A DNA stretch of 36,058 bases from the NCBI GenBank assembly GCA_903827375.1, contig CAIKHZ010000251.1:1-36058 (forward strand), read 5' to 3'. Below the pieces are notes generated by a model. That model searched no databases and was not told where the DNA came from. It saw only the letters and a program-made list of their open reading frames with translations. This DNA comes from Akkermansiaceae bacterium. Its GTDB lineage: Bacteria; Verrucomicrobiota; Verrucomicrobiia; Verrucomicrobiales; Akkermansiaceae. This document shows positions 1 through 36,058 of the stretch, piece after piece (positions within the stretch are counted from its first letter, which is position 1; the number at the start of each line of letters is the position of its first letter). Position numbers and translations under genes: made by a program.

Positions 1-50
1 ATGCAAGCCAAGTTACTCTCCAACTCTATCCGCCCACCCGGCGGTTGCTG

Positions 51-95
51 CTCGCATGGTAACATTTGAGTTTGCTCGACCTCGTGGCGCTATTG
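51..95. repeat. Copy A of a 45-bp dispersed repeat
   Basis: A stretch starting CTCGCATGGTAACATTTGAG recurs in the same orientation at 35354-35398, with the first 20 bases identical and about five mismatches over 45 bp. The two copies lie near the two ends of the window, both in intergenic DNA. On the minus strand both can be read as ..SKLKCYHA.., but no gene surrounds that reading, so I treat it as a non-coding dispersed repeat. Its function is unknown. Confidence 0.75.
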
Positions 96-173
96 ATGTC
101 GAACACTGGTTTTTCTGAAATTGCCGTCAAGCTCAGGAGCCGCACAAGAATCTTTGTAGGAATGTGGCAGCGT

Positions 174-203
174 GTCGATGACCGTCGATGACCGTCGATG
201 ACC
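174..203. repeat. Three perfect tandem copies of a 10-bp unit
   Basis: The unit GTCGATGACC is present three times head to tail (174-183, 184-193, 194-203). It sits in the non-coding stretch between the dispersed repeat and the 44-bp tandem array. No function can be read from it. Confidence 0.9.
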
Positions 204-242
204 CTGAATCGCCAATGAACCCACCGCCTCAACAAGGGGCAT

Positions 243-412
243 CTCATGCACATCGGCGAGCATAGACACGCCGCTACAAGACACCTCTCATGCACATCGG
301 CGAGCATAGACACGCCGCTACAAGACACCTCTCATGCACATCGGCGAGCATAGACACGCCGCGACAAGACACCTCTCATGCACATCGGCGGGCATAGACA
401 CGCCGCTACAAG
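243..412. repeat. Tandem array of four 44-bp units
   Basis: Units begin at 243, 287, 331 and 375, each starting CTCATGCACATCGGCG. Units 1 and 2 are identical, unit 3 differs by one base (CTACAAG to CGACAAG), and unit 4 has one change (GAGCAT to GGGCAT) and loses its last bases after about 412. Each unit contains CGGCG and CGCCG separated by 10 nt, so each could form a short hairpin, as in REP-type repeats. There are no unique spacers, so this is not a CRISPR array. Because 44 is not a multiple of three, the ATG in each unit falls in a different frame. A degenerate inverted copy lies at 1606-1637. Confidence 0.92.
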
Positions 413-500
413 GCGACAGATATGCGCGGTCGGGGCGCAGGCTGAGCTTGCGCTGTGTTTATGCTTGGAAGGTGGGGGCAGGCATGGCAGGGTCCGGGGC

Positions 501-1580
501 ATGCGTCAAAAGGCAGTGTCGTTATTGCAGGAGTTGACGGAGGCCCACTCGGTTTCCGGCCACGAGGATGAAGTGCGGGCCATCTTCGTGGATGAGCTTG
601 AGCAATGCGGGGAGCTATCCGCGGATCGCAATGGATCGGTGTTTTGTGAGATTGGCGATTCCGGGCCTCGGGTGCTGGTGGCCGGCCACATGGATGAGGT
701 CGGTTTCATGGTGCAAAACATCACCGCGGACGGCTTTGTCCAGTTTGTGGCCATCGGCGGTTGGTGGGAACACAACCTGCTGTCGCAACGCGTCGAGATT
801 CTCACCCGCAGCGGTGATAAAATCCTGGGTGTCGTCGCCTCCTGCCCACCGCATTTTTTGCCGGAGGGGCAGCGTCGGCAAGTGATGACCATCGAGCAGA
901 TGTTCATTGATATTGGCGCGGTTTCGGCCCGTGATGCGATGGAGAATTTTGGTGTTGCACTGGGAGATCCGATAGCCCCGCTGTCCGCGTTCACGCCCTT
1001 GGCACGCGAGGACTGGTTCATGGCCAAGGCCTTTGACAACCGGGTCGGCATGGCTGCCACGATTCAGGCCGGGCAGATGCTGGCCAACTCGTATCACCCG
1101 AACCGCTTGATCCTCTGCGGCACGGTGCAGGAGGAAGTCGGGTTGCGCGGCGCCCGCACCGCAGCCAGTTATGCCACGCCTGATGTGGCCATCATCTTGG
1201 AGGGCCCGCCTGCGGATGATACGCCCGGGGGCCCGCGTGCCGATTGCCAGGGGCGCCTCGGTGGCGGTGCACAGATCCGCATGTTTGATCCCACCGCCAT
1301 CGGCAACCCACGCTTGGCGCGGTTGGCCATCGACACCGCCCGCGAGGCTGGCATTGTCCACCAAATCACGGTGCGCCGCAGCGGTGGGACGGATGCAGGC
1401 GCGTTCCATCAAGCTAACGACGGGATTCCCTGCGTCGTGTTAGGAGTGCCCGCACGCTACATTCATTCCCACAACGCAATCATCAACCTCCAGGATTATC
1501 TCCAAGTGCTGGCCTTGACCATCGCCCTGGTACGCGCCCTGGACGAGGCCACCGTGGCAGAACTCACAACCTATCTGTGA
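501..1580 (+). CDS. M42 family metallopeptidase (glutamyl/deblocking aminopeptidase type)
   Basis: The 359-residue product matches the M42 family of cytosolic di-metal aminopeptidases, which usually form large tetrahedral complexes and trim peptides; 340-360 residues is the usual length. Visible metal and catalytic positions are the GHMDEVGF motif (His and Asp), the bridging Asp in AFDNRVG, the Glu pair in QEEVGLRGA, the Asp in EGPPADDTPG, and the late IHSHNA histidine. The GGTDAGA segment is also typical. I chose the ATG at 501 (MRQKAVSLLQ) because family homology starts there. An in-frame ATG at 378 lies inside the fourth 44-bp repeat and would add 41 residues of repeat-derived, non-homologous sequence. 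No Shine-Dalgarno is visible. The gene stands alone and converges on the oxidoreductase gene ending at 1656. Exact substrate preference cannot be read. Confidence 0.9.
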   Translation: MRQKAVSLLQELTEAHSVSGHEDEVRAIFVDELEQCGELSADRNGSVFCEIGDSGPRVLVAGHMDEVGFMVQNITADGFVQFVAIGGWWEHNLLSQRVEILTRSGDKILGVVASCPPHFLPEGQRRQVMTIEQMFIDIGAVSARDAMENFGVALGDPIAPLSAFTPLAREDWFMAKAFDNRVGMAATIQAGQMLANSYHPNRLILCGTVQEEVGLRGARTAASYATPDVAIILEGPPADDTPGGPRADCQGRLGGGAQIRMFDPTAIGNPRLARLAIDTAREAGIVHQITVRRSGGTDAGAFHQANDGIPCVVLGVPARYIHSHNAIINLQDYLQVLALTIALVRALDEATVAELTTYL

Positions 1581-1605
1581 TCAACGGAGCCAATGAGATG
1601 TAGGG

Positions 1606-1637
1606 TAGCGGCGTGTGTATGACCGCCGATGCGAATG
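1606..1637. repeat. Degenerate inverted copy of the 44-bp repeat unit
   Basis: The segment TAGCGGCGTGTGTATGACCG and the bases after it match the reverse complement of the 44-bp unit found at 243-412, with about five differences over 32 bp. The CGGCG...CGCCG hairpin arms are kept. It lies 26 bp after the stop of the M42 peptidase gene, so that gene is bracketed by repeats in opposite orientation. There may also be a transcription-end role between the two convergent genes, but no U-tract is present. Confidence 0.65.
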
Positions 1638-1655
1638 TCTGACTGGCACTTTCAT

Positions 1656-2981
1656 CTAGCCAATTTTCTCAAAGGTGATGGTCTGACGGGTGCGGGCGGA
1701 GGGATCAGCCGAGTGCATCGGTGCCTCACTGGCGAAGGCGCATCGGGCGTCACAATTGAGGGTGGTCTCACCGCGCACTGCGGCAAAAAAGTTTTCGAGG
1801 TGCGGTTGGTGGGGCGGCTTGTTGAAGTTTCCGGGCAATTCCAAATCCGGCGGCGGTGTCTGCGACGGATGCGACCGAATGATTTGGCCGTTGCTGTTGT
1901 ACTTCGGCGGCGGATCCTTTTCCTTGAGGAATCCGCGATCTAACAAATTGTCCCAATTGGGTCCTTCGGTCGGTCTGTAGTTATGTGGGGAGATGTTGGT
2001 ATATATCGGCGACTCGGATATTTGGAGGGTGCAGGTGGTTCCCATGAAGCTCTCAAAGTAGCCACCCGTCCCCGGGCTGGCCGTCACCACCTGCTCGCAG
2101 GCCCGCAGTATGCCTTGCGGAGTGTCGTACTCGAAGACCGCCATGAGGTTGTCAAAATGCTCGCGCTCCTTGAAATAATCATTGCTACCGAAGGCACAGA
2201 CGGATTTGGGTGTGGAGCCGAGAAACCAGTTGAATACATCGATGTGGTGGGAGCCGAGGTCGAGGATGAGGCCGCCGGAGAGGTCGCGAAAGTAGCGCCA
2301 GTTCATGAATTGGCGCATGTCCTTGAAGCCATAGCGGTTGAGGATATCCGGCTTGATGACCACCCTTGGATTCCATAGGGCCTCCTTGGATGAATTCAGC
2401 GAGCGATACCATTGGCCTCTGACGTTGACGATTTGTCCGAAGATGCGCAGGCCGTTGAACAACTGGTCAAGGGTATAGAGGTAGCGCGGGTTGCTGCGGC
2501 GCTGATAGCCGATTTGGCAGAGTTTGCCGGATTTTTCGACGGCCTGCAGCATGGATCGGGCTCCTTCGAGTGTGTTGGACATCACCTTCTCGCAATAGAC
2601 ATGGAGCCCTGCCTCAAGGCATTTGACGGTGTGCTGCGCGTGCCAAAAATCCGGGGTGGCGATGATGGCCGCGTCCAATCCCTTTTCGGTGGCAAGCAAT
2701 TCGTCGATGTCCTCGTAACTTGTCGGCAGGTGCCTTTGCAGCGCGCGAACGTGGCCTCCGGCTCCTTTGCGGTTGTAATCCCAGATATCGCACACCGCTT
2801 GAAAGTGCAGGCCGGGAATATTCCTCATCGCATTAAAGAGCACCTGGCCCTGCTTGCCGTGGCCAATGAGCGCGACGTGGAGCTTGCCGTCGGAGGCGGT
2901 GGCCGCTGGCAGGACCGCGCCGGGCAACAGCGCCAGTCCCGCCCCGGCCATGGCGGTGTTGAGGAATTCGCGGCGATCCAT
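1656..2981 (-). CDS. Gfo/Idh/MocA family oxidoreductase with Tat signal
   Basis: The product is a 441-residue NAD(P)-dependent oxidoreductase of the Gfo/Idh/MocA family, typically acting on sugars, inositols or related polyols. The start at 2981 gives MDRREFLNTAMAGAGLALLP, a twin-arginine signal, so the protein is probably exported folded with its cofactor; tatA is present in this window. The Rossmann segment ALIGHGKQGQVLF follows directly. The EKP-type lysine motif appears as HVYCEKVMSNT, and the helix HHIDVFNWFLG carries the usual catalytic histidine region. Exported versions of this family are numerous in Verrucomicrobia and Planctomycetes and are often tied to carbohydrate breakdown. An in-frame start 26 codons upstream (3059) would bury the Tat signal, so I reject it. 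The substrate is unknown. No operon partner is obvious: the MFS gene upstream has its own weak terminator. Confidence 0.9.
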   Translation of the reverse strand: MDRREFLNTAMAGAGLALLPGAVLPAATASDGKLHVALIGHGKQGQVLFNAMRNIPGLHFQAVCDIWDYNRKGAGGHVRALQRHLPTSYEDIDELLATEKGLDAAIIATPDFWHAQHTVKCLEAGLHVYCEKVMSNTLEGARSMLQAVEKSGKLCQIGYQRRSNPRYLYTLDQLFNGLRIFGQIVNVRGQWYRSLNSSKEALWNPRVVIKPDILNRYGFKDMRQFMNWRYFRDLSGGLILDLGSHHIDVFNWFLGSTPKSVCAFGSNDYFKEREHFDNLMAVFEYDTPQGILRACEQVVTASPGTGGYFESFMGTTCTLQISESPIYTNISPHNYRPTEGPNWDNLLDRGFLKEKDPPPKYNSNGQIIRSHPSQTPPPDLELPGNFNKPPHQPHLENFFAAVRGETTLNCDARCAFASEAPMHSADPSARTRQTITFEKIG

Positions 2982-3100
2982 GGGGTGGTGGGGTGCAAAG
3001 GCCCGGCATGGGCATCGGCAGCCACGGACTAGAATGGCAGCTCCTACTTTGATTGGCAAGCGATGACTCTGGGACTCCCGGCTAACTAGGCAGGTTTTCT

Positions 3101-3121
3101 AAAAACCCGCAAAAGTCGGGC
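3101..3121 (-). terminator. Probable rho-independent terminator of the MFS gene
   Basis: Read on the minus strand, 15 bp after the MFS stop codon, the sequence GCCCGACTTTTGCGGGTTTTT forms a short GC stem (CCCG/CGGG plus a G-U pair) followed by five T. The stem is short, so confidence is moderate. Confidence 0.5.
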
Positions 3122-3135
3122 AAGGAGGTTGCTGA

Positions 3136-4710
3136 TTAGTTAACCGTCCTGCCGTCCTCTTGCACTTGGATGTGTCTGCGGAAGATATAGGCTCCCACCG
3201 GTGTGATGAGGGCCATGCAACCGACGACCATCCACATGATTTCCGAATGCCGCTGACCCGTCTCCGGGCAAAATGTCTCCAACAGCCAGCCCGAGAGCGC
3301 TCCTGCCGCGAGTTTTCCGCCGAAATACGGCAACATCGACAAGGCCATGTACGACGCCTCCTGGCCGCGCGGCGCGATTGCTGCGGAGTATTCATACAAA
3401 CGCGGCGACCACAGCGCCTCGCCAATGGATAGAAATACGATGAAAATGAAGGTCGAGATATAGATGGGATTGACTGGGCCAGCGACCTCGAGCCAGTCGG
3501 TAACGATGACTTTGCCGAGCCAACCATCGGCCAAGGGTTGAAACCAATGCGGAGGCATTGCAATGAAAAACACCGACAAGGCCGAAATCAGGCTGCCAAC
3601 CATGACCATCCGATAGGCTGAGACTTTTTGGGTGAGCACCCCGCAAATGGGCACCAGCACCAGAATCATCACCGAGTTGAGCATGCCGGTGATGTGGGCA
3701 AAGGGTGCGCCGGGCCCCAGTTCTAGAATGCTGTAGGCGGGATAGGTGAACGTCAGTTGGAAAAATATCATTCGCACTCCGACCACCAGGGTCATGAAGA
3801 CAAGAAACCGGTGGAACGCGGGTTGTTGCCACAATCCCAGAAAGATCGAGACCGACTGGGAGGCGGTTGCCTTGCAAGTGGTCCACAGGGTTGCAATCCA
3901 CGACAATCCGCTGTCGGCGTTTTTCGGTCGGGGCGTGATGACCACTCCGTCTTCGGTCATCTCCACACCATCTCGCAGAAAGAGCCAAACCAGCACCAAG
4001 CCCGGCACGGTGAACATCGACCCGATAAAAAACAGCGCGCGGTAGGAACTCAGCTCCATCCCAATGACCGGCATGATCCAATGACCATTTTCCCCAAGCC
4101 CGAATGGCAAGCGGGAAAAATCGATGGACGCGAACGTCCGGCCGAAGCAGGAAAGCACCCAGGTGCCAAGAGCCTTGGAGCCTCGTACGCCGTCAAAGAT
4201 GCCGTCACCGATGGCAAAACCCAGATTCATCAGCGCATAGTATAGGGAAAAGGCAATCGTGCGTTGCGCCGCATTGGAAAACTTCTTAACCCCTGCAATC
4301 ATCACCGGAACCATCAGCGCCATGCCGACGGCTTGTAAATAGAGCCCGAATGGCAGCACGATCCATTGGCATATTGTTAGAACCATCACGCAGCGGGCGA
4401 CGAGGCAGATGAGGAATCCCAGCAGGAACGTGCGGCGGATACCCATCGCATCCGTTAGAGAGCCTACCAGCACAGTGATCAGGGTCATGATGGCGGACCA
4501 AGTGGCGATCCACCAACTCGCATCCATCTGGGAGAACCCGAGGTCGGAATGCAGCCACAAGCGGACTACGTTGGCGGCACCGCATTTGTAGGCGATGTTC
4601 TCCAGAATATACGCGGCGTAAATGATCCACAACTCGCGGGGCGCAAAGCGCAGGCAAGTGATTTTTTGGAGAAACGCGGCAAAACGGCTTGGGGATGAGG
4701 CGTCGGGCAT
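3136..4710 (-). CDS. MFS-type transporter, 12 or more membrane segments
   Basis: The product is a 524-residue very hydrophobic protein with the layout of a major facilitator superfamily carrier. The early loop SLTDAMGIRRTFLLGF fits the MFS loop 2-3 motif (GxxxDRxGRR-like), and a second half of similar structure follows a cytoplasmic linker (RPKNADSGLS). Segments such as SLYYALMNLGFAIGDGIFDG resemble the POT/oligopeptide and related drug branches, but I cannot assign a substrate. The reading frame extends upstream to a TTG at 4767, only 4 nt from the stop of the upstream permease gene. I prefer the ATG at 4710 because the segment before it lacks family features. Neither start has a Shine-Dalgarno. 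Tight spacing with the upstream permease suggests co-transcription. Confidence 0.8.
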   Translation of the reverse strand: MPDASSPSRFAAFLQKITCLRFAPRELWIIYAAYILENIAYKCGAANVVRLWLHSDLGFSQMDASWWIATWSAIMTLITVLVGSLTDAMGIRRTFLLGFLICLVARCVMVLTICQWIVLPFGLYLQAVGMALMVPVMIAGVKKFSNAAQRTIAFSLYYALMNLGFAIGDGIFDGVRGSKALGTWVLSCFGRTFASIDFSRLPFGLGENGHWIMPVIGMELSSYRALFFIGSMFTVPGLVLVWLFLRDGVEMTEDGVVITPRPKNADSGLSWIATLWTTCKATASQSVSIFLGLWQQPAFHRFLVFMTLVVGVRMIFFQLTFTYPAYSILELGPGAPFAHITGMLNSVMILVLVPICGVLTQKVSAYRMVMVGSLISALSVFFIAMPPHWFQPLADGWLGKVIVTDWLEVAGPVNPIYISTFIFIVFLSIGEALWSPRLYEYSAAIAPRGQEASYMALSMLPYFGGKLAAGALSGWLLETFCPETGQRHSEIMWMVVGCMALITPVGAYIFRRHIQVQEDGRTVN

Positions 4711-4771
4711 GAGCAGGTCTAGCGGAGGATTCGGGGGAAAGTGGCCCGACGCAAGGCCGAAACGCAAAATT

Positions 4772-6010
4772 TCAATGGCTGTAGTGATTGATCAACCAGC
4801 CGATGAGCAACACCTGAGGGGTGGAAATGAGCGGCAAGGCCAAGCTGGCTTTCCACGACAGGGTGGTGGCCCGGAGGCTCAGCAACGCGGTGTAATCGGT
4901 GGCCGCGCCTGCCATCAGAAACACGAAAGCATTGCCTGGGGCGTGTGCCCGGGTCAGCAAATCTGCTGCGATGGGCGAGGATCCTTCCGAGCAGACTTCT
5001 AGCAAGGTGGTGGCCACCAGCGTCAGGAACATCCCAGCGAGGGTCGGCCCAAAGGCGTGCTGAAAGAACGATTCCGGCACAAAGGCCCGCAGCAACCCCG
5101 TGAGGACAAAGCCGAATAAAATCCAGCGAAGCACCATCCGCGAACCGCCCAGGCCTTCCATGGCCAAGTGCGAATAATTTTCCACGCTGGGTTTCAACGA
5201 GCGTAAGACGTCGCGCAGGGCGGGGCCCTTGCGATATCCGGCGGGCAGCATCACGGCGTTGGGGTTGGTGGGGAGTTGGCCGGCTGCCACCAACCGTTCG
5301 GTGATCCAGCCGGTGATGATCGCAACGACCATCGACAGCACGATGAACAAGCCCATCCACCCCCAACCAATGAGTGAAGCCAAAATCAGCGTGAGTGAGA
5401 GCGAATTCCACGGGCTGGCTATCAGAAAGGCCACCGTCTGGCCCAGCGATGCACCGCGCTTGTAAAGACTCATGCCCACCATCAGAATCCCGTGGTTGCA
5501 CAGGTCCAGCGCCACCCCGGCGGCCACCGCACGCAGCAGGCCGTTGAAGCTGCCACTGCGGCCGAGCAGCGCGGCGACCAGTTCGCTGGGCACCCGTCCG
5601 ATGACTGCCACCGCCACAATCCCAAGACCCAGGCTCCACCACGTCCGAACCAGCATCTCGTAGCAGGTGTGCCCAAAAACGTGCAGCCACTCCGGCGAAC
5701 CCGTCGCAAAATGCCCGGCCAAACCCAACAGGAAAAACACGCCCGACCCCCACAGCAGCCAATCGGGCCGGCGCCCGGCCGCCCCGCCGCAGCACGCGCC
5801 GCCCGCTGCCGGTGTTTGTGGTCCGCAGCAACACGCGCCAGCCGTCACCGGTGGCGTTGGCTGGCAGCACGAGCTCGGCTCCGGCGGTTGCAGCGTCCGC
5901 GGCGCGCTGGCTGGTGTCGGCGGGGTCAGGTGTAGCATGGAGCGGCGCAATGCACGGCGCTCGGCGTCATCGCCCGGTGGAGGGGGTGGCGGAGAACAGC
6001 AGGAAGACAT
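4772..6010 (-). CDS. Metal/metalloid efflux permease (PF03773-type) with cysteine-rich N-terminus
   Basis: The product is 412 residues. Residues from about 83 onward form a polytopic membrane domain of the ArsP/YraQ-like permease type (also called SO_0444-type Cu/Zn efflux). Recognisable pieces are a DLCNHGILMVG segment, ASPWNSLSLTLILA, the conserved EVCSEGSSPIAADL and a late NAFVFLMAGAATDYTA. The first 80 residues are unusual: proline-rich with cysteine clusters at 4-5, 48-49, 60-62 and 73-74, suited to binding soft metal ions in the cytoplasm. The family exports copper, zinc or organoarsenicals; which applies here is not decided by sequence. It probably shares a transcript with the MFS gene downstream. 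No metal-responsive regulator gene is adjacent. Confidence 0.85.
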   Translation of the reverse strand: MSSCCSPPPPPPGDDAERRALRRSMLHLTPPTPASAPRTLQPPEPSSCCQPTPPVTAGACCCGPQTPAAGGACCGGAAGRRPDWLLWGSGVFFLLGLAGHFATGSPEWLHVFGHTCYEMLVRTWWSLGLGIVAVAVIGRVPSELVAALLGRSGSFNGLLRAVAAGVALDLCNHGILMVGMSLYKRGASLGQTVAFLIASPWNSLSLTLILASLIGWGWMGLFIVLSMVVAIITGWITERLVAAGQLPTNPNAVMLPAGYRKGPALRDVLRSLKPSVENYSHLAMEGLGGSRMVLRWILFGFVLTGLLRAFVPESFFQHAFGPTLAGMFLTLVATTLLEVCSEGSSPIAADLLTRAHAPGNAFVFLMAGAATDYTALLSLRATTLSWKASLALPLISTPQVLLIGWLINHYSH

Positions 6011-6206
6011 GGGGATAGGGTGAGCGACGTTCTTGGAAAAAGGGCGCGGTGGGCTCCGCCAAACAGACTCTCATTGGACGATGTTAGGAGAGGATGCAAG
6101 AGTGGCGGCCTGTAGAACGACACTTGCCAGGTGCCGTCTGAAGGAAGGAGCTGGTGGCGGGCCGGTTGCAGACGAGGGGTTCCGGAGCGCCGCCGCCGGC
6201 ACGGCA

Positions 6207-6242
6207 ATAAAAAGCCGGGAAACCCTGAGGGGCGTCCCGGCG
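6207..6242 (-). terminator. Rho-independent terminator of the pseudopilin gene
   Basis: On the minus strand, 22 bp after the stop, a perfect 7-bp stem GCCGGGA/TCCCGGC with a 14-nt loop is followed by TTTTTATT. This is a textbook intrinsic terminator. Confidence 0.9.
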
Positions 6243-6264
6243 AAAAGTCGCTCAATGGCGAACC

Positions 6265-6969
6265 TTATTTCTTCTTGGGAACCTTGATGACCGGCGTGAT
6301 GTCAGCACCCCAGATGGTGCCTTCGCCGTTTTCCAACAAGGTCTTGGTGCCATTGACGACGACCTTCTTGTTGTCCTGACGAATCGTCAAGGCTTTGACG
6401 CTGGAATCCACGCCTACAAACACGGCCTTTTGGTCGAGGGGGCCGGAATCGAATTCACCCTTGGCACTGCCGTTGAACAACGGCGTCACTGCAATGATCC
6501 GGTTCGGGTCATCGTTGGCAATCGCCTTGGTGCCATTCATCATGTAGCCGAATCCCACTTCACCCGCCTTGAGGCACTCGGCAGGGGGGGTCATCAAATT
6601 GTCCGGCTTTTTGGTCGAGCTGGAGGACTTGGCAAAGAACGGGTCTTCGGATTTGAGGATACCTGAAGCAATGATCTGGCGGAAGTAGTCGTTGGCGGTA
6701 TCGCCGGTCAAACTGAGCGGAGAACCGGTTTTGGTGGTCACTTCCTTGGCGGTATCTGCGTCTGGATAGCTGCCGTAATCGTTGTTGAATTCGTTCAACA
6801 CCAGGATCATGCTCTGGCCATTGCGGACGGCGGCGATTTGGTCGCCCTTTTTGACCATGGAAAGGAGCTTGGGATAAGCCACACCGGCCAGAGTGACGAT
6901 GATGACGATGACGACGAGGAGTTCCACCAGGGTGAAGCCTCCGGGTTGCTGTTTTGTATTTGATTTCAT
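6265..6969 (-). CDS. Type II/IV pseudopilin-like protein with prepilin leader
   Basis: The product is 234 residues. The N-terminus MKSNTKQQPGG|FTLVELLVV is a type III (prepilin) signal: a short basic leader, the Gly-Phe cleavage point, the Glu at position +5 and a hydrophobic helix up to about residue 32. A prepilin peptidase would cleave and methylate it, and the protein would enter a type II secretion or type IV pilus-like fibre in the envelope. The remainder resembles the type II secretion G-like proteins common in Verrucomicrobia (AAVRNGQSMILVLNEFNNDYG, then a variable globular part ending in a basic PKKK tail). No other secretion or pilus gene is nearby, so it is an orphan. It is lower in GC than its neighbours and ends at a strong terminator, so it is probably monocistronic. 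Confidence 0.9.
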   Translation of the reverse strand: MKSNTKQQPGGFTLVELLVVIVIIVTLAGVAYPKLLSMVKKGDQIAAVRNGQSMILVLNEFNNDYGSYPDADTAKEVTTKTGSPLSLTGDTANDYFRQIIASGILKSEDPFFAKSSSSTKKPDNLMTPPAECLKAGEVGFGYMMNGTKAIANDDPNRIIAVTPLFNGSAKGEFDSGPLDQKAVFVGVDSSVKALTIRQDNKKVVVNGTKTLLENGEGTIWGADITPVIKVPKKK

Positions 6970-7182
6970 GATTTGTTGTTCTGTTATGTTGTTTGATGGG
7001 GCAATTACCCCGGGTTTCTATGCCGCCGCAGGGCGAAAAAAAACATCTTTCCTGACGACGGCTGCCACAAAGCTAGTGTCGCGCTTGCCGCTGGCAAGAC
7101 CGAAATTTTGGAGGGTGGCAAAAATCCTTTGGTGGGCGGCCCTTAGCGTTGCAAATTCGGCTGAGCAAGCCATAGTTGGCGC

Positions 7183-8028
7183 ATGAAAATTCGCAAGGCC
7201 ATCATCACCGCCGCCGGCAAGAACCAGCGAGCATTGCCGCTGCAAATGCTGGTGGACCGGGACGGGGTGCCCAAGTCCGCGCTGACCATCCTCGCGGAGG
7301 AAATCACCGGTGCAGGGATTGAGGAAATTGCCGTGATCATCAGTCCGGGCACGGAAAAATCCTACATGGCAAGTGCCGGGCCGTATGCCCGGGAGATGCA
7401 ATTTATCGTGCAGCCCAAGCCACTTGGCTACGGTCACGCGATTCACTGTGCGGCTGAATTCACGGGTAACGAGGGGTTTTTGCTGATGATGGGTGATCAC
7501 CTCCACATCAGCCAGACCGGCAAGTCCTGCGCCCAACAACTCATCGAGACCGCCCGCAGTGGGAATTGCGCGGTGTCTGCCGTGCAAGCCACCCATGAGC
7601 GCATGCTGCCTTATTACGGATGCGTCGGCGGCCACCGGGTGCCAGGACATGAGCGCTTATACGAGGTGGAAGCCGTGATCGAAAAGCCTACCCCCACCGA
7701 GGCCGAGCAAAAACTCGTCGTCCCCGGACTGCGGGCGGGTCGTTACCTGTGCTTTTTCGGGTTGCATGTGCTGACCCCGGCGATCATGAAAATCCTTGGC
7801 CGTCACCTTGCGGCTCCGCCGGTGGCTGGCAACACCGGTTTGTCGAGTGCCTTGGCGGAGTTGCTCCTCAGCGAACGTTACCTCGCCCATGAACTCGAGG
7901 GCTCGCGGCATGACATCGGCCAGCGCTACGGCTTGCTCAACGCCCAGCTTGCCCTTGCTCTCATCGGCAAGGACCGCGATGAGGTGCTCACCCAGTTGAT
8001 CGAACTGCTTGCCCAATCCAAAGCCTGA
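7183..8028 (+). CDS. GalU-like sugar nucleotidyltransferase
   Basis: The product is 281 residues, close to GalU length, with the fold order of the nucleotidyltransferase (NTP_transferase) family: ITAAGKNQRALPLQ at the N-terminus, QPKPLGYGHAIHCA, the metal-binding Asp in LLMMGDHLHI, EAVIEKPTP and FGLHVLTPAIM. The enzyme would couple a sugar 1-phosphate to a nucleotide, most likely UTP. The nucleotide loop is degenerate: the usual AGxGTR reads AAGKNQR, keeping the Arg but losing the second Gly and the Thr, while the PK is kept as DGVPKSAL. Activity or nucleotide choice may therefore differ from GalU. The stop is 12 nt before the start of the kinase/pyrophosphorylase fusion gene, so the two are almost certainly co-transcribed and probably serve the same sugar-nucleotide pathway. 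Confidence 0.8.
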   Translation: MKIRKAIITAAGKNQRALPLQMLVDRDGVPKSALTILAEEITGAGIEEIAVIISPGTEKSYMASAGPYAREMQFIVQPKPLGYGHAIHCAAEFTGNEGFLLMMGDHLHISQTGKSCAQQLIETARSGNCAVSAVQATHERMLPYYGCVGGHRVPGHERLYEVEAVIEKPTPTEAEQKLVVPGLRAGRYLCFFGLHVLTPAIMKILGRHLAAPPVAGNTGLSSALAELLLSERYLAHELEGSRHDIGQRYGLLNAQLALALIGKDRDEVLTQLIELLAQSKA

Positions 8029-8040
8029 GCTCGCCCGCCC

Positions 8041-11000
8041 ATGTCCCGCCTGCTTCCTCTCATCACCTCATCGGATGTTGCCGTTCGCGACCAGTCGCTG
8101 GACGCGGTTTGCGCCCACCTCAGTGCCGCCGACTTACTGGCGGAGGCCGCCGCCTTGGATGCGTTCCGCCGCGCCAGCGATAACCTTTATGCCCGGGTGC
8201 GAGCCCTGCTCTTCCTCCACGCCATCCACCGCTTTCACCTGCCTGTCAGACTCGCAACGCACACCACCACTGCCGCCATCCCCTTCAGCGGTTACGAAAA
8301 CCTCCTCCAACGCCGCTTCGAGGAAGCCATCGACGTGTTTCTAACGTCTCAGCAGACCGCCGGTCCGTCTGACGCCATTTCCAGCGCCTTGGCTGCGGCC
8401 TACCACCGGTTGGCGTTTCAGACACTGGCTGACCAAGTTCGGCGCAGTGTCCGCAGCGTGCGGGGCAATCAATGGATGTTCCGCATGGGCCATCCGGCGG
8501 ATCATCCACTGCGGATCCGGCCAGAGTTATTGGAGCGGGATTCCGCGAGCGGGACCTATCCGATATTGCGGGAACGTACGCCGGTCCGCATGGACCTGAC
8601 GCACTGCGGGTGGAGCGACATTTTTTTTCTGGGAATGGACTACCCGGAGGGAGCGAAGGTGCTCAATGTGTCGATTGATCTGGCGGTGTACGGTGGGGAT
8701 GCAGCGCCGAGGCCGCCTGTGGAGGCGAGTTTTCGGGTGATTGACGAGCCGGTGTTGCGGCTCACCAGTGTGGACTTGGGCTGCACGGCGGAAATTTCCA
8801 GTCTCAACGAGGTGTTTGATTTTGCCAAGGACTACTTGGGATTGCTCAAGGCGGCGGTGATTGCGAGCGGGTTGGTGCCACCGGGCATTGAGGGGTCTGG
8901 CCAGAGCTTGGGGGACTTGTTAGCGGAGGTGGTGGGACCGGGTCGCGGCATTGAATTGGTTAGCAACGTCAATAACATCCCCAAGGGGTCGCGCCTCGCT
9001 GTTTCCACCAACCTGCTCGCCGCCCTCATCTCCGCCTGCATGCGTGCCACCAATCAGGCCCGTTCGCTCACCGGCGGCCTAGCGGAAAGCGAGCGGCGGA
9101 TTGTGCTGGCACGAGCCTTGTTGGGTGAGTGGCTGGGGGGGTCCGGCGGTGGCTGGCAGGATTCAGGTGGCGTGTGGCCCGGCATCAAACTCATCGAAGG
9201 AGCGCTGGCGATGGAAGGCGATCCGGAATTTGGGATCAGCCGCGGCCGTCTGATGCCCAGCCACCGGTTGCTTGACGTGAACGAGGTGCCGGTCGCCGCT
9301 CGCAAGCGATTGCAGGATTCGCTGGTCCTCGTCCACGGCGGCATGGCCCAAAACGTCGGCCCGATTTTGGAAATGGTCACTGAGAAGTACCTGTTGCGTT
9401 GTGACAAGGAATGGCAGGCACGCCAGCAGACCCATGGGATTCTCCAGCGAATCCTTGAGGCGCTCAAGACCGGTGACATCCAGGCGCTTGGGGCGGCCAC
9501 CAGTGAGAATTTCCAGCAGCCGATCCAAACCATCATTCCGTGGGCCAGCAACCTCTACACAGAGACATTGATCACCAAAGTCCGCGCCGAATTCGGTGCC
9601 GACTTCTGGGGCTTCTGGATGCTCGGCGGCATGGCCGGCGGGGGCATGGGTTTCATTTTTGCCCCGCAGCGGATGCACGAGGGGCGTCGGCGACTGCTAG
9701 AGATCATGACGGAAACCAAGCGCACCTTGGAATGCGCCCTGCCATTCGCCATGGCACCGGTCGTGTATGATTTTTCCATTAACGAACGTGGCACTTGGTC
9801 TGACCTGCTGGTGGGGGCCGAGGCACTCATGCCAGCGGGCTATTACAGCCTGAGCATTCCGCCGCTGCTGCGCCTGCCGCGCAACCAACTGGCAGCTCAC
9901 CATCTGACCGAGCTCAATCATTTTGCCGTTGCCTGCCGCAGCCATCCTCACCTCAGCGGGGCGGTTGAAGCGCTTTTTGATTCGATATTGCCCGGCGGTC
10001 CCGTGGAAAGTGCCAATGAAGAATCCCTAGCACTTCTCCTCGATGAATTCGGCTTCGACCCCGAAACCCACGAGCAAATCCGCGCGGACTTGAAAGTCGG
10101 CCGCCTTGGTCTCGCCCAAAACCGCCTGCCCGCCAATGCCGTCATCGAGGATGTGTTGGCAGGAGACCTATTTGACGCCACCCAGCCAGCTTCCCTGCCT
10201 GCCAGTCTTCACCAAATCGGGCTCAACGCCCTGTGCGCAGGTGAAGTGGCCGTTGTCACCCTTGCCGCTGGTGCCGGTTCGCGCTGGACCCAGGGTGCTG
10301 GCGTCGTCAAAGCCTTGCATCCATTCTGCAAATTGGGCGGCCGTCACCGGTCGTTCATCGAGACTCATCTGGCCAAGAGTCGCCAGCTCAACCGCCTCGT
10401 CGGCACTCCTTTGCCGCACGTTTTCACCACCAGTTATTTTTCGCATGCCGCCACCGAGCGGTTTTTAGCGGATCATGGCAATTACGGTTACCAAGGTCCT
10501 TTGCTCTTGTCTGTGGGCAAAAGCATCGGCCTGCGTCTCATTCCCACGGTGCGCGATTTGCGCTTTGCCTGGGAGGAAATGCCCCAGCAAATGCTCGACG
10601 TCCAGCAACAGAAAGTGCGCGACAGCTTGCGCAGCGCGCTGCTGCAATGGGCCCAGACCCACGGCGAGGCGGGCGATTATACCGCCAATCTTGCCGCCCA
10701 ATGCCTCCACCCCGTCGGTCATTGGTATGAAATCCCCAACCTCCTGCGCAACGGAACCTTGGCAAAATTGTTAGAACAGCGACCCCAGCTCCAACACCTT
10801 GTCATGCACAACATTGATACCGTCGGCATGACGGTGGACCCCGCCTTGCTGGGCCAGCACATCGCCAGCGGTGCCGGACTCACCTTCGAAGTCATCACCC
10901 GCCGCCTTGAAGATCGCGGGGGTGGCTTGGCCCGCGTCGATGGCCGCCTGCGCCTTGTTGAGGGCCTGGCCATGCCCCGCGAGCAGGACGAGTTCAATTT

Positions 11001-11370
11001 GTCGTATTACAATTCCAACACCTGTTGGATCCACATCGACCAACTCCTCGCCACCTTCAAGTTGAGCCGTGCAGACCTCAATGATCTGGAGAAAGTCAAC
11101 CGGGCTATCCGAAAGGTGGCCGCCCGGATGCCCACTTACATCACTCTCAAGGAGGTCAAAAAGCGCTGGGGGCGTGGCCAAGAGGACGTATTCCCGGTCT
11201 GCCAGTTCGAAAAACTGTGGGTCGATATGAGCAGCCACTCAGGTCTGGACACCCGATACATAGCTGTTCCTCGGGCCCGCGGCCAGCAACTCAAGGACCA
11301 GGCGCAGCTCGACGGCTGGCTGCGCGATGGCTCCGCCGCTCATCTGGAGTCCCTCTGCGAATGGACGTGA
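8041..11370 (+). CDS. Large GHMP sugar kinase / UDP-sugar pyrophosphorylase fusion
   Basis: The product is 1109 residues in three parts. Residues 1-170 are a mostly helical region I do not recognise. Residues about 175-650 resemble a fucokinase-type GHMP kinase: RTPVRMDLTHCGWSDIFF, the ATP loop PKGSRLAVSTNL (from 314), the catalytic-Asp segment GGGWQDSGGVWPGIKL (Asp 374) and the third motif GGMAGGGMGFIF (from 529). Residues about 735-1109 resemble the UDPGP family of UDP-glucose/UDP-GlcNAc pyrophosphorylases: LAAGAGSRWTQGAGVVKAL (741-759), HNIDTVGMTVDPALLG, GGGLARVDGRL. Together these would phosphorylate a free sugar at C1 and load it onto a nucleotide. The ATP loop is degenerate (GSRLAVST for GSGLGSSS). 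The known bifunctional Fkp/FKGP enzymes have the reverse order, pyrophosphorylase first. The gene follows the GalU-like gene by 12 nt. Confidence 0.78.
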   Translation: MSRLLPLITSSDVAVRDQSLDAVCAHLSAADLLAEAAALDAFRRASDNLYARVRALLFLHAIHRFHLPVRLATHTTTAAIPFSGYENLLQRRFEEAIDVFLTSQQTAGPSDAISSALAAAYHRLAFQTLADQVRRSVRSVRGNQWMFRMGHPADHPLRIRPELLERDSASGTYPILRERTPVRMDLTHCGWSDIFFLGMDYPEGAKVLNVSIDLAVYGGDAAPRPPVEASFRVIDEPVLRLTSVDLGCTAEISSLNEVFDFAKDYLGLLKAAVIASGLVPPGIEGSGQSLGDLLAEVVGPGRGIELVSNVNNIPKGSRLAVSTNLLAALISACMRATNQARSLTGGLAESERRIVLARALLGEWLGGSGGGWQDSGGVWPGIKLIEGALAMEGDPEFGISRGRLMPSHRLLDVNEVPVAARKRLQDSLVLVHGGMAQNVGPILEMVTEKYLLRCDKEWQARQQTHGILQRILEALKTGDIQALGAATSENFQQPIQTIIPWASNLYTETLITKVRAEFGADFWGFWMLGGMAGGGMGFIFAPQRMHEGRRRLLEIMTETKRTLECALPFAMAPVVYDFSINERGTWSDLLVGAEALMPAGYYSLSIPPLLRLPRNQLAAHHLTELNHFAVACRSHPHLSGAVEALFDSILPGGPVESANEESLALLLDEFGFDPETHEQIRADLKVGRLGLAQNRLPANAVIEDVLAGDLFDATQPASLPASLHQIGLNALCAGEVAVVTLAAGAGSRWTQGAGVVKALHPFCKLGGRHRSFIETHLAKSRQLNRLVGTPLPHVFTTSYFSHAATERFLADHGNYGYQGPLLLSVGKSIGLRLIPTVRDLRFAWEEMPQQMLDVQQQKVRDSLRSALLQWAQTHGEAGDYTANLAAQCLHPVGHWYEIPNLLRNGTLAKLLEQRPQLQHLVMHNIDTVGMTVDPALLGQHIASGAGLTFEVITRRLEDRGGGLARVDGRLRLVEGLAMPREQDEFNLSYYNSNTCWIHIDQLLATFKLSRADLNDLEKVNRAIRKVAARMPTYITLKEVKKRWGRGQEDVFPVCQFEKLWVDMSSHSGLDTRYIAVPRARGQQLKDQAQLDGWLRDGSAAHLESLCEWT

Positions 11371-11380
11371 CCCCAGTCTG

Positions 11381-11390
11381 CCCCCCCCCC
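11381..11390. repeat. Poly-C tract (10 C)
   Basis: Ten consecutive C lie 10 bp after the stop of the fusion gene and 75 bp before tatA. Such runs slip during replication. Here it is intergenic and could alter spacing or expression of tatA. Confidence 0.9.
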
Positions 11391-11464
11391 TGATTCCCGA
11401 GTGCGTCACTAAAACTTTCACCGAAAAATGTTGCGCGGCAAGCACTCCGCCCTACCATCACCGC

Positions 11465-11683
11465 ATGCAGCTCACGTTGGCGTTTATCACTTCTCCTCAG
11501 GATTGGACCATGATCCTCCTGATCGTTTTGTTATTGTTCGGTGCTAAAAAACTCCCTGAACTGGCTCGCGGCGTTGGCAAGAGCATGGGTGAATTCAAGC
11601 GCGCCAAGGACGATTTCGAGAGCCAAATTACGAAGGCCGCCACCGAGTTGCCTGCCGAAAAACCACCTCACGACAAAGCTTGA
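11465..11683 (+). CDS. tatA: Sec-independent protein translocase subunit TatA/TatE
   Basis: The product is 72 residues with the standard TatA layout: a short N-terminus, one membrane helix (about residues 7-25, ending LLFG), the conserved hinge FGAKKLPELARGVGKSMGEF, and an amphipathic helix and polar tail. TatA multimers form the pore of the twin-arginine pathway in the inner membrane. The ATG at 11465 gives the compact family start; the frame is open upstream to 11327 but that extension is not Tat-like. TatB and TatC are not in this window. At least one Tat substrate is predicted here, the Gfo/Idh protein at 1656-2981. It could be TatA or TatE, and no Shine-Dalgarno is visible. Confidence 0.9.
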   Translation: MQLTLAFITSPQDWTMILLIVLLLFGAKKLPELARGVGKSMGEFKRAKDDFESQITKAATELPAEKPPHDKA

Positions 11684-11754
11684 GACCTTTGGTGCGGGGG
11701 CTTGTTCCTCGCCGATGTGGGGCGTGAGAATCCCCGGTAGAGTCGCCGAGATGG

Positions 11755-14721
11755 CTAATCTGAGGCGTCCGGCGCTGGCAGCCAGCGCTCTAGCACGAGT
11801 GCCAGCGAGGCGGGGGTGATCGGTTTGGGGACGTAGTCATTCATGCCCGCCTCCAGGCACAATTCCCGATCCCCTTGCATGGCATTGGCCGTCATTGCAA
11901 TGATCGGTAGCCCGGGATTGAGCGCGGCGCCGCCCGCTGCACGAATCAAGCGGGTGGCTTCCAGCCCGTCCATTCCGGGCATTTGCATATCCATGAGCAC
12001 CAGATCATAGGACAGCTTGGCAATGGCTTCGACGGCTTCCTTGCCGTTGGCCACCACATCCACGGGCAATCCCATATTGTGAAGGTACCCCGAGGCCACC
12101 TTTTGGTTGATCAGGTTGTCCTCGGCCAGCAGAACCCGCAGGGACGGCCAGTGGCTGCGCATAGCCGTCGGGAGGTGCCTTGGTGGTGCCACATCCGCTG
12201 CTTGGGCGGAAGGACTGGCAAAACAGGCGGTAAACCAGAACTCGGACCCGCAGCCAACACTACTTGAAACCCCGATCTCTCCTCCCATCAGTTGAACCAG
12301 CTGCTTCGAAATAGCCAAACCCAGCCCTGTGCCGCCGTAATGCCGGGATGTGGATGCATCCACTTGGCTGAATTTCGAAAATAGCAACGCTTGCTTGTCT
12401 GCCGGGATGCCAATGCCGGTGTCCTGCACCGCAAAGCGAACGATCCGGCTGTCGGCGGAGGACACAGTCAAGCTGGCTCGCACGGTTACCTCCCCATCCG
12501 GGGTGAACTTGATGGCGTTGCCGGCCAAATTGAGCAGGACTTGGCGCAAGCGGTTGGGATCGCCTCGCAGCTGGCTAGGGGTGCCTGGAGCGATGCTGCA
12601 ACTGAATTGGAGACCCTTGCTGTGGGCGCGGATGGTCAGCAGTTCGCCAAGTTCCTCCAGCAGGGCGGGTAAATCAAAGTCCAATACCTCCAAGTCGAGC
12701 TTGCCAGCCTCGATTTTTGAAAAATCCAGAATGTCGTTGATGAGCTTGAGGAGGATTTCTCCGCTGGTATGGACCATTTTGGCATATTCGCGCTGCTTTT
12801 CGCTGAGCGTACCAGCCAACAGCAAGCTGGTCATGCCGATGACGCCGTTCATGGGGGTTCGGATTTCGTGGCTCATGTTAGCCAGAAATTCGCTCTTGGC
12901 ACGGTTGGCCAACTCGGCTTTCTCGGAGAGTTCGGTGGCGCTGGCGGTGGCGACTTCGAGTTGGCGGTTGCTGGCGATCAGTTCGGAGCTGCGCAGCTGC
13001 ACCAAGCGTTCCAATTTCTCCCGCTGGCGCAACGGCAAGCTTAGCGCAAGAGCGAGCCCGACGGTGAGGCCGAGGCTTAAAAGTGCGGTGAGTGAAACCA
13101 GCCACCGTGGGTGCAGGCCTAGGAATTGTCCACCCGCAGTGGCGGTGACGACAAGCGTCTTGCCGAAGGCTAGAACCGGGCGCATGACGCATAATCCGGC
13201 ACGCTGGTGGGGATCTGCATAGCCACGGCTAGCGAGCGACTCCGGGCGGGAATTGCGGTGCAGGAGCGAGAGTTCGAGCAGGGTGGAATCGTGCGTTGCT
13301 ACGTTCTTTAAAAGCCGATCGCTTCGCAGAAGTGCCAATGCGAAACCCTTCAAGCGCCGCTCCGTTCCATCGGTATAGACTGGCCGACAAATCATCAGCG
13401 CCTTCTGGTTATCTGTTTCCTCCCCCAAGTTGAGCGGGTCGCTACTGGTGAGCAGACCACTGCGTTGGGCTTCCTCCAGCGTCATCCGGCGCAGCGGATC
13501 CGAGCCGAGATCGTAACCCAAGACCGTCTCATTACCGGCCTCCGGGGCAGCTTGTAGGACTGGATAATAGACATCGCGGCCGCTGGCTGGCACCCGCTGG
13601 CCCTGCTCGTCTTTTTGCCAGATCATAAAGTCCTTCAATCCCGAAGCGCGGACCTGCTCTTCGAAGTTGGCTCGCTCCGCGGCTGGCACAGCTGGAATCC
13701 ACTCCCAAACTTGGACATTCGGGTTTTTCACCAGATGGGTGGTGAAGGACTGGAACTCGTTGCGGCTGAGGGTCTCAGCGTGTTGGTAAAGGCATGCCAG
13801 ACCTTCCAGTTCCGTGCGGGCCATGGCTTGCAGTGTGACGGCGATCTCGCCAGTGCGACTGGCAGCTAGTTGGCCAAACGCGAGTTCACGGTCACGCGCT
13901 TCGATTTGGTGGGCCATCCAGGTTGCAAACAGGGTGAGTAGCAGGCCGACGCCCCCCCCCAGCGCCGGTTCAAGGTGACGCATCCAGCGTGGCGAGTGAG
14001 CGCCGCTTCGGCTGCGTCGCCGCACAAGCATTGCGCCAAGCACCACCAAGGCAGCCAGCGCCAGCGAGAGCAGTGCGGATGGCAGCGCCGCGCGTACCTG
14101 CAATCGATTCCAACTCTGGCCATCAATATCCAAGCCCAGCACTGCGAGAACTGAGTCACCGTTGTCGCCTGCCCGGACATCAGTCGCGTGGGCCGTCCCT
14201 CCATCGCCTGGCGGGTGAGGGGCAAGGGCCGGAGGGGCAAGGAGTGTCACGAAGCCGGTGACCCACGTGCCCCAGCGGTCGCTGTTAGGGCCTTCGGTGG
14301 TGGCAGAGGCGGAGGTGAAGACATGCCGGTAAGACTCGGGGGCTTCCTCATAAATCTGTCCTGGCGGGGAATAATCTTTGGAGCTGGGATCTTCGCTATC
14401 AACAAAGAAAAACAGCTTGCCGTCAGGCTTTTGGCCCATCAGGTAGAGGAAACGGCATTCCGGGATGGCAGCACGAGTGAGGGTGAGTTGCTCCTTGAGG
14501 CGCTGGTACTTCGGGTTTTGCAAATCTGCCGTCGTGGCACTGAGCGTCTGAATCGCCTCGGTATCCAGGGTTTGCGCCAGCAGTTGCGTTTGTGCCAGCA
14601 GGTCGGCACGTGCGGCGTGGTCGGCCGATACAACGATCTGCCATGTCAGAACACTGCCAGCCAGGAGGATGGTCAGCAGCAGCAGCAGCACAAGGCCCCA
14701 TAATCTGCGTTCTTGCATCAT
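11755..14721 (-). CDS. CHASE-domain hybrid sensor histidine kinase
   Basis: The product is a 988-residue inner-membrane sensor. An N-terminal helix (about 8-28) is followed by a first periplasmic region ending at a membrane segment near 206-230. Another membrane segment (about 252-270) leads to a CHASE-type periplasmic domain (about 275-490; [12 protein letters not shown], then [20 protein letters not shown]), which binds small ligands in other proteins. A last membrane segment (540-564) precedes a coiled linker, HisKA ([10 protein letters not shown], phospho-acceptor His 618), HATPase_c ([29 protein letters not shown]) and a receiver domain with acceptor Asp 911 ([11 protein letters not shown]). 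There is no Hpt or output domain, so phosphate must pass to another protein, perhaps via the Hpt of the neighbouring kinase. Codons 254-257 contain a run of nine G, a possible slippage site. It starts 113 bp after the small membrane ORF. Confidence 0.92.
13952..13960. repeat. Poly-C/G tract (9) inside the CHASE kinase gene
   Basis: Nine C on the plus strand are nine G in the coding strand of the 11755-14721 kinase, reading through a Gly-Gly-Gly stretch at residues 254-257. A slip of one base would frameshift the gene before its CHASE, kinase and receiver domains. Confidence 0.9.
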
Positions 14722-14833
14722 GTTTGGTGACCGAGGGTAGGCTCTGGACCTTCGAGTTTACGGGCGCGCCCCCACGGAAGTGGCTGCATCCCCGGAGCCG
14801 GGGTATTCCTGGTTGTGTAACAGAAAAAACATG
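14722..14833 (-). other. Intergenic gap with a short GC-rich hairpin
   Basis: This 112-bp gap between the small membrane ORF and the CHASE kinase contains the palindrome CCCCGGAGCCGGGG (about 14787-14800), a 6-bp stem with a 2-nt loop. No U-tract follows on either strand, so it is not a clear terminator. The CHASE kinase may be the last gene of the upstream operon or may have its own promoter here. Confidence 0.4.
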
Positions 14834-15025
14834 CTAAGCGAGAATGTTCAAGCGCGGGATTACGGATTGGAGGCCGCTGGTTGTGTTCCCTTCGAGCCGG
14901 GACAATGTCCGCAAGATGTTGCGTGCCAGGACGAAGCCGACTAGTTCCACTAGAAAAATCACCGCCAGGGCACCGAAAAGCACGATTTTTTCAAGGATGC
15001 AGGCAGCGGAGTTGGTGAATTTCAT
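14834..15025 (-). CDS. Putative 63-residue single-pass membrane protein
   Basis: The start at 15025 (MKFTNSAACILEKIVLFG) lies 4 nt after the stop of the PAS-GAF hybrid kinase, a spacing typical of translational coupling. The predicted protein has one long hydrophobic helix (about residues 12-35) followed by a basic tail (ARNILRTLSRLEG). I recognise no family. It could be a small partner of one of the flanking kinases, or a chance ORF. The coupled position and the strongly amphipathic layout support it, while the short length argues for caution. The frame is open further upstream to 15121, but that region overlaps the kinase gene. Confidence 0.45.
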   Translation of the reverse strand: MKFTNSAACILEKIVLFGALAVIFLVELVGFVLARNILRTLSRLEGNTTSGLQSVIPRLNILA

Positions 15026-15029
15026 GGTT

Positions 15030-17615
15030 CTATGTGGTGAATGCTGGAACGGTTTGTTCCCATTTCTTGATAGCTTCGAAACTATTTTGCCAGAGTTCTG
15101 AGAGTTCCGCGTGGAGTCCACCGGCTCGCTCCGGCGCTACATCTTCAAATTGCTCCAACTCTGCCAGCCGGGCACTGATGGCAATGCAACCGAAGCACCC
15201 CAGAATCCCTTTCAGCGAGTGGCTTCGCCGCTTGAAGGCCGGGATGTCTCCCTCCGCAATGAAAACGCGGATGAACTCAAGGGATTCGGGGACTTCTTGC
15301 AGTAGATCACCTAAAATATCGAAATAGCCAACTTTGCCGATCTCAATGAATGTATTGAGTTGTTGCACGTCGATAAGCTGACGTAGGGCGGGGTGGGGTG
15401 GGGGTTGCATTTGTTTGGTAGGTAGGGCTGCCTCCGACGGCGTTCCGTTGATATGAGCCAATAGATTCTGCAGGCGGTCTGTAGTGATGGGTTTTGTAAA
15501 ATACTCATCCATGCCTGCGGCACTCGCCGCATCGCGGTCACCATGATATGCATTGGCTGTTAGGGCCACAATGTATGGACGATGGGCCAACTCCAAGGCG
15601 CGGATTTGTCGGCACGCATCCAGACCGTCCATCACCGGCATGTGAAGATCAAGCAATATCAGGTCATACGCGCTATCTCGCGCAGCGGCAACCGCTTGCA
15701 GGCCATCGCAGACCAGATCGGGGGTGATACCGAGGCGCTGGAGATGCAGTCGAATAATCTTTTGGTTGTTCGAATTGTCTTCCGCGACGAACACACGCAG
15801 CTTGTCGAAGGGCACCGGGACGTCCGCTGGGGCCATGGCTGGTTCGCTAGGGGCGGTGGCAGTCATCCCATGGTTCGTCTCATGCAGGGGTAGGGACCAG
15901 GTGAACGTGGATCCTTCACCATGAACACTCGTGACGCGAATATCCCCATGCAATGCCTCTGCAAGGCGTTTGCTGATCGCCAGGCCCAGCCCCGAACCGT
16001 CAAAGCGGCGGGTACTCGCCGAGTCAGCCTGCACAAAGGGTTTGAACAAGCCGTTGACGGTCTCCTGGGTCATCCCGATGCCTGAATCCTTGACTTCAAA
16101 GGTGATCTGCCAACGCGCGTTGGCGTCCAGACCGCCACTGACCCTCAGACTGACGAAGCCGCGGGGAGTGAATTTGACGGCATTGCCTAGCAGATTAACT
16201 AAAATCTGTTTCATTCGGACACGATCCTCCTCAATGAAAGCTGGGAGTTGGTCGGCGACGTGGCAGCTGAGATCGAGGTGTTTGCCTTGAGCCGCTGGGC
16301 GAACGATGTCACAGGCCTCTTCACACAAATCGCCCAATGAAAAGTTTGTCACCGCGAGGTCGATTTGCCCACTCTCGATGCGCGAGTAGTCCAGGATGTC
16401 ACTGATGATTTGTAGTAAAAAATGCCCTGATCCAAGCAGGGTCCGGATGAAATCCAGCTGTTGGGCGTTGAGCGGGGTGCTTTCCAAGAGCGAGGCCATG
16501 CCGATGATGCCATTGAGGGGAGTGCGGATCTCATGGCTCATGGTCGCGAGGAAGATGCTCTTGGCGCGGTTCGCTGTCTCAGCGGCCAGTGCGGCGTCAC
16601 GGGCGGCATCGCGGGCGATGACGAGGGCGTCGGCTTCATCCTGGGCGACTTGGCGCAAGCCGATATTGGCGGCGGCAGAGCGGAGGATGGCGATTTCCCA
16701 AGGTTGCCAGCGGCGGTCTTCGCAGCAGGCATCGAAGCCCATGAAACCGCTGAGTTGGGTGCCGACGAAGATGGGGACGACCACTAGCGAGCGGATCTCC
16801 TGAGCGATGAGCATCGCTTGTTCGCTTGCCGGAAAGTCTTGCACTCCGCCACTGATGACACGGCCAGCTAGCAACTCCGGCAACCAACGGTCGTAGCCGT
16901 TTTCGTGAAACGAGAAATTTTGGAGTTTGGGGTTTTCGAGTTGCGGGCTGGCGGCACCGGAATTCCATTCGGCAATCTGGCTCAAGGCAGGGGTTCCGAG
17001 TTGCGGGTGCGGATGAATGCGGAATAGATAGCAACGATCCGCGTTGGCAGCGGCACCCAGAGCCGCTAGAATCTCTCCCCATACGGCAGCGTTGGGGCGA
17101 TTCGCCAGCAGCATGGTGCTGGTGAGCGCCACAGCCTCCATCAGATTGCTGGACCGTCGGGCTTGGGTTACGTCGCGCTGAATCGACATGAAGCCCGTAA
17201 CATGGCCGTTGTGATCGACGAGTGGCTGGCATTCGAGATGAATGATAAAGGAGCAGCCGTTTTTGCTGTAGTTCACGAGTTCCGCCTCAAAACCTGAGCC
17301 ATTGCGAATGCATTCACGGATGCGGGCTCGCTCGGAGAAGTTGTCTTGGGGGCGCTGGAGCAAGCTGCCTGGGGATTTGCCGATGGATTCTTCCAAGCTA
17401 TAGCCGGTAATTTTAGTAAACCCTTCGTTGACCCACTCGACGCGGCCCTCCCGGTCCGTGATGATCACGCCATTATCCGTGAGTTTGGCAACTCGAGCCA
17501 GTCGCGTCGTGTCGGCACGCGAGCGCCGACTCGTTCGCTGCTCGCGGATGAAAAAGAAACAACTCACCGCAGTCGCGATCAGGCAAAAGCTGGTTAGAAA
17601 AAGCGGCGGATCCAT
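15030..17615 (-). CDS. PAS-GAF hybrid histidine kinase with receiver and Hpt domains
   Basis: The product is 861 residues. A single N-terminal membrane helix (about 3-22) is followed by a PAS domain ([20 protein letters not shown], then [14 protein letters not shown]), a GAF domain (about 160-320), HisKA with [10 protein letters not shown] (acceptor His 361), HATPase_c ([28 protein letters not shown]), a receiver ([11 protein letters not shown], Asp 656) and a C-terminal Hpt domain (RRSHSLKG, His 799). It therefore carries a complete His-Asp-His relay in one chain. The start at 17615 ([10 protein letters not shown]) is 17 nt after the stop of the EpsI-like gene, so I infer it belongs to the exosortase operon. 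PEP-CTERM loci of other bacteria also carry dedicated kinases (PrsK, GAF-containing), but their architecture differs. The partner response regulator is not in the window. Confidence 0.93.
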
Positions 17616-17632
17616 GGGTGAGGGTGGCAGGC

Positions 17633-18217
17633 TTAACGGAAGCCGAGGGCGGGCAGCAGGATCTGGCGGACACGGTCCCAATCGACCGGTTCGTTAGGAA
17701 TGCTCCGGAGGGTGACTAAAACGGGTTCGGGGCCGCTGCGGCCGAGGGTGGCCCTGCGTGCGCTGGTTTCCAGCCAGTATTCGATGGATGAGGCGAATTG
17801 CTGTTTGCCGTCATCAAAGAACCAGAGCGCCTGAGCCGTCTGGTCACCCTTGGCGAGCGACATCCAAGTGGCATCCCCAGACGGCACCTTGACGCTGGTC
17901 TTGGCTTGAATCTGCCAGCCAGCACCCGCAAAGCAATAGCCTGGATCATGGACTGCGTGGCGGTTTTTGCTGCCGTCGGTTACGGTGAGGATCACATGGC
18001 CACCGCCCCGCATTTCAATGAGTCTCTGGATCGCTTCAGCCTTGCCGAGAAATGCGCGATCGTCGGGGTTGGGAGCCATTGGCGATGAGTGAAAATCCGC
18101 CGTGGCTATGGGAATGGCTGCCAGGCGATCGGACGCCGAGGGAATAGGCAGGCACGGCCAGATTAGGGTGATGAGGGCGGTAAAAATAAGGCCGCCCCAT
18201 TGAAGGAAGCGCTTCAT
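17633..18217 (-). CDS. EpsI-like exosortase-associated protein
   Basis: The product is 194 residues. An N-terminal hydrophobic helix ([20 protein letters not shown]) anchors or exports the protein. The middle contains [19 protein letters not shown] (Cys 95), which fits the EpsI-type pattern in which a His/Cys segment precedes a Gly-Trp; EpsI domains are found beside or fused to exosortases. The C-terminus ([20 protein letters not shown]) is family-typical. The role is probably in exosortase-dependent processing or polymer export at the periplasmic face, though the exact function of EpsI proteins is not settled. Its ATG overlaps the stop of the preceding gene by 4 nt (ATGA). The family call rests on motif resemblance and position. 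Confidence 0.7.
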
Positions 18218-18732
18218 GGCTGGTGTAAATTGGCGTGAAATGATTGGCGCTTGTAACGAGCCAGTATGAGTAGGAAAACACCTAGGCTCGACGCTAGGAC
18301 CGGGCGCTCCCAACCTGAGAGTCCAGCATTCTTCCAGTGACTCACAAACCAGCCGCTGGCAGGCAGCCAAGTGAAGGAGGTGGCAATGGTGACAAATCCG
18401 CTAAAACGCCAGCCGAAGGTGCCGGCAAGTGCGCTGGCCAGAGCTAGATGCTGGAGAACGCGCAACTCTGTCATCGCCCCGGCGATGCACAGCAACATGG
18501 CCAGACCGAGCCAAGCCGTTCTGGGCGCGATGGGCGTGTGGCGGAAGGAGACGCGCCACCCAATTTGCGGGATCAGCCAAATAGCGCATGCCAGAGGCGA
18601 GCCGCGAGCATAAAGGTCGTGGCCCCAGGCCTCGGTGATGGTGGGCAGTGCCTGCCAAGCGGAGAGGGCGAGCACGGCCATCGGCAAGGTTAAGGATTGC
18701 ATCAGGTTGTGAGTGGGTGGGTGGGGTGTCAT
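18214..18732 (-). CDS. Polytopic membrane protein of an exosortase operon, function unknown
   Basis: The product is 172 residues with about five or six membrane segments (LPMAVLALSAWQALPTI, GSPLACAIWLIPQIGW, TAWLGLAMLLCIAGAM, ALASALAGTFGWRFSGF, PVLASSLGVFLLILARY). Its ATG overlaps the exosortase stop by 4 nt (ATGA), and its stop overlaps the ATG of the EpsI-like gene in the same way, so it is translationally coupled on both sides. I recognise no domain. The helix spacing and the region around LRVLQHLALASALAG recall the non-catalytic half of an exosortase, but no catalytic Cys/Arg set is present. It may be a partner subunit of the exosortase complex. The frame is open upstream to 18903, but the ATGA start is much more plausible. 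Confidence 0.65.
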   Translation of the reverse strand: MTPHPPTHNLMQSLTLPMAVLALSAWQALPTITEAWGHDLYARGSPLACAIWLIPQIGWRVSFRHTPIAPRTAWLGLAMLLCIAGAMTELRVLQHLALASALAGTFGWRFSGFVTIATSFTWLPASGWFVSHWKNAGLSGWERPVLASSLGVFLLILARYKRQSFHANLHQP

Positions 18733-19532
18733 ATCGATGCAGGAGGGGCCGAGAGAAAATGGCAAAGCGTTTTGGTCATGCCAAGGACTGCCGCGAGAAC
18801 GATCAGACCGGTGAGCCCGTGGAGGACCCCACTGGCCACTTGCGCGTCGAAGGAAAGCGCTATACCTGCGAGAATAAGGATGCGTAGCAAATTGGCGAGC
18901 CAAGCGAGAACGGGCAATAGGGCCAGGAGCATGGTGAAGCGGCGTGAGCTACGGATTTCGTAGGCTCCGTATGCCACGCCGGTGAGCAGGGTCAGTTGCA
19001 ATAAGTTCCAACCAGCGCAGGCGGCTTCAATTTCAACAGGCACACCGAGAACGCTGAGGTGGGTACCGTCGCGTTGGGCGGGCAATTGCAGCAAGGCGAA
19101 GATCTGCTCGGCGACCCAGGCCGAAGACAGGCGCAAGGACCAGCCGAGCGTCTGCCACTCGATGACGAGCCACGGGAAGGAGAGCAGCAAGAGCCAGACC
19201 AAGCGTTCCCGTCCGGCGACCCTGACAAAATTCTGCAGCCCCCACAGCAGCGCCAATAAGCTCCAACTCATGGACAGCAGGGTGAGGCTTCCAATGATCC
19301 AACCACAGGTGAAACCCGCTCCTCCCAGACCGATCAGACGCGGCCGCCGCTCAGCCGTCTCACCCTCCCGGCACTGCCAAGGCCGCCCAACAAAATACGC
19401 CAGTGGCAGCCCCAGCGCCAGAGGCAAGGTGTCCGCCACCGTCTCTGCCCAGCGCCAATCACGCACCCAAATCGCCACGGCCCCCAGCGCCAAGGCACCC
19501 CCGCTGATCCAGATTTGGCGGCTCGGATTCAT
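18729..19532 (-). CDS. Exosortase (PEP-CTERM protein-sorting transpeptidase)
   Basis: The product is a 267-residue integral membrane protein with about seven or eight helices. The exosortase/archaeosortase active-site pattern is visible: the Cys in EAACAGWNLLQL (Cys 172), the Arg in NLLRILIL (Arg 217) and the His in GVLHGLTG (His 238). Exosortases cut at PEP-CTERM tripartite tails in the inner membrane and pass the protein to an acceptor on the way to the surface or extracellular matrix. A matching substrate is encoded two genes upstream (21515-22351). The ATG overlaps the stop of the TPR gene by 4 nt, and its own stop overlaps the next ATG. Subtype (XrtA to XrtY series) cannot be assigned from motifs alone. 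The length is close to single-domain exosortases without the fused EpsI, which here is a separate gene. Confidence 0.88.
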   Translation of the reverse strand: MNPSRQIWISGGALALGAVAIWVRDWRWAETVADTLPLALGLPLAYFVGRPWQCREGETAERRPRLIGLGGAGFTCGWIIGSLTLLSMSWSLLALLWGLQNFVRVAGRERLVWLLLLSFPWLVIEWQTLGWSLRLSSAWVAEQIFALLQLPAQRDGTHLSVLGVPVEIEAACAGWNLLQLTLLTGVAYGAYEIRSSRRFTMLLALLPVLAWLANLLRILILAGIALSFDAQVASGVLHGLTGLIVLAAVLGMTKTLCHFLSAPPASI

Positions 19533-21493
19533 GGCTTTTTAGATTTTTCCGCAGCGTCGATTGCGATCAGGTTTTCACGAAACTTCGGCTGTTCGGGAAA
19601 ACGTCTGGCTAACAAAATTGTCCATTTTCGTGCTTGTTCAAAGTCGCCGGCTGAAAAGGCTTCTTTAGAGAGGAAAATCATGGCGTCGGCCGACTGCTCG
19701 CCAAGTTCTTGATAGATGCGGATGGTTTCGGCCCGTGATCCCTCGGCCAAGGCGCAACGGGCGAGTACTTCCTTGCCCTGCGAGCTGGTGGCGAGGGCAG
19801 GCGTGGCCAGTGTGATTTGGCGGGCCTTGGCGGGATTGCCACGCCCGAGTTCGGCCAAGGCGAGTGTCCATGCGGCACGGCTGGCATGGGGGGACTGGCC
19901 TGCTGCGACGGATTGGAGACTGGCTAAGCCCTGATCGAACGCACCGCTGGTTAGAAGCAATTCGCCAAGCAGCAACTCAGCGGCGCTGCTGCGTCTAGGC
20001 AGCCCCGCCAGCCATCGACGGGCCGACTCCTTCCCATCCCTCAATAACAGCGAGCGGCCGTACCCGTAGTCAAACCAATCCGGTCCGTTCGCTTCCATCA
20101 CCAATTTGTCCCCTTGGCCAATCATCACTGCAGCTCCTGCCCAGCCAGAGCCTAACAAAATTCCTACTGCCGCAGTGGGCTGGGCGAGCCACTGCGCCAT
20201 GCTTGCGTCACTGGCAGCGTCGCCCTTGCGCTTCGCCCAGTTGGCAAACGCGGCAACGAACGGGTGAGCATCGTCAGGAGGCACGGGCACATTCTGGCCA
20301 GCCAGGGGCAGGCGTGGGTCTTGGCCGGCGAGGGCTGCTAGGTGGGTGCGCAGGCGCAGTGCAAGCTGGGGCCAGAGGGCTTCTGCCGCATGGGAAAATA
20401 CGACTTCGAGTTGTTTGCGTATGGCGGCTGGCTCGGCCGAGCGAAGAGCCTCGAGTAGGCGCAGCCAGAGCACTTCGGGGCGCTCGCTGGCACCACGGAT
20501 GGTGGCCAGTTCGGCGTCCAAGGAGGCACTCCAAAACACATTGTCTGGGGTGGCAGCCAAGGCTGTGATGAGGGTGCTCCAGCCTTGCAGATGGCAGCTG
20601 GGCAGCGGCTGGCTTAGACGGGTACCGCCGACCCGAGCCCAGAACCAGCACTTCAGTGCATAGACTCCTAGATGGGTCTCTGCAGCGGCTTCGCGCCAGG
20701 TTTCCGCAGCGGCCGCGAGGTTGCCAACCCGCAGATAGAAACCGGCTAGCTGATCGCGGTGCAGCGGGTTGTTACCCGCGCAGAGAACAGCGGCGACGTA
20801 GTCGAGCCGCGCATCATCAAGTCTTCCGGCAGCTTCCTCAATCTGCGCCCGGAATGACAGCAGGTCCGCGTTTCTGGGATCTGCCTTGAGCCCCTCGTCA
20901 ATCGTGCCCATCGCCTTCCACGGCTCTTTGGCCTCCAGCAGCGCCAACCTGGCATGGCGCTGTGCGTCAGCCACTCCACTCAGCTGCGCGTTGCGAAGCA
21001 GCTCGCGTGCATCGTCGGGTAATTTCCGGGCTAGCAGGCGGTCCGCCTCAAGCAGCGTCCATTGGCCGATATTGCTACTCTTGGCAGCCCATTTCTCAAC
21101 AAATGCCTGATATCCCTTATCATCGCGGGCCCGCATCGCCTCACGAGCCAATTCCAGATCGGCTGCCTCCCGCAGGCCCGGATTGATCCAGTTCGCACTG
21201 TCGCTACCCAGCGCTAAGCGTAACAGGCCTGTGTCGCGGGTGGTTAGTGCGCTTTTAAGCTCGCCTAAGCGGATTTCCCGATCCATCGCCCCGCGCATTC
21301 CGGGGTCGGCGATGCTCTGGAGCGCGGCTCTGGCGGCAACAAAGTCAGTGGTGTTTATACCCTTTTCAATGGTCGTCAGGGCAAGGTGGGTCCTTTTTGA
21401 CACCACAGCTTTGCGCCACAAGCCGAGGCCAACTGCCATCAAGGAAAGCGCAAGCCCAGTACCGATGCATAGCCTCTTGATGGATGTTGCCAT
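19529..21493 (-). CDS. Membrane-anchored TPR-like repeat protein of the exosortase operon
   Basis: The product is 654 residues. An N-terminal helix (about 8-26, LCIGTGLALSLMAVGLGLW) would hold it in the inner membrane with the bulk in the periplasm. The rest is alpha-helical with degenerate TPR-type repeats, clearest at about 150-290 (AKEPWKAMGTIDEGLKADPR, AGRLDDARLDYVAAVL, GNLAAAAETWREAA) and 480-640 (LGELLLTSGAFDQGLASLQS, ELGRGNPAKARQITL, GDFEQARKWTILLARRFPEQ). TPR proteins such as PrsT/PEP-TPR accompany exosortase loci elsewhere, where they are thought to scaffold export or polymer assembly. The start lies 21 nt after the stop of the PEP-CTERM gene, and its stop overlaps the exosortase ATG by 4 nt. 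Precise function is unknown. Confidence 0.75.
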   Translation of the reverse strand: MATSIKRLCIGTGLALSLMAVGLGLWRKAVVSKRTHLALTTIEKGINTTDFVAARAALQSIADPGMRGAMDREIRLGELKSALTTRDTGLLRLALGSDSANWINPGLREAADLELAREAMRARDDKGYQAFVEKWAAKSSNIGQWTLLEADRLLARKLPDDARELLRNAQLSGVADAQRHARLALLEAKEPWKAMGTIDEGLKADPRNADLLSFRAQIEEAAGRLDDARLDYVAAVLCAGNNPLHRDQLAGFYLRVGNLAAAAETWREAAAETHLGVYALKCWFWARVGGTRLSQPLPSCHLQGWSTLITALAATPDNVFWSASLDAELATIRGASERPEVLWLRLLEALRSAEPAAIRKQLEVVFSHAAEALWPQLALRLRTHLAALAGQDPRLPLAGQNVPVPPDDAHPFVAAFANWAKRKGDAASDASMAQWLAQPTAAVGILLGSGWAGAAVMIGQGDKLVMEANGPDWFDYGYGRSLLLRDGKESARRWLAGLPRRSSAAELLLGELLLTSGAFDQGLASLQSVAAGQSPHASRAAWTLALAELGRGNPAKARQITLATPALATSSQGKEVLARCALAEGSRAETIRIYQELGEQSADAMIFLSKEAFSAGDFEQARKWTILLARRFPEQPKFRENLIAIDAAEKSKKP

Positions 21494-21514
21494 TAGGATT
21501 GGGTCTGTTTTTGA

Positions 21515-22351
21515 TCACGTTGCACGGCTGATGCGACGACGATTGAATCCAAACAGGGATCCCCCAGCCAGCAGGGCACCGAGTGCCAATGACGGCTCTG
21601 GAGCCGCCACCATGAGTTTGGCGACATTGGCGCTGCCGAGATACACGGCAAAGTAAAGATCATTGTAGTCGTGATCTCCTCCGCCAACCATGTCTTCAAA
21701 GCTGACGATCAGGTAGGGGGAGCCCGGTGTCGCCATGGCGACGGCGTGGACGATGCCGTCAGAGTTGAGGCTTTGATTGGTGGACAGCACTTGAGAGCCG
21801 CCATTGGCTCCATTGGCGATGAGAAAGAAGTCAAGGGCGGTGCCGGCTTTGAGGGTGCCTAGGTTTACGAAGTCGCCGGGCAGCAAGGGTTCGCCGACAG
21901 AGCGCAGGGGCGTGCCGGTGCCCCCTAAACCTACGGAGCTGGAGGCGTTGGGAAAAATCAAGGAGGCACCCGGGCTGTTTGGGCCGAGATCGGTTGTTGA
22001 GATGCCGAGAGTGTTTTGGTAGGCCGCGCCCTCGCCGAGGAAATACGCCCGTGCGGTGACGTCCTCGCCGAGTACCAGCTTGGAAGGGTCAAATCCAATA
22101 GTGGCTAGGTACTGGGACGATTCGTTCCTGTATTCCGGCAGCAATTTCAGCTCCGAGGTCATCATCCCGGGCAACACGTTGGCTTGGAAGGCCGCTGATG
22201 CCGCGTCTGATCCGGCAATCTGCACCGGGGCGTCAATAGTCAGATTGTAGGGAGTGGCCGGCGACTGTATCGGGCTAGCTACCTGTGCAGGCGCGAGGGT
22301 TGCTAGACCAATCCAAGCAAATGTCACCATGCAATAATTGTAGGTATGCAT
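21515..22351 (-). CDS. DUF4114-type PEP-CTERM surface protein, likely exosortase substrate
   Basis: The product is 278 residues. A signal peptide (about 1-22, ending APAQVA) leads into a beta-rich domain with the DUF4114 hallmark SFEDMVGGGDHDYNDLYFAV, an acidic, probably Ca-binding motif. The C-terminus is a PEP-CTERM tripartite tail: APEPS at 250-254, a hydrophobic helix (255-270) and the basic stop FNRRR (269-273). It would be exported by Sec, cut by the exosortase and released to the envelope or matrix. It is the first gene of the apparent operon containing the exosortase. The ATG at 22351 is used; an ATG at 22330 (MVTFAWIGLA) also gives a valid signal peptide. A TTGACT box at 22381-22386 (minus strand) with a poor -10 lies just upstream. 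Confidence 0.87.
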   Translation of the reverse strand: MHTYNYCMVTFAWIGLATLAPAQVASPIQSPATPYNLTIDAPVQIAGSDAASAAFQANVLPGMMTSELKLLPEYRNESSQYLATIGFDPSKLVLGEDVTARAYFLGEGAAYQNTLGISTTDLGPNSPGASLIFPNASSSVGLGGTGTPLRSVGEPLLPGDFVNLGTLKAGTALDFFLIANGANGGSQVLSTNQSLNSDGIVHAVAMATPGSPYLIVSFEDMVGGGDHDYNDLYFAVYLGSANVAKLMVAAPEPSLALGALLAGGSLFGFNRRRISRAT

Positions 22352-22472
22352 GCGCAGAGTTTTCCCACCCCGGTTAGCAAAGTCAATGGGTGATTGTCGA
22401 ATCAGTATGGGACCTAGGGCTTATGCTGCCCCTCGCCAGATCCGTCAGATACGCATCCTTGCCAACTTGGCT

Positions 22473-22501
22473 TTGACCTGTGACGGGTTTGCCGCTATGC
22501 C
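22473..22501 (+). promoter_or_regulatory. Possible sigma-70 promoter for pheS
   Basis: TTGACC (22473-22478), a 17-bp spacer and TATGCC (22496-22501) resemble -35 and -10 boxes. The start codon chosen for pheS (22515) lies only 13 nt after the -10 box, which would give a very short leader. This is weak support from pattern alone. Confidence 0.3.
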
Positions 22502-22514
22502 ACAGGCCTTTCCC

Positions 22515-23531
22515 ATGAAGGAGCAAATCGGAACCATCGAAAAAGACGCCCTCGCCCAGATCACCGCCGCCACCAGCGAGCGCATGCTTGATGACGCCCG
22601 CGTCGCCGTGCTCGGCAAGAAGGGTAGCCTCACGCTGGTGGCCGCCGGCATCAAGGACGTGCCCAAGGAAGAGAAGGCCGCCGTCGGCCAACTTCTCAAT
22701 GCCGCCCGAGCTGTCATCAGCGCCGCCCTCGACGTCAAGCAGACAGCGTTGCGCGGGATCGCCGACCGAGCGGCGCTGGCGGGTATGGATCCCACCTTGC
22801 CGGCGCGTGCGCTGCCGCCTGGCGCTCTGCATCCGCTCACCCAAATCCGCGATCAGGCGATCAGCATCCTGCGGCGGATGGGATTTGCCTTGGCCGATGG
22901 GCCGGAAATCGAGGACGAGTTCCATTGCTTCGATGCCCTCAACACGCCGGCCGATCACCCGGCCCGCAACGAAAAGGACACCTTCTACTTTGATTCCGGC
23001 AAGCTTCTGCGCACTCACACGTCCAGCGTGCAAATTCGCAGCATGGAGGCTCAAGCGCCGCCGATCCGTATCATCGCGCCGGGTTCGGCCTATCGCCGCG
23101 ATGAGATTGACGCCACCCATTTGTCGGTTTTCAACCAACTTGAAGGTTTGGCCGTCGGCACGGATATTTCGTTGCCAGACCTGAAAGGCACTCTCGAGTA
23201 TTTTTTCCGCGATCTCTTCGGCACCACCACTGAAGTGCGCTTCCGCCCTCACTTCTTCCCCTTCACCGAACCGAGTTTCGAAATCGACGTCAAACTCCAA
23301 ATCAAGGGCCAAGCTCCACGCTGGATCGAAGTGGCCGGCTGTGGTATGGTCGATCCCGCTGTGTTTGACGCCATCAATAAATCACGCAAAGACAACGCCT
23401 ACGATCCGGAAAATACCACCGGCTTCGCCTTCGGTATGGGCTTGGACCGTCTCGCGATGATTCGCTGGGGCATCCGCGACATTCGGTTGCTTATCGAAAA
23501 TGACGTGCGGTTTTTGCGCCAGTTTGCGTAG
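22515..23531 (+). CDS. pheS: Phenylalanine--tRNA ligase alpha subunit
   Basis: The product is 338 residues, the normal PheS length. It catalyses ATP-dependent charging of tRNA-Phe as an alpha2beta2 enzyme with PheT. The N-terminal coiled-coil (KEQIGTIEKDALAQI) is followed by the conserved ARVAVLGKKGSLT, then class II catalytic motifs: HPLTQIRDQAISILRRMGF, GPEIEDEFHCFDALNTPADHPAR, LLRTHTSSVQIR, YRRDEIDATHLSVFNQLEG, FRPHFFPFTEPSFEIDV and the motif 3 segment GFAFGMGLDRLAMIRWGI. I chose ATG 22515 (MKEQIG); an ATG at 22497 would add six residues. It is divergent from the PEP-CTERM operon, with about 160 bp between. pheT follows after 200 bp, unusually far, with a gene remnant in between. Confidence 0.97.
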   Translation: MKEQIGTIEKDALAQITAATSERMLDDARVAVLGKKGSLTLVAAGIKDVPKEEKAAVGQLLNAARAVISAALDVKQTALRGIADRAALAGMDPTLPARALPPGALHPLTQIRDQAISILRRMGFALADGPEIEDEFHCFDALNTPADHPARNEKDTFYFDSGKLLRTHTSSVQIRSMEAQAPPIRIIAPGSAYRRDEIDATHLSVFNQLEGLAVGTDISLPDLKGTLEYFFRDLFGTTTEVRFRPHFFPFTEPSFEIDVKLQIKGQAPRWIEVAGCGMVDPAVFDAINKSRKDNAYDPENTTGFAFGMGLDRLAMIRWGIRDIRLLIENDVRFLRQFA

Positions 23532-23547
23532 GGAAAGTAGATAGAAA

Positions 23548-23655
23548 ATGGACACGGCTGAATGTTGTTACAAAAAGCTGCGGATCTGGGAGTTGGCACG
23601 CGTGCGGGTCATCGAGATCCACCAAAGGCCATGGATCTCTTTATCTCCTGAGTAA
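23548..23655 (+). pseudogene. Possible remnant of a four-helix-bundle (S23-type) protein gene
   Basis: A 35-codon frame starts at ATG 23548 and ends TAA 23655. Its segment YKKLRIWELARVRVIEIHQ resembles the first helix of four-helix-bundle proteins of the 23S rRNA-intervening-sequence group (consensus roughly YxxLxVWQxAhxLvxxIY). The family is normally about 115-125 residues and continues with an SQLRRAAxSIPxNIAEG helix, which is absent here: the frame stops soon after, at SPE. It is therefore probably a decayed or truncated copy between pheS and pheT. Chance resemblance is possible because only about 20 residues match. Confidence 0.35.
23614..23639 (+). other. Inverted repeat between pheS and pheT
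   Basis: GAGATCC and GGATCTC form a perfect 7-bp stem with a 12-nt loop, followed by TTTATCTCC. It could act as a weak terminator or an attenuation-like element ahead of pheT. The stem has only moderate GC and the T-run is broken. Confidence 0.35.
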
Positions 23656-23731
23656 CTTAAATTAACATGTTCATTTTCAAAGAGTTAAAAAACCAGCAAT
23701 TTTCCACTATCAACAATCCTGTATCTCTGAC

Positions 23732-26116
23732 ATGAATATCTCTCTCAACTGGCTCGCCACTCATCTTGATCTAACTGGAAAGTCGATCCAGGAAATCGAC
23801 GACCTTTTCACCTTCGCCGGCGTGGAGGTTGAAGGCATCGTCATCGAAGGCATCACCTCGGAAAAGATCGTGGTGGCGCAGGTGATGGAAGCCGTTCAGC
23901 ACCCGCATGCGGACCGGCTCAAGGTCACCCACGTGGATGCGGGTGAAGGGAGTCTGCGCCAGATTGTGTGCGGCGCGCAAAACTACAAGGTGGGCGACAA
24001 GGTTCCCTGCGCGCTGCCCGGCACCGCGCTTCCAAGCGGCCTAACCATCAGTGAGACGGTGATGCGCAAGGTGGAATCCCGAGGCATGCTCTGCTCCGCC
24101 GCAGAACTCGGCCTGCCGCCCGGAGAGGACGGCTTACTGATTCTTCCGCCGGATTCCCAGATCGGCAAACCGCTCAAGGAGATGTTCGATTCCGATGTCT
24201 TGCTGGAATTGGAGGTCACTCCTAACCGACCCGACTTGCTCAGCCATTATGGCATGGCCCGCGAGCTGGCGACATTGCTCAAAACCCCGCTCAAGCTGCT
24301 GGAAATCCCTGCAATGAGTGTGGCCGTCTCACCCGATACGGCCATCCGCATCGACGCGCCCGCCGCCTGCCCGTTCTATTCGGCTGTGCGCATCACCGGC
24401 GTCACCGTCAAGGACAGCCCGGCTTGGCTCAAGCAGCGGCTGGAGTCAATCGGTCAGCGCCCGATCAATAACATCGTCGATGTCACCAACTACATCTTGC
24501 ATGAGCTCGGCCAGCCTCTGCATGCCTTCGATGCCGCAAAACTCAGCGGTGGCATCGTCGTGCGCCAAGCTGCAGCGGGCGAGGTGTTTCTTGCGCTGGA
24601 TGCTTCCCAACATGTTCTAAGCATCGACGACCTGCTCATCGCTGACGCCTCCGGACGCGCCCTCGCCCTTGGCGGTGTAATGGGTGGTGCCGACAGCGGG
24701 GTGACCACAGCAACCACGGATATTTTGTTGGAATCGGCGTATTTCACTCCATCTAACATTAGGCGGACGTCTCGGCGTTGCGGCCTGTCTTCGGATTCAT
24801 CGTACCGCTTCGAGCGCGGGGTGGACCCATCCGGCGTGCTCGCCGCCTCCGCGCTGGCCGTCAAACTCATTTTGGAAACCGCCGGTGGTAGCGCCGAGGC
24901 CACCACTCTCGTGGCCGGTGAGCCACCCGTCATCACCCGTCCGGTCGCCCTTGTTGGCACCAAGCTGAACCAGCTCATGGGCGGCTCGATTTCCCTGACG
25001 GCCGCCGAAGCCATTCTCACACGGCTCGGTCTAACCAAGCTGGCGGATGCTACCTGGGATGTGCCGTCATTCCGGGCCGACTTGCAACGCCACATCGACC
25101 TGGTTGAGGAAATTGCCCGCGTCCACGGCCTTGATGCCGTCCCTTCTCGCTTGTCAGCCACCTTTGTGCCGGCCAGTGCGAGTGACGCCGCGTATGATTC
25201 AGACATGGTCCTGCGGCGGCGTTTGGCCGCGCTAGGCCTGTATGAATGCCAGACGATCAAGCTCATCGCCGGCCAACAGGTGGGTGATGCCTTGATGTCC
25301 CGGCCGCTGCTCGATGGCGACCTGATTCGCGTCAAGCTTCCCCTCAGCGAGGATCACTCGGTGATGCGCCCAAGCCTGGTCCCCGGCTTGCTCGCCTCGG
25401 CAGCCTTAAATGTTGGCCAGCAGCTCAAATCATTGCGGCTTTTCGAAATCGGGCGGGTATTTCGCAATGCCGGAGGCGGCAAGGCACGCGATCAGGAGAG
25501 CGACTCGCTGGCGATCCTGCTGGCCGGTCCGGCTGAACCGATCGGTTGGGCGCAAACCGGGCGCCAAGCCGATATGTACGACCTGAAGGCGATTCTATCT
25601 GCCTTGCTGGGTGGCCGCGAAATCCGCTTCTCGCCCAAGGACCGGCCGGGTTTCGTCCTCGCCTGCGACATCAAGGTCGAGGCCCAAGTCGTCGGCGTGT
25701 TCGCCCGACTGGCCCCAGCCCGTGAACGCGAACTGGATTTCACCGCGCCGGTCTATCTGGCCGAGCTGGATCTAGCGAAACTGCGCAAGTTGCTGGGCGG
25801 GATCCAACCTGTGGTCGAATTGCCGCTTTTCCCCGGGTCGTCGCGTGATGCCGCGATGGAATTGCCGCTGGCCACTGCCAACGCGCAAATTGAAGGTGTC
25901 ATCGACAAGGCAGCCGAGCCCTTGCTGGTGGCTTATGAATGCTTTGATGTGTTCACAGATCCCAGCGGATTGAAGCTGCCCGTAGATCGCAAATCCCTGG
26001 CCTACCGGTTCCATTACCGCGCCGCCGATCGCACCCTCAAGTCCGACGAGGTCGATGCCGCCCACCAACGGCTGCTCACCGCCCTGTCCACTCAGCTCGG
26101 CGTGAAATTTCGTTAG
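23732..26116 (+). CDS. pheT: Phenylalanine--tRNA ligase beta subunit
   Basis: The product is 794 residues, full bacterial PheT length. In order: the N-terminal segment MNISLNWLATHLDL, an EMAPII-like tRNA-binding domain (about 40-150; ADRLKVTHVDAGEG, QIVCGAQNYKVGDKVPCALPG), the B3/4 editing domain (about 200-380; SIGQRPINNIVDVTNYILHE, QPLHAFDAAKLSGGIVVR), the B5 domain (about 400-470), a catalytic-like core (SLVPGLLASAALNVGQQL, LFEIGRVF) and the C-terminal anticodon-binding FDX-ACB domain (about 705-794; FPGSSRDAAMELPL, SLAYRFHYRAADRTLKSDEV). It forms the alpha2beta2 enzyme with PheS and supplies editing and tRNA recognition. The start ATG at 23732 has no Shine-Dalgarno. It may have its own promoter because of the 200-bp gap after pheS. 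Confidence 0.97.
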   Translation: MNISLNWLATHLDLTGKSIQEIDDLFTFAGVEVEGIVIEGITSEKIVVAQVMEAVQHPHADRLKVTHVDAGEGSLRQIVCGAQNYKVGDKVPCALPGTALPSGLTISETVMRKVESRGMLCSAAELGLPPGEDGLLILPPDSQIGKPLKEMFDSDVLLELEVTPNRPDLLSHYGMARELATLLKTPLKLLEIPAMSVAVSPDTAIRIDAPAACPFYSAVRITGVTVKDSPAWLKQRLESIGQRPINNIVDVTNYILHELGQPLHAFDAAKLSGGIVVRQAAAGEVFLALDASQHVLSIDDLLIADASGRALALGGVMGGADSGVTTATTDILLESAYFTPSNIRRTSRRCGLSSDSSYRFERGVDPSGVLAASALAVKLILETAGGSAEATTLVAGEPPVITRPVALVGTKLNQLMGGSISLTAAEAILTRLGLTKLADATWDVPSFRADLQRHIDLVEEIARVHGLDAVPSRLSATFVPASASDAAYDSDMVLRRRLAALGLYECQTIKLIAGQQVGDALMSRPLLDGDLIRVKLPLSEDHSVMRPSLVPGLLASAALNVGQQLKSLRLFEIGRVFRNAGGGKARDQESDSLAILLAGPAEPIGWAQTGRQADMYDLKAILSALLGGREIRFSPKDRPGFVLACDIKVEAQVVGVFARLAPARERELDFTAPVYLAELDLAKLRKLLGGIQPVVELPLFPGSSRDAAMELPLATANAQIEGVIDKAAEPLLVAYECFDVFTDPSGLKLPVDRKSLAYRFHYRAADRTLKSDEVDAAHQRLLTALSTQLGVKFR

Positions 26117-26152
26117 CCGCTAGCCCCAAGCGAAGAAAGAAAATGGGGAGAT

Positions 26153-26246
26153 AGAAGACTGCAAGACAGAAGACAAGAGGAAGAAGCGCCATGCTCCGCC
26201 CAATGGCTCGGCTTCTGTCTTGGAGCGCAGCGGTCTTCTGTCTTGG
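26153..26246. repeat. Imperfect inverted repeat with AAGACAGAAG motifs
   Basis: The decamer AAGACAGAAG occurs on the plus strand at 26163-26172 and twice on the minus strand (26212-26221 and 26235-26244). Longer arms around them (AGAAGACTGC against GCAGCGGTCTTCT) and an inner pair (GAAGCGCCAT against ATGGCTCGGCTTC) allow a large branched hairpin. It sits between the convergent ends of pheT and smpB. It may work as a bidirectional terminator or be a relic of a repetitive element. Confidence 0.55.
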
Positions 26247-26257
26247 ACTATCGATTT

Positions 26258-26716
26258 CTAGCGCTGATTGAAGCGTGCCATTTCGCGTTGTGCCTCGCGG
26301 AGTTCGACCTGATTTTTGAGGTCTTGGCGTTGATCAGAGTGAGTTTTGCCTTTTCCGACGCCGAGTTCTACTTTGACCCGGCGGTTTTTCCAATACATGC
26401 GCAGCAGTGGCAAGGTGCAGCCCTTGATGGTGGTGGCGGTGGCAAGCTTGAGGATTTCTCGCTTGTTGAGCAGGAGGCGCCGCGGTCGTTTGGCCGGGTG
26501 GTTGAACCACAGTCCGGCGGTTTCCCAGGGTTGGATGTCGCAGCCGTAGAGGAAGACCTGGTTGTTTTCGACGCGTGCGAAGGCGTCGGACACATTGACC
26601 TTGCCGGCACGGATGGACTTCACCTCGGTGCCCTTGAGTTCGAGGCCGGCTTCGTATTTTTCGAGAATGTGGAAATCGCGGCCTGCCTTGCGGTTGGTGG
26701 CGATATCCGCACTCAT
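26258..26716 (-). CDS. smpB: SsrA-binding protein SmpB (trans-translation)
   Basis: The product is 152 residues. SmpB binds tmRNA and brings it to stalled ribosomes, so that the nascent chain is tagged and the ribosome released. Family signatures are NRKAGRDFHILEKYEAGLEL, KGTEVKSIRAGKVNVSDAF, HPAKRPRRLLLNKREI and the basic C-terminus KTHSDQRQDLKNQ with the closing REMARFNQR. The ATG at 26716 (MSADIATNRKAG) gives the normal start. It begins 28 nt after the rpoZ-like stop and likely shares its transcript. The tmRNA gene ssrA is not seen in the window. Confidence 0.97.
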   Translation of the reverse strand: MSADIATNRKAGRDFHILEKYEAGLELKGTEVKSIRAGKVNVSDAFARVENNQVFLYGCDIQPWETAGLWFNHPAKRPRRLLLNKREILKLATATTIKGCTLPLLRMYWKNRRVKVELGVGKGKTHSDQRQDLKNQVELREAQREMARFNQR

Positions 26717-26744
26717 CGGGTTGTGGCAAGCGGTGCCGGGTGGC

Positions 26745-26948
26745 TCAAAGAGCGACCTGAGGCACAAGGCGGATTTTGCCCTCGATGATTTCGGTGAGGG
26801 CGATATCGGCTGCACCCATACTGGGGCGGGTGGGAATGAGCGGGGAGCGCCCGCTATTCAATTGTCTGACGCGCTGGGACACCAGGTTGACCAGGACCAG
26901 GGGGTCGGTGACAATTTCAGAGGCTTTTTCGACGAGCTCGGCTTTCAT
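26745..26948 (-). CDS. rpoZ: RNA polymerase omega subunit-like protein
   Basis: The product is 67 residues, the size of short omega subunits. The pattern DPLVLVNLVSQRVRQLNSG followed by ALTEIIEGKI matches the core of RpoZ (in E. coli DLVLVAARRARQM and ALREIEEGLI). Omega helps assemble the beta-prime subunit and can mediate ppGpp response. The frame is open upstream to 27173, but the omega-like part starts at the ATG at 26948 (MKAELVEKASEIV). It sits 28 nt before smpB on the same strand. The N-terminal extension differs from proteobacterial RpoZ, so the call is a motif match rather than a certain assignment. Confidence 0.8.
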   Translation of the reverse strand: MKAELVEKASEIVTDPLVLVNLVSQRVRQLNSGRSPLIPTRPSMGAADIALTEIIEGKIRLVPQVAL

Positions 26949-27126
26949 GGTTGGAGGGGAGTCCGGAGCAATGTCCGGGGGGAGGACAAAGCAGATATTT
27001 CCCAGCAATGCAAGCCCAAACTGGGAAATTGAGCGGATTTCTTTCAAGATGCCTACGACACAGGTCCACTCGGTTGTGATGGCTGAGGGCTTGCGGTGTG
27101 GCGGTCGATGCGCATAGGCTGCGGCC

Positions 27127-27942
27127 ATGCAAGCCGCAAGCCTCGTAGGAGCCGTTAGTTGGGTATTAATCATGAGCGGGATGGCGGCACCGGCGGCTCA
27201 GGGGGTGGCCCCCGCGGTCCCGTCATTGAGCGAGGCTCAGAAGGCGGCCATTGGCGGCAAAATTTGGCACAATGAATGCGCCGGCACGGTGGAGGGACTG
27301 ACGACGTGGAATGCGGGGGAGGAATTTCCGTCGTTGGGCATCGGGCATTTCATTTGGTATCCGGCAGGGAAGAAGGGGCGTTTCAATGAGACATGGCCGC
27401 AATTTGTGGCGTTTGCGAAGCAGCGGGGGCTGGCGCTGCCGGCGGTGGCGGTGGCTGCGGCCAGTCCGTGGTCCAGCAAGGCGGAATTTGAAAAGGCGTT
27501 CAAGGGGCGGCAGATGACGGGTTTGCGGACCTGGCTGGCGGCGCAGGTTGGGGTGCAGACGGAGTTCATTTTGGCGCGCTCACGTTCGGCGTTGCCACGG
27601 ATTCTCGCGGCTGCCGCGGCCGGTGATCGGGCCCGGATTGAAAGGAATTACCACAAGCTGGGCGCCTCGTCCAACGGCACTTACGCATTGATAGACTATG
27701 TGAATTTCAAGGGCGAGGGGATTTTGGCCAGTGAGCGTTACAAGGGGGAGGGCTGGGGATTGCTGCAGGTGCTGGCCGGAATGCGCGAGGTGATTGGCGG
27801 GGAAGCGGCGGCTGCCGAGTTTTCAGCCTCGGCCAAGCGGGTGCTGACGCGCCGCATCGCCAATTCGCCGCCCGAGCGCGGTGAAAAGCGCTGGCTCAAG
27901 GGTTGGTGCAACCGTTGCGATACCTATGCCAAGCCGCTGTGA
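27127..27942 (+). CDS. Exported protein of unknown function, possibly lysozyme-like
   Basis: The product is 271 residues. An N-terminal signal peptide (about 1-25, SLVGAVSWVLIMSGMAAPAA) predicts export. The most conserved-looking part is KIWHNECAGTVEGLTTWN followed by EEFPSLGIGHFIWYPAGKKG. The spacing of an early Glu and a later GIGH is reminiscent of the active-site region of GH24-type lysozymes (E...TIGYGH), but this is an inference from a short motif. The rest has a helical region with QMTGLRTWLAAQ and a C-terminus with two cysteines (WCNRCDTY). It is divergent from rpoZ and ends about 130 bp before ilvC. I do not assign a function. Confidence 0.72.
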   Translation: MQAASLVGAVSWVLIMSGMAAPAAQGVAPAVPSLSEAQKAAIGGKIWHNECAGTVEGLTTWNAGEEFPSLGIGHFIWYPAGKKGRFNETWPQFVAFAKQRGLALPAVAVAAASPWSSKAEFEKAFKGRQMTGLRTWLAAQVGVQTEFILARSRSALPRILAAAAAGDRARIERNYHKLGASSNGTYALIDYVNFKGEGILASERYKGEGWGLLQVLAGMREVIGGEAAAAEFSASAKRVLTRRIANSPPERGEKRWLKGWCNRCDTYAKPL

Positions 27943-28074
27943 TGCGGTGGCCGGGGCAGGAATAAAATTTGCAAATGGAGGCTTGACCCGGTGGGATGTT
28001 GCTGCAATGTGGCGCGCGTCATCGTCTCGGTGGCACTAACCCGACTCCCACTATTCCATCTTAATTGATTCACC

Positions 28075-29121
28075 ATGGCTGCGAAGATATACACCAACAA
28101 GGATGCCGTAATCACCCCTCTGAAGAAGAAAACCCTGGCTGTCATCGGCTTCGGGTCTCAGGGTCACGCTCACGCTCTCAACCTCAAGGATAGCGGCCTG
28201 AAAGTGATCGTCGGGCTATATAAGAAATCGAAATCTCGCGAGGTGGCCAAGCAACTCGGGTTTGAGGTGATGGACACGGCGGATGCGGTGAAAGCGGCTG
28301 ATGTGATTTTCGTGGCGACGCCGGACACGGTCATTCCGGAAGTGTATCACAAGGACATCGAGCCGAACCTCAGCAAGGGCAAGACCCTGTTGTTTTCGCA
28401 TGGTTTTGCGGTGCACTTCAAGACGATCACGCCGCCGAAAGACGTGGATGTGATTTTGGTTGCGCCGAAGGGCCCGGGCCACACGGTGCGCTCACAGTTT
28501 CTTGAAGGCAAGGGCGTGCCCGGACTCATTGCGGTCCACCAGAATGCCAGTGGCAAAGCCAAGGAAACCGCTTTGGCCTGGGCCCGCGGCATCGGCTGCA
28601 CGCGTGCCGGGGTGTACGAAACCAATTTCCGCGAGGAAACCGTCACCGACCTCTTTGGCGAGCAATGCGTGTTGTGCGGTGGCGCTTCGGCACTCGTCAA
28701 AGCCGGCTTCGAAGTGCTCGTCGAGGCAGGCTATCAGCCGGAGATGGCCTACTTCGAATGCCTCCACGAGCTCAAGCTCATCGTCGATCTCATGAATGAG
28801 GCTGGCATCGCTGGTATGCGTTTTTCAATCTCAGAAACCGCCGAGTTTGGTGATGTGACTGTGGGTCCGAAAATCATTGATGCATCAGTCAAAAAGCGCA
28901 TGGCGGCTCAGCTCAAGGTGATTGAGAGCGGCAAGTTTGCCAAAGAATGGACAGCGGAATATGCGGGTGGCAACAAGCATTTCAATGCGCTCCGCAAGAG
29001 TGAAGCCGCCCATCCAATTGAAAAAATTGGTGCCAAACTTCGCTCCACCATGAGTTGGATCAAGCAAAAGAACATCAAAAAGGGGGCCAGCCAGGCCAGC
29101 TACACTTCGTCCTCGAAGTGA
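28075..29121 (+). CDS. ilvC: Ketol-acid reductoisomerase (class I)
   Basis: The product is 348 residues, the class I (short) form. It converts acetolactate or acetohydroxybutyrate to the dihydroxy acid in isoleucine, leucine and valine synthesis, using NADPH and Mg. The N-terminal Rossmann part shows [20 protein letters not shown]; the loop after it, LYKKSKS, carries basic and serine residues that fit NADPH binding. [19 protein letters not shown] and the metal-binding [16 protein letters not shown] and [11 protein letters not shown] segments are intact. ilvB/ilvN are not nearby, so it is an isolated gene. The start [12 protein letters not shown] at 28075 has no Shine-Dalgarno. Confidence 0.97.
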
Positions 29122-29179
29122 TCAACGGCATCGGGTTCGGGGCTTGCGTTTTGGGTCTGAGGTGCAGCTTGGATAGATG

Positions 29180-30334
29180 CTAGAGCCGCTCGCCGAGGGT
29201 GCCGGCGGCCCATGCGTCTAGCAACCGGGCCATGTCGGGAAACGCGGCGGAACGCCCCGAGCGGACGAAATGCCCGCTGGCACAGTTGCCGGCCAGCAGC
29301 AGAGCCGCGTCGTCGAAGCCCCGCAACGCCGCGGCCAGACAGCCAGCCCCAAAATTGTCGCCGGCTCCCGTCGAGATGAGGGGCTCGCGGCAAAACGGGC
29401 CGGGCACATAGACCGTGCCGGTGGCACTCGCGCAGGCGGCTCCGTCGTTCGGGTGGATGATCACCCGGTCCACCGCGATGTGCGAGCGCAGCAGGCCGGC
29501 GAGTTCGGCCACTGCGTCGGCGTCCATGCGTCCGTGATAGGCCAAGCCGAAGACTTCGCCCATTTGCCAAGCTTCTTTCAGGTTGAAACTCAGCATCGTG
29601 CGGCACTGCCGGGTGATCGGGCCCAAGCGGGCCAGCAGGTCTTCGCGGTCGGCCACCGGGCGTGTCTCAAATTCCGCTAAATCCATGAAAAACACCACCT
29701 TCTTTGCGGGCACAGCGAGGTCGGCTAGGCGTTGCGCCAGTTGGCTCCAGATGGTGCCGGCATGGGGCAGCTTGCCCCAGTTGACCGCGCTGATGAAGCT
29801 GGCGGCCTTGAGTTCCTCGTCGAGCGCGGCGGCACCGACACATTCCAGCAGGCGCTCCCACGTCACTTGTCCGCAGGCGGCCATGTCGCATAGCATCACC
29901 TTGCCGTCAGTGAATTCAAGACAGGTGGTGTGTGCCGGGGGGGCCAGCGTGTAGAGCCGCTTGAGCTTGCCGCCAAGAGCCTCCTGATAGATCGGCAGCA
30001 CCTCGCCGGCCCCCATCGCTCCGATGTACGTGACGTCAATTGCTCCGCCATGGATGTCGTGCATCGCCGCCGCAAAAAGCGGGCCGTTGCCCCCGAATTT
30101 GTCGCCCAAATGCCTCGCTGGATAGGACGCGGCAATGCCCGCTGCAGCGGCCACCTTGGGGCCAAACTCGGCCATCGAGGCCGGTGTCTGCAAGCGCACG
30201 AAGGTGTCAATGAAGCCGTCAAATCCGCACAGACCGGAGACTCGCGGCTGGGCGGCGGCGGCTTGGTTCTTGAATCCGGCAATCGCATCGGCGAGGGCTG
30301 TTACATCGCGAAAAATCGTGGTCGGGGTGGCCAT
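29180..30334 (-). CDS. PfkB-family carbohydrate kinase
   Basis: The product is 384 residues. The C-terminal PfkB signature STGAGDNFGAGCLAAALRG is clear, with the catalytic base Asp 326 and the anion-hole Gly-Ala-Gly before it. The N-terminal substrate region is CGFDGFIDTFVRLQ and FGGNGPLFAAAMH. The family phosphorylates sugars and nucleosides with ATP; the substrate is not readable, and the long N-terminus and CGFDGFID opening differ from ordinary ribokinase or fructokinase. It converges on ilvC with 58 bp between. The ATG at 30334 is preceded by a purine-rich stretch (AAAGAAAGAAG), one of the few possible weak ribosome-binding sites in the window. Confidence 0.88.
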   Translation of the reverse strand: MATPTTIFRDVTALADAIAGFKNQAAAAQPRVSGLCGFDGFIDTFVRLQTPASMAEFGPKVAAAAGIAASYPARHLGDKFGGNGPLFAAAMHDIHGGAIDVTYIGAMGAGEVLPIYQEALGGKLKRLYTLAPPAHTTCLEFTDGKVMLCDMAACGQVTWERLLECVGAAALDEELKAASFISAVNWGKLPHAGTIWSQLAQRLADLAVPAKKVVFFMDLAEFETRPVADREDLLARLGPITRQCRTMLSFNLKEAWQMGEVFGLAYHGRMDADAVAELAGLLRSHIAVDRVIIHPNDGAACASATGTVYVPGPFCREPLISTGAGDNFGAGCLAAALRGFDDAALLLAGNCASGHFVRSGRSAAFPDMARLLDAWAAGTLGERL

Positions 30335-30444
30335 GGTCGTGTCTTCTTTCTTTGCTTATGGTTTCCCTGTTGCAAGAGGTTGCTCAGGAACAGCCGCCAT
30401 TTCAGGACCTGCCCACTCCAAAATCAAGTCCAGAACTTCAACCC

Positions 30445-30472
30445 CTGCTGAGCTTGTCAGCAAGCCCAGCAG
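30445..30472. other. Long hairpin in the surface-protein upstream region
   Basis: CTGCTG-a-GCTTG-TCAG-CAAGC-c-CAGCAG pairs as an 11-bp stem with one mismatch and a 4-nt loop. No T-run follows on either strand, so it is not an ordinary intrinsic terminator. It lies about 110 bp upstream of the PfkB gene start and 360 bp upstream of the surface-protein start. Confidence 0.6.
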
Positions 30473-30624
30473 CTGCCCAACAGGATCTGCCGCTACAATC
30501 CATCTCGGATGCATCTCACGTCTCGGGTCCGAGGCAGCCCCTCGATCAGTATCTGTGCGGATTAAAATAAGTATTTGGCGGGATTGCGAAAAAAACTTGT
30601 TGTATTCGGATGATTTTTCTTGCG

Positions 30625-30633
30625 CCCCCCCCC
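30625..30633. repeat. Poly-C tract (9) upstream of the surface-protein gene
   Basis: Nine C lie about 200 bp before the start of the 1459-residue surface protein. In many pathogens such tracts in promoter regions vary in length and switch surface proteins on or off. Whether this tract overlaps the promoter is unknown. Confidence 0.9.
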
Positions 30634-30830
30634 GGCGAATATTTAGTACATCGATTATCGCTTGGCTTTGCCAAACCCATTGCGGCAATTCCAAGGAGCT
30701 GATCCCGGCTTTTTTCGGAATATCCAATTTGGAACAGGTATCTTCAAGTTGATGCATCATAACCATAAACCGCAAAGAACACACATATCCACAAGCATCC
30801 AAACATGCGAAACCAGACAAACCCCAAACC

Positions 30831-33800
30831 ATGAAAATCCTGAACCTTATTAAACGAACTACTGTCTCGTTGAGACACATCACCTTGGCGGCAGCGCTGG
30901 GGGCGCTGTTTATGCCTGGGCAGGCCAGTGCCCAGACAACCATTGCATCTGGCACGACCGCAACCGTCACCGATCCTAACGGTTACTTCGGAGCGGCCGG
31001 CGATCTGACGATTGATAACGACGCGACGCTGTATATTCAGTCGAGTTCGCAGGGCAATTTCACGATTGGCAATGCGCTGATCTTTGGCGGTGCAGGTGGT
31101 ACTTACCACATGCGCTTCAACGACAATGACACGGTTTACACGTTCAACGGTGCCGTTTCATCCACCGCGACGGGCGCACAGACTCTCGCCATTGAGACAG
31201 GAGCCGGTGGCAACGGAGACCGCGAGGAAGTCACCTTCGACACGGGCCTCCCGAACGTCGGCGATGCCTCTCCGCTGGGACTTCAAGTGACGTTTAACTG
31301 CCAGACGGGATCTCAGAGTTATGTCAATCTGGTGGGTCTGAGTACGTTCACTGGGCCAATCACTCTGGTGAAGGGCAATAACGTAACCAGCGGCTATCTG
31401 ACCATCGGTGGCCGCTTGAGCAACGGCGCAAATGCCGTCGGGTCCGGTTCATTGAACGGCGGTAGTTACGCGGGGAACATCGCCCTCGGGGCCGCCACGA
31501 TCCTCAACTACGACAGCTCAGCGGCGCAAACACTCTCCGGTGCGATCTCCGGCGCAGGCGTTGTGCAAACGAAAGGATCCGGCACGCTGACGCTCTCCGG
31601 CCTCAACACCTACTCCGGCAACACCATCGTCAACAGCGGCGCGCTGACCCTAGACGCCGCTGGTGGCTTGACCTGCGTGGTGGCCAATGCCACCAGCAAC
31701 AAAATCACGGGTGCCGGCATCGCCAACTTGGATGGCGCTTTGAGCATTGACACCTCGGCAGTCACCCTCGCTACGGGTTCCTGGACCTTGGTAGATGTCG
31801 CGACTCCGAACTATGGTTCCAGCTTCAGCGTGACTGGCTTCACGGGAGCGGCTGGCGTGTGGACGAAAGTCGATGGAGGCAAGACATGGACGTTTGACAC
31901 GGCCACCGGCAAGCTCAGCGTGAACGGCCCGGCATTGCTCACATCCTTCAGCATTCTTGGTTATCCCGGCGTGATTGATAACAGCGCCATGACGGTTAAA
32001 CTGTCCATTCCCGTGGGGTCCGATGTCACGAGTCTCGTGCCAACCTACCACGTGTCCACAGGCTCGGGTTCTCCGGCTTCCGATACGCCGAATAATTTCT
32101 CCAGCCCCGCGACCTACACCATCACCGATGGTGCCACCGTCAACTCCTACACCGTGACCGTGAGCTTCTTCGCCGGCTTGAATGTCAAAACCTACTTTGG
32201 CCAAGCTGGCGAGTCTTTACTAGCTCCCATTTCCAATTTGATGGGACTAACTCCGTCTGCCACAGGCGTTCAAGTGAACAATATTGAGTACCACGGCGGC
32301 ACTTGGGCAGTTCCAGGGAATCCAAGTGGCGACAACTTCGCGATCCTTTGGGACGGTTGGTTCGATGTGCTCGCCGCTGGTGGTCAAGGGGATTATACTT
32401 TTGGAACATCCAGTGATGACGGAAGCGTCATCTACATGGACTTGGATGGCAACGGCAGCTTCGCCGATGCAGGCGAATACATTGTCAATAATAACTACAA
32501 TCAGGGAGATACCGCGAGGATGGGCACGGTTACTCTCAACAGGGATTCGGTGCATATCGTCATTGGCTACTACGAAGGTGGCGGCGGCTATGACATGCGT
32601 GCCGGATGGAAAAAAGGCACCGGCTATGGCTTCGGCGACCTGGCACTTGTCAACGGCACCTCGGGTGTCTTCTTTGCCACCGACCCGCATCCGCCAGTGG
32701 CTGAGATTTTGACCTTCGGCATTGCAAAGCATAAAGGAGTCATCGACAAGACCGCGAAAACCATCTCTCTGCACGTGCCGTACGGAACGGATCTCTCAAC
32801 CTTGGCCCCGACCTTCACCCTCACATCGGGGACCTGCAACCCGGGCAACGGCTCGGCTCCTTCGCCGTCCTTCGCGATCCAAAACCCGGCCACCTACACC
32901 GTCACTGACGCGTCGGTCACCAATACCTATACGGTGACCGTTACGGTTGGTAACCCTCCGGCAGGCCCGCCGCCAGTGAGCGATTTTGCCCGCCACTTCG
33001 ACGCCTCATTGCTCGATTTGGCTGATGGCGATCTGGTGACGCAGTGGAACGACGGCAGCGTCAATGCTGACCATGCCACGGTGCCCGCCGGCCACGCCAA
33101 TCCGACCTTTGTTGCCAATGGAGGGATGGAGAACGAGCTTCCCGCCGTCCATTTCACAGCGGGTGGCGGTGGCAGTGGGGCCTTGCAATTCACCGAAGAC
33201 ACCCATATCCGGACGGTTTTCTCGGTCTTCAAAGGTGCCAGTTTCCTGCTCACTGATATCAAGTCGGGCCAGTACAACTTCCACCGCTATCAAGGCAATG
33301 ACACGGATCCCTCAGCCAACATCTGGGACGGACCAACATCCAATAACTGGGCCAGCGGCAACATCACCGGCGGCACAACCTATGTCGATGGGGTGACCAA
33401 GAATTGGGCCACCAGCCCGATGCCCACCAATGTCCATAACGGGTTCAATCTTGTCGAACTCTCGACCACCGGAGCGGTAACCGCCGACAGCTTCAATGCC
33501 GACCGCAATACTAACCACACCGGCGATCAATACCAAGCTGAAGTGCTCATTTATGATCGCGTGCTCACTGAAAACGAGCGCGTCGAAACCGAGCACTACT
33601 TGATGAGCAAGTGGTTCGGTGTCGATTACTCAGGCCAGATTGTGAGCATTGGCATCCCGGGATCCTCCTACTCGATTGACCCCGCAGCGATGACCATCGC
33701 CCTGACCGTGCCCTTCGGCACCAATCTGGCGACCCTCGCGCCAACGGTCACCGTGACGTCCGGCACCTGCTCGCCCGCCAGCGGAACAGCTCCCTCACCG

Positions 33801-35210
33801 TCCTTCGACGTTCAAAACCCGACGATCTACACCGTCACCGATGCCGCCAAAGCGATCACAAACGCATACACAGTGACGGTTTCCGTCACTCCTGCGGCCA
33901 CCGGTACTGCCATGACGCATGTAGCAGCAGCGGGTGGTGGTTATGCGTGGGCGACTGACTCCACGGGCTTGAATCTGGAATTGGTCGTGCCTAGCACCGC
34001 CACACTGAGCGCGGTAGCTGCCACCTTCACGCTGTCGCCGTTTGCCACTTGCAGCCCACCCTCTGGTACGGTCCGCGATTTCACCAGCCCGCAGACCTAT
34101 ACGGTTACCGCGCAGGATGGGTCCACGCAGACCTATTCGTTGACGTTGGTCAAAATCTCCACCGTTTCCACAGGCTACCAGGAATTGGTGCTCGCCAGTG
34201 CTCCGGTGTCCTATTGGCCGCTCAACGAAGCCACCGGTGCCACCACGGCTCTGGATATTGCCAGTGGCCTCAACAACATCACCTACGGCGGGACTTATAC
34301 CTTGGGTTCAGCTGGCCTGCGGTCTGACGGCAATCCGTCGGTCTTCTTCAACGGCGGCGGAAGCACGAGAGCTCCAATTAGCGCAAGCCTCAACCCGACC
34401 CAATTCTCGGTCGAGTGCTGGGTCAAGCCCACGGACTCAACCGTTCAATACCTTGTGGCTCTCCAGGATCGCACCACTGGTTCACGGACCGGTTATGCCA
34501 TCTGGAAGAACAATGGCGGCGGTCCGGGCTTCGGGATGCAATGGACGAGTTCAGGTACCAACAATCCGATTATCAATGCAGTATCTGCAGCTGTGGCAGG
34601 CAGTTCCTATCATGTTGTCGGCACCTACGATGGAACCACGTTCAAACTCTATGTGAACGGCGTTCTGGAGAACTCTGCTGACTCCACTTATGTGCCAGCA
34701 AGTCCCACACAACCCGGATTCACCATCGGCACGCGCAACGGTAGCACTGGCGCGCCTTCCTACATTCAGGACGTGGCGCTCTACAGTCGCGCTCTCACCC
34801 CCACGGAAATCCTCAGCCATTACCACAATGCTCCACCGACGCTGAGCTATGCCGACTGGGCCACCGCCCACGGCATTGGCGGCCAAGTTGCCAGCGGCGA
34901 CACTGACCACGATGGCATGAGCAACTTCCAAGAGTATGCGTTCGGCCTCAACCCAACCAGCGGCTCGTCGGTCAATCCGATCAGCGTGCCGTTCAACAAG
35001 GCGACTGGCACGTTCTCCTACACCCGCACCGTCAACACCGGTCTAACCTACACGGTTTGGCACTCTGCGGACTTGGTGACATGGACCTCGACGGGTGCGA
35101 CCCAAGGGACGCCCGTTGCCAGCGGTGGTGATGTCGAGACGGTTCCTGTGACACTCGACGCCAGTCTGTTGAGCGCTGCAAAACTGTTTGTCCGGGTGCA
35201 AGCCCAATGA
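30831..35210 (+). CDS. Giant exported surface protein with autotransporter-beta, PA14-like and LamG domains
   Basis: The product is 1459 residues, with a signal peptide at about 1-34 (ending GQASAQ). Parts in order: a beta-helical region with an autotransporter-associated beta-strand repeat near 240-275 (GSGTLTLSGLNTYSGNTIVN); an Ig-like module at 370-446; a PA14-like region around 450-620 (YTFGTSSDDGSVIYMDLDGN); an Ig-like module at 623-706; a LamG-like region about 715-930 (FARHFDASLLDLADGDLV); modules at 935-1022 and 1027-1111; a LamG domain about 1117-1325 (SYWPLNEATGA, FSVECWVKPTDS); and a tail with a thrombospondin-3-like Ca motif (DTDHDGMSNFQEYAFGLNP). It lacks a PEP-CTERM tail, so it is not a substrate of the exosortase here. 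Likely role: adhesion or polysaccharide binding at the cell surface. The four Ig-like modules resemble each other, suggesting internal duplication. Confidence 0.88.
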   Translation: MKILNLIKRTTVSLRHITLAAALGALFMPGQASAQTTIASGTTATVTDPNGYFGAAGDLTIDNDATLYIQSSSQGNFTIGNALIFGGAGGTYHMRFNDNDTVYTFNGAVSSTATGAQTLAIETGAGGNGDREEVTFDTGLPNVGDASPLGLQVTFNCQTGSQSYVNLVGLSTFTGPITLVKGNNVTSGYLTIGGRLSNGANAVGSGSLNGGSYAGNIALGAATILNYDSSAAQTLSGAISGAGVVQTKGSGTLTLSGLNTYSGNTIVNSGALTLDAAGGLTCVVANATSNKITGAGIANLDGALSIDTSAVTLATGSWTLVDVATPNYGSSFSVTGFTGAAGVWTKVDGGKTWTFDTATGKLSVNGPALLTSFSILGYPGVIDNSAMTVKLSIPVGSDVTSLVPTYHVSTGSGSPASDTPNNFSSPATYTITDGATVNSYTVTVSFFAGLNVKTYFGQAGESLLAPISNLMGLTPSATGVQVNNIEYHGGTWAVPGNPSGDNFAILWDGWFDVLAAGGQGDYTFGTSSDDGSVIYMDLDGNGSFADAGEYIVNNNYNQGDTARMGTVTLNRDSVHIVIGYYEGGGGYDMRAGWKKGTGYGFGDLALVNGTSGVFFATDPHPPVAEILTFGIAKHKGVIDKTAKTISLHVPYGTDLSTLAPTFTLTSGTCNPGNGSAPSPSFAIQNPATYTVTDASVTNTYTVTVTVGNPPAGPPPVSDFARHFDASLLDLADGDLVTQWNDGSVNADHATVPAGHANPTFVANGGMENELPAVHFTAGGGGSGALQFTEDTHIRTVFSVFKGASFLLTDIKSGQYNFHRYQGNDTDPSANIWDGPTSNNWASGNITGGTTYVDGVTKNWATSPMPTNVHNGFNLVELSTTGAVTADSFNADRNTNHTGDQYQAEVLIYDRVLTENERVETEHYLMSKWFGVDYSGQIVSIGIPGSSYSIDPAAMTIALTVPFGTNLATLAPTVTVTSGTCSPASGTAPSPSFDVQNPTIYTVTDAAKAITNAYTVTVSVTPAATGTAMTHVAAAGGGYAWATDSTGLNLELVVPSTATLSAVAATFTLSPFATCSPPSGTVRDFTSPQTYTVTAQDGSTQTYSLTLVKISTVSTGYQELVLASAPVSYWPLNEATGATTALDIASGLNNITYGGTYTLGSAGLRSDGNPSVFFNGGGSTRAPISASLNPTQFSVECWVKPTDSTVQYLVALQDRTTGSRTGYAIWKNNGGGPGFGMQWTSSGTNNPIINAVSAAVAGSSYHVVGTYDGTTFKLYVNGVLENSADSTYVPASPTQPGFTIGTRNGSTGAPSYIQDVALYSRALTPTEILSHYHNAPPTLSYADWATAHGIGGQVASGDTDHDGMSNFQEYAFGLNPTSGSSVNPISVPFNKATGTFSYTRTVNTGLTYTVWHSADLVTWTSTGATQGTPVASGGDVETVPVTLDASLLSAAKLFVRVQAQ

Positions 35211-35284
35211 TGATTTGAAGGCACGGGCGTCTCGTTCGTCCGTGTTTCCAAAAACCAAAAACAAAAACAAACCCAAAAAAGCGC

Positions 35285-35313
35285 AAGGCCGGGAGTGCCA
35301 CACTCCCGGCCTT
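35285..35313. terminator. Strong hairpin downstream of the surface-protein gene
   Basis: A perfect 13-bp stem, AAGGCCGGGAGTG against CACTCCCGGCCTT, with a 3-nt loop starts 75 bp after the stop of the surface-protein gene. On the plus strand the following bases (GTCGTTGTC) are only mildly T-rich. On the minus strand the hairpin is followed by TTTTTT about 4 nt on, so it fits an intrinsic terminator best in that direction. It could act in both directions. Confidence 0.75.
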
Positions 35314-35353
35314 GTCGTTGTCAGCCGATGGGGCAACACCGATGGGGTCAGTC

Positions 35354-35398
35354 CTCGCATGGTAACATTTGAGCTTGCTCGGCCTCGTGGTGCTTTTG
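35354..35398. repeat. Copy B of the 45-bp dispersed repeat
   Basis: The matching partner of 51-95, in direct orientation and starting CTCGCATGGTAACATTTGAG. It lies in the intergenic stretch between the surface-protein terminator and prmC. Confidence 0.75.
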
Positions 35399-35491
35399 AG
35401 TTCTAACAAGGAGTGCTTAGCTCGTGACTGCCCATTTGGCTGAGGCGTGCGAGAGTCTTGCGGCCCAAACTCTGCGCGGCATAGCAGCGCA

Positions 35492-35513
35492 TCCGGCAAA
35501 AATTTTTGCCGGA
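35492..35513. other. Perfect 22-bp palindrome upstream of prmC
   Basis: The arm TCCGGCAAAAA is followed directly by its exact reverse complement. Flanking TAGCA and TGCTA, just outside, extend the symmetry. Two copies of ACTTGCTAT follow at 35513-35521 and 35532-35540. It sits 115 bp before the prmC start. It could be an operator for a dimeric regulator or a DNA-level cruciform. With 5 A/T pairs at the centre it is not a standard terminator, though the T5 in the right arm deserves a note. Confidence 0.75.
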
Positions 35514-35627
35514 CTTGCTATCCGCCCTGGCACTTGCTATGGGTGGCTTCACGCGGGAAAGCATGTATTTTTGGCGGCAGGGTGCCGAGGCGCGTATCGG
35601 GAAGCAATCGGAAGTGAGTGTTGTTTT

Positions 35628-36058
35628 ATGTTGATTTCAAACGAGTTACCAAAGATTCGCACGGTTCTAGAGACCTTGGACGGAGGCACCCGCTATTTGG
35701 AGAAACGTGAGATTGCGGATGCGCGGCGCAACATGCAGTGGCTGGTGGCCCACCAACTGAAGTGCAAGCGCATGGATCTGTACGTCCAATTCGACCGCCC
35801 ACTGAGCGAAAGTGACCTGCAACCGCTGAGGGAAGCCCTGAAATTGCGCGGCGAAGGAGTGCCGCTCCAGCATTTGTTAGGGCAGGTGTCCTTTCATCAT
35901 CGCGAGTTCAAGAGCGATGCCCGCGCACTCATTCCCCGACCGGAAACTGAAGAACTCGCCGAATGGCTGCTGGGGATGAGTTTTCCCGATGACCAATCGC
36001 TGCTGGACATGGGTTGCGGATCAGGCGTGCTGGGCTTGACGCTGGCCGCCGAACGACC
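35628..36058 (+). CDS. prmC: Release factor glutamine N5-methyltransferase PrmC (partial, runs off the window)
   Basis: The frame opens at ATG 35628 (MLISNELPKIRTVLETLDGG) and is still open at the window edge, giving 143 complete codons. The N-terminal helical domain is followed by the typical GVPLQHLLGQVSFHHREF, then ALIPRPETEELAEWLL, a PrmC/HemK hallmark, and the SAM-binding motif LLDMGCGSGVLGLTLA. PrmC methylates the glutamine of the GGQ motif in release factors RF1 and RF2. The catalytic NPPY motif lies beyond the window. In many bacteria prmC follows prfA, which is not the case here. The nearest upstream feature is the 22-bp palindrome. Confidence 0.93.
   Translation, partial: MLISNELPKIRTVLETLDGGTRYLEKREIADARRNMQWLVAHQLKCKRMDLYVQFDRPLSESDLQPLREALKLRGEGVPLQHLLGQVSFHHREFKSDARALIPRPETEELAEWLLGMSFPDDQSLLDMGCGSGVLGLTLAAER

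Follow-up and report, generated by a model that had tools for sequence, protein, structure and literature searches.

The genes encoded on the minus strand of a 36,058-nucleotide stretch of DNA from an Akkermansiaceae bacterium (contig CAIKHZ010000251.1; hereafter the window) form a real chain, the coordinates and junctions of which were confirmed, and its first five members, encoding a substrate, a TPR protein, an exosortase, a small membrane protein (P4) and an EpsI-like protein, are the conserved unit. The best explanation, which we regard as fairly likely, is that these genes constitute a surface-protein sorting cassette based on an uncatalogued exosortase subtype, to which a hybrid histidine kinase was linked later within the genus. 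The likely function of the cassette is to export a single family of surface proteins and trim them. An initial annotation had described seven minus-strand open reading frames separated by 21 nt, three 4-nt ATGA overlaps, 17 nt and 4 nt, and had interpreted them as one self-contained module. All seven were found in that order and position and every junction agreed, but the module proved smaller than proposed; a synteny comparison found half of what that annotation had named as counting against it, in that some carriers encode the kinase away from an otherwise conserved neighbourhood.

Organisation and conservation of the five-gene cassette

Genomes of the genus (61 surveyed) are designated by G numbers, with G000 for the genome of the window, and individual loci by L numbers. 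Outside the genus, all five genes occur in this order at 8 of the 12 loci examined, and since the order recurs in other families and classes, the chain is more than chance. Luteolibacter pohnpeiensis KCTC 22041, a relative available in culture, also has the cassette (L072). Within the genus, the substrate family and the exosortase are common to the same 13 of the 61 genomes, one of the exosortases being a fragment (Fisher 1.5e-13, relatedness ignored); substrate homologs adjoin the exosortase in 11 of these 13 carriers (one as a fragment), and the substrate, TPR and exosortase genes are adjacent in 11 of the 13, those of G084 as fragments. All five cassette genes and the kinase are under purifying selection (dN/dS 0.14-0.37). 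Counting against the interpretation as a sorting cassette, G031 and G079 carry it without an adjacent substrate, and the substrate was not found in loci L076, L077 and L175. The exosortase, P4 and EpsI-like genes are present in G050 (L043), together with only a weak and distant TPR match and no substrate by tblastn.

The TPR protein (19529..21493, minus strand; 654 aa) has an N-terminal hydrophobic segment and a TPR_19 match of 36.0 bits, and its gene is kept between substrate and exosortase across homologous loci. P4 (18214..18732, minus strand; 172 aa) is a small helical membrane protein with no Pfam or NCBIfam match, homologs of which (16 sequences aligned) lie between the exosortase and EpsI-like genes at every locus where they were sought. 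Its AlphaFold2 model (pLDDT 77.4) returned no Foldseek match at E <= 0.001 and no VIA-align match at Z >= 5 in the PDB, and a PDB sequence search gave nothing at E <= 1; the idea that P4 is a fragment of the exosortase or related to it was dropped, as profile comparison likewise gave no match. The EpsI-like protein (17633..18217, minus strand; 194 aa), with one N-terminal hydrophobic segment, is DUF3485-like but stays below the cut-offs of both DUF3485 (23.3 vs 26.1, Pfam) and EpsI (TIGR02914, 17.5 vs 42.8), although the position of its gene is conserved across loci. The earlier assignment of TPR and EpsI-like genes to this locus thus stands as regards linkage and falls short of the curated cut-offs for the EpsI-like protein.

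Scanning of positions 11500-22700 identified 4 promoter-like sites against 3.4 expected from shuffles and 15 terminator-like sites against 10.9 (sd 3.3), both counts being close to chance level, with no terminator-like site listed in the gaps 21494-21514, 17616-17632 and 15026-15029. A sigma-54 site of the kind preceding proteobacterial PEP-CTERM genes was considered and found no support (34 matches in the window vs 26.2 expected; the gap preceding the substrate gene contains no match). The window contains no Rfam match and no tRNA.

Substrate tails and proposed exosortase specificity

The substrate (21515..22351, minus strand; ORF of 278 aa) is a secreted protein with a DUF4114 domain (45.7 bits vs the Pfam cut-off of 27), and its C terminus, VAAPEPSLALGALLAGGSLFGFNRRRISRAT, shows by eye the layout of a PEP-CTERM tail, with APEP, a hydrophobic stretch and RRR. 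The tail reaches neither curated cut-off (PF07589, 14.1 vs 20.7; TIGR02595, 14.3 vs 16) and is therefore labelled PEP-CTERM-type, outside TIGR02595/PF07589; the initial identification of a PEP-CTERM protein was thus right about the visible features and missed by both models. That the substrate is a dedicated one, as also claimed, is not strictly so, since the source genome encodes two further DUF4114 homologs at contig C339, giving three in total. In G047, three copies of the substrate gene lie in tandem. DUF4114 has been proposed as a calcium-dependent exopolysaccharide-binding domain in the Myxococcus protein PilY1.1 (PMC9109919). Among the open-access papers searched, none joined DUF4114 with PEP-CTERM or concerned an exosortase in Akkermansiaceae, and six combined exosortase, PEP-CTERM and Verrucomicrobia; for Luteolibacter, the single exosortase paper concerns ZepA, in the passages on which DUF4114 is not mentioned.

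The exosortase (18729..19532, minus strand; 267 aa), with a putative Cys172, Arg217 and His238 triad, passes the family cut-offs of PF09721 (Exosortase_EpsH, 84.0 vs 25.7) and TIGR04178 (42.3 vs 23). The CxG, NxxR and HxxxG motifs, defined for exosortases in PMC1569441, are present, and C172, G174, N214, R217, H238 and G242 are invariant in 12 sequences, so that its annotation as an exosortase holds. No named Xrt subtype in NCBIfam 20.0 was over its cut-off (XrtA, 54.7 vs 208; XrtZ, 25.5 vs 475), and among the 15 families matched only the general TIGR04178 passed. The exosortase has no PDB sequence match, and its model has no Foldseek match at E <= 0.001; that neither this model nor that of P4 strongly matches a solved fold counts against the cassette interpretation. 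The data nevertheless favour, with reasonable though incomplete confidence, an exosortase subtype that is not yet catalogued and has a substrate class of its own.

A second exosortase is encoded in the same genome. It has to be asked whether the cassette is redundant, with the general exosortase also handling DUF4114 tails and the window exosortase being a duplicate without a separate specificity. The tails of DUF4114 proteins retain the PEP motif, and one of those in the source genome is V-PEP, so that any A-PEP rule is not strict; T-PEP or N-PEP tails in more distant loci also count against such a rule. The residue before PEP is nevertheless A in 20, T in 4 and V in 1 of 25 distinct readable DUF4114 tails (A in 2 and N in 2 for four further loci), whereas it is V in 15 and I in 3 of the 18 readable tails among 20 hits in the general pool of the source genome. 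This difference, together with the co-occurrence of the substrate family and the exosortase in the same 13 genomes, makes redundancy improbable. Two parallel exosortases acting on different tails (A-PEP vs V-PEP), with P4 as a fixed subunit passing the cut DUF4114 adhesin to a matrix acceptor, can be put forward tentatively, as a somewhat doubtful possibility.

Proposed mechanism and relation to known systems

According to the sorting-cassette model, the DUF4114 protein would cross the inner membrane via its signal peptide and be held there by its C-terminal A-PEP, helix and basic tail. Cys172, Arg217 and His238 of the exosortase, at the outer face, would cut the tail with formation of a transient bond, while the EpsI-like protein and P4 may aid in holding the substrate or transferring it to an acceptor, and the TPR protein may serve as an adaptor. 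The freed DUF4114 protein would then become part of the exopolysaccharide matrix, acting as an adhesin that binds calcium and sugars. The many V-PEP tails are presumably served by the general exosortase elsewhere in the genome, in which case the cell would run two sorting tracks. If so, tail swaps could be used to examine recognition specificity, given a single genome with two exosortases that differ in the tails they prefer. The acceptor of the cut PEP-CTERM protein is described as an unknown nucleophile in PMC1569441, and a small cassette that has a substrate family of its own and always includes an additional membrane protein offers a tractable setting for questions on acceptor and helper.

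The cassette resembles the exosortase/PEP-CTERM/EpsI system (Haft et al. 2006, PMC1569441) in its eight-helix-type EpsH family protein with CxG, NxxR and HxxxG motifs, its PEP-helix-basic tail and its EpsI-like neighbour. It differs from that system in an exosortase that reaches no named Xrt subtype model and in uniting substrate, TPR protein and P4 in one conserved cassette, whereas the substrates described there are scattered single genes. As in dedicated sorting systems, the target gene adjoins the enzyme gene; these are characterised by a single target per genome (Haft and Varghese 2011, PMC3237569), in contrast to the one adjacent and two distant DUF4114 homologs of the source genome. The XrtZ/PGAP-CTERM pair (NF050190, NF050189) likewise has a sorting enzyme adjoining its target but involves another exosortase subtype, tail and substrate family, and no TPR or P4 cassette was recognised at the XrtZ/PGAP-CTERM locus of G009. 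A histidine kinase and a TPR protein alongside a PEP-CTERM system recall PrsK-PrsR-PrsT (TIGR02916, TIGR02915, TIGR02917). Unlike PrsK, the kinase of the window has a hybrid architecture that combines PAS and GAF with REC and Hpt; TIGR02916 (cut-off 300 bits) does not appear among its 25 best-scoring families, which extend down to 106.3 bits, and PrsT was ruled out for the TPR protein (TIGR02917, 34.5 vs 312.2). A canonical PrsK-PrsR-PrsT set is encoded at contig C195 of the same genome (PrsK 354.7, PrsT 345.2), and the window kinase is therefore an addition to the Prs system, not a variant of it.

The hybrid kinase and a chemoreceptor remnant

The kinase gene (15030..17615, minus strand; 861 aa) encodes a PAS-GAF-HisKA-HATPase-REC-Hpt hybrid histidine kinase with a shortened N terminus, and its PAS, GAF, HisKA, HATPase_c, Response_reg and Hpt domains are each over the Pfam cut-off. 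Domains and profile scores bear out the earlier view that this hybrid kinase carries an Hpt of its own and departs from the standard PrsK. Relative to G084, G087 and G047, 411-412 residues are absent after residue 22; the same N-terminal deletion is present in G028, against which dN/dS is 0.16 and 0.28.

The initial interpretation was that a single transcript yields a self-contained set, in which a sensory relay accompanies the substrate and its sorting machinery and the kinase is integral. Consistent with this, the 17-nt gap to the EpsI-like gene is free of terminator-like sites, and the kinase adjoins the cassette in 7 of the 13 genus carriers, lying on the opposite flank in G079 and directly behind the EpsI-like gene in the other six (G000, G028, G031, G046, G047 and G084, the last a decayed locus). 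A kinase match at E <= 1e-95 was found in 12 of the 13 carriers vs 2 of 48 non-carriers (Fisher 6.5e-10, uncorrected), and in the remaining carrier, G085, the same place is occupied by an unrelated hybrid kinase with a phosphonate-binding domain, HisKA and two RECs. Against it, three of the 13 carriers (G002, G012, G027) have the kinase on a different contig, the match in G081 is only 38% identical, and the kinase is retained with a decayed exosortase in G084 or none of the window type in G087, the latter also applying to the ortholog in G009; in 2 of 13 carriers (G006, G081) its placement is cut off by contig ends. Outside the genus, no kinase match directly adjoins the cassette, although the sequence flanking it is short, with only 12 nt in L076 and 1.2-2.4 kb in L081, L175, L075 and L078; in L179, a weak kinase-like match lies ~6 kb from the cassette. 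An integral kinase is thus unlikely; the kinase looks recruited and not part of the conserved core.

The recruited kinase may act as a regulator of matrix or exopolysaccharide, linked to the cassette within the genus, and its REC-Hpt relay would pass the signal to a response regulator whose gene lies elsewhere. Orthologs in G084 and G002 lie near polysaccharide export, ligase or glycosyltransferase genes (Pfam), and those of G012, G087 and G009 near similar polysaccharide-type genes by eye, the G009 ortholog being located beside XrtZ, a PGAP-CTERM protein and a separate Hpt gene. The neighbours in G027 do not appear exopolysaccharide-like by eye, which counts against this role.

The last of the seven reading frames (14834..15025, minus strand; 63 aa) had been taken for a membrane-protein gene. 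Alignment to the G028 and G084 genes indicates instead the remnant of a larger methyl-accepting chemoreceptor gene, shortened by two in-frame deletions: one, shared with the 228-codon gene of G028, removed the signalling domain of the G084 chemoreceptor (532 aa), and the other a further 495 nt between TTCACCA repeats. The remnant retains the second transmembrane helix, the first HAMP residues and the receptor C terminus, with no Pfam match, either to HAMP or MCP signalling domains or to any other family. That the ORF encodes a functional small membrane protein could be argued from the open frame, starting 4 nt after the kinase, and from the comparison with G028, where 60 codons differ by 13 synonymous and 9 nonsynonymous changes; the resulting dN/dS of 0.215 implies that this stretch was under selection for at least some of its history. 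Such a function in the system is nonetheless unlikely, as sensor and signalling domain are both gone after the two deletions and G047 and G087 lack such an ORF (tblastn). Both genes have been cut down in the window lineage, the kinase by the loss of its N-terminal region and the chemoreceptor gene behind it to 63 codons.

In G084, the kinase is followed by a chemoreceptor, CheW, CheR, CheW, CheA with REC, CheB and then a REC-HisKA-HATPase protein, a gene set resembling Wsp chemosensory systems (PMC8552884); unlike these systems, the window keeps just 63 receptor codons, derived from the G084 receptor type. Total loss of chemosensing in the window lineage was ruled out by two CheB genes elsewhere in G000. 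Beyond the remnant, a CHASE-domain hybrid kinase without Hpt (11755..14721, minus strand; Pfam domains) follows the window kinase, as it also does in G028, G047 and G087.

The exosortase cassette in the window

The G000 genome comprises 6.1 Mb in 370 contigs, of which the window is contig C251, and its relatives are labelled Akkermansiaceae, Verrucomicrobiaceae or Luteolibacter pohnpeiensis. Re-reading of the window sequence bore out the order and spacing given in the initial annotation for seven minus-strand ORFs, encoding a DUF4114 substrate (21515-22351), a TPR protein (19529-21493), an exosortase (18729-19532), the small membrane protein P4 (18214-18732), an EpsI-like protein (17633-18217), a hybrid kinase (15030-17615) and a 63-codon product (14834-15025). 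Profile searches gave solid matches for the exosortase, DUF4114 and kinase domains; the PEP-CTERM and EpsI assignments proposed there hold less firmly, with scores below the curated cut-offs. The cassette lies opposite pheS across a short gap, and the pheS-pheT neighbourhood is common to the related genome G028. The exosortase family is already known; no name for this subtype, for the fixed five-gene make-up or for P4 was found in NCBIfam or the literature searched. P4 gave no match in Pfam or NCBIfam, its alignment (16 sequences) keeps W52, H95, A99, W122 and P124, and its predicted model is helical (pLDDT 77.4).

Exosortase action of the window enzyme is suggested by its family motifs (PMC1569441). 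Published reports propose DUF4114 of Myxococcus xanthus PilY1.1 as a calcium-dependent EPS-binding domain (PMC9109919; PMC13190605), and describe effects of a PEP-CTERM protein and PrsT on Aquincola flocculation (PMC9850573) and of an exosortase on Nostoc motility and biofilm (PMC12188702). Sorting of the DUF4114 protein by its own exosortase as a matrix adhesin would fit these reports.

Distribution of the cassette and its substrates

At E <= 5e-65, 12 of the 61 genus genomes (searched as 49 and 12) carry the exosortase, and G084 has a fragment of it; weaker matches were to other exosortases or ambiguous. Substrate homologs (E <= 1e-8) occurred in 13/61 genomes, the same 13 with the exosortase or its remnant (Fisher 1.5e-13, not corrected for relatedness). 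The substrate adjoins the TPR gene in 11 of these 13 carriers (as a fragment in G084), the exceptions being G031 and G079; for G028, adjacency was taken from a separate contig with both genes. In G084, deletions have run together what is left of the substrate, TPR, exosortase and EpsI-like genes, beside a kinase that is open (L142, about 9457-10881, G084:C378); this fragmented cassette may represent real decay or an assembly fault. Homolog number reaches three in G000, three in tandem in G047 and four in G031. The G047 copies lie directly upstream of the TPR gene (L034, 13118-15931, G047:C221), and G000 encodes another two PEP-tailed DUF4114 proteins close together at G000:C339:24046-26599 (L148, 7897-10600), of which one ends in a V-PEP tail and the other in an A-PEP tail.

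Among 25 distinct readable DUF4114 tails (27 rows less a duplicate and a G084 fragment that lacks its tail), the residue preceding PEP was A in 20, T in four and V in one, and four additional loci gave A, A, N and N. The general G000 pool comprised 20 other TIGR02595 matches at E <= 1, a threshold at which weaker matches may partly be chance and control genomes also score; its 18 readable tails were V (15) or I (3). A second G000 exosortase, at C315, exceeds the TIGR02602 cut-off.

The subtype is rare across the phylum (7/387 genomes sampled, E <= 1e-40). Twelve distinct loci outside the genus were compared (L041, L042, L043, L076, L077, L078, L081 and L175-L179; L079 and L080 repeat L042 and L041), and eight hold all five cassette genes in order, DUF4114 also occurring in the adjacent substrates of L176, L177 and L178. 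L076, L077 and L175 encode the TPR, exosortase, P4 and EpsI-like proteins, no substrate being found in the stretches examined; at L043, with exosortase, P4 and EpsI-like genes, tblastn detected no substrate and no adjacent TPR gene. All five genes are also present at L075, which is not counted among the twelve. The L076 and L077 cassette contigs are labelled Chlamydiae/Parachlamydiales.

The hybrid kinase and the Prs set

The kinase (E <= 1e-95) was present in 14/61 genomes, namely 12 of the 13 carriers plus G009 and G087; the G081 match is only 38% identical, and carrier G085 has none at this threshold. It adjoins the cassette downstream in G000, G028, G047, G031, G046 and G084 and upstream in G079, lies on other contigs in G002, G012 and G027, and cannot be placed in G006 and G081 owing to contig ends. 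Its slot directly behind the G085 EpsI-like gene is taken by a different hybrid kinase, a fusion with a phosphonate-type periplasmic binding domain (L144, 2531-5419, G085:C66). Pfam searches of the genes around kinase orthologs identified polysaccharide export proteins and glycosyltransferases in G084; in G002 they identified an O-antigen ligase. Inspection by eye found similar genes in G012, G087 and G009, and none around the G027 kinase. Among ten window neighbours tested, a UDPGP domain (8041-11370) is the only sugar-related match apart from a ketohexokinase. G009 has two kinase copies, and behind one of them come a separate Hpt gene, a PGAP-CTERM protein and XrtZ (635.6 bits, cut-off 475; L146, 5261-12787, G009:C12).

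Compared with G084, G087 and G047, the window kinase is without 411-412 residues after residue 22. The G028 kinase has the same short form, and dN/dS since their divergence is 0.16 in the N part and 0.28 in the C part, so this shortened version is apparently still used. Contig C195 of G000 encodes canonical PrsK (354.7, cut-off 300), PrsR (573.9, 502.6) and PrsT (345.2, 312.2), adjoined by a VPDSG-CTERM protein (L174, G000:C195, 1562-9193).

The 63-codon ORF and chemosensory genes

In G028 the place of the 63-codon ORF is held by a 228-codon ORF, 50% identical over 214 residues to the intact chemoreceptor whose gene sits behind the G084 kinase. Taking 495 nt out of the G028 ORF, in frame, gives the window ORF, and TTCACCA flanks the lost segment on either side. 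Both shortened forms end like the receptor C terminus, at a score that 5 of 2000 shuffles also reached when the best of 515 positions was taken. Judged from these sequences, the 63-codon ORF is the product of two in-frame deletions. Its dN/dS of 0.215 over 60 codons possibly reflects past or present selection.

Genes for CheW, CheR, CheW, a CheA-type kinase with REC, CheB and a REC-HisKA-HATPase protein come after the receptor in G084, and beyond them lie two hybrid kinases, one with CHASE. The cluster resembles Wsp systems in gene order, and one account reports those systems from beta- and gammaproteobacteria only (PMC8552884). The cluster occupies 9768-18157 of L180 (G084:C378:1-18500), between the kinase and the CHASE hybrid kinase. 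G000 retains two CheB genes elsewhere in its genome.
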